The translations under genes were made by a program, and so were the position numbers. Shown here piece after piece: positions 1 through 64,000 of a stretch of 64,000 nucleotides of DNA. The DNA is from Pirellulaceae bacterium (GTDB lineage Bacteria > Planctomycetota > Planctomycetia > Pirellulales > Pirellulaceae): the NCBI GenBank assembly GCA_026004775.1, contig BPJU01000004.1, forward strand, positions 248,001 to 312,000, in the 5' to 3' direction. The notes beneath the pieces were generated by a model, which worked only from the letters and a program-made list of their open reading frames with translations, had not been told where the DNA came from and searched no databases. Positions within the stretch are counted from its first letter, which is position 1, and the number at the start of each line of letters is the position of its first letter.

Positions 1-795
1 CACTAACCCCGATTCCCGCCTCACACCCGCCACCTGGATCCGGCCACCGTCCGGAGTACGCAGTCCCGTGATCACCAATTCGTTGAGGTCCGTTACCACC
101 TGGAGCAAGCTGTCGTCGTCTTCCAGGCCTTTCTCACGCATCAAACCCATATATCGGTCCCACAGCGAACCGCTGTGACACACCTCCGATATCGGGACCA
201 CACCGGTCGAGACCAGCTCGATTTCTTGAATCAATGCCACCAGGATCGAATGCGACTCGGCATTGACCGGCACCGACCCGTACCGGTCCGACCAAAAGTG
301 GCCGCTTACCTGGTCCTCCTGGTTGAAGAGGATCGCCACGCGCTGCTTGACCACTTGCTCGAAAAAGGGCAGCGACGCCAATTGCCCGCGCCAATACTCA
401 ATAAACTCCACGTCCTGGCAAAGCACTTCCGGTGGCGGTGCATTACGCCTCCAGCGGATGCGGTGCTTTCTGCACCTCTTGGCAACCGACCTGGGAAAAG
501 CATGCTTTACGCGAAGCAGTAGCTCCTCGGCCGACCAGCTCTTCGCCCACTCCGGATGCACGTGCAAATAGCTTACCCAGGCGTTGGGCAGCACAGCCGT
601 CGAATAGAGCTCCAACGCAAAGGCCGGAAGATAGCGGCTACAAGTCTCTAGAAGAATCTTGCGCCTGTGGGAGAAATCCTTTCCCAGTATCCGATCCTTG
701 CCCAACAGGGCTTGCTGGCGAGAACACTCCGAGATGCACGCTACCCGCACAGGTTGGCCGTCGGGCAAGATCTCATATCGAGCAACTCGTCCCAT
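1..795 (-). CDS. RAYT-like (REP-associated tyrosine transposase-related) protein, partial, probably catalytically inactive
   Basis: The frame starts at the ATG at 795-793, 8 bases after AAGGAG, and stays open for 265 codons to the left edge, so the C-terminus is missing. The layout resembles the transposase-like family (COG1943/Y1-Tnp) that is abundant in planctomycetes: a LPN segment at residues 69-71, then a PEWAKSWSAEE stretch near 81-91, then GHFWSDRYGS. In active relatives, as I recall them, the LPN-type segment is followed by the HUH metal site and the GRFW-type segment by a tyrosine in a Y-x-x-x-N-P context. Here those positions read AWV (72-74) and Ile. An HVH at 78-80 falls where relatives usually have R-V-R, so I do not count it as the HUH. 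The family call is fairly sure; the loss of catalysis is inference from an alignment made by eye. Confidence 0.72.
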   Translation of the reverse strand, partial: MGRVARYEILPDGQPVRVACISECSRQQALLGKDRILGKDFSHRRKILLETCSRYLPAFALELYSTAVLPNAWVSYLHVHPEWAKSWSAEELLLRVKHAFPRSVAKRCRKHRIRWRRNAPPPEVLCQDVEFIEYWRGQLASLPFFEQVVKQRVAILFNQEDQVSGHFWSDRYGSVPVNAESHSILVALIQEIELVSTGVVPISEVCHSGSLWDRYMGLMREKGLEDDDSLLQVVTDLNELVITGLRTPDGGRIQVAGVRRESGLV

Positions 796-1268
796 CCGGA
801 CTCACTCCTTACTTGGCGCGTAATCCTTGTCCCCTGCGGCGCGCTATGCGCCTGCACCGGCCGGATAGGAGTTTGCCCAACCAACCCTAAAAGTTTATCA
901 AAACCCCCGCGAATCCGGACACCGAGTGGCCGATTTTTTCGTGCGCGCCTCCTTTTATGGACGGCTTGAAGTGTGCGGACGGAAGCGACTATAAACAGCT
1001 CAGGCCCTGCAGATTGAGGCGGGGTGCGGCTGGGTTCCGATTCATGGGAGCCGATTAAGTTCCTGGAAAGCTGACATGGGTATTCCGGCTGGGGCCGGCG
1101 GTTGCGCCGGCTTATCGCCGAACATTGCCGTACCGCCGGCTGCACAAGTCGGGTATATTGCGCAAAGTGTGTGGATATTGAGCAGTACTCGCCGTGTTGA
1201 AATGCAGCGGCTTGAAGATGAGCTAAATGGGGCTCGATTTTTGTAACAAGGGAGGAATAGCTGCACCG
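796..1268. other. Intergenic region with one hairpin
   Basis: This is the divergent spacer between the leftward RAYT-like gene and the rightward signal peptidase gene, so it should hold both promoters. The only clear structure is an inverted repeat, GCCGGCG/CGCCGGC, near 1091-1109, without a T-run. I see no credible gene. Confidence 0.5.
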
Positions 1269-3194
1269 ATGGGTGCCAAAAGGATGACAGACAACAAGGC
1301 CAGTGCCGGAAAGAGTGGTAAGAAGGACGAGAAGGCCGCCGGCCATCCCGAGGCGACTCGCGAAACCGTCGAGTCGATCGTGATAGCCGTTATTTTGGCG
1401 TTTCTGTTTCGGGGCTTCGTGGCCGAGGCGTTCGTGATCCCCACCGGCTCGATGGCCCCTACGCTTCAGGGCCGCCATTTGGATGTGGTTTGCCCCGAAT
1501 GCCACTATCAGTATCGCACGGGGGCGAGCGAAGAGAACGAGCGTGGTGGACCTTATGTATCGGTGACTTACTGCCCGTTATGCCGATTCGCCTTGCATTT
1601 GGATCGGCGTGGCAACCCCAATCACCGTTCGTTCGACGGTGACCGCATATTGGTCGGCAAGTTTTCGTACGAGTGGAGTGAACCTCAACGCTGGGACGTG
1701 ATTGTCTTCAAATATCCGTACAATGCCAAGCAGAATTACATCAAGCGATTGGTGGGATTACCCAACGAATTGGTGCGCATCCGACATGGCGACGTCTACG
1801 TTGCCCCGCGGCTTTTTGATTGGCAACCGTCCGACTCCCTTGATAGAGGAAGGGGACCGCTTCCGGAAGCTCTCAGGCAGAAGTTTCGGGATGCCGGTAG
1901 GGAACTGAGTGACGAGGCGTGGTGGGCTCCGGTCCGCCGCCAAGATTTTCCGTTGACGTCCGACGCCCAGCGCATTCGCGAGTTGTGGGAGATTCGTGAC
2001 CGCGAGCAGCTCTATCTTTGGCGCGCCGGCTACGACGGCAGCTCGGCGGTCTATGGCCCGCTGGTAATCGCGCGTAAACCACCCAGAAAAGAAGAAGCTC
2101 TTTCGCAACTGGTCTACGATACTGGCCACGTATCCGAGACTCTGCAGAAGATCGGATGGCCGCATCGATGGCGCAATGCCAAAGGGGATGCCTGGCAGAC
2201 GAACAACGGCCGTTCCTACCGGTTGAGTCACCCGACCAGTGATTGGGCATGGTTGGAGTATCGACACAGCTATCCGGAGTCCTATGAATGGACGGAGTTG
2301 TTGGCGACGGGCCGGTTGCCGAATAATCTGGTAAGACCCGATGGCGAACTTATTAGCGATTACTACTGCTACAATGACCGAGAACTCAGTGGTGGACACG
2401 GCCGCAGGCGTCAAGGGATGCACTGGGTGGGGGACCTGGCCGTGGAATGCCTGGTGAATGTGGAAAGTTCGGCCGGAGAGTTGATGCTGCGGTTGGTGGA
2501 AGGCGGGGCTTTCTTTGACTGTCATATCGATCTTTCTTCGGGGCAGGTCGAGCTTCGTAGTTCGGAGGGCTATGCGTTCATCGATGAGCGAGGGCGTGAA
2601 GTGGGCGTGCCGAAAGCGGCGACGCCGGTCAAAGGACCGGGCAAGTACTGCTTGCGGTTTTCGAACTATGACGACCAATTGCGCTTGTGGGTGAACGGGC
2701 GGCTGGTGAGCTTTTCCCAGCCTACGACGTACCGAGTGCCGGGCGAGCAGCGGCCTGTGTGGTCCGCTGAGGATCCCGGGGATCTTGCGCCGGCACGAAT
2801 CGCGCTGAAAGGCGCTTCGGGGACGCTGGAACGAATCTGGTTGTGGCGCGATGTGTATTATCTGGCTATGACGTCACACTCGATTTTTGAGTACCAGGCA
2901 TCGTTGACCAGTTACGACATCGAACGGACGCTGCGCACTCCGGAGTTGTGGAGTACAAGCCCGATTTTCGCAAAGCGCCCCACCGCCGAATTCGTCGTGC
3001 CAGCCGACGGGTATCTGCCCTTGGGTGACAACAGTCCGGAAAGCCTCGACGCCCGCATGTGGGGAAGACTCCCCTACCTGGAACGGGATCTGTTGATCGG
3101 TGAAGCTATCCTGATTTATTTTCCCCATGCATGGCGCGGTCCATTTTTCCCGCTTTACTGGCCGAACTTCCAGCGGATGGGACTGATACATTGA
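1269..3194 (+). CDS. lepB: Signal peptidase I (S26 family), enlarged planctomycete form
   Basis: Membrane-anchored serine protease that removes signal peptides from exported proteins. I chose the ATG at 1269 because AAGGGAGGA lies at 1248-1256; an in-frame ATG 42 bases upstream has no such site. In the 641-residue protein a charged N-terminus is followed by a membrane segment (about 36-52), the IPTGSMAPTL box with catalytic Ser61, and the NYIKRLVGLP box with the general base Lys159. Near the C-terminus the LPLGDNSPESLDAR box is typical of the family. Two additions make it about twice the usual bacterial length. One is a CPEC...CPLC pair (Cys75, 78, 102, 105) that looks like a zinc ribbon between the Ser and Lys boxes. 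The other is a central insert of roughly 350 residues whose later part resembles a LamG-like beta sandwich. It is followed 26 bases later by the LptB-like gene. Confidence 0.92.
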   Translation: MGAKRMTDNKASAGKSGKKDEKAAGHPEATRETVESIVIAVILAFLFRGFVAEAFVIPTGSMAPTLQGRHLDVVCPECHYQYRTGASEENERGGPYVSVTYCPLCRFALHLDRRGNPNHRSFDGDRILVGKFSYEWSEPQRWDVIVFKYPYNAKQNYIKRLVGLPNELVRIRHGDVYVAPRLFDWQPSDSLDRGRGPLPEALRQKFRDAGRELSDEAWWAPVRRQDFPLTSDAQRIRELWEIRDREQLYLWRAGYDGSSAVYGPLVIARKPPRKEEALSQLVYDTGHVSETLQKIGWPHRWRNAKGDAWQTNNGRSYRLSHPTSDWAWLEYRHSYPESYEWTELLATGRLPNNLVRPDGELISDYYCYNDRELSGGHGRRRQGMHWVGDLAVECLVNVESSAGELMLRLVEGGAFFDCHIDLSSGQVELRSSEGYAFIDERGREVGVPKAATPVKGPGKYCLRFSNYDDQLRLWVNGRLVSFSQPTTYRVPGEQRPVWSAEDPGDLAPARIALKGASGTLERIWLWRDVYYLAMTSHSIFEYQASLTSYDIERTLRTPELWSTSPIFAKRPTAEFVVPADGYLPLGDNSPESLDARMWGRLPYLERDLLIGEAILIYFPHAWRGPFFPLYWPNFQRMGLIH

Positions 3195-3220
3195 CAGTCG
3201 CAACGGAAGGAGTCCCTGGC

Positions 3221-4043
3221 GTGGAAACGCCCATCCTGAAAGTCGAAGGATTGATGAAGACGTTTGGGCGGCGCACCGTGGTGGACGGAGTCAGCTTTGC
3301 GGTCGGCCGGCAGGAAATTGTGGGATTGCTCGGGCCTAATGGTGCCGGAAAGACCACCAGTTTTCGCATGACGTGCGGGCTCATCGATCCGGATCGCGGT
3401 ACCGTGTGGCTCAACGGCGTCGATGTGACGCGATGGCCCATGCACCGGCGGGCTCGGGACGGCGGAATGGGCTATCTGCCCCAGGAAGCAAGTGTCTTCA
3501 GAAAATTGACGGTCGAACAAAACCTGTTGGCACCGATGGAGTTGTTGGGTATCCCGAGGCGTGAGCGCCGCCTCCGGTGCCAGGAACTTCTGGAACAATT
3601 CGAACTGACGGCGGTCCGCCGCCAACTGGCCGCAAAGCTGTCGGGAGGTGAACGCCGCCGCTCTGGAAGTTGCTCGTTGCTTGATCTCCCATCCGGTCGT
3701 GATCCTGATGGACGAACCCTTCGCCAACATCGACCCGATCACCGTCCAGAAAATGCAGCAACTCATCCGGCAGCTCAAACAGCGGGGGATCTCCATACTG
3801 ATCACGGACCATGCGGCCCGGGAGATTCTCCAAATCGTAGACCGCGGCTATGTAATTCACAACGGCAAGGTGTTGTGCGAGGGCAGCCCGGACCAGATCC
3901 GCCGCCATCCGGACGTGCGCCAAATTTACCTGGGAAACTGGGACGAAGAGCCGTCTCCGGCCGCCCCTTCTGCCGGGTCCCAGTTGGAGGCTCATCCCGT
4001 GCCCGCCACCGTGCCGCCGCGCCGCTTTGCCGTTCGCGATTGA
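3221..4043 (+). CDS. lptB: LPS export ABC transporter ATPase LptB-like, with a +1 frameshift
   Basis: ATPase that would power lipopolysaccharide transport from the inner membrane with LptFG. The start is GTG 3221, 8 bases after GGAAGGAG (3205-3212). The first frame gives the Walker A motif GPNGAGKTT (residues 38-46), a Q-loop YLPQEAS and the signature LSGGERRR. The second frame, reading from about 3663, gives LEVARCLISHP, the Walker B region ILMDEPFANID, the H-switch ITDHAAREI and the C-terminal YLGN that is typical of LptB. The two halves join exactly if one base (most simply C3661) is removed, and the total length is 3n+1. Both halves look conserved, so I favour a sequence error over a pseudogene. 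LptB is normally essential, but no other lpt gene is in the window. Confidence 0.83.
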
Positions 4044-4222
4044 TCCGGCTGCCGGTAGTGGTCCGCCGGGCAACCTGCCCGTTATTTCCGGCAAGCGCCT
4101 CTTGCAATCCGACTTTTCATGGGCCATCGTAAACGCGCAGCCGCCCTCGGGCCTTTTTGCGGGGGCCGCCTCAGCTTGCCTGCCTTGGCCCCGTGGAACT
4201 GGGTGAAAAGGAGATCGAGCCG

Positions 4223-5599
4223 ATGTTAAGCTGTTTTCGGTCGCGCCGCTTTGCCTGGTGCATGGCACTTGTGTTTTTGAGCCAGTTACGGGTTGGACTT
4301 CTCTCGGCCACGGACCAGTCGGCCAATCGGCTGGCGTATCTGGATGAATTCCTCGATCCCTACTACGTCGGGCTGGGATTCCCCAAGCTCGAAACACCGC
4401 AATGGGCTGGTGAATCGGGCGTAGATGCGGTGGTGGTGCTGGCGATCGATGATATGCGAGACACGAAGCGGTATGAGCTTTTCTTGAGGCCGATACTGGA
4501 GCGGCTGAAGCAGATCGATGGCCGGGCGGCCGTGAGTATCATGACCTGTTCGGTAGATCCACAAGATCCTCAGCTCCAACAATGGTTGTCCGAAGGCGTC
4601 AGTATCGAAGTGCATACGATCACCCATCCCTGCCCGTGTCTGAAAGATGGGGATTTCCCGGCGGCTCGGCGCAGTTACGAAGAGTGCGTCGATCTGATGG
4701 CAGACATACCCGGCAACCGCCCGGTGGCGTTCCGCATGCCCTGCTGCGACTCGCTTAACACACCCAGCCCTCGATTTTGGGCCGAGATCTTCAACCGCAC
4801 CACGCCCAAAGGCAATTTTCTTTCTATCGACAGCTCGGTATTCCAATTGTTCACTGCCGCTGACGAACAATTGGAACGCTCGTGGGTGCTGCTGCCCGAT
4901 GGCCGAGAACGTTTCCGGCGTTACATCCCGTTTCCATCGTTCGTTAATACCATCGAGAACTATCCCTATCCCTATGTTATCGGCCGGTTGTGCTGGGAGT
5001 TTCCCTGCATGGTCCCTAGCGATTGGGAGGCCCAGAATATCCAGCGGCCTAACAACCCTGACACCGTGCGAGACTGGAAAATTGCTCTGGATGCGGTAGT
5101 AGAAAAAAAGGGAGTTTTCAATCTCGTGTTTCATCCTCATAACTGGATACGCAGCGAACAGGTAGTAGAACTGATCGACTATGCGGTTGAGAAATATGGC
5201 AATCGTGTGAAATTTTTTACGTTTCGAGAGTGTTTGGAGCGTATGGAACGGCATCTGTTGGCCGGTGAATCGTTGCGAAGGAGCGACGGCGGCGACAACG
5301 GCGTGCGGTTGCTGGATCTGGATGGCGATGGCTGGATGGACGTGGTGATCGGCAATGAGAAGACGCGCAAGACGCGCCTGTGGTTGCCCGACGAAAAACG
5401 CTGGCGGGAGGGATGCGTTTCCGGCGGCGATCACCCAGGCTGGGGCGGCCGGCCAAGTACGCGACGGCGGATTGAGGTTTGGCATCGTCGAGCGAGAAAC
5501 GGTGTTGCTCTTGGAACACCACCCGGATCGCACGGCCGCCTGGTGTTTCCAGGAGGGACAGTGGCGGGAAGCTCCCCAGTGGGTTCGCGGCCTGAATGA
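4223..5599 (+). CDS. Secreted polysaccharide deacetylase-like module, N-terminal part of a frameshifted large protein
   Basis: The ATG at 4223 sits 9 bases after AAGGAG (4208-4213) and opens a signal peptide (FAWCMALVFLSQLRVGLLSA). A NodB-like fold follows: AIDDMRD carries the paired Asp, and HTITHP gives the H-x3-H metal site. Such domains remove acetyl groups from carbohydrates. After the domain an FG-GAP/VCBS-type repeat begins (LLDLDGDGWMDVVIGNE). Genuine sequence ends at about 5410. There GGG (5410-5412) has one base too many, and the true continuation (DAFPAAITQAG) is in the next frame, so residues encoded from 5411 to 5599 are probably artefactual. If the three shifts are repaired, 4223-9355 makes one protein of about 1709 residues. 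Confidence 0.78.
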   Translation: MLSCFRSRRFAWCMALVFLSQLRVGLLSATDQSANRLAYLDEFLDPYYVGLGFPKLETPQWAGESGVDAVVVLAIDDMRDTKRYELFLRPILERLKQIDGRAAVSIMTCSVDPQDPQLQQWLSEGVSIEVHTITHPCPCLKDGDFPAARRSYEECVDLMADIPGNRPVAFRMPCCDSLNTPSPRFWAEIFNRTTPKGNFLSIDSSVFQLFTAADEQLERSWVLLPDGRERFRRYIPFPSFVNTIENYPYPYVIGRLCWEFPCMVPSDWEAQNIQRPNNPDTVRDWKIALDAVVEKKGVFNLVFHPHNWIRSEQVVELIDYAVEKYGNRVKFFTFRECLERMERHLLAGESLRRSDGGDNGVRLLDLDGDGWMDVVIGNEKTRKTRLWLPDEKRWREGCVSGGDHPGWGGRPSTRRRIEVWHRRARNGVALGTPPGSHGRLVFPGGTVAGSSPVGSRPE

Positions 5600-6185
5600 A
5601 GAACTGTACATGGCTCGCGACGGCCGCGACCAGGGAGTACGCTTGCGCGACCTGGACGGCGACGGCACCGCGGAATTGCTGGTGGCCAACGAAACGACTC
5701 AGGCTGTGTGGCGCTTCGAAGACGGCCAGTGGCGTCGGTGGCTGCCGATGCCCGGACGAGTGCGGTTCGTCGACAGTGAGGGGCGCGATGCAGGTTTGCG
5801 GTTGCGCGACCTGGATGGCGACGGCCGAGACGATCTGGTGTTTTCGGATGCCACCCGATTTGGTGTCTACTTGTGGCGGGACGGTGATGCGGAGACGGCA
5901 AGCGGCTGGAGCGTGACGGCTCTGGAAGGAGAACGCCCGACTGCCGGCCAGGCGGATGTGCCGATGATCGTACGCGCCGGAACCAACAACGGCGCCTGGT
6001 TCCATTCGCGCCATCTGTGGATCCAAAACGAAGACACGGCCCGGTTGCCCGACCACGTGGATCGCCGCTCGTTTGAGGCTTTGTTGGGCAAAGTCGCTCA
6101 CATGCCCCCGCCGCGCACCGCCGCTACAATCGCTGCGCGTGATGCACGTCGATCCTCGATGCCGGGTGCAATTGGTTGCCAGTGA
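5412..6185 (+). CDS. FG-GAP/VCBS repeat module, second part of the frameshifted large protein
   Basis: This stretch continues the upstream deacetylase module in the next frame and has no start signal of its own. It contains at least two more calcium-blade repeats of the FG-GAP/VCBS kind: GVRLRDLDGDGTAELLVANE near 5635-5695 and LRLRDLDGDGRDDLVF near 5800-5840. These usually form an extracellular beta-propeller. The frame stays coherent to about 6131, ending in SFEALLGKVAHMPPPRTAATIA. It is then lost to a second +1 change between about 6129 and 6138; the last residues before the stop at 6185 are probably not translated in the real protein. The function of the propeller is unknown; it probably links the deacetylase to the dehydrogenase. 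Confidence 0.7.
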   Translation, partial: DAFPAAITQAGAAGQVRDGGLRFGIVERETVLLLEHHPDRTAAWCFQEGQWREAPQWVRGLNEELYMARDGRDQGVRLRDLDGDGTAELLVANETTQAVWRFEDGQWRRWLPMPGRVRFVDSEGRDAGLRLRDLDGDGRDDLVFSDATRFGVYLWRDGDAETASGWSVTALEGERPTAGQADVPMIVRAGTNNGAWFHSRHLWIQNEDTARLPDHVDRRSFEALLGKVAHMPPPRTAATIAARDARRSSMPGAIGCQ

Positions 6186-8517
6186 ACCGCTCGTGGTCGA
6201 CCCGATCGCCTTCGATTGGGGACTGGACGGCAGTCTGTATGTCGTCGAAATGCGTGATTATCCGAACGGCGTGCCGGAAGGGCCGTTGGGCCGCATCAAA
6301 CGCCTGCTCGATGACGATCGGGACGGCATCTATGACCGGGCCGAAGTGTTCTTGGAAGATTTGCCGTTTCCCACCGGTCTGAAGGTGTGGCGCGACGGAT
6401 TGCTGGTCCTTTGCCCCCCGGAATTGCTGTTTGTCCAGGATCAAGACAAGGATGGGAAAGCAGAACGGCGGGAGGTCTGGTTCCGCGGGTTCGCTCCCGG
6501 CAACCCGCAACACCGCGCCAATGGATTGCGATGGGGTTTGGATGGATGGCTTTATATCGCCAACGGTGACAGCGGTGGGACCATCGAGTCGGTCAAGACA
6601 GGCGAACGGTTATCAATCAGCGGCCGGGATCTGCGTATTCAACCGGATACGGGCCGCATGGAAACCGTAGCCGGGCAGACGCAGTATGGGCGTTGCCGCG
6701 ACGATTGGGACAACTGGTTCGGCGGCAACAATTCCAATCCGTTGTGGCACTATGTTCTGCCCGAACAGTACATGCGGCGCAATCCGCACTGGCCTGCCCC
6801 TAACCCGCGGCACGATGTGCCGGAAATTCCCGGTGCCGCCCCGGTCTATCCTCGCAGTTTCACCCTGGAGAGATTCAACGACTTTCACATGGCCAACCGC
6901 TTCACTTCGGCATGCAGTCCGGAAATCTATCGAGATCGGGTGCTGGGCGACACGTTTGCCGGCAACGCCTTCGTGTGCGAGCCGGTACACAATCTGGTGC
7001 ACCGGCTGGTTCTGGAACCACAGGGTGTTACGTTCCGCGGCCGCCGAGCTGCGGAGGAACAGCAATCGGAATTTCTAGCGTCGGAGGACAATTGGTTTCG
7101 CCCTGTGATGGTTCGGACCGGCCCGGATGGTGCTCTCTGGATCGCCGACATGTATCGGCTGGTAATCGAACATCCCGAATGGATACCGCAAGCGTGGCAG
7201 CAAAAGCTCGACCTGCGGGCCGGCGATCAGATGGGGCGTATTTGGCGCGTCGTACCACGCGACGGAACGGCCGGTGCTGTTCCCCGGCTGGACGGTTTGA
7301 CGATCGAACAATGGGTGGCATTGCTGGACCAGGATAACGGGCCGCTGCGCGACATGGCCCAGCAACTGCTCTTGTGGCACAACGCCGTGTCGATGCGTGA
7401 AGCGTTGGAGCAACTGGTGCGGCGATCCAGCCGGCCGGCGACTCGAGCCCAAGCTCTGGCCACACTGGATGGCTTGGATATCCTTTCCATTCCGCTGCTC
7501 GAGGCGGCTTTAGAAGATCCCCATCCCCAAGTCCGGCGGATTGCGCTGCGGATCGCCGGGCGCCGGCTTCCCAGCTCTCAGTCCCTGGTCTCGGCGTTAG
7601 AGCGGCTTGCCGGCTCGGAAACCGATCCGGCCGTGTTATTCGAGTTGATCTGTGTGTTGGGAGAAGTGCCGGGGCCGGTGCCGTTGTGGAGCCTGGCGGA
7701 ACGAGCGCCCCAGGACCGGTTCTTCCAGGCGGCGTTCGCCAGCTCGCTTCGCTCGGAAAACATCGAGGCAATCGTCGAACAGATGCTGGCGGCGACGCGG
7801 GTGCGTAACGAGTGGCCGGCCATGGCCTTGGCGGCCCCGGTGGTCCGCTTCCTGGCCGCCACCAACAACACGGATCGGCTCGTCCAAGTACTGGAGTGCT
7901 GGGTGCAAGGCAGAGCCGACAGCCCGGTACTGGTGACCAAACGACTGGAGTTACTGGAAGTGCTGTTTCGGTACTGGCCTGCCGCGGCCGGGCAAGATAG
8001 ACCCGAAGTGCAGCGTTGGACACGCTCGGTGCTCGAAGAAGCCCAGCAGCTCGTGTTGAGCGACACCAGCGGCGTGGAGCTTAAGGCATTGGCGGCTCGC
8101 TTGCTGGCCGCCAGCGCCTGGGACCGCAAGCAGGCGATCAGCCTGCTGATGGCGATGCTTTCCCCACGGCAACCGCAACAAGTTCAGGCAGCCGCTATCG
8201 AGAGTCTGAGCCGGTTCAGTGACCCACAGGTCGCTGACCAGATGTTAGAAGGCTGGCACTCGTACTCGCCGGCGACCCGTTCCAGAGTTTTGGATGCCAT
8301 CTTGGCTCGCCCCGATTGGACAATGCGGTTGCTGGAGGCCCTGCAACAGGAGCAGATCGGGGTGCGCGATCTGGATGCGGCTCGCCGCCGACAACTTCTT
8401 TCCCACGCCAACGAAATGATTCGCACACAAGCCGAAAAACTGCTGGCGGCCACCGTTCCCTGGCGACCGGCAGAGGGTGGTGGCACAATACGCAGCGGTG
8501 AAAACGCTACCGTCTGA
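6136..8517 (+). CDS. PVC-type membrane-bound dehydrogenase domain plus HEAT-like helices, third part of the frameshifted large protein
   Basis: The first recognisable residues are RVMHVDPRCRVQLVASEPLV, the usual entry into the PVC dehydrogenase propeller (the family often annotated TIGR02604, related to soluble glucose dehydrogenase). The propeller continues with VVEMRDYPNG, HRANGLRWGLDGWLYIANGD and GPDGALWIADMYR. From about 7300 to 8450 come helical HEAT-like repeats. Enzymes of this type oxidise a sugar or alcohol outside the cytoplasm and pass electrons to a fused cytochrome. The cytochrome follows here after a third +1 change: GGG at 8475-8477 has one base too many, since removing one gives GAG GTG GTG and a smooth join. 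Residues from 8478 to 8517 in this frame are therefore probably artefactual. Confidence 0.85.
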   Translation, partial: RVMHVDPRCRVQLVASEPLVVDPIAFDWGLDGSLYVVEMRDYPNGVPEGPLGRIKRLLDDDRDGIYDRAEVFLEDLPFPTGLKVWRDGLLVLCPPELLFVQDQDKDGKAERREVWFRGFAPGNPQHRANGLRWGLDGWLYIANGDSGGTIESVKTGERLSISGRDLRIQPDTGRMETVAGQTQYGRCRDDWDNWFGGNNSNPLWHYVLPEQYMRRNPHWPAPNPRHDVPEIPGAAPVYPRSFTLERFNDFHMANRFTSACSPEIYRDRVLGDTFAGNAFVCEPVHNLVHRLVLEPQGVTFRGRRAAEEQQSEFLASEDNWFRPVMVRTGPDGALWIADMYRLVIEHPEWIPQAWQQKLDLRAGDQMGRIWRVVPRDGTAGAVPRLDGLTIEQWVALLDQDNGPLRDMAQQLLLWHNAVSMREALEQLVRRSSRPATRAQALATLDGLDILSIPLLEAALEDPHPQVRRIALRIAGRRLPSSQSLVSALERLAGSETDPAVLFELICVLGEVPGPVPLWSLAERAPQDRFFQAAFASSLRSENIEAIVEQMLAATRVRNEWPAMALAAPVVRFLAATNNTDRLVQVLECWVQGRADSPVLVTKRLELLEVLFRYWPAAAGQDRPEVQRWTRSVLEEAQQLVLSDTSGVELKALAARLLAASAWDRKQAISLLMAMLSPRQPQQVQAAAIESLSRFSDPQVADQMLEGWHSYSPATRSRVLDAILARPDWTMRLLEALQQEQIGVRDLDAARRRQLLSHANEMIRTQAEKLLAATVPWRPAEGGGTIRSGENATV

Positions 8518-9355
8518 TCCTCGACGCGGCCGGCAACTTTTCGCCAAACACTGTGCCTCTTGTCACCAGTTGGAAGGAACGGGCCATCGAGTTGGACCTG
8601 ACCTGGTAGCATTGTCCGACAAGTCGATCGACGCTCTGCTGGTGGCGGTGCTCGATCCGAACCGCGCCGTGGAAGACAAGTACCGCGAATACCTGGCGGT
8701 GTTGGTTGACGGCCGGCAAATGCGAGGAATTCTCGCCAGCGAGTCGGATCACAGCATTACGCTGCTTGCCCAGGAAGGCAAGTCGTATGAACTGCTGCGG
8801 AGCGAATTGGAAACACTCGCCGCCACCGGCAAGTCGCTCATGCCCGAAGGCGTCGAAAACGACATTCCGCCACAAGATATGGCCGACTTGATAGCGTATG
8901 TGCGGTCTGTGGAAGGACCTCCCAAGTCGTTTCCAGGCAATACGCCGCGACTGGCCCACGTGCGCGACGACGGTTCGATACGGCTGGCTGCCACGGACTG
9001 TCGTATCTATGGACCGACGCTGGTGTTCGAAGAGCTGTACCGCAATCTGGGGTATTGGGGAAGCAGCGAAGACCGCGCCGTGTGGGAACTGGACGTTCCT
9101 CGCGATGGCACCTATCGAGTGGTGCTTGATTATGCCTGCCACAATGATACGGCCGGAAACCGTTTCCATATCGAAGTAGCGGGGCAGGTTGTCATCGGGA
9201 CTGTCGAAGGTACCGGCACCTGGGATAATTACCGCCGCAAAACCGTCGGCAAAGTGCAATTGCCTCAAGGGCGTTGCCAGTTGGAAGTGCGTTCGGATGG
9301 CCCAATACAGGGGTATCTCATGGATTTGCGTGAAATAGTGTTAGATCCGGAGTAA
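8477..9355 (+). CDS. Cytochrome c and C-terminal beta domain, last part of the frameshifted large protein
   Basis: This frame opens with VVAQYAAVKTLPSDPRRGRQ, then LFAKHCASCHQLEG, whose CxxCH (8552-8566) is a covalent heme site, and GPDLVAL, which follows it in this cytochrome family. A helix with the likely distal Met (KSLMPEG) and LIAYVRS follows. After residue ~155 the chain changes to a beta-rich domain (SIRLAATDCRIYGP through YLMDLREIVLDPE) that resembles a carbohydrate-binding module, so the complete protein probably contacts polysaccharide at both ends. The TAA at 9353-9355 is the real end. It lies 6 bases before the DUF1080 gene, which suggests one transcript. Confidence 0.85.
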   Translation: MVAQYAAVKTLPSDPRRGRQLFAKHCASCHQLEGTGHRVGPDLVALSDKSIDALLVAVLDPNRAVEDKYREYLAVLVDGRQMRGILASESDHSITLLAQEGKSYELLRSELETLAATGKSLMPEGVENDIPPQDMADLIAYVRSVEGPPKSFPGNTPRLAHVRDDGSIRLAATDCRIYGPTLVFEELYRNLGYWGSSEDRAVWELDVPRDGTYRVVLDYACHNDTAGNRFHIEVAGQVVIGTVEGTGTWDNYRRKTVGKVQLPQGRCQLEVRSDGPIQGYLMDLREIVLDPE

Positions 9356-9361
9356 CAGACT

Positions 9362-10111
9362 ATGAAACTTTTTTATGTGAAAACCGTAGCTCTAATATGG
9401 ATTCTTATATTAACATTCCTGAGCTCCGATTTGGCCTGGTCTCAAGACGTGCCGAATACGCTTACGGACCAGGAACGGCAGGCGGGATGGCGGCTATTGT
9501 TCGACGGGCGGACGACCAGCGGCTGGCGGGCTTACCGAGGCAAGGAGGTGCCCACGTGTTGGAAAGTGGAAGATGGCGTTTTATTGTCGCGACCCGAGCC
9601 GGGCGATACTCGAGGCGACATAATTACGGTGGACCAATTTGATGATTTTGAACTTCGCTGGCAATGGCGGATGACGCCCGGAGGCAATAGCGGCGTGGTC
9701 TATCGTGCCACGGAGGCTTATGACTTCATGTGGCAATCGGGCCCTGAGTACCAGATCCTCGACAATCAGCGGCACCTGGACGGGCTGAACCCACTGGCAT
9801 CGGCCGGCGCTTGTTATGCGGTGTTTGCGCCGAGTCGCGACGCTACAAAGCCCGTCGGCCAATGGAACGATTCACGCCTGGTGGTGAGTGGCAAACATGT
9901 CGAGCACTGGCTGAATGGTGAACTGCTTCTTCAATATGAGATTGACAGCGACGTGTGGAAGGCTCATGTAAAGACGAGCAAGTTCTACCTTACCGCCTAT
10001 GGCCAGGGAACGTGGGGAAAGGCCGAGCGAGGACACATTGGACTTCAGGATTACGGCGGTGCTATTGGATTCCGCAATATCAAACTACGACCGCTCCACA
10101 CGTCCCAGTGA
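9362..10111 (+). CDS. Secreted DUF1080 protein (3-keto-disaccharide hydrolase family)
   Basis: A 249-residue protein starting at ATG 9362, 9 bases after GGAG (9349-9352) that lies over the stop of the upstream gene. The N-terminus is a signal peptide (LIWILILTFLSSDLAWS, cleavage probably after AWS). The rest is one DUF1080/PF06439 beta-sandwich: WRLLFDGRTTSGWRAY at the start, GGNSGVVYRATE in the middle and a closing IGLQDYGGAIGFRNIKLRPL. The family is named for hydrolysis of 3-keto-disaccharides, though few members have been assayed. Its position right behind a PVC dehydrogenase makes a paired oxidation-then-cleavage role plausible. That pairing is inference. Confidence 0.9.
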   Translation: MKLFYVKTVALIWILILTFLSSDLAWSQDVPNTLTDQERQAGWRLLFDGRTTSGWRAYRGKEVPTCWKVEDGVLLSRPEPGDTRGDIITVDQFDDFELRWQWRMTPGGNSGVVYRATEAYDFMWQSGPEYQILDNQRHLDGLNPLASAGACYAVFAPSRDATKPVGQWNDSRLVVSGKHVEHWLNGELLLQYEIDSDVWKAHVKTSKFYLTAYGQGTWGKAERGHIGLQDYGGAIGFRNIKLRPLHTSQ

Positions 10112-10224
10112 TTTTTGGTGCCAATCGAGTATCATGGTGGCATCGGAGTGCACCGGTCTTTGCGGAACTGGGAACGGCGATGACTGGCATCAGGTAGTTC
10201 AGGTGATGATCGAGGAGAAGCATC

Positions 10225-11208
10225 ATGAAGCGAGCCTGGCGGATGAGCCTTCTGATCGGTTGGTTGATCGCGGGTGCTGTGTTGACGTCACGGGCCCAAC
10301 AGCAGGATGTGACGTATCTGGATCCGGAGAAAGCAGGACCAGACTACGCGATCCAAGGTGAATATGTGGGGTTGTTGGGCAGCGAACAACAGCGCTGGGG
10401 ATGCCAGGTGATCGCATTGGGAGACGGGAAATTCGAGGCCGTGGGGTTGCGGGGCGGCCTGCCGGGAGACGGATGGGAGCGAGGCATGGATCGGGTGGTG
10501 ATCCCCGGAGAACGCGTGGGAGAGCATGAAGCGGTTTTCCGGAATGACAAGGTTGAGCTGCGAGTTCGAGACGGGAAAATGCACGTGCGCTACGAAGGCG
10601 AAGACGTTGGGGCACTGGAAAAAGTGCAACGGAAGAGCCCGACGTTGGGTGCCGCGCCGCCGCCCGGCGCGATCGTGCTCTTTGACGGAACCAGTGCGGA
10701 GAATTTCGTGCGGGGCCGCATCGTCGAAGGCAATCTGCTGGCAGCCGACTGTGAAAGCAAGCAGAAATTCGGCGACCATTCGTTGCACATCGAGTTTCGC
10801 ACGCCTTTCAAACCGTTTGCCCGGGGCCAGGCACGCGGCAACAGCGGCGTCTACGTGCAAGGTCGCTATGAGATCCAGGTGCTCGATTCCTTCGGCCTGG
10901 AGGGGAGGAACAATGAATGCGGCGCGATCTACTCGATTCGCGAACCGTCGGTCAACATGTGTTTCCCGCCCCTCACCTGGCAAACGTACGATATCGACTT
11001 TACCGCAGCCCGCTATGATGATCAGGGCAACAAGATCAAAAACGCCCGTATCACCGTACGGCATAATGGAGTGGTGATAATCGACGACTTTGAGATCCCG
11101 CGCGGTACGCCCGGCAAAGATCCGGAAGGTCCGGGTCCCGGGAGCCTTTATCTCCAGGGACATGGCAATCCGGTGGTGTACCGCAATATCTGGGTCGTGC
11201 CCAAATAG
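10225..11208 (+). CDS. Secreted DUF1080 protein, longer paralogue
   Basis: Starts at ATG 10225 after GAGGAG (10210-10215). A signal peptide (LLIGWLIAGAVLTSRA) leads into a region of about 120 residues with its own beta character, then a DUF1080 domain from AIVLFDGTSAENF to YRNIWVVPK. Landmarks are HIEFRTPF, GNSGVYVQGRYEIQVLDSF and a conserved-looking ECGAIYS. The N-terminal extra region separates it from the 249-residue neighbour, so the two may act on different substrates. The 113 bases between them contain no terminator-like hairpin, and both could be read from one promoter. Confidence 0.9.
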   Translation: MKRAWRMSLLIGWLIAGAVLTSRAQQQDVTYLDPEKAGPDYAIQGEYVGLLGSEQQRWGCQVIALGDGKFEAVGLRGGLPGDGWERGMDRVVIPGERVGEHEAVFRNDKVELRVRDGKMHVRYEGEDVGALEKVQRKSPTLGAAPPPGAIVLFDGTSAENFVRGRIVEGNLLAADCESKQKFGDHSLHIEFRTPFKPFARGQARGNSGVYVQGRYEIQVLDSFGLEGRNNECGAIYSIREPSVNMCFPPLTWQTYDIDFTAARYDDQGNKIKNARITVRHNGVVIIDDFEIPRGTPGKDPEGPGPGSLYLQGHGNPVVYRNIWVVPK

Positions 11209-11223
11209 TGCACGCCGCGCCGA

Positions 11224-13542
11224 CTATCGCCCGGCGTTCGGCTGGCCGGGGGCGGGCCAGGCCAGGTGCCGATGCAGGAACTCGAATGTACCCTGGCCGT
11301 TGATCGTGTGAGGGCCGACGAACCACTCGATCGCCACACGGTCGGGCAGTTTCAAGCGAGCCTGGTACAGGTGCCGCACTTTGGCAAATTCGTAAGCCAC
11401 CGTTTCGTCGGGCGCCACGCCGTCGAAATGGCCGCGCTCCACCATAAAAGGTCGTGGGGCGATGAGCGCGGCCATTTCGGCATAATTGAACGTGCTGCCC
11501 AAATCGAACTCGAATATCTCATATTCGCCCGTCCACACGTAGCTGTAGGGAGCTCGTGTGGATGCGTTTTTCCACACCCATTCGTTGAAGTCGGCCGAGC
11601 AGATCGAAAGAGCATAATCCCGGACCAGCGGCGGGATGCGCATGGCACTCTTGCCGCCGTACGACAGACCATAGAAGCCGATCCGGTTGCCGTCGACGAA
11701 AGGCAACGACTTCAGCCAAGCGATCAGTTGCTCGTGCTGCGGCACCATGATGGAAAAAAGAGTTTTCTTCAAAGGATTGGCTTTCCGCTGGAGCGTGCGG
11801 AAGCGATCCTGGAAAATGTAAAGATGCTGCGGGGCAAACGTGATAAAACCGCGGTCCGCCAGCCTGGCCGCAAAATCATGATACGCCGGATGATCGCCTT
11901 GAATCACATCCTGCGGGCGCCCCTCCAGGCCATGCTGGCAGACCACCACCGGCCGCCGCTCGCCGGGACGCAGGTCCTTCGGCAGAAGGAGAATGCCGTA
12001 CAGAAATACGTCCGGGAACACGTCCAGCACGACCTCATAGCCGATCCAATGTTCTCCCGAGTACGATTGGCGTGAGCGAGGATTGGGGGGTAGCAAAGGA
12101 TAGTCGAACTGCCCGATGATTTCCGTTCGAAAATAGTCGCGGTAGGGTTCGACGGATTTTTGATAGTTTTCCAGGGAGCTGAAATCCAGACGGCTCATGA
12201 ACTGCTGGCGCACATAGGGACTTTCCACCAGCAGGGCCTGATTGTGCCGGTCCAGCTCGTGCAATTGGCGGGCCTGCCGCACAGAATGTGGTTCATAGTC
12301 TTCCAGCCGCTGGACGGGCCAATTGCCTTGAGCCAGCTCCGAGCCAAGAGATTGAAGAAAGGCCTGTAGTGCCTGGGGCGATCCGAACGGACCTCGCCCG
12401 CCGTCGCTCACCACCAGACGCCAGGCGGGATCCGGTTGCAAGGATGCGACGAGGCGGCGTGCCCGCGCAAATTCCTGCTCGACCTTCCCAGGATCGGGAG
12501 TTTGCAGCTTGCCGGGAGCACCGCCTTCACCAGCGGGCAGTTCAAGTTCCGGGGCACGGGAGGCTTCGATGACCAGGGCGCGCGGCGCCACCATGGCGGC
12601 CAGTTCGGCGTCACCAAAGCGCTCCAATATCCCGAAAAGATTGCGGTCAATCGGCTCCGTCCAGAGTTGCTCGCGGGGTGCAAAATAGCCGCTCACTCCT
12701 ACGGCGTCGATCCGCGGATCGATTGCCCCTGCGTACAACGCCAACAGACCTCCCTCACCCCAGCCGAACACTCCGCACGGGCGGTCCGGGTTTTCGCGCT
12801 GGAACCAGTCGACGATCGCCAATAATTTCTGTAACTCATAACCGATCACGTGCCGCCCCAGTTCGTAGGCACTTCGATAAACGAACTCTCGGTTGGTCAG
12901 GTTGGCTCGCCCGTTGCGTTTTTCGCGGTGCCGGTCGATCAGCACCGGTACCACCACGCGGCAGCCCGATTCGGCCAACCGCCGCGCGAACTGCTCTTGC
13001 GGAGCAATGCCTTCTTCCAGCCCCACGAGTGCTTCGGGTACTAGATCAGCATCGGGGATAGCGATGACGTCGGCGTGGATCGGGCCGCGCGGTACGAGCA
13101 GGAGGCCCTCTCCATGCACATCGGCAAATGCCGGCCAGCGGATTCGGTAGACATCGAACTTGTCGCTTCGGCCCACGAGCGCCGAGCGTTGGACGGTGGC
13201 GTCAAGCATAGGGGCATCGAACGGGACCCGCGGATCACGCAGGCCGACGATATGTTGCAGCCGCCGGCGATGCTCCGCAAGCCACGTGTTGAACTCGCCC
13301 CAACTGTTGCTGCCGTGCTGCCAATGTGCCGCCCGACGCTCAACCGACAACTCCAACTCGCGCAACAAAAACCGATCCACCGACTCGACCAGCCGTGATG
13401 CCAGATCCCCCTCCCACGTCAGCGGATCAGTTCCCGGCAAGGGCGACTGGCCGGAAAGTGGGTGACAGGTTGTCAAGACCGTCACTGCCACAGCAAAGGT
13501 ACGCATCCCGCGAAGCCAAGCACCGCTTTGGCAAGCAGACAT
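11224..13542 (-). CDS. Secreted tandem alpha/beta hydrolase (acetylxylan esterase/dienelactone hydrolase-like)
   Basis: A 772-residue exported protein; ATG 13542 follows AGGAG at 8 bases and opens a signal peptide. Two alpha/beta-hydrolase units are visible. In the first, the nucleophile elbow reads FGWGEGG, so the position normally held by Ser is Gly and this half is probably inactive or structural. In the second, FYGLSYGGKSA has the normal G-x-S-x-G nucleophile, with RPVVVCQHGLEG as the oxyanion region and a late GHFDGV and GPHTI as possible acid/His sites. Two-unit hydrolases of this plan are common in planctomycetes and are usually annotated as esterases. It converges on the second DUF1080 gene with only 15 bases between their ends, so deacylation of carbohydrate is a reasonable but untested guess. 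Confidence 0.83.
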   Translation of the reverse strand: MSACQSGAWLRGMRTFAVAVTVLTTCHPLSGQSPLPGTDPLTWEGDLASRLVESVDRFLLRELELSVERRAAHWQHGSNSWGEFNTWLAEHRRRLQHIVGLRDPRVPFDAPMLDATVQRSALVGRSDKFDVYRIRWPAFADVHGEGLLLVPRGPIHADVIAIPDADLVPEALVGLEEGIAPQEQFARRLAESGCRVVVPVLIDRHREKRNGRANLTNREFVYRSAYELGRHVIGYELQKLLAIVDWFQRENPDRPCGVFGWGEGGLLALYAGAIDPRIDAVGVSGYFAPREQLWTEPIDRNLFGILERFGDAELAAMVAPRALVIEASRAPELELPAGEGGAPGKLQTPDPGKVEQEFARARRLVASLQPDPAWRLVVSDGGRGPFGSPQALQAFLQSLGSELAQGNWPVQRLEDYEPHSVRQARQLHELDRHNQALLVESPYVRQQFMSRLDFSSLENYQKSVEPYRDYFRTEIIGQFDYPLLPPNPRSRQSYSGEHWIGYEVVLDVFPDVFLYGILLLPKDLRPGERRPVVVCQHGLEGRPQDVIQGDHPAYHDFAARLADRGFITFAPQHLYIFQDRFRTLQRKANPLKKTLFSIMVPQHEQLIAWLKSLPFVDGNRIGFYGLSYGGKSAMRIPPLVRDYALSICSADFNEWVWKNASTRAPYSYVWTGEYEIFEFDLGSTFNYAEMAALIAPRPFMVERGHFDGVAPDETVAYEFAKVRHLYQARLKLPDRVAIEWFVGPHTINGQGTFEFLHRHLAWPAPGQPNAGR

Positions 13543-13732
13543 CGGAATCGCTCCTGGTACCGAAATCCACGTGATGGAGAATCATCAATCTGTCGCCAAC
13601 ACCCAATGGCATGCGCCATCCTAACGGCCAAAGCGGCATCGTGCTACACCCGCCGTGCGTACTTGAGAGAAACGATGGGGAAACCCCCATCGGATAGGGA
13701 AACCGCACGTAAGTGAATGCGACATTCAACTT

Positions 13733-14368
13733 TCAATGAGCGGGCTTGCCGAGCACCAGCGGCGGGTCATCCCTGGGTGGAATGCGCTCGATCTGCACCG
13801 GCGGATCGTCGTCGACTCCGGCCGGTCCGGCTGGGAGTTCGGCGACGTGCGGTACAGCGCTCCGGTCGTTCGGCTGCTGGGAAATGGCGTTTGACTCTCC
13901 GTTCGCAGGCAAGCTGGCCAGAGGTATCCATTGAATGATGAAAGGACGATAAGCACCGTGGAACAGATAACCGCTGTAGCCGTTGGTGACCGTAAGTGTG
14001 GCAGCGCTGGCCGTGTAGGTGCGCTGGAAACTTTGTTGGGCGAAGAAGTGTGCTCGATACCGGACGGGCCCGATGCTGCCACCCCAGCCGAAGTGCACGC
14101 CTCCCGGCATCGGACCAGGAACCACTACGGCGGGCGAAAACCCCCTTTGCAAGAAAAAGCCCGGTCCCAGGATTTGCCAACCGAATCCGCTGTTCTCAAA
14201 ATAGGACTCGGATGCCACCACCTGCGGAACGGTCACGATCACCTGTTGAGCATCGAGGGAGCCGCCGCAACCTATCATGATCGCGCCAAGCAGTCCCACC
14301 CATGAGCAACCAGGGAATACATTTTTCGATGGATAATGCCTTCCCAGCCTACACCGGTGAGCCTTCAT
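13733..14368 (-). CDS. Secreted protein of unknown function
   Basis: A 211-residue protein that starts at ATG 14368 after GAGGA. A hydrophobic stretch (VGLLGAIMIGCGGSLDA) ending near AQQ acts as a signal peptide; the Cys in it is compatible with, but does not prove, lipidation. The middle is rich in Gly, Phe and Trp with segments such as GFGWQILGPGFFLQRG and VHFGWGGSIGP, and the C-terminus is Pro/Asp-rich and probably disordered. I recognise no domain. It lies 190 bases downstream of the start of the hydrolase gene on the same strand. Confidence 0.6.
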   Translation of the reverse strand: MKAHRCRLGRHYPSKNVFPGCSWVGLLGAIMIGCGGSLDAQQVIVTVPQVVASESYFENSGFGWQILGPGFFLQRGFSPAVVVPGPMPGGVHFGWGGSIGPVRYRAHFFAQQSFQRTYTASAATLTVTNGYSGYLFHGAYRPFIIQWIPLASLPANGESNAISQQPNDRSAVPHVAELPAGPAGVDDDPPVQIERIPPRDDPPLVLGKPAH

Positions 14369-14731
14369 TGGCCAATCCTCGAGCCAGATAACCGCCAGAG
14401 TTGCCCGTTATTCTACGCTCTTAATCTACGCCATGTAGCCGGCACATGTCAAATTAACCGGCTGACCGAGCAGCAGGAAGGGCACGCTACGCAATGGTTA
14501 AAAGGCAGCACACCAAATCAGAGTTATACGAAATCGTTCACAGGCAGGCTTGAAGAAGCGTGAAGGGGCGGCAAAGCGCCGCCCCTTCATCGCTCGGCCA
14601 AATAGCTATCACCGGTTCGACCAGCGGGATCGACCGTCGCGTGGCACCGCCGGTGAACGCGTGAACCAAACTATCTGTACGCGGATTGCAGCCCGGTGCT
14701 GTGAAAAGCGTATGCAGAATCTCTGCAATTG
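14369..14731. other. Intergenic region holding one long hairpin
   Basis: It separates the secreted protein from the small lipoprotein gene upstream on the same strand. The only structure I see is the perfect hairpin at 14562-14588, listed separately. No credible gene. Confidence 0.5.
14562..14588 (-). terminator. Terminator-like hairpin after the small lipoprotein gene
   Basis: A perfect 11-base-pair stem (GAAGGGGCGGC with its complement) closes a 5-base loop. It lies about 145 bases beyond the lipoprotein stop. The flanking T-content is modest (CGCTTCTTC), so it may be a weak terminator or an mRNA 3'-end stabiliser. Confidence 0.5.
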
Positions 14732-14929
14732 TTATTTAGTTGCCCCGGGCAACGGTTCGCCGGTCGGAGGCGGAGGCAATGTAGGAGCGGTTACCTCAGA
14801 GGCTGCTTCTTCGGCAGGAGGAGGAGCCACATCTTTGGGCGTTTCGATTTTCGGGCCGGACGAGCAGCCGATAGGTGCCGCCACGAACAGAACCGATACC
14901 AACCACATAGTGATACTGCGCTGCTTCAC
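14732..14929 (-). CDS. Small lipoprotein
   Basis: A 65-residue protein. It starts with a short charged end and a hydrophobic stretch (MWLVSVLFVAAPIGC) that leads into Cys22 in an APIGC lipobox-like context, followed by SSGPKIETP and a Pro/Glu-rich tail. This is the normal form of a lipid-anchored protein, with an unstructured body of about 43 residues. It lies directly downstream of the DUF1559 gene, an arrangement often seen in planctomycetes, where a small lipoprotein accompanies a prepilin-like protein. A terminator separates the two, so co-transcription would be partial. Confidence 0.7.
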   Translation of the reverse strand: MKQRSITMWLVSVLFVAAPIGCSSGPKIETPKDVAPPPAEEAASEVTAPTLPPPPTGEPLPGATK

Positions 14930-14982
14930 GTTGCTTCTCCATTAGCTCAGTGGACACGACTGTCGCATGGCTGATCACATGT

Positions 14983-15022
14983 CAAAAAAGCGAGGGCGAC
15001 ATACACCAGTACGCCGCCCTCG
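14983..15022 (-). terminator. Rho-independent terminator of the DUF1559 gene
   Basis: On the minus strand a GAGGGCG-type stem is closed by CGCCCTC around a loop of about 14 bases and is followed at once by GCTTTTTTG. This is the classic form of an intrinsic terminator, and it starts 30 bases past the DUF1559 stop. Confidence 0.8.
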
Positions 15023-15051
15023 GGTCTTGCATTACCACTCCATCCAGGAAA

Positions 15052-16071
15052 CTACGGAACGTTCGGGTCGTTAATCACGTTCCCATCACGGATGGCACTG
15101 ATATACCAATACCAGTTGGGGTTCGTTCTCGGTGTGTCACGCGGCAGCATCTGCACCGACCCGTCGGCGTAAGCAAACTGCACGCCACCCGGATGGAAGC
15201 TGCCGAACATGTACCAGGTGGGGAACCGGCGCGGTTTGTGGTTCAAGCCCCAAGCTGTAGCCATAGGACCGGAACCCATCCAGCTCGCCGCAAAATTCAG
15301 CGTATCCGGAGTGGTGCTACCCAAACCTCGACTGCCGCCCAGATACTCCCCGAATGCCAGGGCACGCGACGTGCCATCCAGGATTCGAGCAAAGTCGTTC
15401 TTGGTGCGGCTCGAATACAGCCCTTCCAATTGATAATAAAACGAACTGGCTTGGAGGTTGCCAATCACACCTGCTGAACCCAGATAGTTGGACCGACCAA
15501 GACCCTGACCACCACTACCAAGAGGGAAATAGACCCCTTGCATAAACAGTCCGGTTACCGATCCGCCGGGTCCCGAACGGCCCTCATGCTGGAACAACGT
15601 CGCCCATGTACCTTCGGTGTTCGAATACGGATCGGCCGACGGGCACAGGAACGAACTGATCTTTGTTTGAGCCATTGCCCAGGTACGAGGCCGAGTCCAC
15701 CAAGCCACGTCTGTCTTGTCGACATCCACAATTACGTCGAGCTGGTCGTAGATCGTGCTCAACTCCATGTATGGCATCAAGAAGACGAGCGTGCCGATAA
15801 ACTGCGAACCGGCCTGGTTGCGGTTATAGGAATAGTTGTAGCGATAATCGGCCAGGCACCCCGGCGGGAAGCGCTTGTAGACGTCATGGAAGTTATGCGA
15901 TGCCAGAACAATCTGTTTGAGATTGTTCGAGCATTGCATGCGACGCGCCGCTTCGCGTGCAGCCTGAACCGCCGGCAGCAACAGGGCAACCAGGATACCA
16001 ATAATAGCAATGACCACCAGCAACTCGACGAGCGTAAATGCCCGTCTTTTCGCACCACACCACCTACTCAT
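15052..16071 (-). CDS. DUF1559 family prepilin-like protein
   Basis: The ATG at 16071 gives 339 residues and follows AGGAAAGGG; a frame start 90 bases upstream adds only a poor leader. The N-terminus, [19 protein letters not shown], is a type IV prepilin/pseudopilin signal, cut before Phe and methylated there, with the Glu5-equivalent present. The next residues, [18 protein letters not shown], and CSNNLKQ are the start of the DUF1559 domain; [18 protein letters not shown] near the C-terminus is its closing motif. The family is greatly expanded in planctomycetes and is presumed to form or decorate surface pseudopili; its real function is unknown. An intrinsic terminator follows. Confidence 0.95.
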
Positions 16072-16544
16072 CCCAGACCCTTTCCTAAAAGAGACCCTAT
16101 AAAACCATTCTTCGCAGCCAGAAATCAGTGGGAATAACGACAGGCATAACCCCCTCAACAAAATGACACTCCCTTACGGCGAAAGCTGCTGCCCGCTTAG
16201 CAAGCCGTCCGCCAAGCACACAGCAGCTTGCCCGCAACGTACCCCCCAAGATCCCCGGACTGCGCGCACCAACTGCTCGCGATTATAACCGAATCGGAGC
16301 TGATTGCAATGGCCGAGCATCCTCGTAACCAAAAAAACCAAAAGCATTTACGACTAAACTTATCAGAAAAATCGACATTGGAGCGAGTCCACGCCAAGGG
16401 TATTGGCTCCGGTCGCTACGCGACGCCCGGAGCTTGCCAGGCTCGTACCGACTGGGGTGAAGACCAATCCATTCGGCCCGTATTTGCCTAAAGCGAATAG
16501 CAAGAGGTGGGGAGCGGGCGTGACTCAAGACACAACCACAGTAG
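16072..16544. other. Intergenic region upstream of DUF1559
   Basis: This should hold the leftward DUF1559 promoter and the 3' flank of the tRNA gene. I see no credible gene, riboswitch or strong repeat. Confidence 0.45.
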
Positions 16545-16618
16545 GGTGGCTGAAGGGATTCGAACCCTCGACCCTCAGAGCCACAATCTGATGCTCTAGC
16601 CAGCTGAGCTACAGCCAC
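16545..16618 (-). tRNA. tRNA-His (GTG anticodon)
   Basis: Read on the minus strand, a complete cloverleaf is visible. The acceptor arm GTGGCTG pairs with CAGCCAC, the D-arm is TAGCTCAGCTGGCTAGAGC, and the anticodon stem TCAGA/TCTGA closes the loop TTGTGGC, giving anticodon GTG. The T-arm carries GGTTCGAAT. The discriminator base is C and a G precedes position 1, both identity marks of tRNA-His. CCA is not encoded. Confidence 0.96.
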
Positions 16619-16832
16619 CGTGTCGATCTATGTTGAGTTTATCGGGCGCTGCGGGAAGCGTCAACTCGGGGAATTTCCCTGATGCGGTCGCCTACTTCGA
16701 CCACTAGATCGGTAGCTTGCTGCTCGGGAAGGGCACGCCGGAGAGCTTCGATGCGCTCGCATGGGGGCCGATTTGCGGTTTTGGCGGCCAGTTTCGATGC
16801 GGGACAAACCGTTCCGGCGCGCCCGGCGCGGT

Positions 16833-16955
16833 GCTTGCGGAAAAAAGTTACCCACGCCCTCCCACCCCCGCCTGCGGGGCCAAAACTCCCACGCCCTCTC
16901 CCCCCGCTTGCGGGGGGAGAGGGTAGGGTGAGGGGGGCAGAATGACAGCTAGCCC
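16833..16955. repeat. GC-rich repeat unit, copy 1, with a perfect palindrome
   Basis: A 123-base unit from GCTTGCGGAAAAAAGTTA to the TGACAGCTAGCCC end. It contains a perfect 14-base-pair inverted repeat at 16894-16923 (CCCTCTCCCCCCGC, two-base loop, complement), followed by GGTAGGGTGAGGGGGGCAG. The CCCTCTCC/GGAGAGGG type is a widespread REP-like class in bacterial genomes. Confidence 0.8.
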
Positions 16956-17014
16956 TCGCCCCGGCCCTCTCCCCAAAAGTGCCGGAGAAACCCTTCCGAG
17001 GCGTTCATTGCGTT

Positions 17015-17173
17015 GCTTGCGGAAAAAAGTTACCCACGCCCTCCCACCCCCGCCTGCGGGGCCAAAACTCCCACGCCCTCTCCCCCCGCTTGCGGGGCCA
17101 AAACTCCCACGCCCTCTCCCCCCGCTTGCGGGGGGAGAGGGTAGGGTGAGGGGGGCAGAATGACAGCTAGCCC
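17015..17173. repeat. GC-rich repeat unit, copy 2, with an internal 36-base duplication
   Basis: This matches copy 1 nearly base for base but is 159 bases long, because a 36-base block (GCCAAAACTCCCACGCCC onward) is repeated once inside. It carries the same perfect palindrome at 17112-17141. The length difference of exactly 36 points to slippage or unequal exchange. Confidence 0.8.
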
Positions 17174-17795
17174 GTCACCCCGGCCCTCTACCCTAAAGGG
17201 GGGGGAGGGAGTAGGGTTTTTCCACTTGCCACCAGCAACGGCATTCGACTACTTATTCCAGACGGTCAGGAATCGGGTTGGCCAACGCCCGGCGCCTTCT
17301 CTGCTGTTGATAGTCCTGGCACTCGGCAGAAAGATTGATTGTTGAAAAAATGGTCTATTATTCTGATTTTATCTTTTTATCTTTTCGCCATTACCATGGG
17401 ACGTTAACAACCAGAAAGGACTCGCGCGCCTTGAGTCGCAAGACATGGACACTGGCCGGCCAGCCGCGGCTGCCGGCTAACCAACCGTGCACGATTACCG
17501 TTGTTAAAACCACCTAAACATTCGCCATGTCCTGACCGCTGTAGCGAAGTGTTTCGATTCTTTATAGCTTCTCTTCCACGATAAGTGCCTCCTGCGCACG
17601 GCGCTTTCCTCCTGAAGGGGCAGAGGGAGAATCTTTTTGCGCTTCCCGCCAGCTCTCTCCCGCTGAACAAGACATGTCGAAATCCGTGGACGAGTACCAG
17701 GCCAATAATCCGGCGTGTATAAAAATCTCGCCCAAACTCAAGAGGCGATCGTTTGCCTATCCGTGCCCAGCGGTTATCCCACACGCCAACGCCGC

Positions 17796-18599
17796 TTACA
17801 CAAAAGGAAACCTTTCATCCAATGGAGATTGTGCCAGCTCAATAAGGAACTCCGAGAGACGCTCCACCAGAATCCGCATCAACGCTTGTCCCTTTTCGGC
17901 CGTAGCGCAATGCGGGTTGCCCGCCCCGGATTGGGTGGTCAATAGGTGCCAGGGACGAGTAATCGTCACCCAGCCATCTTCCAAAGCGCGGAACCGAAAC
18001 CGAGCGGTCTTACCGTCGTCGGCCAGCAGTTTGCCCGAAACATCTCTGGCAATCAGATGCGGGAAAAACGCCAAGGCGAAGGAAGTTTCCATTTCGCCGG
18101 CGTGATCGTCCGGATGTTCAAAGAGGGAAGACGCCTCTTGCCGAACAGCCTGGTACCAATTGCAAAGGAATATCCAGACTGACGTACGGCCGTACAGCTC
18201 GCGCAGCACCGGCTTTAGATCGTTGCCGCCGTGGCTGTTGAGCAAGAGCAGCTTGCGGACTCCGGACCGCTCCAACGATTCGACCACATCTCGGATCACC
18301 GCCAGCAACGTGGACGGTGACACATTCAGTGCAAACGGGAATGCTTGCAGATTCGTTTCGGTACCGAACGGCATCACCGGCAGCAACAGTACCGCAGCTC
18401 CCTGCTGGTAGGCCCGCTCACAGATCTTTTCCCCGATAATTTGAGCTTCCAAACAATCCGTTCCGTAGGGCAAGTGCAGGTTGTGCGGCTCAACAGCTCC
18501 GAACGGCCAGACGGCGACCTCGACGCGCCGATCGCGCAACAGTCCGTAATTCGTTTCGGCCAATACCCAGGGGCGCAGGGATGGTGCTTGTTGGTTCAT
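17796..18599 (-). CDS. Creatininase family amidohydrolase
   Basis: A 267-residue cytoplasmic protein. The family signature is present: EPHNLHLPYGTD gives Glu37, His39, His42 and Asp48, LLLLNSHGGND carries the next His, and HAGEMETS supplies the Glu. These are the usual ligands of the paired metal site. The family covers creatinine amidohydrolase and related hydrolases, including one used in mycofactocin and riboflavin-like pathways, so the substrate cannot be named from sequence. It is 94 bases downstream of the DUF1570 gene on the same strand. Confidence 0.88.
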   Translation of the reverse strand: MNQQAPSLRPWVLAETNYGLLRDRRVEVAVWPFGAVEPHNLHLPYGTDCLEAQIIGEKICERAYQQGAAVLLLPVMPFGTETNLQAFPFALNVSPSTLLAVIRDVVESLERSGVRKLLLLNSHGGNDLKPVLRELYGRTSVWIFLCNWYQAVRQEASSLFEHPDDHAGEMETSFALAFFPHLIARDVSGKLLADDGKTARFRFRALEDGWVTITRPWHLLTTQSGAGNPHCATAEKGQALMRILVERLSEFLIELAQSPLDERFPFV

Positions 18600-18693
18600 C
18601 GCAGGTTCTCTTGCATCGCGGAGTCACGCGCATCGTTACCGCTGGGCGGCCGCGTCAATCCGAGCCCGTCGAAGCAGACGGCTTAAGTCCCTC

Positions 18694-20586
18694 TTACTGG
18701 CTCTCGATCCGCAGCGCTGGTCGTTGCTGTTTGAGTCGTGCACGTCCGGCGGCCGTGGTGGCCGTGCCGGACAGGTCCAGGTACTCCAGCTTGGGCAGTT
18801 GCGCCAGAGCCGGCAGAACCGCGTCGGTAACCTGCGTGTCGGCGAGCACCAGGTGGCGAAGTTCCGGCAATTGCGCAAGCCGCTTGATCGCCTCGTCCCC
18901 CAGCGGCAACCCCGTAAGATCCAGCTCCTCCAGTTGCGTCAATTGTGCGACATAGGCCAATGCCGCCTCGGTGATCCGAGTGCCTTCCAGGCTGAGCCTC
19001 CGCAGCCCTTTGGCTTTCGACAGCACCGCTGCACCCCGGTCGGTGATAGGCGTGTACGAAAGGTCCAGCCACTGGAGCGATTCCAGCGGCAGTTGCGCCA
19101 ACTGATCATCGTTGACGCTGCCGAACGCCAGCACCAATTCACGGGCGTCCGGCTCGAACCGCTCGCCGGCCGTATCTCGCAGAAATGCAGCGTAGCGGCG
19201 ATTCATTTCGTCGGGCGTCAGGCCGGTAAGCTCCCACAGCGTGTGGAGTTCGTCGCGTTGTTGATAGATCTGTTGCACGTATTGGATGAAGCTGGTCCGA
19301 TACTTGCCTGCTTCGGCAGTCATGAAAAAATGGGCCCAACCGGCTGCCTGGCTATAAAGTGCGGCGATATTCGGATCGGACTGGACCGTGCGGCGATCCA
19401 GTCGCACGAACTCCTCGGCCGGCACGTAGAATTGGCCTCGTAAAGCCCGATAGCGGGCATACTGAAGCCGCGCCGACTGCGGCCCCCCCACCACCGCCAC
19501 GTTATCCCGCCACCGTAACGATTCCATAAAAAGAGCCATCCCTTCGATGGCCCACACGTTGCCTTTTTCGCCCGGGCCGGGCGAGGTACGTACGGTTTCG
19601 GCAAACAACTGGTGGGTCACTTCATGCCAGAGCGTTGTGCGGATCCGTTCCCATTCTCCGTGTACCACCACTGCTCGGTGGGTGTCCAAATAAATCCCCA
19701 CGGTTTTGTCGACCTGAGGGATGTCACTTTGCAGAAGCTCGACATAGCGTTGCCGGTCGCGGAACCAGAGAACAAGGTGCTTGGAGCGGCGAGCTGTGGC
19801 GGCCGGTGCTCCTCGTTCCAATCGCTGGGCCAGAAGAGGCCCATTACCCCAGAAGTCGAAAAAAAGCTGCCGCCAGACCAGATGAAACCGCTCCAGCTCG
19901 CGTGCCAGTGCTTCTCCCGGCTCGGCACCTACATCCGTTAGAATCATGAAATGCGGCGAGACGATTCGGTAATAACCACGCGCCTCCCAGCCGTATCGGC
20001 GTTCGGGAGTCGTGCCCAACGTGCTGCTGATGGTGTCTGCGGCATACGTCCATTTGCCATCCTGACGCCGATAGCCCAGAGCCGAACGAATGGTCTCGTC
20101 GTCCGGCCATTCCCATAAAGCTTCGTGCAACAGTTGGTAACTCCAGGCTGGCCAAGTGGCGACAGCTTGTCGCGCCACTTCTCGCAGCCGTTCGGCATGC
20201 CGCCGCCGCGCCTCGAAGAAAGCATTCCAACCGGAATCATCGGATCCAGTTGGCCGATCCAGTTCGTCCGGAGGAACGAAGAGATAAATACAAAACGGCC
20301 GCCTTTCCAGCCACCGCAGCCGCTGGGCGATCGCTTGACCCAGTTGCGCATCCGCCGCCGTTGCGGCCGCCAGTCGCTCAAGCTCGACCCGGTACGCCTG
20401 ATCCGCCTCCCGGCGGAGTTGTTCAGCGGTTGCATCGGCCCGGGCTTCCGTTCGGGCAAGCGGCGCAAGCGCTGCCCACATTACCAGCAGCAACCAAGGC
20501 CGGCCCGACCACGGACCGATGAGTCGGTGGTCGGCAACCGGCCCAGGCCGATTTGTACCCGAATTGGTTCGTACGTTATGGGTCAC
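18694..20586 (-). CDS. Secreted DUF1570-type protein with HEXXH site and C-terminal leucine-rich repeats
   Basis: The start is a GTG at 20586 that overlaps the upstream stop by 4 bases (GTGA), so translation is probably coupled. The N-terminus has a signal peptide ([21 protein letters not shown]). The central region resembles DUF1570, with [13 protein letters not shown] giving a gluzincin-like HEXXH at His321/Glu322/His325 and the later [15 protein letters not shown] possibly supplying the third ligand. From about residue 480, five or so leucine-rich repeats follow ([73 protein letters not shown]). The arrangement suggests a peptidase-like domain with a binding platform. Confidence 0.85.
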
Positions 20587-21578
20587 TCTTCGAATGCAGC
20601 GTCAAAGGCGCGCAAGCTGGGTGAGAAGTCCAGCTTCCGCGTAAACTGGCACGCTTCACGAGCGCCAAACTCGCGGTCCATCCCCGAGTCTTCCCATTCG
20701 ATCGACAACGGTCCATTGTACCCGATGTCGTTCAAAGCCCGAATAATCTCTTCGAAGTTGATCGCCCCGCGACCCGGACTGCGGAAATCCCAGCCGCGAC
20801 GCGGATCTCCGAAATTCAAATGGCTCGACAGAATCCCCGAACGCCCGTTGAGCGTGGTGATGGCGTCCTTGATATGCACGTGGTAGATCCGGTCGGGAAA
20901 CGCCCGAATGAACTCGACCGGATCCACACCCTGCCAATGCAGGTGACTCGGGTCAAAATTGAATCCGAACTCCTCACGCCGATCAATCGCCTCCAGGGCC
21001 CGCTGAGCCGTATACAGATCGAAGGCGATCTCCGTCGGATGGACTTCCAGCGCGAACTTCACCCCACACTCGCCAAACACATCCAATATCGGATGGAACC
21101 GCTCGGCAAACAGCTCGAATCCGGCATCGATCATTTTGGAAGGCACCGGAGGAAACGAATACAAAAGATGCCAGATACTCGATCCGGTAAAACCGTTGAC
21201 GACGCTCACACCGAACTTCTTCGCCGCTCGGGCCGTGTTCTTCAATTCTTCGGCTGCCCGTTGGTTGACCCCGTCCGGATCGCCATCTCCCCATACGTAG
21301 TCGGGCAAAATGGCCTTATGCCGCTCATCGATCCGATCACATACGGCCTGACCCACCAGGTGGTTGCTGATGGCATGGCACTGAAGACCATACTTGTCCA
21401 ACAGCTCGCGCTTCCGAGCGCAGTAGCTCTCGTCGGCCAACGCCTTGTCCACCTCGAAATGGTCTCCCCAGCAAGCCAGTTCGATGCCGTCGTAGCCGAA
21501 CTCCTTTGCCTTCCGAGCCATCTCCTCCAAGGGCAGATCCGCCCACTGGCCGGTAAACAACGTGATCGGTCGTGCCAT
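20583..21578 (-). CDS. Sugar phosphate isomerase/epimerase (xylose isomerase-like TIM barrel)
   Basis: A 331-residue protein starting at ATG 21578, with AAGGAG 7 bases upstream. The barrel is recognisable from [84 protein letters not shown] and [13 protein letters not shown], which carry the usual Glu/Asp/His metal ligands. Homologues act on inositols and sugar derivatives; the substrate is not evident. It is the first gene of a two-gene unit, overlapping the DUF1570 gene by 4 bases. Confidence 0.9.
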
Positions 21579-22052
21579 ACGGGACTCCTTAGTTGTGAAT
21601 CGCGCCTGTCCGGCATATAGCCAACGGGAACCGATCTATTCTGCCGTACATCGGCTCGGTTCTGCAACCGTCCTGCCCGGCGATTTGCCGAGCAATTTAT
21701 AGCGTTCGAACAGTGGCCTTCAATGTGTGGTACGCTATATCCGGCGAAAACGGCGATCTGCCAGGGAATCCATTTGGTTCCAACATCAGGTACGCGGCTG
21801 GCGACGGGTGGTAACGGCTGTATCAGATGCGCCGAGTCGCACTATGCTGCCAATCGGGACGCTTGGTGCGCGATACAGAGAAGAAGGAGTGCCTTTGGCC
21901 GGTTCGAATCCGCTGGTGTTGATTGCTTTGTGAGTCTGGAATGCCTAAGCTGGAAAAAGGGCTAGTACGAGCCGGCCTTCCAGAGGCTGCGTCAGAATTC
22001 GGCCTGGCTGGCTAGAGCCTGGAAATATGCGTCTTTCCAAGGTGTTTTCGGG
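21579..22052. other. Divergent intergenic region
   Basis: It must contain promoters for the leftward isomerase/DUF1570 unit and the rightward secreted protein. I see no obvious repeat, hairpin or gene. Confidence 0.45.
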
Positions 22053-23069
22053 ATGTTCTGGTCGTTTCTATTACCACTATGCCTGGCCGGACAAGCAACG
22101 GCAGCCGGCACGCAGCCGCAGGTGCCGATCTATTTCGAATTGATTATGGACCGCGGATTCCCCGTGGGCGAAGAACGCGTTTGGCTGGAACAGTTGGCCA
22201 AAATCCCTGGCGTTTCTATCCGCATTCGGGCCGCCGAGTTGGGTGAGCAACCGAAAATCGAGCGTGAAGGACGAGGCTGGCGCGTGCTGGGCAGGCTCAC
22301 CGCTGCCAATCGACTGGTGCTTCCGGGAGCCCAATTCGCTTTGGGGGATCAGGCCGCACTGGCCGGCTACGTGACGCGCCTTCGCAACGATGGCCCCGAT
22401 GCGGTTACGTTGCCGCCCGGACCATTCGGCCTTACCGAACAGAACTTCAAGGAGTTGTTCGAAAAACTCCAGCCCCCGGTAGGTCAGTCGACGGCCAACA
22501 TGCCGGTGGACGAGTTCGTTCGCATGGTTGCCCGCCGATCCGGACTGGCGATCGAACCTGCTCCGGACGTGTTGGCCCAGTGGGCGACGTCCCGAGTACA
22601 AGACGAACTGTCGGAATTAAGCTTGGGGACAGCACTGGCTGCGGCGGTGCGCCCCTGGGGATGGGTCGTCACGGTTGATCGCTCAGGGGGGATGACGCGG
22701 CTGCGAGTTGTTCCGCCCGACCAGGCCAGGGGTTATTGGCCGATCGGCTACCAGCCGGAGGGAACGGTACGCCGGACGCTGCCGGCGCTGTTTACTTTCC
22801 TTACGGTGGAAATCACCGATACCCCGCTTTCGGATGTACTGGAGGCTGTTCGAGGGCGGCTTCGCGTGCCGATTCTGGTGGACCACAATGGATTGGCCCG
22901 CGAAGGTATTCGCCTGGAAGAAGTGCAGGTGACTCTTCCTTCGACACGCACTTACTACAAACGCATTCTGGACCAGGCCCTCTCCAAGGCGCGGCTGCGT
23001 GTTGAATTGCGGGTTGACGAAGGCGGACGGCCGTTTTTGTGGGTGGTGCCGATCCGACAATCACCCTAG
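22053..23069 (+). CDS. Secreted protein of unknown function with a secretin/STN-like tail
   Basis: A 338-residue protein starting at ATG 22053 with a short signal peptide (FWSFLLPLCLAGQATA). The N-terminal half has no recognisable domain. From about residue 155 two similar segments follow: VDEFVRMVARRSGLAIEPAPD...LSLGTALAAAVRPWGW and VEITDTPLSDVLEAVRGRLRVPILVD. These resemble the short beta-alpha-beta repeats of secretin N-terminal and STN domains, the second more clearly. I cannot tell whether it belongs to a secretion system; no secretin or ATPase gene is nearby. It stops 9 bases short of the convergent DUF1338 gene. Confidence 0.7.
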   Translation: MFWSFLLPLCLAGQATAAGTQPQVPIYFELIMDRGFPVGEERVWLEQLAKIPGVSIRIRAAELGEQPKIEREGRGWRVLGRLTAANRLVLPGAQFALGDQAALAGYVTRLRNDGPDAVTLPPGPFGLTEQNFKELFEKLQPPVGQSTANMPVDEFVRMVARRSGLAIEPAPDVLAQWATSRVQDELSELSLGTALAAAVRPWGWVVTVDRSGGMTRLRVVPPDQARGYWPIGYQPEGTVRRTLPALFTFLTVEITDTPLSDVLEAVRGRLRVPILVDHNGLAREGIRLEEVQVTLPSTRTYYKRILDQALSKARLRVELRVDEGGRPFLWVVPIRQSP

Positions 23070-23077
23070 TTGCCGGT

Positions 23078-24037
23078 CTAGCGGGGGCGCGTCATCTCGA
23101 AAAGATGCGTCGCTTGAGGTCCCAGGAACCCTTCGAATCGTACGCTCTGTCCGGTAGCCGGATCGCGGACCGATCCACGCTCAGCCAGTTCGAAGTAGGC
23201 GTACGTCCAGGGCACCGTGGTTTCTTGGCCGCCGTCAGTGACCGTAACGTCGCAGACGACGGCGGCGGTTGCGGTTTGGCGCAAGATCGAACCCCGCTCG
23301 CCCTCAATCTCCTCTTTCATCGGCACGCCCGACTTGCGCAACAGTTCCGCCGTCTTTTCGATATCGTCCAATTCAGGCACACCGTGCGAATTGATCAGTG
23401 AGGTAAAATGATTGACGTTGTATCCATGCACCAATACCCATGCCCCATATTGGCTGGACTGATGGACGGCCAGGAGATCATCTTTTCGAGGCGGCGGCCA
23501 CGGCAATTGTTCGATGAAACTCAACACCGTCTCCAGCAGCTCGGCTTGTTGCAATGAAGTTTGTTCCTCCAGACGACACAATGCCGCCAGCAGCTCCACG
23601 GACGGCAGCGGCCGATGAGCCTCCAGCGACCGCTGGAAAACAGGGAGAATCGACGCCGGCAGGCGCCATGTTTGCAACTCAGAGATAAAAAGTTTCGGCA
23701 ACATCCCATTCGGATGCTGATAGTGAACGGCGGCCAGATGCTTGTCGTCGAACCAGTAAGTCCCAGCCGCTCGATAACCGAGGCATTCGAACAACCGCCC
23801 CAATACGGCAATGCCCGTCATGGGCTGTTGCCATGCAATAGTCCGGAAAGCGATGTGATCGTTGTGGAAGTGCGCATGATACTGCTGCAAAAGTTCTTCA
23901 TATGTCTTTACGTAGCTTACCCGTTCGCGATAGCGTATCCACAGCCGATCGAACAGAGACGCCAGAAACTGCTCGGCAGCATCCGGACCGGCACAGCGCC
24001 GGTGCGGTCCGTCCACAGGCACGTTGAGCTTAGTCAT
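23078..24037 (-). CDS. DUF1338 protein, probable 2-oxoadipate dioxygenase/decarboxylase (HglS-like)
   Basis: A 319-residue protein with ATG 24037 and GGAG 8 bases upstream. The family landmarks are HAHFHNDHIAFRT (with the His used for iron), HGYNVNHFTSLIN and a late TYAYFELAERG carrying the Glu. Members of DUF1338 convert 2-oxoadipate to 2-hydroxyglutarate with loss of CO2, using Fe(II) and O2. It faces, across 220 bases, an aminotransferase and an ALDH7-type dehydrogenase, which would supply the upstream steps from lysine. The family call is strong; the substrate follows from the family and the neighbours. Confidence 0.85.
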   Translation of the reverse strand: MTKLNVPVDGPHRRCAGPDAAEQFLASLFDRLWIRYRERVSYVKTYEELLQQYHAHFHNDHIAFRTIAWQQPMTGIAVLGRLFECLGYRAAGTYWFDDKHLAAVHYQHPNGMLPKLFISELQTWRLPASILPVFQRSLEAHRPLPSVELLAALCRLEEQTSLQQAELLETVLSFIEQLPWPPPRKDDLLAVHQSSQYGAWVLVHGYNVNHFTSLINSHGVPELDDIEKTAELLRKSGVPMKEEIEGERGSILRQTATAAVVCDVTVTDGGQETTVPWTYAYFELAERGSVRDPATGQSVRFEGFLGPQATHLFEMTRPR

Positions 24038-24257
24038 CCAAGATACTCCGTCCGTAGCAATTCGGTCGGATTTTCCAGGGGCACAAGGTGATCGACCAGT
24101 GTACCCCAGATAATATGCGACAACAGTATTGTACCAATTCGCCGGGTATTGGGCAGTCGCTTCCAGCTTGCCGGTCGGTTGCGGGCGCGGTGCATCATCG
24201 TGCTTGCCCCGGGTTTCGGGCGGGCTAGGATAAAAAGAGAAGCAAAGGGGATCACTT

Positions 24258-25640
24258 ATGTTACGCCCATTAGCTGACGAGCCGGTGCCGCATTTGGTGA
24301 CGGAATTGCCCGGCCCACAAGCTCGCCAGTTGATCGCCGAAGACGAGCGGTACTTGTCTCCTTCGTATACGCGTGTCTACCCGCTGGCCGTGGCGCGCGG
24401 AAGCGGCGTGGTGATCGAGGATGTGGACGGAAACCGGTTCTTGGATTTTACGGCCGGTATCGCCGTCTGCTCGACCGGCCACTGCCATCCTCGTGTGGTA
24501 CAGGCGATCCAGCGACAGGCCGAGCAACTGCTGCACATGTCGGGCACCGACTTTTATTATGCGCCGCAAAAGGACCTGGCGCGGCGACTGGCTCTGGCGG
24601 CTCCCGGGAAAGATCCCAAACGCGTCTTCTTTACCAACTCTGGAGCCGAAGCGATCGAGGCCGCCTTCAAACTGGCTCGTTTCCACACCGGCCGCAAACA
24701 GATCATCGCATTCCGAGGGGCTTTTCACGGCCGGACGCTGGGAGCACTGTCGTTGACGGCCAGCAAGGTGGTGCAGCGCCGGCGCTTCGCACCGCTGGTG
24801 CCCAACGTCAGCCACATTGATTTTCCTTATTGTTTTCGATGTCCGCGGCGAGCGGCCGACGGGTGTTGCGGCCAGCCCCTGGAACAGCTCCAGCAGCTTT
24901 TCCGGCAAATCGTGGCTCCCGACGAAGTTGCCGCCGTGTTTGTGGAACCGATACAAGGCGAGGGGGGATACATCGTGCCGCCGGCCGATTTCCACCGGCG
25001 CCTCCGCCAGATCACTCAAGAACATGGGATCCTGCTGGTCGCCGACGAAGTCCAAACCGGCATGGGACGCACAGGCCGGTTGTTCGCGATGGAGCATTTC
25101 GGAGTCGAACCGGATATCATCTGTTTGGCCAAAGGGATCGCTTCCGGAATGCCGCTGGGGGCGATGATCGCACGAGCGGACATCATGACCTGGCCTCGCG
25201 GTTCCCACGCCAGTACCTTCGGCGGCAATCCGGTCTCGTGTGCCGCCGCCCTGGCCACGCTCGATCTGTTGGAAGAAGGACTCGTCGACCACGCGGCTCG
25301 CATGGGACGCCTGCTGCTGGACGCCCTGAACCGACTTGCTCGCCGCTACCCGATCATCGGCGATGTGCGAGGATTGGGACTGATGATCGGCATGGAATTG
25401 GTCCACCCAAGCGGTCCGCAAGCCGGGCAACCTTTCCCCGAAGCAGCCCAACGAGTATTGGACGGCTGTTTCCGGCGCGGGTTGCTGCTGCTGACCTGCG
25501 GCGAAAGTACGGTCAGATTCTGTCCGCCCCTGGTAGTTCAACAGCGCCATATCGAAGCCGCTATCCAAATACTGGACGAAGTGATTGCCCAGATCGATCG
25601 TGAAGCAGCCGCCCTTGCGACCGGCAAGGGCACCCCGTGA
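24258..25640 (+). CDS. Class III aminotransferase, candidate lysine 6-aminotransferase
   Basis: A 460-residue PLP enzyme starting at ATG 24258, just after AAAGGGGATC. Fold-type I class III motifs are clear: FLDFTAGIAVCSTGHCHP, VFFTNSGAEAIEAAFKLAR, GAFHGRTLGALSLT, VEPIQGEGGYIVPP, ILLVADEVQTGMGRTG and IICLAKGIASGMPLGA with the PLP Lys. A short Cys-rich insert (FRCPRRAADGCC) is noteworthy and matches the acetylornithine/4-aminobutyrate-like subgroup also found in archaea. The ALDH7 gene follows after 57 bases in the same direction, and DUF1338 is divergent, so lysine is the best guess for substrate; ornithine or 4-aminobutyrate cannot be excluded. Confidence 0.87.
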   Translation: MLRPLADEPVPHLVTELPGPQARQLIAEDERYLSPSYTRVYPLAVARGSGVVIEDVDGNRFLDFTAGIAVCSTGHCHPRVVQAIQRQAEQLLHMSGTDFYYAPQKDLARRLALAAPGKDPKRVFFTNSGAEAIEAAFKLARFHTGRKQIIAFRGAFHGRTLGALSLTASKVVQRRRFAPLVPNVSHIDFPYCFRCPRRAADGCCGQPLEQLQQLFRQIVAPDEVAAVFVEPIQGEGGYIVPPADFHRRLRQITQEHGILLVADEVQTGMGRTGRLFAMEHFGVEPDIICLAKGIASGMPLGAMIARADIMTWPRGSHASTFGGNPVSCAAALATLDLLEEGLVDHAARMGRLLLDALNRLARRYPIIGDVRGLGLMIGMELVHPSGPQAGQPFPEAAQRVLDGCFRRGLLLLTCGESTVRFCPPLVVQQRHIEAAIQILDEVIAQIDREAAALATGKGTP

Positions 25641-25697
25641 TCCAGCAGAGCTTCGCAAGCAGGTTGCCCGCTGCCGTCCAGCTACGGAGCGATCGCC

Positions 25698-27224
25698 ATG
25701 ACCAGTGATGCGATTCTCGACAAGTTCGGTATTACCGGCCAACAGTCGGGCGTGTGGTGCGGGGAATGGCTGGCCGGAGAAGGCGGCCAGCTCGTTTCGA
25801 TCAACCCGTCCACCGGGAAACCGCTGGGCGTTGTGCGGCAAGCATCGCGCAGAGAATACGACCAGGTGGTGGAACGAGCAGCAGAAGCGTTTCGACTGTG
25901 GCGCAGAGTACCGGCACCGAAGCGGGGCGAAGTGGTGCGGCAATTGGGTGAAGCGCTACGCCGATACAAGCGTGACCTAGGGTATCTGATTACGCTCGAG
26001 GCGGGAAAAATCCGCAGCGAAGCCGAAGGCGAAGTGCAAGAGATGATCGACATGTGCGATTTTGCCGTCGGCTTGTCCCGGCAACTGTATGGGTTGACGA
26101 TCGCCAGCGAACGGCCGAACCACCGGTTGTTCGAGCAGTGGCACCCGCTGGGCGTAATCGGCATTATCACGGCTTTCAATTTTCCCGTGGCGGTCTGGTC
26201 GTGGAATGCCGCGTTGGCTGCCGTCTGCGGCGATGCCATGATCTGGAAACCGTCGCAACTGACACCGCTTGCCGCCGTCGCCGTGCAACGGATTATCGAG
26301 CAAGTCGTGGGCGATGAGCCATGGAAAGCGATATTCAGTCTTTGCGTCGGTACAGGTCAGGATGTCGGTACCTGGATGGCGGACGACCCGCGGCTACCGC
26401 TCATCTCAGCCACCGGCAGTTGCGCCATGGGGCGAGCCTTGGCCCAACGCGTAGCCGCTCGCCTGGGACGTTCGCTGCTGGAACTGGGAGGAAACAACGG
26501 CGTGATTATTGCGCCATCGGCCAATCTGGAATTGGCTCTGCGAGCTGTCACGTTCGCCGCCGTCGGCACTGCCGGACAACGCTGTACCACACTACGGCGG
26601 TTGTTCGTGCACGAGTCCATCTTCGAATCATTTGTGGCGCGTCTGGTTGAGGCTTATCGATCGATACGGATCGGCAATCCATGGGAAGAAGGCGTGCTGA
26701 TGGGGCCGCTTATTCGCCAGGAGGCCGTTGCGGCGATGCTGGAAGCTGTCCAGACGGCTTGCCGGCAGGGAGCCAAGTTGCTCTACGGCGGGAAGGCGCT
26801 CGAGCGGGATGGATACTTCGTTGAGCCGGCAATTGTGCAAGCCACTCCCCAGATGCCGATTGTCAGCCAGGAGACATTCGCACCGATCTTGTATGTGATG
26901 GCGTACCGTGAATGGGACGAGGTGATCCGCTGGCACAATGCGGTGCCACAGGGTTTGTCGTCGGCCGTGTTTACTCGGGATTTGCAAGAGGCTGAGCGGT
27001 TTTTGTCGGTCGAGGGGAGCGACTGCGGGATCGCCAACGTGAACATCGGTACGTCGGGCGCCGAGATCGGTGGGGCGTTTGGCGGCGAAAAGGAAACCGG
27101 CGGCGGCCGCGAAGCCGGGTCCGACGCCTGGAAAGCCTATATGCGCCGCCAAACGTGTACCGTCAACTTCGGTGACGAACTGCCGTTGGCCCAGGGTATC
27201 CGTTGGGGAAATGCCGGCCAATAA
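25698..27224 (+). CDS. Aldehyde dehydrogenase, ALDH7 (antiquitin)-like, candidate 2-aminoadipate-semialdehyde dehydrogenase
   Basis: A 508-residue NAD(P)-dependent enzyme; ATG 25698 follows GGAG by about 10 bases. The segment ERPNHRLFEQWHPLGVIGII is the hallmark of the ALDH7 group and sets it apart from other ALDHs. The active site is complete: LLELGGNNGVIIA contributes the catalytic Glu and TAGQRCTTLRRLFVHE the Cys. ALDH7 enzymes oxidise 2-aminoadipate 6-semialdehyde, the product of lysine 6-transamination. It forms a likely operon with the aminotransferase 57 bases upstream. Confidence 0.92.
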   Translation: MTSDAILDKFGITGQQSGVWCGEWLAGEGGQLVSINPSTGKPLGVVRQASRREYDQVVERAAEAFRLWRRVPAPKRGEVVRQLGEALRRYKRDLGYLITLEAGKIRSEAEGEVQEMIDMCDFAVGLSRQLYGLTIASERPNHRLFEQWHPLGVIGIITAFNFPVAVWSWNAALAAVCGDAMIWKPSQLTPLAAVAVQRIIEQVVGDEPWKAIFSLCVGTGQDVGTWMADDPRLPLISATGSCAMGRALAQRVAARLGRSLLELGGNNGVIIAPSANLELALRAVTFAAVGTAGQRCTTLRRLFVHESIFESFVARLVEAYRSIRIGNPWEEGVLMGPLIRQEAVAAMLEAVQTACRQGAKLLYGGKALERDGYFVEPAIVQATPQMPIVSQETFAPILYVMAYREWDEVIRWHNAVPQGLSSAVFTRDLQEAERFLSVEGSDCGIANVNIGTSGAEIGGAFGGEKETGGGREAGSDAWKAYMRRQTCTVNFGDELPLAQGIRWGNAGQ

Positions 27225-27365
27225 ACCACCCCGCACCCTCCGCCGGCGGCTGGCAGCCCATCCGAAATGTCGTGTCTTGGTCGCTGTTCGGGCTTGCTGC
27301 GCGCCCTCATCCAAGCGGCAAACGCCGACTCCCGCTGCTTGCGAACCGGTTCTTGAAATACGCGT

Positions 27366-27379
27366 AACCGTTCACGGTT
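27366..27379. repeat. Inverted-repeat partner 1 (near-palindrome)
   Basis: AACCGTTCACGGTT is a 6-base stem around TC. Its exact reverse complement occurs at 27558-27571. The two enclose about 180 bases that include the palindromic element. Confidence 0.6.
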
Positions 27380-27476
27380 GAATCACAGGCTGTTTCGGGG
27401 CCTCGCTTCCCCAGGTGCGGAACACTTGCGTGTTCCGCATGCGGAATGTGGACGCTTCGCGAAGATTTTTTCGTTG

Positions 27477-27526
27477 CGGAAGTCTTGCGGCGGCCGCTAC
27501 CGCGTCCGCCTTGCGACTTCCGCTAC
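27477..27526. repeat. Dispersed 50-base palindromic element, copy A
   Basis: The element begins CGGAAGTCTTGCGGCGG and ends GCGACTTCCGCTAC. Its arms pair as GGAAGTC/GACTTCC, then a 4x4 internal loop (TTGC/TTGC), then GGCGG/CCGCC. The copy at 44512-44561 has the same outer sequences and the same length, and differs mainly in the loop region. Confidence 0.75.
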
Positions 27527-27557
27527 CCCATAAGCCAATATCATGTTCTTCATTTGC

Positions 27558-27571
27558 TAACCGTGAACGGT
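27558..27571. repeat. Inverted-repeat partner 2 (near-palindrome)
   Basis: AACCGTGAACGGTT is the exact reverse complement of the element at 27366-27379. The pair could be the ends of a small insertion, but no duplicated target site is evident. Confidence 0.6.
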
Positions 27572-27635
27572 TACAAATACGCTATGTGCCGCTGCGCGTC
27601 ACCATCCAAGTGACAAGCGCCTGGAGTAAGGATTC

Positions 27636-29468
27636 TTAACCGACAAGCTGTTCGAGCTGTTCCAGCAGATGACGAAAATATTCCAGAGCGTCATGGACCG
27701 GGCTGTTGTCCCGGAAATCGACACCGGCATCCCGAAGCAGTTCCAGTGGAAATTTCCGGCATCCCGAACAAAGAAACTCCAGGTATTGATCCCGCTCGCG
27801 TGCTCCTCCTTCTAACACTCGCCGGCTCAACGCAATCGCCGCCGAAATGCCGGTCGCATACTGGTAGACATAAAAAGCCCGATAAAAATGCGGTATCCGC
27901 AAACACTCCAGTTCCAACTGGTCGTCGATGGTAAAATCCGGGCCAAAATACTTTTCGAGCAGCTTCCGATACGTTTGCCGTAACGTCTGGTCTGTAAGCG
28001 GCTCGCCCGATTCCACGGCTCGATGGATTTCGTACTCGAACTCGGCAAACATCGTCTGCCGAAACAACGTGGCTCGGATGCTATCCAGCTCGCGATTGAT
28101 GAGAAAGGCCTTCTCGTGCGGGTTGTTCGCCGATCGCACCAGATGATCGAGCAGCAATTCTTCATTGAAAGTGCTGGCCACTTCGGCCACGAAAATCGAA
28201 TAGTGGTAGTATTCGAACGGTTGGTGGCGCGCCGAGTAGTAGGAATGCATGGCATGGCCGGCTTCGTGGGCCAGGGTGAAGACGTCATCCAGGAGGTCGG
28301 GTTTATAATTCATCAAGATAAACGGCGTACTATCATAAATGCCGTAGCTGAACGCGCCGCTCTGTTTGCCTATATTCGGGTAGCGGTCGGCCCAGCGGCC
28401 CGACAATCCCTCGCCCAACACGCGCACATATTCTTCGCCCAGCGGTCGCAGCGCCTCGAGCAGCAACTGCACTGCCTGATCCCAGGTCCGGCGCACTTGA
28501 AATTGCGGGAATAGCGGCACATAGGTGTCGTAATGGTGGATGGATTTTAACCGTAACAGTTTGCGCCGCAGTTCATAGTATCGGTAGAGCACGGGCAAAT
28601 GCTGATGAACGGCGTCGATAAGACCATGATAGACCGATTCGGGAATGTTATCTTCAAAAAGTGCGTGAGCCAATGAGCTGGGATAGCCACGCACGCGTGC
28701 GTGATAGACATCCGACTGAACGGAGCCATACAGCAGCGAGGCCAACGTGCGCTGATGGTCGGAGATATGCGAATAGTACTGATGAAACGCCGTGCGGCGA
28801 ATCTTGCGCGACGGCGATTCCAGGAACCGAAGAAACGTGGCATTGGTAAGCTCGACTTGCCTTCCCCGCTCGTCCGTCACAGTGCCAAAGCGGATATCGG
28901 CATCGTACAGTTGCCGGAACGTACGCGGCACCGCCGACAGCATGTCCGATTGCATCGCCAGCAGGCGCTCTTCTTTGTCAGAAAGCGTGTACCGCCGGTA
29001 ACGCAGCAGTCGCTGGAGCAACAGTCGAAAACGAGCCAGGCTCGGCGATTGCAGCATCTGCTGCATGGTGCGTTGCGGGATTGCCAGTATTTCCGGACGC
29101 ACGAAACTGGCCGTCTCTTGAGCTCGAGTGGCCACCATCCGAAATCGCCCCAGCATCTGCTGGTAGGCGGAGTTGGTCTGGTCTTCGGCGGCCTTCAAAT
29201 AGGCATACGCGCCCAGCCGTTCGCCGGCTCGCTCGATCGACGAGTGGCACTCCAGGCAGGCCGCCAGCGTGTCGGCGGATTCGGCTAGTTTTCCTCGAAA
29301 ACGCTCCAGCCTGGCAAATTGCCGCTGCCACTTTTCCAGAGCTTCATGCCACGCTTCGTCACTCGGGAAAAGAACCGATAAATCCCAGGTGTCCTGGATA
29401 GGAACCTGTTGGCGAGTTGGCAGTCGTGAGGAACGCCTGCGGGAAGAAGGTGACGGTTTTTTTACCAT
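27636..29468 (-). CDS. pepF: Oligoendopeptidase F (M3B metallopeptidase)
   Basis: A 610-residue cytoplasmic zinc peptidase that trims short peptides. I chose ATG 29468 (MVKKPSPSS), whose first codon overlaps the fabH-like stop by 7 bases; the start 21 bases upstream would lengthen the overlap to no clear benefit. The PepF plan is complete: a helical N-terminal region, then TLAHEAGHAMHSYYSAR as the HEXXH site with the third Glu in the later STFNEELLLDHL, and the closing PHFYRAFYVYQYATGISAA. The overlap with fabH suggests co-transcription, though the two functions are not obviously related. Confidence 0.93.
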   Translation of the reverse strand: MVKKPSPSSRRRSSRLPTRQQVPIQDTWDLSVLFPSDEAWHEALEKWQRQFARLERFRGKLAESADTLAACLECHSSIERAGERLGAYAYLKAAEDQTNSAYQQMLGRFRMVATRAQETASFVRPEILAIPQRTMQQMLQSPSLARFRLLLQRLLRYRRYTLSDKEERLLAMQSDMLSAVPRTFRQLYDADIRFGTVTDERGRQVELTNATFLRFLESPSRKIRRTAFHQYYSHISDHQRTLASLLYGSVQSDVYHARVRGYPSSLAHALFEDNIPESVYHGLIDAVHQHLPVLYRYYELRRKLLRLKSIHHYDTYVPLFPQFQVRRTWDQAVQLLLEALRPLGEEYVRVLGEGLSGRWADRYPNIGKQSGAFSYGIYDSTPFILMNYKPDLLDDVFTLAHEAGHAMHSYYSARHQPFEYYHYSIFVAEVASTFNEELLLDHLVRSANNPHEKAFLINRELDSIRATLFRQTMFAEFEYEIHRAVESGEPLTDQTLRQTYRKLLEKYFGPDFTIDDQLELECLRIPHFYRAFYVYQYATGISAAIALSRRVLEGGARERDQYLEFLCSGCRKFPLELLRDAGVDFRDNSPVHDALEYFRHLLEQLEQLVG

Positions 29469-30574
29469 TGCCAGACACCTGCCCCCCAAGCCAGCCCCGC
29501 ACCGAAACCGGCCAGCAACAGGCGGTCACCCGGCCGGATCAAGCCGTCCCGGTCGGCCTCAGCCAGCACCAGCGGGACACTCGCCGCCGACGTGTTGCCG
29601 TAGCGATCCAGGTTGACGTAAACACGCGAGCGATCCAGGTTCCAGTCGGCCAGGGCGGCATCCAGAATCCGCATGTTGGCCTGGTGGAGCACAAAGAGGT
29701 GGATGTCGTGCGGGGTGAGTCGTGCGTGGTCCAGCACCCGCTGCATCGCATCGTGGACGGTGCGCACCGCCCACTTGAAAACGGCTCGACCATCCATTCT
29801 GAGAAAATGCCGCCGCCGTGCCAGCACTTCCGGAGTGATCGGTTCGCGGGAACCGCCTGCCGGCGTGCACAGCACGTCACCTCCGCGGCCGTCGGCACCC
29901 AGCGTGTAAGCCAACAATCCCTGTTGCTCGGTACCTCGTCCCAACAACACCGCGCCGGCCCCATCACCAAACAGCGGGAAGGTCTTGCGGTCTTCCGGGT
30001 CGACCGTGCGCGTCATCACGTCGGCTCCGATCACCAACACATGGCGGCAACAACCGGTACGGACAAATTGCATGCCGCAGACAAGTGCGTACATGAAGCC
30101 GGCACAGGCGGCATTGACGTCCAAAGCTCCGGCCGCACCAGCCGCCAGTTTTTTTTGCACAAGGCAGGCGGTCGACGGCGTGGGATAGTCCGGCGTCATG
30201 GTAGCCACGAGAATCAGGTCCACGTCGCGGCCCGAAAGCCCCGCGCGATCCAGGCATTCGGCGGCTGCTTGGAATGCCAGGTCGCTGGTGGCTTCATCGG
30301 CGGCGGCTCGCCTGCGCTGGCGAATCCCCGTGCGTTGCACGATCCAGTCGGCATCGTATCCCAATTGCTCAAGGTCCTCGTTCTTGACAACCTCACGCGG
30401 TGCAAAGCCGCCGGTGCTCAAGATCTGTACGCCGGTCAACGTGGCCACGCGCATCGGCACATCGTCTTGCGCTTTCAGGTCCAAGCGGGTGGTGGACGAG
30501 TCGGTGGTGGTAGTGGAGTGGCTGGAGGCGTTTTCCGGCGGCGTTGCAGCCGAATTGTCCGTCGTCGAAGCCAT
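29462..30574 (-). CDS. fabH: 3-oxoacyl-ACP synthase III (FabH-like)
   Basis: A thiolase-fold condensing enzyme that starts fatty-acid synthesis from acetyl-CoA and malonyl-ACP. ATG 30574 follows GAGGT. The catalytic triad is intact: Cys157 in NAACAGF, His297 in LHQANMR and Asn327 in RYGNTSAA. The FabH domain starts near residue 45; the first 40 residues are a Ser/Thr-rich extension, perhaps a mis-set start, with Met41 (MRVATLTGVQ) an alternative. The C-terminus reads AWGAGVWQW, as usual for FabH. Paralogues that make other products share this fold, so the role in initiation is likely, not certain. Confidence 0.9.
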   Translation of the reverse strand: MASTTDNSAATPPENASSHSTTTTDSSTTRLDLKAQDDVPMRVATLTGVQILSTGGFAPREVVKNEDLEQLGYDADWIVQRTGIRQRRRAAADEATSDLAFQAAAECLDRAGLSGRDVDLILVATMTPDYPTPSTACLVQKKLAAGAAGALDVNAACAGFMYALVCGMQFVRTGCCRHVLVIGADVMTRTVDPEDRKTFPLFGDGAGAVLLGRGTEQQGLLAYTLGADGRGGDVLCTPAGGSREPITPEVLARRRHFLRMDGRAVFKWAVRTVHDAMQRVLDHARLTPHDIHLFVLHQANMRILDAALADWNLDRSRVYVNLDRYGNTSAASVPLVLAEADRDGLIRPGDRLLLAGFGAGLAWGAGVWQW

Positions 30575-30649
30575 GGCGATACCTCGTCAATAATGGGCGT
30601 CAGAATGCGACCAGTATACCGAACCCGGACCTACAGAAAACGCCCGAAG

Positions 30650-31756
30650 TCAGCGAGGTTCGTCGTCGATCGCTATCCAGCGCCGCTGGGCGTACGATTC
30701 CAGCACCGCATCGGCCACCACCTGAGCCCGTAGACCGTCGTAGAAACTGGGTACGGCCGGCCGGCCCTCGACAATCGCCGAAACGAACTCCCACACCACA
30801 TCGTACCGAAAAACCGTCGCCGGCTCACCCTGGTGCGGATCACGAGGGCTTCCCGGCGCCACCAGAAATTCGGCCGGTACCGGCTGCGGTGCCAGATCCT
30901 GCCCCGTGCGACCGATTAATACCTGGTTCGGACAATGCAACTGGTAGACGACCGACAGTTGCGAGCCGTTTACTTCGGCCCATTCATGTCCGAAGCCGTT
31001 TCGGCCGTAACCTTTGGCCAGTGTCGTGCCTTCCCACACCCCGACGGCTCCCGATCGAAATTCGCCGATCAGGCTGGACCAGTCATCCACTTCGCTGGGC
31101 GGGCATGGTTGGCCGTCGGCCGTTCGGTCGCGAGGAACGAAACGCCGCACAGCACCGCACACCTGCGCGATCGGCCCCATAAGGTCGATGGCAAAATCGA
31201 TGCGGTGGATCGTCATATCGAAAAGATCCCCGGCACCGGCCGACCGTTTGTATTGCCTCCAGCCCCAACTGGTCTCCGGCCAATCCAGAAAGCGTTGGCT
31301 GCGGAAATGCCGTGGTTCGCCCACCGCCCCACTTCTTACCAGGTGGCGAAGATAGCGCATGGCGGGAGCGAACCGGTAAGTAAAAGCCGTCATGTGCACC
31401 ACGCCGGCCTTCTCGGCCGCCCGGTACATCTGCCGAGCCTCAGCGGCGTTCAAACCGAGCGGCTTTTCGCAAAGCACGTGTTTGCCGCAGGCCACGGCCG
31501 CCAATGCGATCGGGCAGTGCGTGTGGTTGGGCGTGGCGATGATCACGGCGTCGATTTTCTCGTGTCGGCAAAACTCTTCGTAGTCCGTGGTTGCTATCGG
31601 ACAGCCCCACTCACCACGGCGCTTCTCGACCAATGCCGCGTTGCTGTCGCATACTCCCACCAACTCGGCCCGGGGATCCAACCGGATGCCGGGCACGTGG
31701 TGATAGTCACTGACAGCGCCCGCGCCGATAATTCCGATGCGCACTTGGCTGGCCAC
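30650..31756 (-). CDS. Gfo/Idh/MocA family oxidoreductase
   Basis: A 368-residue NAD(P)-dependent enzyme. The start is a GTG at 31756 about 12 bases after GGGAGG. The Rossmann segment RIGIIGAGAVSDYHHVPG is followed by the usual AVIIATPNHTHCPIA and VLCEKPLGLNAAEARQM, whose Lys is the catalytic residue. The C-terminal region holds VHMTAFTYRFAPAM. Members reduce or oxidise sugars, inositols and keto-sugars. No operon partner is adjacent, so the substrate is open. Confidence 0.92.
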   Translation of the reverse strand: MASQVRIGIIGAGAVSDYHHVPGIRLDPRAELVGVCDSNAALVEKRRGEWGCPIATTDYEEFCRHEKIDAVIIATPNHTHCPIALAAVACGKHVLCEKPLGLNAAEARQMYRAAEKAGVVHMTAFTYRFAPAMRYLRHLVRSGAVGEPRHFRSQRFLDWPETSWGWRQYKRSAGAGDLFDMTIHRIDFAIDLMGPIAQVCGAVRRFVPRDRTADGQPCPPSEVDDWSSLIGEFRSGAVGVWEGTTLAKGYGRNGFGHEWAEVNGSQLSVVYQLHCPNQVLIGRTGQDLAPQPVPAEFLVAPGSPRDPHQGEPATVFRYDVVWEFVSAIVEGRPAVPSFYDGLRAQVVADAVLESYAQRRWIAIDDEPR

Positions 31757-31851
31757 TTTTTCATACCTCCCGTAAAATGAATGTTTGAGGTGTCAGCCGA
31801 CACGGACTTGGTATCCCAGAACATGCTGCTGAACCGCCACGCCCCGCATTT

Positions 31852-31865
31852 CGTAAGATCTTACG
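31852..31865. promoter_or_regulatory. Perfect 14-base palindrome, possible operator
   Basis: CGTAAGATCTTACG is a perfect palindrome about 95 bases upstream of the oxidoreductase start. Its position suits a dimeric regulator, but no such regulator is nearby. Confidence 0.35.
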
Positions 31866-32049
31866 GGATGTTGCCAGTGGTCGGCAGCAGGCGATCAGCG
31901 GTTGCCCTCAGGCATCCGCGTCGTAAGTTTTTCTGATACCGTAGGTTGCGGTAGATTGCCAGAGGGCAGGCGACCAGAACACGGTTGGGGGCGGGTGCGG
32001 CAAATTGTCACAGCATGCCCGTTTTCGGTACGCTTCCCCTATTTTGGGG

Positions 32050-32076
32050 GTATTCGACGAAGCAGTGGTCGAATAC
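32050..32076. promoter_or_regulatory. 9-base inverted repeat with 9-base spacer
   Basis: GTATTCGAC (32050-32058) and GTCGAATAC (32068-32076) are exact complements. The element is about 170 bases upstream of the NRDE gene and could be an operator or hairpin. Confidence 0.35.
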
Positions 32077-32244
32077 ATTAACATAACTGTCGCCGGTCAA
32101 AAGACCCGATCTGTCCGCCCGCGGTCAGGGCGGTGGCTTCCTGGGGTGGGAAGACCGGTGGCAGTATGTCGTGGTGTTTTGATGGAGTCGGAAGCTGCCG
32201 CAGGGCAGGAGTGGGTTCGGTAAATAGGGAGTTGATGCAGAGCG

Positions 32245-33021
32245 ATGTGCCTATTGGCCATTCAATACAAGAGCGTGCGGGAGGCGCCGATTTTGGTGGC
32301 GGCCAACCGCGAGGAGTATTACGATCGTCCCAGTTCGCCTCCGGCGATCCAGTCGGGCAAGCCGCGCGTGCTGTGCGGTGTGGACCAGCGAGCCGGCGGC
32401 ACGTGGTTGGGCGTGAACCAGCACGGATTGTTTGTGGCGGCCTGTAACCGCCCCAAACTGCATGTGCCGCCCAATCCGCGGTCCCGAGGCGTGTTGTGCC
32501 GGGATTTGCTGCGAGCCGATTCGGCACGCAAGGCGGTCGATATGGCACTGGAAGAGCTGGCTACGGGCAACTATGACGGCGTCAACTACGTGATCGCGGA
32601 CCGGGAAAGCGGCTGGGTGGTGCACGGCGGCGATGACTATGAAGTCGTGCCGCTGGAAATCGGCCTGAACGTCATTGCCAATGGCGACTTGAATGATCCG
32701 CGAGACGAACGGGTCAAGTTGGCTCAGCGCCTGCTGACGCTCCAGACGCTTGATTCGTCCGTGAAATTCCTGGCTGTGGCGAGCAAGGTGTTTGCTCGGC
32801 CGCCGTCAGGCCCGATGCGCCCGGGAATGGTGATCAAGGGTGCGTTGCGTGGCACGGTGAGCTCCACGCTGTTGTCGCTGGGCCTGAAGCCGCGGGATGC
32901 GATCTTCCAGTACGCCAACGGCTCGCCGGACGTGGCTCGCTATGAGGATTACTCGCCATTCCTGCGCGATATCCTCAGCCGCGGACTTCGTGAGGCCCGG
33001 CAGAAGGCCAAGGCCACCTAA
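32245..33021 (+). CDS. NRDE family protein (TANGO2-like)
   Basis: A 258-residue protein that starts with the invariant Cys (MCLLAIQYK), as in N-terminal-nucleophile hydrolases, and carries the family's namesake ANREEYYDRP early on, followed by GGTWLGVNQHGLFVAACNR and NVIANGDLND. The family is found from bacteria to eukaryotes (TANGO2) and its activity is not established; heme handling has been proposed for some members. ATG 32245 is preferred because it begins the conserved motif. An excellent terminator follows. Confidence 0.9.
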   Translation: MCLLAIQYKSVREAPILVAANREEYYDRPSSPPAIQSGKPRVLCGVDQRAGGTWLGVNQHGLFVAACNRPKLHVPPNPRSRGVLCRDLLRADSARKAVDMALEELATGNYDGVNYVIADRESGWVVHGGDDYEVVPLEIGLNVIANGDLNDPRDERVKLAQRLLTLQTLDSSVKFLAVASKVFARPPSGPMRPGMVIKGALRGTVSSTLLSLGLKPRDAIFQYANGSPDVARYEDYSPFLRDILSRGLREARQKAKAT

Positions 33022-33043
33022 GACAAAGCTACGTGCTGCGACC

Positions 33044-33074
33044 AAAACCGGGACCCGTCGGGTCCCGGTTTTTT
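33044..33074 (+). terminator. Rho-independent terminator of the NRDE gene
   Basis: A perfect CCGGGACCC / GGGTCCCGG stem with a GTC loop is flanked by AAAA on one side and a run of T on the other. It starts 23 bases after the stop. The flanking A-run could let it work in both directions. Confidence 0.9.
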
Positions 33075-33198
33075 GTTGGCCGGAAATAGTTCCGGCTCGG
33101 CAAAGGACCGCAATATTTCCGCTACCACGGCGTCCCTCGCGGTTATTGCGGTGTTTGTGTCCACTGCGATTATCGGAAAGTACAGAGCTTCAGCCGGC

Positions 33199-34701
33199 CT
33201 ATCGCGAATCGGTCCGCTTGCGAAAACAATAAAGCGCTTTTTCTGTCCGCAAGTAAATATGCCCATCACGAATCGTCGGAGTGGCCATGATCCGCTCGCC
33301 GAAATCATGGGACGACAATATCTCCCATGGGCGGCCGGCACGCAATACAGTGACCACTCCACGCTCACTGCATATATAAACTTTGCCGTCTCCGGCAACC
33401 AACGAGGCATAATAGTTACCCGGACCTGCGGCGCGACCTTGTTTGAGCGGTTCTCCCGTCATGGCATCCAGGCTCGTGATGATACCGCCATCCTTCACCA
33501 TGTAGAAAATTCCTTGATAGACCACAGAACTCGGAACAGTCGGTAAACTGCGGCGGTATCGCCACAACACGCCTGTCTGGCTGATATCGCCGCGGCCGCG
33601 AGGATCGACGGCCAGCGCTACGTTCCTGGCTCGTTCAAATACCTCGGCATACTTGTCCCACTCCCGCCGATCCAGATAGCCGTCCTGGTTGATATCCATA
33701 CGATAAAACCGGGTCCTTACTTCGCCTTCCGGCAACTCTTCTTCTCCCAGCAATTGGTCGTTGTTTTGATCGTACTTCATCAATGCCTCAGCATACGGCT
33801 CCATCCGGATCCGATTCTCGTCATCCCCGCCGGGAGTCCAGGTAGCCAAATACACAAGACCATGGGCATAACAAGGCGTACAATCCACAATGCGCGAAAT
33901 CCCCTCGACCCACCACAGCCGCTCTCCCGTCTTCAGATCATACCCGGTTAATTGCAGCGATCCGGCCACCACGATCTGCTTCCGGCCCTCGACGTCGATG
34001 ACTATGGGCGTCGAGTAGCTGCGGACGAACTCGGCGCGCGAAGTTTTCCACCGCGTTTGGCCAGTATTCTTGTCGATGGCTATCAAAAAACTATCCACGT
34101 CGTGATCTTCGTTGAGCACGACCAGGTCATCGGCCAGCACCGGAGAACTGCTGGCTCCGAATTCGTCCTGAAACGGCCCCATCGGGACCGACCACAAAAG
34201 TTTGCCGTCAGCGTCGTAACACAGAAGGCCGTAACTGCCAAAGAAGACGTACACGCGCTGGCCATCGGTGGCCGGGGTCGATGCGGCGGGACTGCCTACC
34301 GGATGAAAGGGTTCCAGCCTTTCGGCCGGTGCCACCTGCCGCCAGATGATGCGGCCTGTGTGACGATCCAGAGCCACGGTGGCCAATTGTGCCGAGTCGG
34401 GTTCGAAGGTCGTCACGTAGATAGCATCGCCGGACAAACAGGGACTTGAGTGCCCCGAAGCCAGGGGCGTCTTCCACAAAAGCTCGGCTCCGTCTCGAAA
34501 ATCGTTCGGCAGAGGCGCATCATCGGCCACCACACCGTGATCGCAACGAAAATACCATACCTCGTCAGCTCCAGTTGCAGCAAAAGTCCACAGTGGGAAC
34601 AACACGATTAAGGTAATTCGGAGCGTTTTCGGAAGGGCGGTGCTGCTGCGATACGGCTGGGGCGGGACGATTTTTCTCGCGTCGCACAGACGGTTGTGCA
34701 T
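33199..34701 (-). CDS. Secreted PQQ-type beta-propeller protein with an EF-hand-like insert
   Basis: I chose ATG 34701 (MHNRLCDARK), which puts a signal peptide (ITLIVLFPLWTFAATGA) at the start; the frame stays open another 87 codons upstream but without signal features. The 500-residue protein is a set of WD/PQQ-like blades, for example LATVALDRHTGRIIWRQVAP, LIAIDKNTGQTRWKTSRA and ITSLDAMTGEPLKQG, each ending in the W-type closing strand. Near residue 340 the segment YDQNNDQLLGEEEL...MDINQDGYLDRREWDKY contains two calcium-binding EF-hand loops. Proteins of this kind include BamB and PQQ dehydrogenases. No PQQ or heme ligand is evident, so an enzymatic role is unproven. Confidence 0.83.
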   Translation of the reverse strand: MHNRLCDARKIVPPQPYRSSTALPKTLRITLIVLFPLWTFAATGADEVWYFRCDHGVVADDAPLPNDFRDGAELLWKTPLASGHSSPCLSGDAIYVTTFEPDSAQLATVALDRHTGRIIWRQVAPAERLEPFHPVGSPAASTPATDGQRVYVFFGSYGLLCYDADGKLLWSVPMGPFQDEFGASSSPVLADDLVVLNEDHDVDSFLIAIDKNTGQTRWKTSRAEFVRSYSTPIVIDVEGRKQIVVAGSLQLTGYDLKTGERLWWVEGISRIVDCTPCYAHGLVYLATWTPGGDDENRIRMEPYAEALMKYDQNNDQLLGEEELPEGEVRTRFYRMDINQDGYLDRREWDKYAEVFERARNVALAVDPRGRGDISQTGVLWRYRRSLPTVPSSVVYQGIFYMVKDGGIITSLDAMTGEPLKQGRAAGPGNYYASLVAGDGKVYICSERGVVTVLRAGRPWEILSSHDFGERIMATPTIRDGHIYLRTEKALYCFRKRTDSR

Positions 34702-34968
34702 GATGTGCCTCACTTGTGCCGATTGTCCATAATGCCCTGAAGCGGTTAATGCACGATCTCGATACCCAGGCGGGACTTCACGCGGGGTTGCCTCCTTTTT
34801 TAGTTTGGGCATGTACTCAGCACAAGAGAGCAGGGCTTCGGGGAACAACACTGAGTATGGGCAGTCGGAAGAATCGGGAAGGCGAGGCTGGCGCAGAAAT
34901 TGGGAGCGGCACGCAGGCCCCGGAAACTCGCGCCCCGCCAGGCGTTCGGCTCTTGTTGCCACAGCCGA

Positions 34969-35673
34969 TCACAGCGAGCGGGAACACGCCGGGCGAGCGG
35001 CGTTTTCAGCGGCTTTCTGATAGAGCCAGCCCTTGCGGCGTTTGACGAGGGGCAGGATGGCTCCCGTGTGGCGCAATACGTAGAGGATCTTTTGGCTGAG
35101 CCAGCGAGGGATGTTCAACGCGCGAGACAAGGCGAGCGAGTCGAACGGCTCATCGAGTTCCACCGGCAGCGCGGCCCGATAGTCGTTCCTGCTGGTGAAA
35201 CGGCGGATGGTGTGGATGGCCAGCAGTCGCTGGTCCACCAGACGGTAGGAACGGTGCCAGGGACGCCGCCGTCGCCGACCAGCCGCACAGCGCCACTCTT
35301 CAATGTCGCACTCCACGATGTCCAGCACTAATCCTGGGTGTGCCAGGAGAGGCGCAATGTAGACCAACTCGGCAAACACTTCCCACCACGAGTACCGCCG
35401 GGGGCTGTAGCGCTGGTACAAGACGGTACCGCCGGGCGACGATAACTGCACCAGTTTCTTGCGGTGGATCGCCGGTTTGACCAGCACCACCGTGTGCCCT
35501 CGGCTCAATAAATCACGCAATTTGCTGCGAATCGCCACCATCGACGCTTGCTGGATCTCAATCAGTTGGTCACCGCAGACTACATCCGTGCGATACCGGT
35601 CGACCGGCACTTCACACTGCCCGCCCCGGGAAGCGTAATAAAGTTTTAGATCCCGATGCAGTGAGGATTCCAT
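34969..35673 (-). CDS. Conserved planctomycete protein with a PD-(D/E)XK-like N-terminus
   Basis: A 234-residue protein starting at ATG 35673. Residues 1-60 read ESSLHRDLKLYYAS...VDRYRTDVVCGD...LIEIQQASMVAI...TVVLVKP. This order of Asp, then Glu-Ile-Gln, with a nearby conserved Lys is what a restriction-endonuclease fold shows. A basic stretch (RRRRRPW) near 140 and a C-terminal segment, DSLALSRALNIPRWLSQKILYVLRHTGAI, that looks like a winged helix follow. I recognise the family as common in planctomycetes, but not its function. Nuclease activity is a guess. It lies about 270 bases downstream of the start of the PQQ-type gene on the same strand. Confidence 0.65.
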   Translation of the reverse strand: MESSLHRDLKLYYASRGGQCEVPVDRYRTDVVCGDQLIEIQQASMVAIRSKLRDLLSRGHTVVLVKPAIHRKKLVQLSSPGGTVLYQRYSPRRYSWWEVFAELVYIAPLLAHPGLVLDIVECDIEEWRCAAGRRRRRPWHRSYRLVDQRLLAIHTIRRFTSRNDYRAALPVELDEPFDSLALSRALNIPRWLSQKILYVLRHTGAILPLVKRRKGWLYQKAAENAARPACSRSL

Positions 35674-35969
35674 GCGTTTTTGATTCCCGTGTCGCCGGTC
35701 CGCAGACGCGAGCGGGAGGGCACTCCCATCTCGGACAAAAAGGGCCGACAGTGACCGGACTTTATTCGTATCGGCATAGGCACGTGTTTATCTGTATGGG
35801 GAACGGTGCTGATAGTGGGGCATCGCGGGCGGTGCAACGCCGGAGCTTCAGGCGCGCGACGAGACCGAGCAAGGCAAACGCACCCAAAACCCTGATGCAA
35901 GAACGGCCGGTGCGACACACGAATGGCGGCTTTGTTCGTCGCGGTGGGCCGCGGCAAGAATCTTCGGCT

Positions 35970-36515
35970 TCAGGGCTGGATGCCCAGGTCACGTACGGTC
36001 AAGAGCGACTGGAACGGATAGCCCCGCTCGTGAAACGTCTGGGCGGCTCCCTCCAAACGGTCTACTACGGCGATGATGCCCACCACACGCATCTGTTGGG
36101 CTTCCAGGCGAGCGATGGCTTCCAGGGAGCTCGAGCCGGTGGTGACCACGTCCTCGAGCACCACGCAGCGATCAGCGGGCGACACCGGTCCCTCGACAAC
36201 GTTCCGCGTACCGTGAGTCTTGGGTTCCTTGCGTACGATGAAGCCCTTCAGTTGTTTGCCTCGCATGCCGGCCAGCGTGATGACGGCCCCTGTGATCGGG
36301 TCGGCTCCCACGGCCATGCCCCCCACCGCGTCCGGCCAATTCGGTTCCAGCAATTCGAATATCCCTTCGGCAATCAACCGAGCTCCGGTTGCGTCCAGTG
36401 TCACCTTGCGGCAATCCAAATAGTACGACGCGGTCTTGCCGGAAGCCAATGTGAATTGGCCGAACTGAAGTGCCTGCCTCTGAATCAGCTCGATCAACGC
36501 CTGACGATCGTACAC
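35970..36515 (-). CDS. pyrE: Orotate phosphoribosyltransferase
   Basis: Makes orotidine monophosphate in pyrimidine synthesis. The frame opens at 36671, but homologues begin at M-YDRQALIEL, and GTG 36515 gives exactly that start about 6 bases after AAAGGT, so I use it (181 residues). The core elements are clear: FTLASGKTASYYLDCRKVTL, GGMAVGADPITGAV, FIVRKEPKTHGT with the catalytic-loop residues, and CVVLEDVVTTGSSS, the PRPP-binding motif. No other pyrimidine gene is nearby. Confidence 0.9.
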   Translation of the reverse strand: MYDRQALIELIQRQALQFGQFTLASGKTASYYLDCRKVTLDATGARLIAEGIFELLEPNWPDAVGGMAVGADPITGAVITLAGMRGKQLKGFIVRKEPKTHGTRNVVEGPVSPADRCVVLEDVVTTGSSSLEAIARLEAQQMRVVGIIAVVDRLEGAAQTFHERGYPFQSLLTVRDLGIQP

Positions 36516-36766
36516 CGATAGACCTTTGTCGAGAAAGTGGCGTAAAACACTCGCCTGTGGCAAAGCCACATTGTTCGGCACCAGTGTAACTGTGTGGAGA
36601 GCGACTGCAAGAGCACCGGCGGCCGGCTCTTCCGCAAAAACGGGGTTTACGATCGGCGTGACCTCGCCCACGCCGACCCGTTCGACAAACGAAAGCGTTC
36701 ACGCCATCTGAAGGAGCTGTGGTTCGCTCAGCGTTGCCGGCGTAGGGCGTGTCACCTGAGCGGCGT

Positions 36767-38263
36767 TCATGGGCGGATGGTAACGCGCGAGCCCACCGAC
36801 AGTATGGCGAATACGTCCTCGGCGTCGCGTGGACTCAAAGAAATACAGCCGCTGGAAGGTGACGGGTTACCCGATTTGGGACTGCCATGAATCGAAAGAT
36901 TGTGCACTCCCAGATCAAGCCACACTGAGCCATACGGATTAAGTGGATCGTGAGGTGCCAGGGTACGGCCGTCGGCGGCGTAGTAGGTTCGTCCCCGCTG
37001 TTTATTGAGAACCAGGTACTCGCCAGGTATGGGTGACGGGTCGGTACCGGCGCTTATCGGAAACCGGCCGGCGTACAGGTCGTTGACGTAGAGAGTCATT
37101 TCATTGCGGGACAGTTCTACTTCCGCGCGGAAGGGGCCTCGCAGAACTTTCAACTCTGTACCGGGCGATAGCGACTCCGGGTCACTAATGCCGTTGATAT
37201 TCTGCAACAGTTGGACCGGAACCTGGTAAGCGGTGGCTATCTGTTCGAGCGTTTGCCCGACGCGTACGCGATAGGGTGGTTCCAGCCAGTGTTGCCGCGA
37301 ATAAATGACGGCGGCCGCCAAGGGATCCAATAGGTCCAGCGCCGCCTGCCGCTCGTTGAGCGCTGCACGAGCCTGGTGGACGATGTACGCCGACGACAGC
37401 CGTTGGAGAGCATCGCGGTACTGACCCTCGTCAATCAGCCGGCGCGCCTCGCGAATTGCCTCCGTAAGACCATTTACCGTGTCGGCTGCTTGCCTTTCAA
37501 CAGAATTATCGCTCCTCGGCTTCGGTGTGTCTTGTGTCGCCGACGTAACCGAAGAGGCTTGGGCCGTATGGTGGTCATGTGATGAGCTGTTTGAAGTAAC
37601 CACAATCGGCTGGCTTGGTGCATTGTCGAACGGCGGTTCCTCTCTGCGGGTATCGCCGGCTGCCGGCGGTGATTGAACATTGGGGTTTGAGTGCTCGCTG
37701 CCTTCTGGAATGTGTGATCCGTAGCGACTGGCTGACCCTTCGGCGGCTGGAGGAAGCCGTGTCGGGCCGGCCTGGGAGTTGCTCGAAGTGCCGGTCAGCT
37801 CACCGGCCGAAGCTGTGCTTTCGGAGGATTTCACCCATGGGGGCGTTATCGGCGGCGGGGCCGGGGCTTGCTCGGCGACCGGCGGATCCGAGGATGCCAA
37901 GGCTGTGCGTGCAGGTGCCGCCGATGCTCGGGCGGGATTGGTCGCAGGAAGTTCCGGAAGTGACGCGGGCCCTTTGTCGGCCGGAGGCTCGACCTGAACG
38001 AAAATCCTCGGTTGCTCACCGGGCGACCCATGGATAGCCGAGTGACCTGCTTCACTGTCGGTCGGCCGGCTGGTGGGTGCCGATGGTTCGGCCGTGCCGG
38101 TGTCGATCGACGGAGGCGCAAGCGCTTGTCCCTCGTCAAACTGACTCATTACTTCTGCCACCTCCGGCGGAGGTGCCGGTTCTTCGCGAGTCAGCACGAC
38201 GTAAATGCCATACAGCACGGCCAACAACAGTGCTACGACCGCCGCAGTCTTGATCGTATCCAT
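36767..38263 (-). CDS. LysM and L,D-transpeptidase (YkuD) protein
   Basis: A 498-residue cell-wall enzyme anchored by an N-terminal membrane segment (AAVVALLLAVLYGIYVVLT); ATG 38263 follows GGGAGGG. About 240 residues of Pro/Ser/Thr-rich linker lead to a helical region and a LysM domain (YRVRVGQTLEQIATAYQVPVQLLQNIN), then a YkuD domain that ends LSIHGSPKSGN...SSGCISLSPRDAEDVF, with the His and Cys of the active site. The enzyme would form 3-3 cross-links or attach proteins to peptidoglycan. Most planctomycetes have little or atypical peptidoglycan, so its presence is informative for the wall of this organism. Confidence 0.92.
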   Translation of the reverse strand: MDTIKTAAVVALLLAVLYGIYVVLTREEPAPPPEVAEVMSQFDEGQALAPPSIDTGTAEPSAPTSRPTDSEAGHSAIHGSPGEQPRIFVQVEPPADKGPASLPELPATNPARASAAPARTALASSDPPVAEQAPAPPPITPPWVKSSESTASAGELTGTSSNSQAGPTRLPPAAEGSASRYGSHIPEGSEHSNPNVQSPPAAGDTRREEPPFDNAPSQPIVVTSNSSSHDHHTAQASSVTSATQDTPKPRSDNSVERQAADTVNGLTEAIREARRLIDEGQYRDALQRLSSAYIVHQARAALNERQAALDLLDPLAAAVIYSRQHWLEPPYRVRVGQTLEQIATAYQVPVQLLQNINGISDPESLSPGTELKVLRGPFRAEVELSRNEMTLYVNDLYAGRFPISAGTDPSPIPGEYLVLNKQRGRTYYAADGRTLAPHDPLNPYGSVWLDLGVHNLSIHGSPKSGNPSPSSGCISLSPRDAEDVFAILSVGSRVTIRP

Positions 38264-38497
38264 GGGGCCCTCCCTGCCACATACGAGCGGCTGGCCTTGT
38301 GATCTACGTAACCATCCGTGTTAGGGACGGTCTGAGTTTGCCCGTGAATGCCTAAAGGGTCTCCGCCCAAGTTTCAGGCTACCTGTCGGTGGGGCATGCT
38401 ACGCAATCTGGGTGCACATGAACAGATCAATTTGACAGATTTTCGATGATTTTTTTCCGGATGGTACCTGTAGTAGAAAAAGAATATGTGCCAGAGC

Positions 38498-39814
38498 TTA
38501 CCCATCTTCTTTATTTTGTCGCTTCGCCTGACCATGATACCGCAGTTGTTCCGGAGGCGGATGGTAGTACGTCCTCGGGATATCACCGTAGGATTGATCG
38601 GCGGCCTCTGGGTCGTAAGCCGGATTGCGGTAGCCGGTTCCGTGGCCGAGGCGTTGGGCTCCCTGGTAGTGGGCGTCACGCAGGTGTTGCGGCACCTGTA
38701 CAAGCCGACCTTCGCGGATATCCTTGCGTGCGGCCAGGATGGCGTCGGTGGCTGAGCGGGACTTGGGGGCCAGTGCCAGGTAGGTGACGACTTGTGAGAG
38801 CGTCAACTGGCACTCGGGCAATCCGACGAACTCCACTGCCTGCATGCCGGCGACAGCGACCAGGAGAGCTTGCGGATCGGCATTGCCAATATCTTCGCTG
38901 GCAAAAATAACGAGGCGGCGGCACAGGAAGCGCACATCTTCACCGCCTTCGAGCATCTTGGCCAGCCAGTAGAGGGCCGCGTCCGGATCACTACCGCGTA
39001 GGCTTTTGATCAACGCACTGGCCGTGTCGTAGTGGGCGTCGCCTGCGGCGTCGTACACGACCGCTTTTCGCTGAAGAGATTCTTCCGCCAGTTGCCGCGT
39101 AAACTCGATGGGGCGCTCGTTGCTGGAGAGCACGCCGATTTCCAGAGCATTGAGCGCTCGGCGGGCGTCTCCGTCGCAGGTTTCGGCCAGGAAGCTAAGA
39201 GCCTCCTCATGCATGCGGACCTCGTACTCGCCCAGACCTCGCTGTTTGTCTTCCAGAGCCCGCAGCAGAATCTGTTTGATTTCATCGCACGAAAGCGGCT
39301 CAAATTCAAATACATGGCTGCGGCTGATAAGAGCCGGATTGACAAAGAAAAACGGGTTGTTGGCAGTTGCACCCACGAACGTCACAATCCCTTCTTCGAC
39401 ATCGGGCAGCAACGCGTCTTGTTGGGCACGGTTGAAACGATGGATTTCGTCGATAAACAGCAGGGTCTTCGGGCCGCCGGCAGATAGTTGCTGTCGGGCC
39501 TGTTCGAGCACTTCTCGAAGCTCCTTGACGCTGCTGGTGACCGCGTTCAATTGCCGGAACGTCTGGCCGGTGGTTTTCGCCAGCAATCGAGCCAGAGTCG
39601 TTTTGCCGGTGCCGGGCGGTCCGTAGAAGATCAGACTAGTCAAGCGATCGGCCAGCACTAAACGTCTGAGGAGCTTGCCGTCACCGAGCAGGTGGCGCTG
39701 GCCGACGAATTCGTCCAGGGATTCCGGGCGCATGCGGGCAGCCAGCGGCTGAGCCGCCCGAAGCGCTTGCTCTTCCTGCTGGGCGAACAACGACGCAGCT
39801 TGCCGGTGGGCCAT
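38498..39814 (-). CDS. rarA: Replication-associated recombination protein A (MgsA/RarA AAA+ ATPase)
   Basis: A 438-residue ATPase acting at stalled replication forks. It has the N-terminal LAARMRPESLDEFVGQ box, Walker A (GPPGTGKTT), Walker B (LLFIDEIHRF), sensor 1 in FVGATANNPFF and the C-terminal oligomerisation segment from AALYWLAKMLEGGEDVRFLCRRL to PKSRSATDAI. ATG 39814 gives MAHRQAASLFAQQEE, a normal start. No operon partner is evident. Confidence 0.95.
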   Translation of the reverse strand: MAHRQAASLFAQQEEQALRAAQPLAARMRPESLDEFVGQRHLLGDGKLLRRLVLADRLTSLIFYGPPGTGKTTLARLLAKTTGQTFRQLNAVTSSVKELREVLEQARQQLSAGGPKTLLFIDEIHRFNRAQQDALLPDVEEGIVTFVGATANNPFFFVNPALISRSHVFEFEPLSCDEIKQILLRALEDKQRGLGEYEVRMHEEALSFLAETCDGDARRALNALEIGVLSSNERPIEFTRQLAEESLQRKAVVYDAAGDAHYDTASALIKSLRGSDPDAALYWLAKMLEGGEDVRFLCRRLVIFASEDIGNADPQALLVAVAGMQAVEFVGLPECQLTLSQVVTYLALAPKSRSATDAILAARKDIREGRLVQVPQHLRDAHYQGAQRLGHGTGYRNPAYDPEAADQSYGDIPRTYYHPPPEQLRYHGQAKRQNKEDG

Positions 39815-39924
39815 GGTCGGTCACCGCTTGCCAAGGAACAGTCCCGCAAACCCAGAAACCGCGTGGTCTCTTGTTCGGATTGCGGCCAAGAGACTGACCG
39901 TCGCGCTACTCAATGGAAACCTAT

Positions 39925-41218
39925 TCAATGTAAGGCCGTTTCGGATCGAGCGACCAGCGGGGCGGCCGATTCCATCGTGCTCCCGTTGCCCTCTTCTTCC
40001 TTCATTTGATCGATGGCTACAAACAGTGCATCCAGATCGTCGCGGAACATATCGCCCATTAACAGGTCGGTCAGTGGACCTTTGAATTGGGGAAAGCGCT
40101 TGACGAACCGTCCGAAGCTGAAGCCGTCATAGTATTCGCATACCAGGCGGCGCATCCGCTGCATGCCGCGCACGAAATCCGGAACCCATTTTGCCGAGCC
40201 GGTCGCTACGGGTATCACCTGAAAGGATCGCTTCGGCGACCGCATCCGCCGCCAGTTCGCCCGACTTCAGGGCCAGCAAGACTCCCGATGAATACAGCGG
40301 GTCGAGGAACCCCAAAGCGTCACCCACCAGCAGCCATCCGTCGCCGGCGGCTTGGCGGCTGCGATACGAAAAGTCTCGCGTGGCGAAATGCCGGGTGATC
40401 CGCCGTCCGGACGCCAACCGGTCGCGGACCGCCGGACAACGCTGAAGCTCTTCCTCGAAAATCTTGCCGTGATCTACACCCCGACCGGAAAACAGATACT
40501 CAAAATCGGCCGTGATCCCGACACTCACCACGTCATGATGTAATGGAATATACCAAAACCAGCCTTTCTTGCCTTCCACCTGCAACACCACGGTGGCGCC
40601 GGCATCCTGTCCCTGATCGCGATAGGCGCCTTGGTAGTAGGTCCAGATAGCGCCTTTGTGGAGCACCGGGTCGGGAACTTTAAGTTGGAGCTTGTGCATC
40701 AGCAAAGAGCTTTGGCCGGTGGCGTCGATCACCACATCGGCCCGCACCTCGTGCACTTTCCCGTCGCACCCTGTGACGCGAATCCCGACGGCTCGCGAGC
40801 CCTCGAACAACACGTCACTTACCCGGCATCCTTCATGTACCTGCGCCCCTTGCTCGGCAGCCGAATATAGCAACAGTTGGTCGAATTCACTGCGGAGCAC
40901 TTGCCAGGTTTGGGACGATTCATGAGGCCGGTGTTGCATGAAGTAAAACGGTGCTGAAAGCCGGCCATCGTCGGCGACAAACTGGACGCTGTATTTTTTG
41001 ACAAAGTGGCTGCGCTGGAGGGCGGGGATGAGTTTCATCCGTTTGAGGGTGAAATAGGTATCCGGTATGAGCGACTCGCCGATATGGAATCGCGGAAACC
41101 GCTCGCGCTCAAACACCGCGCACTTCACGCCGTGTTGCGCCAGAATCGAGGCGGCGGCCGATCCGGCCGGCCCTCCGCCGATCACCACCACCGGATAATA
41201 TCGGTCGATTGCAGCCAT
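39925..41218 (-). CDS. FAD-dependent oxidoreductase (geranylgeranyl reductase/halogenase-like), with a +1 frameshift
   Basis: ATG 41218 (MAAIDRYYP) starts after AAGGG. The FAD-binding motif is VVIGGGPAGSAAASILAQHG; then FPRFHIGESLIP, DVVIDATGQSS and LLVGDALGFLDPLYSSGVLLAL follow, as in geranylgeranyl reductases and flavin halogenases. At about 40189-40192 an AAAA run (minus strand) has one base too many. Removing one joins RLGK to WVPDFVRGMQRMRRLVCEYYD and a coherent tail ending at 39925, so the main frame's last residues to 40127 are not real. The substrate is unknown; lipid or quinone double bonds are typical for the family. Confidence 0.82.
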
Positions 41219-41355
41219 CCACAGGCCCTTGTGTTGTCTGTTGCCCGCCGGCGCCGGCCATGACCCCTTGTCTGGCGGTGGCCGGTACAGCAAAGCCGGT
41301 GAGCATAGCTGCTGCCTCTGAACTCCATCCTACAGGCGGTAGCAGACTTTGCCAA

Positions 41356-42738
41356 CTATTGCAGGGCATGCAACTGAGGCAAGTACAGGTAAGCGATGTT
41401 AAAGTAGATGACGATCCCGGTCACGTCGACGAATGTAGCAACGAAGGGGCTCGAGGCGTAGCCGGGGTCAAAACCCAGTGCCTTGAAAAGCAGGGGAAGC
41501 ATCGAGCCTACCAGCGTTCCCCACAAGCAGATGGCGGCCACCGACTGGGCGATCACCAGGGCCAACAGCAGCTTGTCGGCTCCCCCCAACACGCTTTCGG
41601 GTGTCAAATAAGCGCGTACAAAGCCGATCAACCCGAGTGTGGCTCCCAAAGCTACTCCCATCAACAATTCATGCCTCAAGACGCGGAGCCATTCGGTCAG
41701 CCGGATCTGACCCAGAGCCAAAGCCCGTGTAATGAGCGTGGCAGCTTGTGAGCCGGAGTTTCCTCCGGTGGAAATACACAGAGGGATAAACAGGCTGAGT
41801 GCCAACACCGACTCGATCGCATGCTCGTAGCGTGCCAAAGCCGTAAACGTAAACAGCTCGGCAACGAAAAGCGCAGAAAGCCACATCGCTCGCTTGCGCC
41901 ATACGGTGACGAATGCCGCCTCCAGGTAGTTGTCCTCGATGGGCGTAACGGCACCGAATTTCTGAGCGTCCTCAGTCGCTTCCTCCGTCAACACGTCCAT
42001 GACGTCATCGTACGTGACGATGCCGACCAGGCGGTTTTCGGCATCCACGACAGGGATCGCCAGGAAGTCGTATTTGGAAAGGATACGAGCTACCTCTTCC
42101 TGGTCCTGCTCGACCCGTACGGAAATCACCTCCTCCTGCATGATATCCCGCACCAATGCATTGGGACGGGCAAGTACAAGATCGCGCAAGGAGACAAACC
42201 CGATGAGGCGCCGCTGATCGTCAACCACATAGACATAGTAGATCGTTTCGGTCGACGGGGCCTGGCGGCGGAGCAGAGCCAAAGCGTCCAGAACCGTGAT
42301 ATCGGGCGGCAGCGTCGCGTAGTCGGTGGTCATCACCGCGCCGGCCGTATGTTCCGGGTACCGCATCAGCCGGCGGATATCCTCGCGGTCCGCTTTGGCC
42401 ACCAACGGCAACAGGCTCTCCACCAACTCCTCATCCAACCGCTTGAGCAAGTCGACGCGGTCGTCGTGCGACATCGCCTCTAACAACTGCGACAACCGCT
42501 CGCGACCCGCCCCGGAAGCCAATTCCACCTGTTTGTGATGCGGATAGAAAGCGAAAACTTCGGCCCGCCGCTGCACCGGCAGCAACTCCAGCAGTTTCCA
42601 GGTCTCTTCAGCAGAGAGACCTTCGGAGAACTCAGCCAGGTTCGCCGGATGCATTTCCGTGAGAGCCTCCAGCAGGTCCGGATCGTCCGGATTCTCCAAC
42701 AGCTCTCGCAGTTCCGGCAGCAGCAGGGTGTTGATCAT
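41356..42738 (-). CDS. mgtE: Magnesium transporter MgtE
   Basis: A 460-residue Mg2+ channel. ATG 42738 follows AGGAG at 8 bases; a start 21 bases upstream would add seven residues. The protein has the N-terminal superhelical domain (from NTLLLPELRELLENPDDPDLLEALTEMHPAN in pieces), two CBS domains (TVLDALALLRRQAP; YDFLAIPVVDAENRLVGIVTYDDVMDVL) and five membrane helices at the C-terminus, with GNSGSQAATLITRALALGQI forming the ion pathway. Cytosolic Mg2+ closes the channel through the N and CBS domains. Confidence 0.95.
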   Translation of the reverse strand: MINTLLLPELRELLENPDDPDLLEALTEMHPANLAEFSEGLSAEETWKLLELLPVQRRAEVFAFYPHHKQVELASGAGRERLSQLLEAMSHDDRVDLLKRLDEELVESLLPLVAKADREDIRRLMRYPEHTAGAVMTTDYATLPPDITVLDALALLRRQAPSTETIYYVYVVDDQRRLIGFVSLRDLVLARPNALVRDIMQEEVISVRVEQDQEEVARILSKYDFLAIPVVDAENRLVGIVTYDDVMDVLTEEATEDAQKFGAVTPIEDNYLEAAFVTVWRKRAMWLSALFVAELFTFTALARYEHAIESVLALSLFIPLCISTGGNSGSQAATLITRALALGQIRLTEWLRVLRHELLMGVALGATLGLIGFVRAYLTPESVLGGADKLLLALVIAQSVAAICLWGTLVGSMLPLLFKALGFDPGYASSPFVATFVDVTGIVIYFNIAYLYLPQLHALQ

Positions 42739-42840
42739 GGCATACGCTCCTGGTTGCACTTGTTGTCGAATCTATAATTCTAGACGATCAGGCAAGATTG
42801 CCTAGGGAAAGGTGCTTGTCGCTACTGCCCTTGTGGAGCG

Positions 42841-43776
42841 GTGTGGATGCGTCGAGCAGATACGCGGCTAGCGGGTTGGGTTGCGCTGGTTGTGGCCCTG
42901 ACGAGCGCTGGGCAACTGGGGCGTCTTTGCGGACAGCAGGATGATCGTTGGGCGGGTCCTCGAACATTACCGGGGCTCGAAAACGTGCTGCGCATTTCGG
43001 ATCGTCTCTACGCCGGCGGCGAACCGAAAGGGGACGCGGGTTTCGCCTCGCTTCAGACCCTGGGCGTCCGGGTGGTGGTCAGTGTGGATGGGGCTCGTCC
43101 GGATGTGGAACGTGCCAGGCGGTACGGTTTGCGGTATGTGCATATCCCCATCGGCTACGATGGCGTCCCCAGGGCGGCGCAGGCGGCGCTGACGCGCGTG
43201 GTCCGCGAGTTGCCGGGTCCGATTTATATCCATTGCCATCATGGCCAGCATCGAGGGCCGGCGGCGGCCGCCATCGCTGCCCTGGCGTGCCAAGCTGTGG
43301 ATGCCGCCGGTGCCCGAAAAATCCTGGAGAACGCCGGTACCAGTCCCGCTTACCGCGGCTTGTGGCGCGACGTGGAACAGTTCCGGCCGCTGCCGGCCGA
43401 CGCACCGTTGCCGGAACTGCACGAAGTGGCTCCCGTTCCGACCCTGGCGGCTGCCATGGCCAAGTTGGACCGCCATTTCGATCTGGTCAAACAGTTGGAA
43501 AAAAACCGCTGGCAGCCACTGCCCGATCACCCGGATGTCGTCGCCCCTCAAGAGACATTACTTCTTGTGGAAGCATTGCACGAAGCACGCCGGCGGTGGC
43601 TGGAACAACACAATGGCGATTCGGGCAGCGATTTTGCCCGCCGGCTCGAGGAAGCTGAAAACCAGGCTGTCGCCCTTCGCAACGCGGTCGCCAAGCAGCA
43701 GACCACCGAGGCTTCCGCCCTCGTTGCCCGACTACAGAACTCTTGTACCGACTGCCATCGCCGATATCGTGACTAA
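42841..43776 (+). CDS. Secreted tyrosine-phosphatase-like protein with a C-terminal CxxCH
   Basis: A 311-residue protein. It starts at GTG 42841 or ATG 42847 and has a signal peptide (LAGWVALVVALTSAGQLG). The phosphatase-like domain runs from LRISDRLYAGGEPKG, through VRVVVSVDG and HIPIGYDGVP, to IYIHCHHGQHRGP, where Cys132 and Arg138 form the C-x5-R loop of dual-specificity phosphatases. The C-terminal 100 residues are helical and end in SCTDCHRRYRD (Cys302-His306), a c-type heme motif in a cytochrome c'-like position. The combination of a protein phosphatase fold with a heme motif in an exported protein is unusual. It ends before a long gene-poor stretch. Confidence 0.8.
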   Translation: MWMRRADTRLAGWVALVVALTSAGQLGRLCGQQDDRWAGPRTLPGLENVLRISDRLYAGGEPKGDAGFASLQTLGVRVVVSVDGARPDVERARRYGLRYVHIPIGYDGVPRAAQAALTRVVRELPGPIYIHCHHGQHRGPAAAAIAALACQAVDAAGARKILENAGTSPAYRGLWRDVEQFRPLPADAPLPELHEVAPVPTLAAAMAKLDRHFDLVKQLEKNRWQPLPDHPDVVAPQETLLLVEALHEARRRWLEQHNGDSGSDFARRLEEAENQAVALRNAVAKQQTTEASALVARLQNSCTDCHRRYRD

Positions 43777-44082
43777 TACGATAATTCATTTAATTCATTG
43801 AGCCGCTGCGCATCCGTTACTGCACTCGCTGACAAAAACTAACACGTGTTGTGCCGGACCATTCACGCTGCAAGGCGGGTAGACCAACGCAGGTTGCCAG
43901 CCCGCTCGGCAAAATGGATCTTCACAAACAATGGATCTTCCGCAACCTCTGGGAGACAATTTGGAAGTTCCTCAAAGTCACGGAAGAGCCACTCTGCCTA
44001 CCTCCCAGATTGCATGGAAACCGCCCGAGGAATGGGCCGCGACTGGACCGCCTGGCTATCGGCTGCATTGCACGGACGCCCG

Positions 44083-44215
44083 TCTTGCCTATCCGACGAT
44101 CAAATACGTCGTACGAATAAGGCCCATCCAGGACAGACGCGCCTTGCGCGTCTTTGCTCAAAAACCTCACCAGCCGATTGCAGTGGTCCCGCGTGTACTC
44201 TGCACGCTCACCCGT
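44083..44215 (-). pseudogene. RHS/YD-repeat protein remnant
   Basis: On the minus strand a frame reads ATGERAEYTRDHCNRLVRF followed by LSKDAQGA, then YSYDVFDRRIGKTG. These are typical of RHS-type YD repeats (as in W-D-x-R-N-R-L and Y-x-Y-D-x-x-G-R-R), and the YD motif is intact here. The similarity stops abruptly after RRIGKTG and no start or partner region is seen, so it is a fragment of a lost polymorphic-toxin or wall-associated gene. Confidence 0.6.
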
Positions 44216-44511
44216 CGCTATCCAGGCTAACCACATTCGTGCCGGCCTCGGCTGTTAGCGTTAGCCGCAGAGGACACAGCGAGTGGCATTAGCCACAGAG
44301 GGCACAGAGGGCACAGAGAGTGTTTGACTGGCTCGTTGGAGTGGGTTGTTAAAAATGGGTGCCTTTGGGGACAGATGGTGGTTTACAGGTTTAGTCACAT
44401 GGGGTAGTGTGCTGCCGGCGCGAATAATCTGGTCGACAAGGAGCGGGGCCAACGCTGGCGCTTTCTGCGGCGTGTTCGAAGGCGGGGGGCCTGATGGGGA
44501 ATTATGGGTAT

Positions 44512-44561
44512 CGGAAGTCTTGCGGCGGCTGCTGGCGCAGCCGCCTGGCGACTTCCGCTAC
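44512..44561. repeat. Dispersed 50-base palindromic element, copy B
   Basis: Same outer arms as the copy at 27477-27526. Here the inner arms pair better (GGCGGCTGC with GCAGCCGCC, loop TGGC), which indicates selection for the hairpin or recent insertion. Confidence 0.75.
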
Positions 44562-44867
44562 GAGCTAAGGTCAAGATCGTTCTACACCGGTGTGAACCAG
44601 CGTCTGGGGTGACCCTCACGGCCGGCACGACCGTGGGGAGTTGAGCGTCCATCACAAGAACGAATTTTAACCATTACCAAGCGTGCGATGGGAATCGACA
44701 AAAATCGGCGCCCCTACTCCGCCTGGCGGCCCCGGCAACCTGATATTAGCTTTTATCCGAAAGTGCAGCTTCTTACAAAACCGGTCCGAAGATGGGCTCT
44801 TGCGGGTTAGCCCTAAGTTTACCACTTGGCTTGCCGCGCAGTCACCGAGCGACGATCCACCAAAAAA

Positions 44868-45443
44868 CTACCACATAGCCAGTAGAAGAAAAAAGACGCC
44901 GGTCAGTCCTACGCTCATACCATAGCACCGCGCGAGTTGGGCAGCCGAGCGGCGTTGTCCCAAGCAATAGCCAACCACCAACCCAAGGCCATGAAGGGCG
45001 GCCGTCGCCGCAAGCACTCCGCATGTGAACTCGACTCCGTACAAACCGATTGCTTCCACCCCGTGAACATGTCCGTGAGTGAATCCTGCTGCCAACGCCA
45101 ATAAACTAGCAGTTCGAAAGCTAATGGGTCGATCGAGCCACAGTAGTCCGCCCAATAGCAGAATGGTTAGTGCAACCAGCCCTTCCCAGAAGGCACTCGA
45201 AAAAACCCCAATAAGCTGCTGATTGCCGGCGAAACAGCCCAGCATCATTCCCGCCAGAAAACAGCCAGGCAACCACAGCCGTGCTCTGCCACCCATCCGG
45301 TATGCCCACCAGCCCACGGTAAACATCGCCAGCCAATGATCCCATCCGGCCCAGGGATGCATCAGTCCCTCCCAAAAGGCACCGGTTCCAACCCCACCTC
45401 CCACCGTTGGGTGGGCCAAAAGCGTCGCGCCGCTTAACCACAC
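44868..45443 (-). CDS. HupE/UreJ family metal transporter
   Basis: A membrane protein of about 191 residues, with GTG 45443 as the start in this frame. Family markers are GLMHPWAGWDHWLAMFTVGWWA and GFTHGHVHGVEA; the His-rich motifs bind Ni or Co. The N-terminus is doubtful. An ATG at 45481 with AAGGAG 10 bases upstream is out of frame by one base, and restoring one base in the A-run near 45460 would give MRFLRQNDSILLLVWLSGATLLAHP, a good signal peptide. Six or so membrane segments follow. The metal is unknown; no hydrogenase or urease gene is nearby. Confidence 0.85.
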   Translation of the reverse strand: MWLSGATLLAHPTVGGGVGTGAFWEGLMHPWAGWDHWLAMFTVGWWAYRMGGRARLWLPGCFLAGMMLGCFAGNQQLIGVFSSAFWEGLVALTILLLGGLLWLDRPISFRTASLLALAAGFTHGHVHGVEAIGLYGVEFTCGVLAATAALHGLGLVVGYCLGQRRSAAQLARCYGMSVGLTGVFFLLLAMW

Positions 45444-45759
45444 GAGCAGCAGTATGCTGTCGTTTGACGCAGGAACCTCATCGCCGACGAACTCCTTGCC
45501 GTGCCTGTCGCTGGTAAATCCCCAAAGTCGTCTGTGGGCTCAAATCCCAAACCATTCCCGATCTGAACAAGAACCGTACCATAGCTTGGGCTGGTCGACA
45601 ATGCCGACCGGTCGTCGGCCGGCTGAAAAGTGGCCGGTGAACCAGAAGCTGCACATTGCGTTCGGCGTGGTGAGGTATTGTCACCCTGCCAGTGGTGAAC
45701 TAAAATACAGTACCTGAAGGCGACCACTGTGCGCAAGGCGCTTGGAGGATACGGCTCCG

Positions 45760-46842
45760 ATGGAATTCAGGCGTGATGCGGCCTTCGTGGGCCGAGGGGC
45801 TCAGAGTAATCCGACGAATCGCTTCGAGCGGATCGCCGTGGAAGCCGACGAGGACCACTTGCCCTTTGAAGAAGTGGCCAGCCAGCAGCGAGTCCGGACC
45901 GAATACTTTCGTGGACCAAACCAAGTCGATCGTCTCGGAAAACGATAGCCCCGACATTCCGTTCCGCTACAGCGTAAATCCTTATCGAGGGTGCGCTCAT
46001 GGATGTGCCTACTGTTATGCACGGCCGACCCACGAATATTTCGGGTTGAGTGCAGGCTTGGATTTTGAAACCAAGATCTTCGTCAAGTTACGTGCTCCGG
46101 AGTTGCTCGAGCAATGGCTGGCGGAGCCGGCGCGGTCAGGCGAGCCGATCATGTTCTCCGGTGTGACGGACTGTTATCAGCCCATCGAGCGGGAATTGCA
46201 ACTGACACGGCGGTGTCTGGAAGTCGTGTGGCGCTGCCGGCAGGCGGTCGGTATCGTCACCAAGAACGCGCTGGTGACGCGCGACTTGGATCTGTTAGTC
46301 CCTATGGCCCAAGAAAACCTGGTCAATGTCTCCATATCCATCACATCGTTGGATCAGAGCTTGACGCGGGACTTGGAGCCGCGCACCAGCAGTCCTCAGG
46401 CACGCCTCCGCGCGATCGAACAATTGAGCAGTGCCGGGGTTCCGGTGTCGGTGATGGTGGCTCCGGTCATTCCCGGACTGAACGACACCGAGATTCCCGC
46501 CATCCTGCGGGCGGCTGCCGAAGCCGGGGCTCGCGGCGCCGGCTATGTGCTGCTCCGTTTGCCGTTGGCGGTCGCTTCGGTTTTCCTGGAATGGCTGGAT
46601 CGATTCCGACCCGAACTGCGGCAGCGCGTGGAAAATCGTGTACGCGAAACGCGAGGTGGAAAACTCAATTCGGCAACCTTTGGCGAACGAATGCGAGGGA
46701 CAGGTCATTTGGCTGAGCAGATCCACGGCAGATGTTTTCATTGTTCGCTCGTAAGTACGGCTTGCACCGCAGATTGCCGCAATTGGACACCACCAAGTTT
46801 CGGCCTCCGCTCGGCCACGCCGGCCAGCAGTGGCTTTTCTGA
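45760..46842 (+). CDS. Radical SAM protein (PA0069/Rv2578c-type), with two frame changes
   Basis: The N-terminal part starts at ATG 45760 after GGAGG (45744-45748): MEFRRDAAFVGRGAQSNPTN. At 45907-45909 a TTT has one base too many; removing it joins EYF to VDQTKSIVSEND. The middle frame then gives YRGCAHGCAYCYARP, the CxxxCxxC cluster motif that binds the iron-sulfur cluster and SAM, and the barrel as far as TGHLAEQI. A second change at about 46721-46729 leads to the frame reading QMFSLFARKYGLHRRLPQ and ending TGA at 46840-46842. The family resembles spore photoproduct lyase; its substrate is unknown. Both shifts keep conserved-looking sequence, so I favour sequence error. Confidence 0.82.
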
Positions 46843-47081
46843 ACCTCTCCATCGGTTCGTACCGTGTGACGTACCTCCGCATGGTTGAACCCGGTTCTAA
46901 CCATCCCCTCGGGTCATTTCTATTGAGATGGCCCTGAACTTTTCCACCGCATCTTTTTGCCGGCGGTAGCTCGGTAATCGAAACAGTCTCTCGATCTGTC
47001 TATACTGTCAACCGGTGATCGGCGATGGACTGGGTGTTGCGGAGGAGGTGGTGCGAGCCTTTTTTGTGAGGGAGATCGCGC

Positions 47082-47672
47082 ATGATACGTGTGATCATCG
47101 GCGGAGTGTTGGCGGGAGCGGCGCTGTTCGTTTGGGGATATGTTTCATGGGTGGTCCTGCCCTGGCATGAGATTCCACTGCGGCAGACCGAATCCGAAGA
47201 GCTGTTTCTAGACGCGGTGAATATGTATCTACCGATGAGCGGCTGGTACGTCTTTCCTCAGCTCTCGATGAAGGCCTTGCATGAGGAAACAGACGCCGCC
47301 AAACGCGACCAGATGCTCAACTCCTGGTTGGAACGCCACAAAAAGGGCCCGATCGTGCAAGTTTTTTACCGCCAACAAGGTGCGGATCCGATGAGCAGCG
47401 AGATGTATGTCAAGGGTGTGGCTGCTTCGGTGGGTTGCGGCATTGCCGCTGCGTGGTTGATCGCCCTCACGCTGGCTTCTCAACCCAATTACGCCCGTCG
47501 CGTATTTACGGTCGTATTAGCCGGAGTAGTCGCCATCCTCATGGTCGACCTTCCAAATTGGATCTATATGTATTCGCCTGCCGACTTCACGGTCCTGATG
47601 TGTCTGGATCATCTCATCGGCTCAGTGATCATGGGCTTGGTGGCGGGCGCCGTGGTAAGAGCACGCAAGTAA
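47082..47672 (+). CDS. Membrane protein of unknown function
   Basis: A 196-residue protein; ATG 47082 follows GAGGGAGAT. One helix lies at the N-terminus (VIIGGVLAGAALFVWGYVSW). A soluble segment of about 75 residues with LSMKALHEETDAAKRDQML and a QQGADPMSSEM stretch follows, then three more helices from VAASVGCGIAAAWLIALTLA to the end. I do not recognise the family. It begins 240 bases past the radical SAM gene, with no shared transcript evident. Confidence 0.7.
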   Translation: MIRVIIGGVLAGAALFVWGYVSWVVLPWHEIPLRQTESEELFLDAVNMYLPMSGWYVFPQLSMKALHEETDAAKRDQMLNSWLERHKKGPIVQVFYRQQGADPMSSEMYVKGVAASVGCGIAAAWLIALTLASQPNYARRVFTVVLAGVVAILMVDLPNWIYMYSPADFTVLMCLDHLIGSVIMGLVAGAVVRARK

Positions 47673-47786
47673 GAAGCGAGAGCTGTTTTTCGGTACCTCA
47701 CACCGGCCTTAACTTTGCTCTGTGCCGCGTTCGCGATCAATCGTACAATCATGGACGTTGGGCGGCTTTTATAAGGATCAGTCGGT

Positions 47787-50700
47787 GTGAATGCTCCGCA
47801 GTACAGTCTAAGCGATAGTCCGTCGGCGACCGTCAGGCGAACAAGAAGTTGGCTATTCCGCTCGGTCGGCGCGATGGTGCTGCTGGCGATCGGCGCAACC
47901 TCATTGTTGCCGATGCTCGTGCGCCACTATCTCCGGCAGCGACTCGGTCTGCTCTTGGCTCCCTACGTAAACGGGACGGTCCACGTCACGCGCGTATCGC
48001 TCGGTTGGTGGAGTCCGCTGGAACTACACGGGGTCGATTTGGCGTGTGAGTCGAGTTTTGAACGCATCGAGCACCATTCGTCGAAGCTTGGCCGTGTCGA
48101 CCGCGTTCAGACGGACCTCACCCTGTGGCAGCTACTTGGACGCCCCACGGACTTCGGCACAGTCCACATCATTCAGCCTCGACTGGTGCTGGCGCCCCGC
48201 GGCGATTCCTGGAATTGGATGTATTTTCTGGCACCATTGCTCGAAATGCCTCCCAGCAAGCGACCTTGGCGGTTGCAGTGGGAGGTGCACGAAGCCGAGG
48301 TGCAGGTCCTGGATCATGCCGGCCTCGAATTGGTTAGCTGCCACGCTCAAAGACTCCAGGGAAGCTGCCAACGGATGAACCAACTGGAGGTGAAATCTTC
48401 CGGCGAAATGGTCATTCACAGCCGACAGGAATCGGGAACGCTCGGCTGGCAAGTGGACTATAACCAGGAGGCCGACCGTCCCGGCGGCCGCATCGTGCTG
48501 GAGTGTCAAGAAGTTCCGGCCCAGTTGTTGAAAATTGCCTTGGCAGCCTTCAGACGCCCCGTCGAACTGGCAGGTAGCATATCAGGGCGAATCGAAGTCA
48601 ATGCCTCGAACGAATGGAAAGTCGTTGGGAAAAATTTGGCATGGCGCGACGGATGGGTTTGGACGGAAGGCATCCATCCGAACGAAAGAATTCCTATACG
48701 CGATCTTGTAATCGAGGGAAAATTTCACCTCGACCAAGAACGTCCTTCGCTGGAATTGAACGGCAACTGTGACTGGATGTCGCTTCGCTTGTCCCTGGAT
48801 ATTCCTGCGTACAAGACGGAATCTTTGGCCGCACTTTTAGCGGCTAGTCGGTTGGATGGTCATGTGGAACTGGATGTTGCGTCTCTGGCATCGCATCTGC
48901 GCCGGACACTTCACGTTCACGAGCAATTGGAATTGGAATCGGGGCGGTTCCTCATCGACGCCCAGATCGCTCCGCAAGGTGCCCAGGGACGCTGCCGGTT
49001 GGCTGTACAGAGCCGGGATTTCGCAGCTGTTGCGAAAGATGCGCGGATCGTTTGGCCGGAACCGCTGGCGGGCCAAGTGTCGCTCTGCGCCGGTGAAACG
49101 GGATGGCATCTGGACGAGCTGGAATGCCAAACCGAATTTGGGCAAGTAGCTTTATCGCAACAAGCCGCGATACGCCGGCTCCGGTTAGCCTTCAACCTGG
49201 AACGCCTGTCTCAGCGTCTGGCACAATTCTTCGACTGGGGAGTCGAGCTTCGGGGGAGGCTCGACGGCTACCTCGATTGGCAACCGGCCGGTGAAGTGGT
49301 GCAACTCGACGGCCGACTTGATGGTACAAATTGCGCTTTGGCTTGGGACGAGGGAACCACGTGGGAATCTCCTGCCGTGGTTCTTGTCGCCACTGCCCAG
49401 GCGTCACAGAAAGAGGGAAAATGGTACTGCCTTGCCTGCCAACTTTCCGTCTCCAACGGTCCGGACACGATCAGCTTGGTGCTCCAGCCACCATTGTCAT
49501 TCGCGCAGCCATGGGACGCCTGGTGGCAGCTTGACGGGAGAATTGCCCTCACCAATTGGGCTAATCGGCTTGCGAGCTTGCTGGGGACGGAAGCGGAATT
49601 AGAGGGTCAGCTTGCCGTGCAGAGCCGCCTGCGGCTCTCTCCATACGATGCCGAACTTGCCAGCCTGTCGGCTTCTGTGCGGCCCCTGGCTGTCCGCACG
49701 CACGGTTGGGCTTACTACGAAATGGCACCCGAAATACGGATCGACCGCGCGCGGTTTGCCATCGGCACCGCCCCGAATTGGGAGCTTTCTGGGCTGGAGA
49801 TTCGCGGAAGCAGCGCGCAATTGGTGTGCCCGCAATTGGTCTATCAGCCCCCGCAGACGGCGAAGCGTGGGAATTCGCTGTGGGAGGGACTTGCTGGTCG
49901 AATTCGGCTGGAACTGAGCTTCGGGCGATTCGCTGAAGCAATCCGGATGCGGGCGCCTCCAGACGTGTATGCAGACGGTAGTCTCTCAGTTGAATGCTGG
50001 CTTCAAGACACTTTCGAGTGCCGTGGCTGGCTGCGGGATTTGCAGCTATGGGCACAGGTCTCTTCGGCCGATCCCCAGACGCGATTGCGGCAAATACCTG
50101 GCTACCGAATGGTTTGGCGGCAGCCTCAAGTCGATTGGCATCTAACGGCTGAATCGGATACCGGCGGGCGAGTGAAGTTGCCGCGGATTGCCATCAACGG
50201 GGTTGGTTGGGACGTAGACGGCTCAGGAGCCTTGAACGTAGGCAGTACGGTTGACTGGCAAATCGATGGACAATTGGGGTATGACTGGCAGCAGGTCGCT
50301 GCCTCCAGTCCGTTGTGGGACGAGACTCGTATTCGGGTTCGTGGACAGCGACGCGATGGCTTCAACGTCCGCGGGACGTTCGCTTTGGCCGGAAAAGAAC
50401 AAGGCGATGTTCGCCGCTCGGCGAGCCTTCAGGGGCAGGCTTCACTCGGTTGGGATCGAATCGAAACGGGCGGAATCGTTTGCGGAGCGGGGACGACCGA
50501 GTGGCAATGGGACGAAAAGGCGGTGCGGATCGCCACGAGCCAGATACCGGCCAATGACGGGCTACTTTCGGCTCGCCTGCGCATTGAAAGGCGGGACGAC
50601 AGATGGGTGCTCTTGGTTGAGCCGGGAAGGGTTCTGGAGCGAGTGGCCATCACGGCGGAAATGTGTCACAGTTGGCTCAAGTATGTACATCCGCTGGTGG

Positions 50701-51284
50701 CCGAAGCGACGCGGGCCGAAGGACGACTGGGCATCGAGGTGGTTCGTGCGGAAATTCCGTTGGATGCGGTAACGGCCATGCAAGCCGATGGCAAATTGCT
50801 CCTGGACCAGGGGATGATCGGTCCCGGACCGCTGGCCAAGGTGGTGGTGGATGGGTTGGAGCGGATTGCGGCGCTGGCCGATCGCCGGCTCCCCCGGTTG
50901 CATGCTCTGGCGAACAACACCTGGATAGACCTGCCTCAGCAAGAGGTTCCAATGATGGTGGACAACGGACGTGTTACACACGAGACGCTGCGGATGGTTG
51001 TCGGCGATATCCAGGTGGTAAGCCGCGGGAGCGTGGGGCTGGATAAGTCGCTGGCCGTAGATTTAGAAGTGCGGGTGCCGGAACTTTGGACGGAAAACCG
51101 GCCGCTGTTGGCTCGGCTATTGGAAAAACCGATGCGGATTCCCATCCGCGGTACGTTGCGCAAGCCGCAGATCGACGAGCGATTCTTCGTGGAAATGGGA
51201 CGGGCACTGTTGGGTAATGAGGCCGGAGGATTGCTCGAAGAGGGCTTGCTTCGGGGATTGGATCGGCTTTTCAAGAACCGCTGA
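47787..51284 (+). CDS. AsmA-like large envelope protein
   Basis: A 1165-residue protein starting at GTG 47787 after AAGGAT. A single N-terminal membrane segment (SVGAMVLLAIGATSLLPMLV) is followed by a long beta-rich chain, with the AsmA-type opening VTRVSLGWWSPLELHGVDL, many repeats of the form L-x-L-x-G-x-L, and the AsmA-like ending LELDLEVRVPELWTENRPLL, RIPIRGTLRKPQIDERF. AsmA/TamB-type proteins span the periplasm and carry lipids to the outer membrane. This supports a diderm cell plan. It converges on the exonuclease gene, whose 3' end overlaps by 14 bases. Confidence 0.8.
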   Translation: MNAPQYSLSDSPSATVRRTRSWLFRSVGAMVLLAIGATSLLPMLVRHYLRQRLGLLLAPYVNGTVHVTRVSLGWWSPLELHGVDLACESSFERIEHHSSKLGRVDRVQTDLTLWQLLGRPTDFGTVHIIQPRLVLAPRGDSWNWMYFLAPLLEMPPSKRPWRLQWEVHEAEVQVLDHAGLELVSCHAQRLQGSCQRMNQLEVKSSGEMVIHSRQESGTLGWQVDYNQEADRPGGRIVLECQEVPAQLLKIALAAFRRPVELAGSISGRIEVNASNEWKVVGKNLAWRDGWVWTEGIHPNERIPIRDLVIEGKFHLDQERPSLELNGNCDWMSLRLSLDIPAYKTESLAALLAASRLDGHVELDVASLASHLRRTLHVHEQLELESGRFLIDAQIAPQGAQGRCRLAVQSRDFAAVAKDARIVWPEPLAGQVSLCAGETGWHLDELECQTEFGQVALSQQAAIRRLRLAFNLERLSQRLAQFFDWGVELRGRLDGYLDWQPAGEVVQLDGRLDGTNCALAWDEGTTWESPAVVLVATAQASQKEGKWYCLACQLSVSNGPDTISLVLQPPLSFAQPWDAWWQLDGRIALTNWANRLASLLGTEAELEGQLAVQSRLRLSPYDAELASLSASVRPLAVRTHGWAYYEMAPEIRIDRARFAIGTAPNWELSGLEIRGSSAQLVCPQLVYQPPQTAKRGNSLWEGLAGRIRLELSFGRFAEAIRMRAPPDVYADGSLSVECWLQDTFECRGWLRDLQLWAQVSSADPQTRLRQIPGYRMVWRQPQVDWHLTAESDTGGRVKLPRIAINGVGWDVDGSGALNVGSTVDWQIDGQLGYDWQQVAASSPLWDETRIRVRGQRRDGFNVRGTFALAGKEQGDVRRSASLQGQASLGWDRIETGGIVCGAGTTEWQWDEKAVRIATSQIPANDGLLSARLRIERRDDRWVLLVEPGRVLERVAITAEMCHSWLKYVHPLVAEATRAEGRLGIEVVRAEIPLDAVTAMQADGKLLLDQGMIGPGPLAKVVVDGLERIAALADRRLPRLHALANNTWIDLPQQEVPMMVDNGRVTHETLRMVVGDIQVVSRGSVGLDKSLAVDLEVRVPELWTENRPLLARLLEKPMRIPIRGTLRKPQIDERFFVEMGRALLGNEAGGLLEEGLLRGLDRLFKNR

Positions 51285-52146
51285 CGACCGGTTCATCGAC
51301 CGCCGTGCGCCTTGCCGCCGCAGGTTCCCCATGGGGCCACGGGTTGTGCCAGTCTCCCCAGTGCTCCAAATACCGCCGGTAAACCGGCACCGCTTCGGCT
51401 TGCTCTTCCAGCCAGCTTTTCGTCTCTGCGACGCGTTCCCGCTCTTCTTCCAAGTTCAGGCGTCCCTGCAGGACCAGCGTACGCAGGAACACGAAATAAG
51501 TGTCGAGCACATCACAGCGGCAGTAGTCGCTTACGTCCGACAGCCGCCCCGACTCGACAAGCTCCTGCACCATGTAGCCTTCAATCTCCATTTTGCCCGG
51601 TTTTCCCAGCAGTTGGGCGGCCAGATTCAGACCTCCCGAAAAACGAACGGCACCGTAGTTGGTCAACACGTCCTGGAGGTCCAGATGCGCTTCGCTGTTG
51701 TAGCGATAGCGCGGACTATCCGCTCCGCGCTGGCTGAACCATTGCGAAGCGCTGATGCCGTAGCGGAAGGCGGCCAATTCCATGAGCGGCATGTCGAAGG
51801 TGCGCCCGTTAAAGCTCACCCACGTCGGCCGCCCATACATCTCCCAGCCGCGCCAAAACTGCCACGTCATCACGTGCGGGCGGTGGTGCGGTTCATCCAA
51901 AGACACGAGATCCACCAATCGAAAATCGGCCGTGACTTTGGCGATCACGACCGCTACCGGCACATGGTAGGTGTACGGGATGAACTCGTGGTCGTACTTC
52001 GCAAGAAGCTCTTCACGGTAGCGACGTACCGCTTGGGACTCATCGAGTGATTCCGTGGGGAATTTGATTTTTGCGACCAGCGACCCGTCGGCAACGCTTT
52101 CTACATCAAACACCAAATACCGCACTTGATCCTTGGCCTTCTCCAC
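51271..52146 (-). CDS. Predicted 3'-5' exonuclease (PolB-like, PF10108 type)
   Basis: A 291-residue protein. A TTG-initiated start would begin at 52182, but GTG 52146 follows GGAAGGGAAG by about 6 bases and gives MEKAKDQVRYLVFDVESVADG, a better start. The DEDD-type exonuclease motifs are present: FDVESVADG (Asp/Glu), TWVSFNGRTFDMPLM (Asp) and VSDYCRCDVLDTYFV (Asp pair). It may act in DNA repair. Its promoter region is shared with the divergent peptidase T gene. Confidence 0.83.
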   Translation of the reverse strand: MEKAKDQVRYLVFDVESVADGSLVAKIKFPTESLDESQAVRRYREELLAKYDHEFIPYTYHVPVAVVIAKVTADFRLVDLVSLDEPHHRPHVMTWQFWRGWEMYGRPTWVSFNGRTFDMPLMELAAFRYGISASQWFSQRGADSPRYRYNSEAHLDLQDVLTNYGAVRFSGGLNLAAQLLGKPGKMEIEGYMVQELVESGRLSDVSDYCRCDVLDTYFVFLRTLVLQGRLNLEEERERVAETKSWLEEQAEAVPVYRRYLEHWGDWHNPWPHGEPAAARRTAVDEPVVSGS

Positions 52147-52205
52147 AACGAGCTTCCCTTCCAGTAAGATGCTCCCGTGCAACCTTCCTTAGCCCTTTGC
52201 TTATT

Positions 52206-53468
52206 ATGGCAGTTGCGATGGCGTCTGGGAATCCACAGCGGTTGTTGGAAAGATTTCTCCGGTATGTTCAGATCGATACCACGGCTCAGGAATCGGCCGG
52301 TACCTACCCGAGCTGCGAAGGGCAGTGGGAACTGGGAAGACTGTTGGTCGAAGAATTGCACGCCGCGGGGGTCGAAAGGATCGAGCATACCCAACACGGG
52401 CTGATCTACGCGTGGCTGGCACCTTCTCAGGGAGTCGACAGCGTTCCGGTGGCGCTCTTGGCGCACTTGGACACCTCGCCGGAGACTACCGGACGCGGCG
52501 TGAAGCCTCAGGTTGTCCGGAATTATGCGGGAGGCGATATTCGGTTGCCGAACGCCGAAGCGTTGTGGATTCGCGAGGCGGAAAATCCGGAGTTGACAAA
52601 ACTACGAGGCTGCACGTTGATAACGACCGATGGCCGCACGCTGCTGGGAGCCGATGACAAGGCGGGGGTGGCCGTGATCATGGAAATAGTCGAGCGGCTT
52701 GGCGAGCAGCCGCACAGGCGGCACGGTCCGGTGCGGGTCTTGTTTACGTGTGATGAAGAAATCGGACGTGGGGTAGAGTTTGTGGATTTGGAAAAGCTGG
52801 GTGCCCGAGTCGCCTATACGCTCGATGGCCATGGTGCCGACGAAGTCGATGTCGAAACCTTTTCGGCGGATTTGGCCTTGATACGCGTGCGAGGCCGCAA
52901 CATCCATCCATCGATCGCCAAGGGGCGCATGGTAAACGCTCTTCGCGGGGCGGCTCGCTTCCTGGAACGACTACCGCGGGAAATCCTCGCCCCGGAATCC
53001 ACCGAAGGCCGTCAAGGTTTTCTCCACCCGTACCAGATCCAGGGCGGTGTAGGCGAAGTAACGTTGCGGGTGTTGCTGCGCGACTTCAAAACCTCAAAAC
53101 TCTCGGAATACGCTGGGTGGCTGCGTACCGAGGCGGCACGGGTAGAAGCGGAATTTCCCGGTCTTTCGATCGACGTCCAGATCCAACGCCAATACCGTAA
53201 TTTGCGCGACGGATTGAGCCGCGAACCGCGTGCCGTCCAGTTTGCCCTGGAAGCCTACCGGCGCTTGGGACGCGAGCCACGAGAAACCATCGTACGTGGC
53301 GGTACGGATGGGGCACTCTTGAGCGAACGAGGCTTACCCACACCCAATCTTTCCTGTGGCCAACACAACCCCCACTCACCGCTGGAATGGGCCTGCCTGG
53401 AAGAAATGGAACAGGCGGTCCAAGTCGTGTTGGAATTGCTCGCCCTGTGGAGCGACGTCCGCGAATAA
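52206..53468 (+). CDS. pepT: Peptidase T (tripeptide aminopeptidase, M20 family)
   Basis: A 420-residue zinc peptidase that removes N-terminal residues from tripeptides. I chose ATG 52206 (MAVAMASGNP); the frame is open further upstream but that leader would overlap the divergent exonuclease gene. Metal-binding motifs are LLAHLDTSPET (His, Asp), TLLGADDKAGVAV (Asp), VLFTCDEEIGRGVEFVDLE (Glu pair) and a late TDGALLSERGLPTPNL (Asp). The length is normal for PepT. No ribosome-binding site is obvious, so the start is uncertain by a few residues. Confidence 0.93.
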   Translation: MAVAMASGNPQRLLERFLRYVQIDTTAQESAGTYPSCEGQWELGRLLVEELHAAGVERIEHTQHGLIYAWLAPSQGVDSVPVALLAHLDTSPETTGRGVKPQVVRNYAGGDIRLPNAEALWIREAENPELTKLRGCTLITTDGRTLLGADDKAGVAVIMEIVERLGEQPHRRHGPVRVLFTCDEEIGRGVEFVDLEKLGARVAYTLDGHGADEVDVETFSADLALIRVRGRNIHPSIAKGRMVNALRGAARFLERLPREILAPESTEGRQGFLHPYQIQGGVGEVTLRVLLRDFKTSKLSEYAGWLRTEAARVEAEFPGLSIDVQIQRQYRNLRDGLSREPRAVQFALEAYRRLGREPRETIVRGGTDGALLSERGLPTPNLSCGQHNPHSPLEWACLEEMEQAVQVVLELLALWSDVRE

Positions 53469-53528
53469 GAGGCGGGCGCGCCGGTCAGTTGGAGAGGCTG
53501 GCCCGTGGTGGCTTAGGCTTTGGCCACT

Positions 53529-54482
53529 TCACGCGGCTCGGCGAAGCGGTGAGCTGTGCCGGGAATCGTCCCGCTCCAGTCGGCCTCCCGTACCGAGGGC
53601 TCGATCGGTACGTTCGGATCCGAAGGCTGCTTGCCCCGCCGTGGGATTCTGGCGAATTGGCCTTTTGACGCAGTCCCAATAGCCGAGCCAACTGCCCCAG
53701 AGTTCGGAGGCGACGTGGCGCAAAGAGCGGCTGCGGCAGCGCTGCCATACTCGCCAACAGCCGCGCAGATGCGAGCGCCACCGGGGGCAGGGGGCGTAGC
53801 GCCAATAGAGCCGGCTGAGGTACCGAGCAGCCTGGACAGGGGAAAGTTGAGGATCTTCCAGCGGACCTGACAGGCGACTATTGGCTGCCAAGGCCGTTTG
53901 CCAGCCGGCCTGCGACCAGCGCACGGCCAAGTCGGCGTCGGCGGCTGCCGTGCCCAGCCACTCGTCGTAACCGCCCGAGGCTTCCAACACGCTCCGCCTC
54001 AGGAAGGCGGCCGACAGCGCAGGACCGCTCGCGTTCCATGGCTGCGCTTCGATCCGCTGAAGCGGCCAACCGGTAGCTACCAAGTGCCGTTCGCCGTTTT
54101 CCATCCGCACGCCGGCGAAGGCCACCAGATTCCGGGCGGCGTGCTGGAGGACGACCGGCACCACGCTGGCGACTTTCGGGTTCGCGAAGTAACCAAGCGC
54201 TTCATCCACCCAGCCTTCCACCGCTTCGTAGCCGCACCGAATTATATGGATCACCGGTGCCGAAATCGCTCGCCAGCCGGCATTGATCAACCCCACTTCG
54301 CTGGCCGCCTCGATCTGAAGGAACTCAACCTCACCGGCCAACTGCCAGGGGTCGTCATAGGGCTGGTTGTGCACGACGCATACGCGACAATCGTTGGGGC
54401 GGTTCTGGAGAATCGAAACCAGCGTGTCCTCGAAGCGCGTGTCGGTGTTCCACCACGGAATCAGAATAGCTAACCTGGCCAC
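53529..54482 (-). CDS. Family 2 glycosyltransferase
   Basis: A 317-residue protein. GTG 54482 (MARLAILIPWWN) is preferred: it follows AAGGATG by about 6 bases and begins at the first beta strand. The open frame upstream to 54839 has no domain signal. The GT-A fold shows LAILIPWWNTDTRFEDTLVSIL, VEFLQIEAASEVGLINAGWRAISAPVIHII in pieces (with the acidic metal site degenerate: RCGYEAVE), then AAFLRRSVLEASGGYDEWLGT and AADADLAVRWSQAGW, typical of the family. The donor and acceptor are unknown. The typical DXD is not clear, so activity is uncertain. Confidence 0.75.
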   Translation of the reverse strand: MARLAILIPWWNTDTRFEDTLVSILQNRPNDCRVCVVHNQPYDDPWQLAGEVEFLQIEAASEVGLINAGWRAISAPVIHIIRCGYEAVEGWVDEALGYFANPKVASVVPVVLQHAARNLVAFAGVRMENGERHLVATGWPLQRIEAQPWNASGPALSAAFLRRSVLEASGGYDEWLGTAAADADLAVRWSQAGWQTALAANSRLSGPLEDPQLSPVQAARYLSRLYWRYAPCPRWRSHLRGCWRVWQRCRSRSLRHVASELWGSWLGYWDCVKRPIRQNPTAGQAAFGSERTDRALGTGGRLERDDSRHSSPLRRAA

Positions 54483-54819
54483 TTGTCTGCATCCTTGCCC
54501 AGAGGGACAGGCGGTGCTGTGCAATCGGCCTAGTCGCCCAATCGTGCCTCGTTTCGTCCGCCAGAAGGCACGTTTGTTTAAAATACTTCGTCGGCGCCAG
54601 CCCCAAAATTCAGCCTGACTTGTCAACGTATGCCGCCTTAGCCAGACGACAGGCCGGGAAGTCGGAAAAGTCCGCGCACTTTGGTGATTCTCCCTATATT
54701 GGCATGGCCCGTTGAAACGGGAATAGCCGGAAAGGCCGAGCTGAGCCGGTGAGTGCGAGAGTGAGCGATCAGGAGCGTTTTTGTTGAACGCCCCATTCGC
54801 TTGGCGATAAAATAACGGC

Positions 54820-55926
54820 ATGGAACGGTTATGTCCCAAATGTGGTCAAGTTCTCAGCCGATTGTCGCTGAAACGCTGCCCAGCTTGTGGCGAGCGGTGT
54901 GACCGGGTTGTGGCTCCGGCCGGTTCCGGTTGGCGAAGCTGGGTTTCGTTTGTCGCTTCAGTAATAGTCCACACTCTATTGATGATCTTGCTGGCCATCT
55001 GGACGTTCGGGTCCGGTGGTGTGGCCGGGTCAGCGGATGAAGTTCTCATCGGCCAGGTACCGGAGGAGACGTTGACGGATCAACAGGATCTGTTGGCGGT
55101 CCAGCCGGTTGAACAGCCAGAGAGTGCCGAGCAGATGACGTTGGTAGAAGTCGAGCCGGCTGGTGAAGAGCCTTCGGCGTCCGCGACGGAGGCGTTCGAG
55201 TTGCTGGCGCCGCCTTCGGCCAGTGGCTCTTCGGCGCAATTACAATTCGATGTCAGCTTGCCGGGAGCCGGGGGCACCGGGGGCGATTGGGAAGGATTCG
55301 TACAGCAGTTGCGCCGTAACGGCCTGGATATCGTGATCGTTTTTGACAGTACGGGAAGTATGTCCGGCGAGATCCAGCAGGTCAAACAACAGATCGCCGG
55401 CATCATGCGATCTCTTCTGAAACTCGTCCCCAAAACGCGGGTCAGTCTCTGTACCTACCGCGATTACGAAGATGAGTATGTGGTCAAGGGCGTAGGATTG
55501 ACGGACGACATTTCCCAGTTAGAGGCGTTTTTGGCGAGGACTTCTGCGGACGGGGGTGGGGATGCTCCTGAGGCAGTGGATGAAGGATTGAATTGGGCCG
55601 TGGCCAACAACCCGTTCCATCCACCGGCCCGCAAGGTGATTCTCTTGTTCGGTGACGCGCCGCCTCATGAACAGAACCGCCTGCGGTGCGTGAGAATTGC
55701 TACCACCTTCCACCAGCAGCACGGGGGAATCGTCAGTACGGTGACCTGCCGTCAATCGGTGAGCCTTCCGGAATTCGTGGAAATTGCCCGGGCCGGCGGT
55801 GGAGAGGCTTTTGTACTGGGTAATGCGCGCGAGATAATGACGCAGTTGATGGTGCTGGCGTTTGGTAGTCGGTACCGCGAGAAGGTGATAGAAGCCCTGG
55901 AGCTGTACGAGAAGGCGTCTCGTTAG
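54820..55926 (+). CDS. Zinc-ribbon, membrane-anchored von Willebrand A protein
   Basis: A 368-residue protein. The first 28 residues carry CPKCGQ and CPACGER, a zinc ribbon, followed by a membrane helix (SWVSFVASVIVHTLLMILLAIW) and a Pro/Glu-rich linker. The C-terminal half is a vWA domain: IVIVFDSTGSMSGE forms the MIDAS, TYRDYEDEYVVKG provides the next loop, and KVILLFGDAPPHEQN supplies the third motif. The Cys-rich start should sit in the cytoplasm and the vWA domain outside, an odd but known planctomycete layout. Its binding partner is not evident. Confidence 0.87.
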   Translation: MERLCPKCGQVLSRLSLKRCPACGERCDRVVAPAGSGWRSWVSFVASVIVHTLLMILLAIWTFGSGGVAGSADEVLIGQVPEETLTDQQDLLAVQPVEQPESAEQMTLVEVEPAGEEPSASATEAFELLAPPSASGSSAQLQFDVSLPGAGGTGGDWEGFVQQLRRNGLDIVIVFDSTGSMSGEIQQVKQQIAGIMRSLLKLVPKTRVSLCTYRDYEDEYVVKGVGLTDDISQLEAFLARTSADGGGDAPEAVDEGLNWAVANNPFHPPARKVILLFGDAPPHEQNRLRCVRIATTFHQQHGGIVSTVTCRQSVSLPEFVEIARAGGGEAFVLGNAREIMTQLMVLAFGSRYREKVIEALELYEKASR

Positions 55927-55969
55927 GGAATGCTGGCCCGTAATGGGCGTGGCGGGTAATTCTTGTAGT

Positions 55970-56938
55970 TCATCGGAGGGTTGGGCTGCGGGCGGCAACT
56001 GCTCCCGGCCGTCCGCCTTCCCACACGGTAAACTCGGCCCACACAGGCAGATGATCCGAGATTTCCAGGGCCTGTTCCAGCGTCAGGTTGAACTCGCGCA
56101 TAAAATCCCACACGCCCGCCCTCCCGGTAAACTCCACGGTGGCCTGACGGTGAAAAACGAGGTTGTCGTACTGTGCAGTACCCCGCGTATTCGTGGGAAC
56201 CCCAACCACGGCACACTCCATGCCGGGAATGGCTCGCAGCGGGCCCAGCCGCTGATCATCCACGTTGAAGTCACCCAACAATATCACATCGTCCTCGCCG
56301 CGGCCGTCGTTCAACACGACGCGATACACCTGCGCCAGGTGCCGAACTTCGTATTCTGCAATATCCGGGTCGGTGTGAACATTCACCAATGTGAAAGTGA
56401 AGGCCTGATCAGGTGGCGGCCCTCGTACGCGGAACCACGCCACCAGCGGTTCGCGTACTAAAAGATCGTCCGGATCGTCAATGGTGTAGAGTTGGCTGCG
56501 GTCGACTTCAATGGTTTCCTGATCGAATAGGAAGGCATATTGTTCGGGGTTGGAGGCGTTCGGGCCGCGCGGCAGCCGCGGTCCGATCACATAGTCGTAT
56601 TTACGGCCTGTGGCGTTGACGACTTCCAGAAAGCGGGGCAGTATGTCCTGGTCCCGCGAACGAATCTCCTGAATGGCCACTACGTCAAACTGGCGCACGA
56701 TCCGTGCCAGATACTCCACCACATGGGGTTTGTTGAGCTTGGCAGTGCCGAAGACTTGGATGTTGAATGTCGCAATGCGGATAGTCGCGGCTGGCCGTAC
56801 CGCCGGAGAATCAGCCGAGGAAGCACCACGAGGAACGACGCGCAGTGCGTCCCAGCCCGCAATGTCGTATTTCTGAAAGAATTGCCAGCCCAGGTAACCG
56901 AGAGCGGCGAGAGCCAGTAAGGCAAGCGTCCTTCGCAC
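55970..56938 (-). CDS. Exported endonuclease/exonuclease/phosphatase (DNase I-like)
   Basis: A 322-residue protein with a GTG start at 56938, AAAGGAG 6 bases upstream, and an N-terminal membrane segment (RRTLALLALAALGYLGWQFF). The DNase I-like fold is complete: IATFNIQVFG, VVAIQEIRSRD (Glu), VNVHTDPD, DVILLGDFNVDD (Asp, Asn) and ISDHLPVWAEF (Asp, His). Such enzymes cleave DNA, RNA or phosphoinositides. The membrane anchor suggests action outside the cytoplasm. Its 3' end is 44 bases past the convergent vWA gene. Confidence 0.87.
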   Translation of the reverse strand: MRRTLALLALAALGYLGWQFFQKYDIAGWDALRVVPRGASSADSPAVRPAATIRIATFNIQVFGTAKLNKPHVVEYLARIVRQFDVVAIQEIRSRDQDILPRFLEVVNATGRKYDYVIGPRLPRGPNASNPEQYAFLFDQETIEVDRSQLYTIDDPDDLLVREPLVAWFRVRGPPPDQAFTFTLVNVHTDPDIAEYEVRHLAQVYRVVLNDGRGEDDVILLGDFNVDDQRLGPLRAIPGMECAVVGVPTNTRGTAQYDNLVFHRQATVEFTGRAGVWDFMREFNLTLEQALEISDHLPVWAEFTVWEGGRPGAVAARSPTLR

Positions 56939-57274
56939 CCAGCACTCCTTTGCCTGTCACGTGGCACCTTGCGTCCGCCATGGGTTGCGCAATCGCGAGG
57001 GCAAGAAACTAGCGGAAATGTATCGCCGGGTCCAGGCCAATTTCGACGCGGTCAGCAACGCAAGAAAGCGGACCGAAAAGCTGAGCACGGCACCCGGAGG
57101 CCAGAGACATCACCTTCCGCCAAACGGCAACGGACCGCGCCGCATTCAGAAGAAACGTGGTCAGCAAAAGCACCCGCGAATTGTCGCGGCGCCGGTCCAG
57201 CCCAACCATAGCGGAACTGTCGACGCCGGCAAGCCCTTCCCACGGTGATCGGTAGCACGAAGAGACGATGTAAT
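56939..57274. other. Intergenic region without recognisable content
   Basis: It lies between two leftward genes and should hold the promoter of the DNase I-like gene. I see no repeat, hairpin or credible gene. Confidence 0.4.
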
Positions 57275-58882
57275 TCAGGCAGCTTGAACCAGAGATCCGA
57301 CCGCTTTAAGCCGCCACCGCAACCTGCCTTCGCCCAACACCGCCAGAGCGATACGGTCCTCCAGATTCGGTCGAAACACCGTCAAAATCAACAGGGGTAG
57401 ATACCAGGCGAGGTAAATACCGCCTTGCGTACCATGCCAGAATTGAGTCGATATCATTACGGCGGCTGAACAGCTCATCAATGTCCCCAGGTTTTTTTGG
57501 GCAGGCCACAACGCCAAAGTAAAGCTCAACACGATAAACAGCGCCATGACGGGTATCCGGTAGAGCGGGTTCCATCCCAAGCCCCACAGTCCCTCCAGGC
57601 CGCCGGTTCGAGGCGCAAAAATGCCGAACATCACGCGTACTTTTTCGGCGAACGAGGCGAAATCGGCCGACACCAGGGCTAACGAACCGACCAGCAACGC
57701 GAGCATCGACAGAAGCCCGATCAGGAATCGTACCAGCCCTCGCCGCCAATAAAAGCTGATCCACAACGGTAACAAAAACAATGGATAGTAAACCGTACCG
57801 GCTGCCAACCCCAAACAGACGCCTGCCACCAGAGGCCTGCGGTAACACAGGATCGCCCAAACCAACAGAGCTCCGGGTAAGGCATGATCCACCCGCCCGG
57901 TCATAACGGCGGTATAGGGTATCATCAGATAGAGCGTAGCCATCCCGATACCGGTATGCCAATTGTTGAAATGCCGAGCACCGATAGCTACCAATCCGAG
58001 AACGATCATGGCATGCGCCAGGATGGCCATGGCCTTGGCGGCATTGACAAGAGGAACGACATCCTGAGGGGTCGTTTCGGCACGCGTTACCGTCGGCAAG
58101 CTCGGCAGCAGACTGAGCAGAGCGTACGACGGGCCGTGACGGCGCAGACTTAATCCATGATCACCCTGGTCTTTGCGAAGCAATAGGGAGACGGCATTGC
58201 GCGGCCCTTGCAAGTCGTCGTCTGTGGGAACACTGGCCAGAACATTGGCCATGAGAAAAACGAACAAGGCTGAACCGATCCAGACCAGACCGCCGATCGA
58301 CAGGTTGGGCTCCAGCAATGGGCGGCGGACCATGGTGCAGTCGATCAACATCCGTAGCAACCAGAAGGCACCGACCGTCAGCAGCCACAAATAGCCGAAC
58401 CGTTCGTTGATGACGGCTCGAGCGTACTGTCGTTCGAGCGACCCGCTGTCGTCGGCTTGCAATGCCACGAGTACCGGAGGACGGCCAAGCGGCGGCATGA
58501 TCGAGTCGTCTTCGGCAACCGGCTGGTCAGCCGAGTCGTCTTCGGCCGGGACAGGATTCGGAGCACGGTCCGCCTGGGCCGAAAGGCCGTCCGCCGCCGG
58601 CGCTGAGCTTCGCCATCGCCCGCTGTAAATGTCATCGGCCAATTCGGGAGCGGGCACTTCGCGCCCGGCCTTTTCCAGTGCGGCAATAGCCGCTTGCCGT
58701 GCTGCTCCTCCGAACTGCACCAGCAGCAGACCGGGTGACAACAACACCAGCAGAACCAGATCGAAATTGCGAACGCTCCAAAACCGATTGAACTTGAAAT
58801 ATAGGCCGATCAACAACAGCGACGACAGGTAAACCCAAGTCGCCGGATGCACTCGATGATATTGAAAAAGGATCTCGCTCAT
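57275..58882 (-). CDS. Polytopic membrane protein, possibly a dolichyl-phosphate-mannose-type glycosyltransferase
   Basis: A 535-residue protein. ATG 58882 (MSEILFQYHRVHP) follows GGAGG at 8 bases and I use it over the frame start 66 bases upstream. At least ten hydrophobic segments are visible, including VYLSSLLLIGLYF, FDLVLLVLLSPGLLLVQF and a block of helices from MIVLGLVAIGARH to the end. A segment MIPYTAVMTGRVDHALPGALLVWAILCYRR in the middle resembles the GT-C type, but the catalytic Asp motifs near the first loop are not clear. The N-terminal 130 residues contain a hydrophilic insert. Family unsure. It is the last gene of the leftward YTV-TPR-YbaK group. Confidence 0.65.
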   Translation of the reverse strand: MSEILFQYHRVHPATWVYLSSLLLIGLYFKFNRFWSVRNFDLVLLVLLSPGLLLVQFGGAARQAAIAALEKAGREVPAPELADDIYSGRWRSSAPAADGLSAQADRAPNPVPAEDDSADQPVAEDDSIMPPLGRPPVLVALQADDSGSLERQYARAVINERFGYLWLLTVGAFWLLRMLIDCTMVRRPLLEPNLSIGGLVWIGSALFVFLMANVLASVPTDDDLQGPRNAVSLLLRKDQGDHGLSLRRHGPSYALLSLLPSLPTVTRAETTPQDVVPLVNAAKAMAILAHAMIVLGLVAIGARHFNNWHTGIGMATLYLMIPYTAVMTGRVDHALPGALLVWAILCYRRPLVAGVCLGLAAGTVYYPLFLLPLWISFYWRRGLVRFLIGLLSMLALLVGSLALVSADFASFAEKVRVMFGIFAPRTGGLEGLWGLGWNPLYRIPVMALFIVLSFTLALWPAQKNLGTLMSCSAAVMISTQFWHGTQGGIYLAWYLPLLILTVFRPNLEDRIALAVLGEGRLRWRLKAVGSLVQAA

Positions 58883-58956
58883 AGCCCTCGCCTCCGCCCC
58901 GCCTCGCGGAGTCTCCCATTTCAAATAGGATAAAGGAGCGGAAGCCACCTGCCTAG

Positions 58957-59475
58957 TTATTCAGCCGCTTCATCCGGCGCAACGGCGAAATGGCCCACCA
59001 CCGGCTGTTCCACCCGCAAATAGTCGTCCACGCCGATGGATAACGATACGCTGTGGTCTCCCGCATTGAAGTTAATACGCGGTTCCCGGGTCAGAAGCTC
59101 GTCACAATACGTCTTCAGTCCAAACAAACTTCCAAAGGGTGGGATGGCTCCTGGACGCAGTCGCGTCCACTGCCAGACCTCTTCGACCGAGGCGAATCGC
59201 AAATGCCGGGAACCGAGCATTCGGCGTACCAGCCGATTGGCGAGCCGGCAATGCGCCGGCAGCACAAACAAGGCGAAGCGATCATCCAGCTTGCACACCA
59301 GAGCTTTGGCACCGCTGCAAAGCGACGTTCCGCGTACGCGAGCGGCTTCTTCACTTGTGTAAACCGGCGGGTGCTCCATGCGCGTGTAGCGAACCTGGTG
59401 GTCATCCAGAAGCCGGATCAAGCGATCATGCACCGAAGCATCCGCCTCTGATGGGGTAGGTTGCTCGATCGCCAT
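58957..59475 (-). CDS. YbaK/EbsC-type aminoacyl-tRNA deacylase
   Basis: A 172-residue protein that would hydrolyse mischarged tRNAs. It shows YTRMEHPPVYTSEEAARVRG and the central GAKALVCKLDDRFALFVLPA with the invariant Lys, then PGAIPPFGSLFGLKTYCDELL, which is the family's GxxxPxG region. Its ATG (59475) directly follows the TAA of the upstream TPR gene, so translational coupling is likely. Which tRNA is edited cannot be judged. Confidence 0.9.
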   Translation of the reverse strand: MAIEQPTPSEADASVHDRLIRLLDDHQVRYTRMEHPPVYTSEEAARVRGTSLCSGAKALVCKLDDRFALFVLPAHCRLANRLVRRMLGSRHLRFASVEEVWQWTRLRPGAIPPFGSLFGLKTYCDELLTREPRINFNAGDHSVSLSIGVDDYLRVEQPVVGHFAVAPDEAAE

Positions 59476-60405
59476 TTAAGCCAACTCCCCCTGATCCGAC
59501 GCCGCTGTTTCCAGCCGCTGCTGGGCCATCTCCGCCCAAGGACTTTCTGGTGCCAGTTCCAGGAACCGCCGCCAGTATTCTTCGGCCTGCGAAGATTTCC
59601 CCGAATCGTCCAGCAGCCGTGCCAAGTGATAATAGACATCAGCGAAATCCGGAGCCAACTGGCGCGCCCCTTCCAGGGCGGCGACGGCCAGATCCAGTTG
59701 TCCCAGTTCGGCCAGGACACACCCCAAGTTGGCCCGTGCTTCGACGAAATCCTCTTCGATCTCCAGCGCCATGTAGTAGCGCTCGCGAGCCGCAGCGACG
59801 TCGCCCATTCGGTACAACACCTCGGCCAGTTGGAAACACCATTCGGCTCGCGGCCCGGCCATGGCCAAGGCGGTGCGGTAAGCCTGCACGGCCTGCTCCC
59901 ATTGGCCCAGCTCCTCACACTCACCGGCCCACTCCAGCAATTCGTCCAAGGTCGCCGGCAGCACATCTCTCGACGTGTCCCCCTCCGGGAGCAATAAGAC
60001 CGAATTCTGAACCGAACCGGCGGTATCCAGAAGCTGATCGAAATCGAGCCACATCTGGCCGCTAGTGTCTTGCCACTTCTGGTCGCTGCGCACCAGTAAC
60101 CGCCCGGCAACTACCTTTACTTCCAATTCGTCAAGGGCCGAGCTGGATAAGGAACGTTGAGCGAGGAAGCGAGCCAGCGCCCGTTCGGCTGCCAGCGGCT
60201 TGGAAGTTTGGGAGAACCACCGGTGCAGGCGTCGCGATCGCGCGACCGCTTGAAAATCAAAAAAAGCCAGACGGCCCACGAGCCGCACCGGCTGCAAAAA
60301 GCCACGGCGCTGCCAGCGACGTACCGCCAGCACCGACACACCCACCAGCGCGCCGATCATGCCCGGCGTATAGAAACGCCGGATCATCGACGAGTCGTCT
60401 TCCAT
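59476..60405 (-). CDS. MerR-type HTH fused to tetratricopeptide repeats
   Basis: A 309-residue protein starting at ATG 60405 (MEDDSSMIRRF); a TTG upstream is possible but GAGGA lies 10 bases before this ATG. The first 70 residues, RRFYTPGMIGALVGVSVLAVRRWQRRGFLQPVRLVGRLAFFDF read in pieces, form a MerR-like winged helix that binds DNA. From about residue 150 there are four or more TPR units (WEQAVQAYRTALAM, EARANLGCVLAELGQLDLAVAALEGA, YYHLARLLDDSGKSSQAEEYW). The combination suggests a DNA-bound adaptor. It is the first of a likely three-gene unit with YbaK and the membrane protein. Confidence 0.83.
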   Translation of the reverse strand: MEDDSSMIRRFYTPGMIGALVGVSVLAVRRWQRRGFLQPVRLVGRLAFFDFQAVARSRRLHRWFSQTSKPLAAERALARFLAQRSLSSSALDELEVKVVAGRLLVRSDQKWQDTSGQMWLDFDQLLDTAGSVQNSVLLLPEGDTSRDVLPATLDELLEWAGECEELGQWEQAVQAYRTALAMAGPRAEWCFQLAEVLYRMGDVAAARERYYMALEIEEDFVEARANLGCVLAELGQLDLAVAALEGARQLAPDFADVYYHLARLLDDSGKSSQAEEYWRRFLELAPESPWAEMAQQRLETAASDQGELA

Positions 60406-60521
60406 CAACAACGGATCCTCACCCGCCAAACGCTCCCGGATAACCTGTCTGTCGCCGTGTATCCCCTGGGACACCCCCAATGGGAGCGCGTTTTGAACCG
60501 GCTCCCCACGTCCGTTTTACA

Positions 60522-62045
60522 TCATGCGGACGTCGGCGTCTGAGGATTTTTGGGCGGATTTTCCGGGGGGCTTAAGTCAAGCCGCTTCGCCGGCTCCTGC
60601 GGCTGCCCGGCCGGAGCTGCACCGGACGGCGCGGGCGGCGCCGCTCCACTCGGCGCGCCTGGTGACTTAGAAGCGCCGGGTGTCCCGTTCGTTTCACTCT
60701 TGGACGGAAGACTGGGCGGCATTTCGGAGGACTCCTTCTGGTTTGCCTCCGACGGCTTCGCCTCCGCCGGCGCTTTTTCGGGTGACTTCTCCTGCGGCGG
60801 AGCCTCCACCGGCACGCGCTGGAGCGTCGTACGCGGAGGTTCGCTGGTGGGAGGCAGCACGACCGTCGGAGGTAAGGTGCTCAAGGGCATACAGCCACCT
60901 ACGGGCACGCGCGTTACGACCGTGCGCGGAACCCAACGAGTCGTTTCATACGGTACCCATTTGGCTACCGTGCGCGGCTCACGGATTGTCCGCGTCTCCT
61001 CAATCATCCGCAACACCTGGACCGGCACCTGCTCGGTCCGCTGTTCATACTCGATCCGCTGCGTTTGGACCGGCACCTTCCTCACCTGTTCCTCACGCAC
61101 CCACTTCAGACGCTGCACCGGTACCTGCTCTTCAACTTCCTCCACTACCGGACGCTGCACCGTATAGGGTACCTCACGCACCTCCTCAACCGCCTCCCAC
61201 CGCGTCTGCTGCACCGGCACCTTTTCCACCACAACTTCATCCACGTAGCGGGTCACCTGGACGGGAGTCTGCTGGACAATGGTCTTCGGCATGTACGTGG
61301 TGACAGGAACCTGCTGCGCAACCAGGTTGGGAACGTACTGGCGGTACGTCTGGATCCGCGGTGGATCCTGGACTTGCACCCAGTGCAGGCCGCGGCGACG
61401 GTATACGTTGTAGCCGGTGCTCGGATCAAAATAGTAGCCGGGGGGCAGCCATCGGAGTTGATTACGCACCGAACCCGGTACAACCGTCTGGAAATCGACG
61501 AAACTGCCCTGATCCACCCATTGCGTAGCGGTAGTTACCACCGGTTCATAAGCGATATACTGCTGTTGCTGGAACTGCGTTTCCACCACCGGCCGGCGCA
61601 CTACACGCTGCTGCTCCTGCTCAACCGTCTCCACCACCGGTCGATAGGTCACGACCCGCTCCTGACGCGAGGCGGTTTCGGTAACGTAGCGAGTTACCTG
61701 CTTCTTGCGAGTTTCATAGGTGGTTTCCCACTCGGGGCGCAAAACCGTGTGGCGTTCTTCGCGAGTCGCCGTCTCCACCACCGGCTTGGCGACCGTCACG
61801 GTGCGGGTCCGCATCTCCGTTACCCACTCGGGACGTTGCACCACCACCTGGCGGTCCTCATAGACCGTCTCGTACTGGAGTCGGTACGTCACCACACGCT
61901 CCGGCTCATATACCGTTTGATATTCGATGCGATACGTCACCCCATCCCATGTGTACTGGGCGCGTAGTGAGGGACTTACCAGAGCGGCTACCACCCACGT
62001 GGCCGGCAAAATTGCAAAAAAACCTGTCAGTCTTCGACCAGCCAT
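60522..62045 (-). CDS. YTV-repeat (PF07639) secreted protein
   Basis: A 507-residue protein. ATG 62045 (MAGRRLTGFF) follows GGAGGTGAT at the ideal distance; the frame upstream adds only 24 residues. A signal peptide (FAILPATWVVAALVSPSLRA) leads into about 380 residues built from a short repeat of the form V-x-x-x-P-x-x-x-Y/R-x-x-x-V-x-V, e.g. VYEPERVVTYRLQYETVYED, VPVQQTRWEAVEEVREVPYT. The last 100 residues are Pro/Ser/Glu-rich. The family (YTV motif) is known only from planctomycetes and its role is not known; it is probably a fibrous surface or wall protein. Confidence 0.87.
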   Translation of the reverse strand: MAGRRLTGFFAILPATWVVAALVSPSLRAQYTWDGVTYRIEYQTVYEPERVVTYRLQYETVYEDRQVVVQRPEWVTEMRTRTVTVAKPVVETATREERHTVLRPEWETTYETRKKQVTRYVTETASRQERVVTYRPVVETVEQEQQRVVRRPVVETQFQQQQYIAYEPVVTTATQWVDQGSFVDFQTVVPGSVRNQLRWLPPGYYFDPSTGYNVYRRRGLHWVQVQDPPRIQTYRQYVPNLVAQQVPVTTYMPKTIVQQTPVQVTRYVDEVVVEKVPVQQTRWEAVEEVREVPYTVQRPVVEEVEEQVPVQRLKWVREEQVRKVPVQTQRIEYEQRTEQVPVQVLRMIEETRTIREPRTVAKWVPYETTRWVPRTVVTRVPVGGCMPLSTLPPTVVLPPTSEPPRTTLQRVPVEAPPQEKSPEKAPAEAKPSEANQKESSEMPPSLPSKSETNGTPGASKSPGAPSGAAPPAPSGAAPAGQPQEPAKRLDLSPPENPPKNPQTPTSA

Positions 62046-62251
62046 ACGCCAATCACCTCCGATGCTTAGCCATACTGCTCGATTTGCCCTCGAATAACGG
62101 AGTCGATGGCCGGCCATCCCTCAGGCCGGTGCAACCCACGCGGTCGCGAACCTGAGCCTATCCTGGCGCAGTCACTCCCCGGAGACCCTCTGTCGAATTA
62201 TAGCTAATGGACCGACCGATTGCCTTGGGGTTGTAGCGGCTATTGAATCAC

Positions 62252-62290
62252 AAGTTGTTGTTATACAAAGACTTAAGAAAATAGTTTTTC
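62252..62290. repeat. AT-rich imperfect direct repeat, unit 1
   Basis: AAGTTGTTGTTATACAAAG begins the unit. It aligns without gaps to unit 2 at 62341-62379 with 30 of 39 positions equal; the spacing is 89 bases. Confidence 0.6.
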
Positions 62291-62340
62291 TTTAAAGAAT
62301 CAGCCGTGTTTTGCCGACTGAGCGAATGAGTCCGTTGCAT

Positions 62341-62379
62341 AAGTTGCTATTCTGCAAAGAGTTATGACAAAAGTTTCTC
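62341..62379. repeat. AT-rich imperfect direct repeat, unit 2
   Basis: AAGTTGCTATTCTGCAAAG begins the unit, matching unit 1. The function is not known; a double protein-binding site is possible. Confidence 0.6.
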
Positions 62380-62518
62380 TGCGCGCAATACTTTAACTAA
62401 CACGTGTGGCGTATTGATTTTTCTAAGAAGGTGGGATGCCTTTCTTGGTGGCACGAGCACGTTTCTGAATCCAAGGTTGGACTGAAAGCCGCCGCCGGAT
62501 CGGCTGCACGCCAAGCGT

Positions 62519-63574
62519 CTAATGGCTGTCAGTTGGGGCACCGAGCAACTGGAGGACTTCGGTGGCCTGAAGTCGAACGGCGCGCGGCATATCGGATCGA
62601 GCCAGTCGGCGGATGGCGACGAGTAATGGTTCGAGATCGGCGTCGGGCGCGACCTGTTTCAGCCGGACCGTAGCCGACAGGGCGGCGCTCAGTACGTCGT
62701 GGCGTTTGCGCAATTGGCCGTCCGGCGTGGTTTCTCCGGCGATGGCTTGAGGGTTATCGGGGTCGAGCATTTCTTCCAGCACCGGGATAGCTCTCGGATC
62801 GCCGCGGCGTGCCAAGCCGGTAGCTGCGTTGTAACGGGTATTCGGGTGGGCGTCGGCCAACAGCGTGGCCAATCGTTGGCGAGCTTCTTCCGTACCAAGT
62901 ACCCCCAGTGCGAAGGTGGCGGTTGCGCGCAGCGCGTCCCGAGCCATGGCGTCAGGGCCGTCACTTCGTTCGGCGGAAGCCGCCAATACAACGTCCATGA
63001 CGCCTGGGTAGTCCGCCACGGCTTGCCGGTCCCATTGGCCGGCCAACACGGCCAGAGCTTCGATGGCGCTACGGCGCACATCGACTTCTTGTAGTGAACG
63101 TTCGGTTCGGGCTGCGGTAACGAGCGCGGGAATAACATCGGGCAATTGAAATTCGCCCAGTAATCGGCACAGATAAATCCGCAGTTTCAAACGCTGGTCG
63201 CTCAAAGTGCCCGACTCGATTTCTTCCTCCAAGATCGTCGCCAGACGTTCGGCCAGTTCGGTATTGGTCTTCAGCTCCTGGTACTCCGGGTTGCGGAGCA
63301 GGTCACTCAACAGATAGGCGCTCTGCCAACTGGCGTCGTTCAGGGCCTGGATATTGTTCACCAGATCTTGGGGGTTGGTGCGTGAATTGACCAGCCAACT
63401 GAAAAAGCCCCAGATGGAGACCACGATCAGGACGATCACCAGAGGAACCAGGAAAAGCTGGATCAAGAATGATGCCGACGGCGGTTCGACCGGCGGCAGA
63501 ACCGACTCGGCTGCAATCCGCCGCTGGCTCGATTCGTCATCCCGTTCTGGTAAGCTTTTCGGCGGAACAGTCAT
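62519..63574 (-). CDS. Membrane-anchored HEAT-repeat protein
   Basis: A 351-residue protein; ATG 63574 follows GAGGG. The N-terminus is charged, with one membrane helix (FLIQLFLVPLVIVLIVVSIWGFFSWL, in two parts). The rest is helical, with HEAT-like units such as VRRSAIEALAVLAGQ, MARDALRATATFALGVLG, NTRYNAATGLARRGD and PAVRLQATEVLQLLG (the last read as PRAVRLQATEVLQLLG). It is probably a scaffold that holds partners at the membrane. Its direct partner is not known. Confidence 0.83.
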   Translation of the reverse strand: MTVPPKSLPERDDESSQRRIAAESVLPPVEPPSASFLIQLFLVPLVIVLIVVSIWGFFSWLVNSRTNPQDLVNNIQALNDASWQSAYLLSDLLRNPEYQELKTNTELAERLATILEEEIESGTLSDQRLKLRIYLCRLLGEFQLPDVIPALVTAARTERSLQEVDVRRSAIEALAVLAGQWDRQAVADYPGVMDVVLAASAERSDGPDAMARDALRATATFALGVLGTEEARQRLATLLADAHPNTRYNAATGLARRGDPRAIPVLEEMLDPDNPQAIAGETTPDGQLRKRHDVLSAALSATVRLKQVAPDADLEPLLVAIRRLARSDMPRAVRLQATEVLQLLGAPTDSH

Positions 63575-63883
63575 GCAGGGACCCTCAGTACGGCCATCTC
63601 CAAATCTTCAGTCTAACTTGTGGGCCGATGGGCCTTCCAGGGGGCGGTCGCCAAGCGCTGCGACGCGCAAAGGAGACTTTTTCGGGTGGTGGCCGTGAAG
63701 GCGTTCGTTTCGAGCTAGGAAAGTGGCCTGGTTAGTCAGTCGGCCGGGCCGCCGCTTGCGCAAGGTCGCTCGTAGTAAAGCTTGCAGCGATACCTGTGGG
63801 CAATTAGTCTGGAATGGAGAGCGGAGTTCGGCGAACGGTTTTCTCTTCTGGTGATTCCCATCGAGCTATTCCAGGAAGCGACT
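63575..63883. other. Divergent intergenic region
   Basis: It should contain promoters of the leftward HEAT gene and the rightward secreted protein at 63884. No repeat or hairpin is evident. Confidence 0.4.
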
Positions 63884-64000
63884 ATGAGCTTTGTCCGAAA
63901 AAGTGTGCTGGCGGTTGGTTGGGTGTTGGTGATCGCGGCGCCGTCGTACGGGCAACCACCCCCAATCGAAATCATTCGCACTCCTGCGTTTGAGCAGCCG
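63884..64000 (+). CDS. Secreted protein, 5' part only
   Basis: ATG 63884 lies 5 bases after AGGAAG. The 39 visible residues are a signal peptide (VRKSVLAVGWVLVIAAPSYG, cleavage probably after SYG) followed by QPPPIEIIRTPAFEQP. The gene continues past the window. The product cannot be named. Confidence 0.65.
   Translation, partial: MSFVRKSVLAVGWVLVIAAPSYGQPPPIEIIRTPAFEQP

Follow-up and report, generated by a model that had tools for sequence, protein, structure and literature searches.

A three-gene locus in a Pirellulaceae bacterium with a probable role in lysine degradation to 2-hydroxyglutarate

Gene content, layout and recurrence of the locus

The window, a stretch of 64,000 nucleotides from a Pirellulaceae genome, carries neighbouring genes for a DUF1338 protein of the HglS type, a class III aminotransferase (AT) and an ALDH7-like dehydrogenase. 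A sequence-only reading of the window had described these three as adjacent, and this was borne out: the ORFs lie exactly where described, and their products pass the Pfam cut-offs for HGLS (PF07063; 105.1 bits against 25), Aminotran_3 (422 against 30.5) and Aldedh (445 against 23). The features are:

23,078–24,037, minus strand: DUF1338/HglS-type protein (ORF of 319 aa; PF07063)
24,038–24,257, no strand: intergenic spacer separating the two divergent ORFs from start codon to start codon, presumed site of both promoters
24,258–25,640, plus strand: class III (omega) aminotransferase, AT (ORF of 460 aa; NF004426/PRK05769)
25,698–27,224, plus strand: ALDH7/piperideine-6-carboxylate (2-aminoadipate semialdehyde) dehydrogenase (ORF of 508 aa; NF050084)

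The DUF1338 gene is divergent from the AT–ALDH pair, and the trio is not one co-directional run; by ORF coordinates, the start codons of DUF1338 and AT are 220 bp apart and AT is separated from ALDH by 57 bp. Among the adjoining proteins, three were scanned, namely a sugar-isomerase-like protein, oligoendopeptidase F and one of unknown kind, and none of these belongs to a biosynthetic family. No shared element emerged from the 12 divergent intergenic regions compared (window plus 11 loci), which align poorly, with 30% mean column identity. A 20-base motif is common to L241, L246 and L255 and has no match in the window at up to three mismatches. Promoter and terminator scans gave matches at chance level, and Rfam at gathering thresholds returned nothing in 24,038–24,257, the sole match in the window being a tRNA at 16,545–16,618.

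When the genome_contigs collection was scanned for the DUF1338 pattern with the protein of the window, 47 DUF1338 loci emerged; in 13 of them all three genes are present and arranged divergently as in the window, with 181–409 bp between the AT and DUF1338 matches. AT lies beside DUF1338 in four further loci, including a cyanobacterial MAG (L268) in which the two ORFs abut on one strand. The queried partners are absent from 27 of the 47 loci, and only six of these 27 end within 3.5 kb on the AT side of the trio layout. In eight loci DUF1338 instead adjoins arginine-succinyltransferase genes. The Pirellulales synteny survey proposed by the earlier reading found the trio adjacent in three of 296 genomes of the order, the own genome included (G000, G418 and G453); G418 is counted in both surveys, being L237 among the 13 trio loci. 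In G453 (L146), the trio has been inverted as one unit, whereas five flanking genes are unchanged in order and strand. Since 13 of 47 loci and three of 296 genomes show this layout, the adjacency of the three genes is not due to chance. The description of such a cluster as unusual for a planctomycete holds for the adjacent trio, but not for its components, since 57 of the 296 genomes encode DUF1338 and 66 encode ALDH7.

Family membership and predicted activities

The DUF1338 protein matches rice HglS (6w1k) in a phmmer search (E 8.6e-14) and contains the HHE metal triad (H61, H210 and E283) together with the substrate arginine R65 (HxxxR). All four residues are identical in the 85 aligned rows of short-type DUF1338 proteins, an alignment confined to that type, with three cut or split loci excluded, and reduced to 81 rows when four loci fetched twice are set aside. 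By alignment to 6w1k and by PMC7286885, they correspond to H70, R74, H226 and E294 of HglS, which that source ties to metal and 2-oxoadipate binding; it also states that R74A abolishes activity and that rice FLO7, Arabidopsis AT1G07040 and E. coli YdcJ share HglS activity.

The predicted structure (pLDDT 91.5) adopts the fold of solved HglS enzymes. Foldseek placed 6w1k_B at the top (E 5.7e-20, TMq 0.75), with Pseudomonas HglS 6w1h at E 1.1e-11, and VIA gave Z 31.1 for 6w1k_B (rmsd 2.7 over 274 residues), 31.8 for 3iuz and 21.9 for 6w1h. The protein is of the short type and resembles rice FLO7, 3LHO and 3IUZ more closely than Pseudomonas HglS (319 aa against 434–450 residues in the 6w1g/6w1h chains), and would be expected to convert 2-oxoadipate and O2 to D-2-hydroxyglutarate and CO2.

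The ALDH scores 776.2 bits against the NF050084 equivalog for piperideine-6-carboxylate (P6C) dehydrogenase (cut-off 730), with the next family at 293. Its PDB relatives include 6rtr (E 4.9e-180), named Pcd and presumably the S. clavuligerus enzyme, and ALDH7A1 (4x0t; E 2e-171). NAD(P)-dependent oxidation of P6C/2-aminoadipate semialdehyde is the predicted reaction.

The AT belongs to a broad family. It passes the NF004426/PRK05769 cut-off (637.8 against 552 bits), whose name reads only 'acetyl ornithine aminotransferase family protein'. It falls short of the canonical L-lysine 6-transaminase TIGR03251 (cut-off 520.8), which is absent from its best 25 of 69 families and hence scores at most about 295.5 bits, the score of the 25th. 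It likewise stays below the class III 2-aminoadipate transaminase family NF049976 (332.4 against 650 bits). The best PDB match is archaeal 7vno (E 5.8e-119), which we take to be the ornithine/lysine AT PH1423. Both this enzyme and the related TK2101 are tabulated in PMC9986279 as ornithine/lysine ATs; the table gives PH1423 weak activity on 5-aminovalerate and GABA, and for TK2101 it names L-lysine as a donor and 2-oxoadipate as an acceptor. Phylogenetically, the AT falls in a group of 21 with moderate support (87/93), 20 of which share a locus with ALDH7 and/or DUF1338; the genome of the remaining one holds both.

Exchange of the first enzyme among relatives

Related genomes carry a lysine-6-dehydrogenase-like (saccharopine-dehydrogenase-like) gene, hereafter F2, in place of AT. 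The best PDB match of F2 is 3abi (PH1688; E 8.9e-23 over residues 6–278 of 374), an L-lysine 6-dehydrogenase. Among the 66 genomes with ALDH7 (of 296 searched), 50 encode F2, eight an AT of at least 600 bits, eight neither and none both; for the 40 genomes with both ALDH7 and DUF1338, the respective counts are 28, eight, four and zero. All eight ALDH7 genomes with AT also carry DUF1338, and the own genome lacks F2 at E 1e-60. A presence/absence test uncorrected for phylogeny gave Fisher p 6.7e-19. The 600-bit line was set after the scores had been seen (next lower score, 575). Weaker AT relatives (371–428 bits) occur alongside ALDH7 and F2 in G347, G370 and G487, and among the 11 genomes whose AT reaches 600 bits, three (G387, G527 and G383) contain neither ALDH7 nor DUF1338.

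F2 is also physically linked to the remaining enzymes, adjoining ALDH7 in 44 of the 49 genomes in which both could be placed; in 13 loci it is flanked by DUF1338 on one side and ALDH7 on the other. None of 20 ALDH7 neighbourhoods fetched from the 110 above cut-off in the phylum sample contained AT or DUF1338 (F2 was not among the queries). In the DUF1338 tree, the proteins paired with AT–ALDH7 and those paired with F2–ALDH7 sit in different parts, and the DUF1338–ALDH7 link therefore arose more than once. F2 and AT replace one another alongside a retained ALDH7 and DUF1338, an exchange that resembles non-homologous displacement, and this substitution of an unrelated first enzyme makes the functional prediction strong and easy to test. 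It is the ALDH7 partner and the occupation of the F2 position, rather than family membership, that point to activity on lysine; the most likely reaction of the AT is L-lysine + 2-oxoglutarate to P6C + glutamate.

Proposed pathway, alternatives and known systems

Sequence, structure model and comparative context together make it very probable that the trio is a catabolic module leading from L-lysine to 2-hydroxyglutarate, in agreement with the family assignments and the reaction order first proposed. The AT would remove the epsilon-amino group of lysine with 2-oxoglutarate as acceptor, and the resulting 2-aminoadipate semialdehyde would cyclise to P6C. The ALDH7 enzyme, using NAD(P)+, would oxidize this to 2-aminoadipate, from which another transamination would yield 2-oxoadipate, to be decarboxylated and hydroxylated to D-2-hydroxyglutarate by the DUF1338 protein, acting as an Fe(II)/O2-dependent hydroxyglutarate synthase. 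A YdiJ-like FAD/FeS dehydrogenase encoded outside the trio is a candidate for returning D-2-hydroxyglutarate to 2-oxoglutarate.

As the earlier reading had remarked, the trio includes no separate gene for the step from 2-aminoadipate to 2-oxoadipate. Candidates for it are the AT itself and a LysN/KAT II-like AT encoded elsewhere in the genome, at C2:343351–344694. Enzymes of the same kind as the AT of the trio appear open to the 2-aminoadipate half-reaction, given the TK2101 entry in the PMC9986279 table, and a single AT serving both the epsilon-amino and the alpha-amino transamination would remove the need for a second aminotransferase gene; we nevertheless regard a self-sufficient trio as rather unlikely. 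Besides the AT of the window, the genome has four class III matches, three of which fit argD, bioA and hemL and the fourth of which is unclassified. It also has 16 class I/II matches; the scan covered the top ten apart from L167, and the LysN/KAT II-like AT is one of these nine. An LL-diaminopimelate aminotransferase is also encoded. An arginine-succinyltransferase (AST) route was considered for this genome and discarded, as there is no AstA match; the arginine-succinyltransferase context of DUF1338 in relatives is therefore not applicable here. An AstC label for the aminotransferase of those clusters lacks support from its family score (82 bits for the L098 protein against 610 for TIGR03246); the enzyme is a divergent class III aminotransferase.

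A reading in which the AT acts solely as a 2-aminoadipate transaminase, with P6C supplied by another enzyme encoded elsewhere, would suit a gene adjoining DUF1338, which needs 2-oxoadipate. The 332-bit NF049976 score, the replacement by AT of a presumed lysine dehydrogenase and the absence of F2 at E 1e-60 from the own genome make it improbable, even though use of 2-oxoadipate by TK2101 (PMC9986279, table) renders the half-reaction plausible. We give equally little weight to a role of AT and ALDH in the metabolism of another omega-amino acid (ornithine, GABA or 5-aminovalerate) beside an unrelated DUF1338 neighbour. The ornithine and weak 5-aminovalerate and GABA activities tabulated for the archaeal homologues fit it, as do the PRK05769-type ATs of other genomes of the order, which lie beside other ALDHs in six of nine sampled neighbourhoods (L284, L285, L288–L290 and L292, from L284–L292). 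Against it stand the P6C dehydrogenase score of the ALDH, the co-occurrence of DUF1338 in eight of eight ALDH7 genomes with AT, and the recurrence of the trio in 13 of 47 loci together with its block inversion in G453. Least credible of all is that the trio supplies 2-aminoadipate or D-2-hydroxyglutarate, for a secondary metabolite or as overflow, rather than degrading lysine. The precedent is the Streptomyces pcd gene, which, in the passages of PMC9854754 on cephamycin, lies in a beta-lactam cluster where LAT and Pcd supply 2-aminoadipate; here, however, the adjoining HglS-type enzyme would use up that carbon, the three neighbouring proteins scanned are from other than biosynthetic families and the genome has a candidate for reconversion of 2-hydroxyglutarate to 2-oxoglutarate.

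The catabolic module favoured here would combine enzymes of known kinds in a new way. Its lower part resembles the D-lysine pathway of Pseudomonas putida, with an HglS-type Fe(II) oxygenase bearing the same four active-site residues, although longer, and with 2-oxoadipate and D-2-hydroxyglutarate as shared intermediates. P. putida reaches 2-aminoadipate from D-lysine via pipecolate, whereas the likely entry here is a transaminase acting on L-lysine. The short DUF1338 enzyme is shared with plant lysine catabolism (rice FLO7, Arabidopsis AT1G07040), rice 6w1k ranking first in Foldseek and sharing first place with 3iuz in VIA Z score; plants, in contrast, form 2-aminoadipate semialdehyde via saccharopine and not by transamination. 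Omega-transamination of lysine followed by P6C dehydrogenase is also described, in the same passages of PMC9854754, for the LAT–Pcd systems of cephamycin producers and Flavobacterium lutescens, and 6rtr, presumably the S. clavuligerus Pcd, belongs to the solved structures most closely related to the ALDH. The AT may work like a LAT, though it is filed under PRK05769 and falls short of TIGR03251, and the locus adds an HglS gene.

If correct, this would be a planctomycete lysine pathway that starts with a transaminase and ends with an HglS-type oxygenase; in the papers searched, the terms planctomycete, lysine and 2-aminoadipate occur together in a single study, which concerns compost. The exchange with F2 would give a likely function to an AT otherwise named only by its family, and the genomic context supports action of short bacterial DUF1338 proteins on lysine-derived 2-oxoadipate. 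The clusters of related planctomycetes (L155, L159 and L208–L220) likewise group ALDH7 with DUF1338 but contain F2 instead of AT; at L155 and L220 the cluster further encodes a permease for amino acids and an amino acid dehydrogenase of the ELFV type.

Genes and enzyme families of the trio

The three adjacent genes described here very probably form a lysine-catabolic module. A sequence-only reading had joined them into a route from lysine to 2-hydroxyglutarate, with the step from 2-aminoadipate to 2-oxoadipate absent from the window; its positions are exact, and family profile matches bear out the families it named.

23078-24037, minus strand: DUF1338 protein of the HglS type (predicted conversion: 2-oxoadipate to D-2-hydroxyglutarate)
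24258-25640, plus strand: class III aminotransferase (AT)
25698-27224, plus strand: antiquitin-like dehydrogenase (ALDH7)
22053-23069: 338-aa ORF adjoining the trio, without a Pfam or NCBIfam match at E 0.001
16545-16618, minus strand: tRNA gene

The DUF1338 gene diverges from the AT-ALDH7 pair across a 220 bp gap, and 57 bp separate AT from ALDH7. The enzymes are of known kinds; their combination is apparently undescribed, no description having been found in the literature searched, where most subscription papers fell outside scope.

At 776.2 bits, the window ALDH7 exceeds the NCBI equivalog cut-off of 730 for L-piperideine-6-carboxylate dehydrogenase, with the next family at 293. Among solved structures, its nearest relatives include ALDH7A1 4x0t (E 2e-171) and 6rtr, which bears the name Pcd (E 4.9e-180); four other matches in its own genome share 26-31% identity with it. 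The AT belongs to the PRK05769 family (637.8 bits vs a cut-off of 552) and falls below the 2-aminoadipate (332 vs 650 bits) and GABA (390 vs 507 bits) family cut-offs, while canonical lysine 6-transaminase (cut-off 520.8) is absent from its best 25 of 69 families, the 25th scoring 295.5 bits. Its best PDB match is 7vno (E 5.8e-119), which we take to be PH1423 of P. horikoshii. According to PMC9986279, PH1423 accepts L-/D-Orn and L-/D-Lys and, to a lesser extent, 5-aminovalerate, 6-aminohexanoate and GABA; for TK2101 the donors given are L-Orn and L-Lys, and the acceptors 2-oxoglutarate and 2-oxoadipate.

The DUF1338 protein matches PF07063 (105 bits), and phmmer retrieved 3lho (E 5.8e-24), rice HglS 6w1k (8.6e-14) and 3iuz (5.9e-9). 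For its AlphaFold2 model (pLDDT 91.5, built from 25 sequences), Foldseek ranks 6w1k first (E 5.7e-20); in VIA, 3iuz (Z 31.8) and 6w1k (Z 31.1, 274 residues, 2.7 A) are tied, whereas Pseudomonas HglS 6w1h is more distant than 6w1k (E 1.1e-11; Z 21.9). In HglS, as PMC7286885 describes, an HHE metal triad is conserved and Arg74 fixes specificity for 2-oxoadipate, R74A being inactive; the activity extends to rice FLO7, Arabidopsis AT1G07040 and E. coli YdcJ. The window counterparts, H61, H210, E283 and R65, are invariant in 85/85 aligned short-type rows (81 without four twice-fetched loci), full-length proteins and the cut or split loci L258, L269 and L270 being left out of this alignment.

Recurrence and phylogeny

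Scanning genome_contigs with six short stretches of the window DUF1338, a design biased to close relatives, matched 77 places, of which 47 loci were confirmed, mostly in planctomycetes but also in Elusimicrobia, Sumerlaeota, one Lindowbacteria, two Bacteroidota and one Gloeobacterales MAG. The whole trio occurs in 13 of the 47, several of them near-copies of one another, always as ALDH(-) AT(-) DUF1338(+), with gaps between matches of 20-423 bp (ALDH-AT) and 181-409 bp (AT-DUF1338). One trio locus labelled 'Kuenenia' (L235) is nearly identical to Planctomycetaceae loci. In genome G453 (locus L146) all three genes are inverted together, the order and strand of the flanking genes being unchanged; no homolog of the 338-aa ORF is linked at the same place in this otherwise syntenic locus. 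A conserved 20-base motif, CTTGAATNCTACGGTANAAT, lies between AT and DUF1338 in L241:6782-6801, L246:6866-6885 and L255:6814-6833, possibly as a shared promoter or operator; it is absent from the window.

Four further loci (L227, L230, L244, L268) have AT adjoining DUF1338 and no ALDH7 in the DNA examined; for L230 (genome G372), ALDH7 lies on another contig. In the Gloeobacterales MAG (L268:5742-7909) the two same-strand ORFs share base 7058 as end and start, as if translationally coupled. In three Elusimicrobia loci (L243, L249, L250; families checked for L249), DUF1338 is preceded by a saccharopine-dehydrogenase-like gene and an ALDH of another kind. The queried partners were not found at the remaining 27/47; in only six of these does the sequence stop no more than 3.5 kb upstream.

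In the AT tree, 21 sequences form one moderately supported group (87/93), 20 of them in loci with ALDH7 and/or DUF1338; the genome of the other (L287, genome G340) has both on other contigs. PRK05769 ATs found with other ALDHs, and cyanobacterial L268, fall outside. In the midpoint-rooted DUF1338 tree, every AT-linked row lies within a group of 48 (94/96), and rows linked to arginine succinyltransferase (AST) genes or to ALDH7 with F2, a saccharopine-dehydrogenase-like protein, lie in another of 31 (100/97). Full-length DUF1338 genes stand beside F2-ALDH7 in two further loci (L147, L221), so DUF1338-ALDH7 adjacency arose more than once.

Aminotransferase and F2 beside ALDH7 in Pirellulales

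Among 296 genomes of the order, DUF1338 is present in 57, ALDH7 in 66 and both in 40 (Fisher p 6.7e-19, kinship of genomes ignored). F2 (378 aa in L155) was classed by Pfam; the L217 copy matches 3abi, PH1688 (E 8.9e-23, residues 6-278 of 374), an L-lysine 6-dehydrogenase, and 3ic5, a saccharopine dehydrogenase fragment of 118 residues. At E 1e-60, F2 occurs in 56/296 genomes, in 0/17 DUF1338 genomes lacking ALDH7, and was not found in the window's own genome; it adjoins ALDH7 in 44/49 genomes where both were placed.

Table. Genomes of the order by companion enzyme; the AT line of 600 bits was drawn post hoc, scores known (622 above, 575 below)
Genome set; F2; AT (at least 600 bits); both; neither
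ALDH7 (66); 50; 8; 0; 8
ALDH7 + DUF1338 (40); 28; 8; 0; 4

By these counts, the place beside the same two enzymes is taken in turn by a PLP transaminase and by a dehydrogenase from a different family; weaker AT relatives (371-428 bits) co-occur with ALDH7 and F2 in G347, G370 and G487. We infer that AT and F2 each strip lysine of its epsilon-amino group, giving the ALDH7 substrate. LAT and lysine-6-dehydrogenase catalyse similar C-6 deaminations (PMC9854754). F2, ALDH7, an amino acid permease, DUF1338 and an ELFV-family dehydrogenase cluster in L155:6896-13557 and L220:4668-11294, possibly a complete dehydrogenase-based lysine pathway that includes the step missing from the window.

The missing step and other gene contexts

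One LysN/KAT II-like AT query gave no match in the loci searched, trio loci included. By analogy with TK2101 (PMC9986279), the window AT itself could transaminate 2-aminoadipate. Another candidate that could do so, on sequence similarity, is the own-genome AT at C2:343351-344694 (L283:4352-5695). Its closest matches among solved structures are 1x0m (E 3.8e-64), PH0207 (5.5e-64), a kynurenine AT (PMC9986279), and the 2-aminoadipate AT 2egy (2.1e-47). In L155 and L220 the ELFV dehydrogenase adjoining DUF1338 could offer an oxidative route. For 2-hydroxyglutarate, a 976-aa FAD/FeS protein of the window's genome is a mere candidate, since its YdiJ match lies well under the cut-off (440.8 vs 1350 bits). 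This genome also encodes an LL-diaminopimelate aminotransferase (566.7 vs 364.7 bits), which suggests that lysine is made by the corresponding route and that no biosynthetic role has to be assumed for the trio.

Each family also occurs apart from the trio. PRK05769 ATs accompany other ALDHs in 6/9 neighbourhoods (L284-L292, one from G340), and 3/11 genomes with an AT of at least 600 bits lack both ALDH7 and DUF1338. In a phylum sample, DUF1338 is present in 21/294 genomes, and queries with AT and DUF1338 found neither in 20/20 ALDH7 neighbourhoods, out of 110 over cut-off. Eight planctomycete loci (L092, L094, L095, L097, L098, L099, L101, L158) place a short DUF1338 beside AST genes, with no ALDH7, so DUF1338 alone is no proof of a lysine pathway. 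All eight carry AstA and AstD, with AstB in six, a class III aminotransferase in seven and an M20 hydrolase in five; the aminotransferase of L098 bears little resemblance to canonical AstC (82 vs 610 bits). On one reading, the AST-like enzymes handle N-succinyl-lysine, ending in 2-oxoadipate. Beside the DUF1338 gene of L092, a 548-aa ORF (9362-11008) encodes a fusion of a response-regulator receiver domain (residues 7-109) with a glutamate-dehydrogenase-type protein (166-545).
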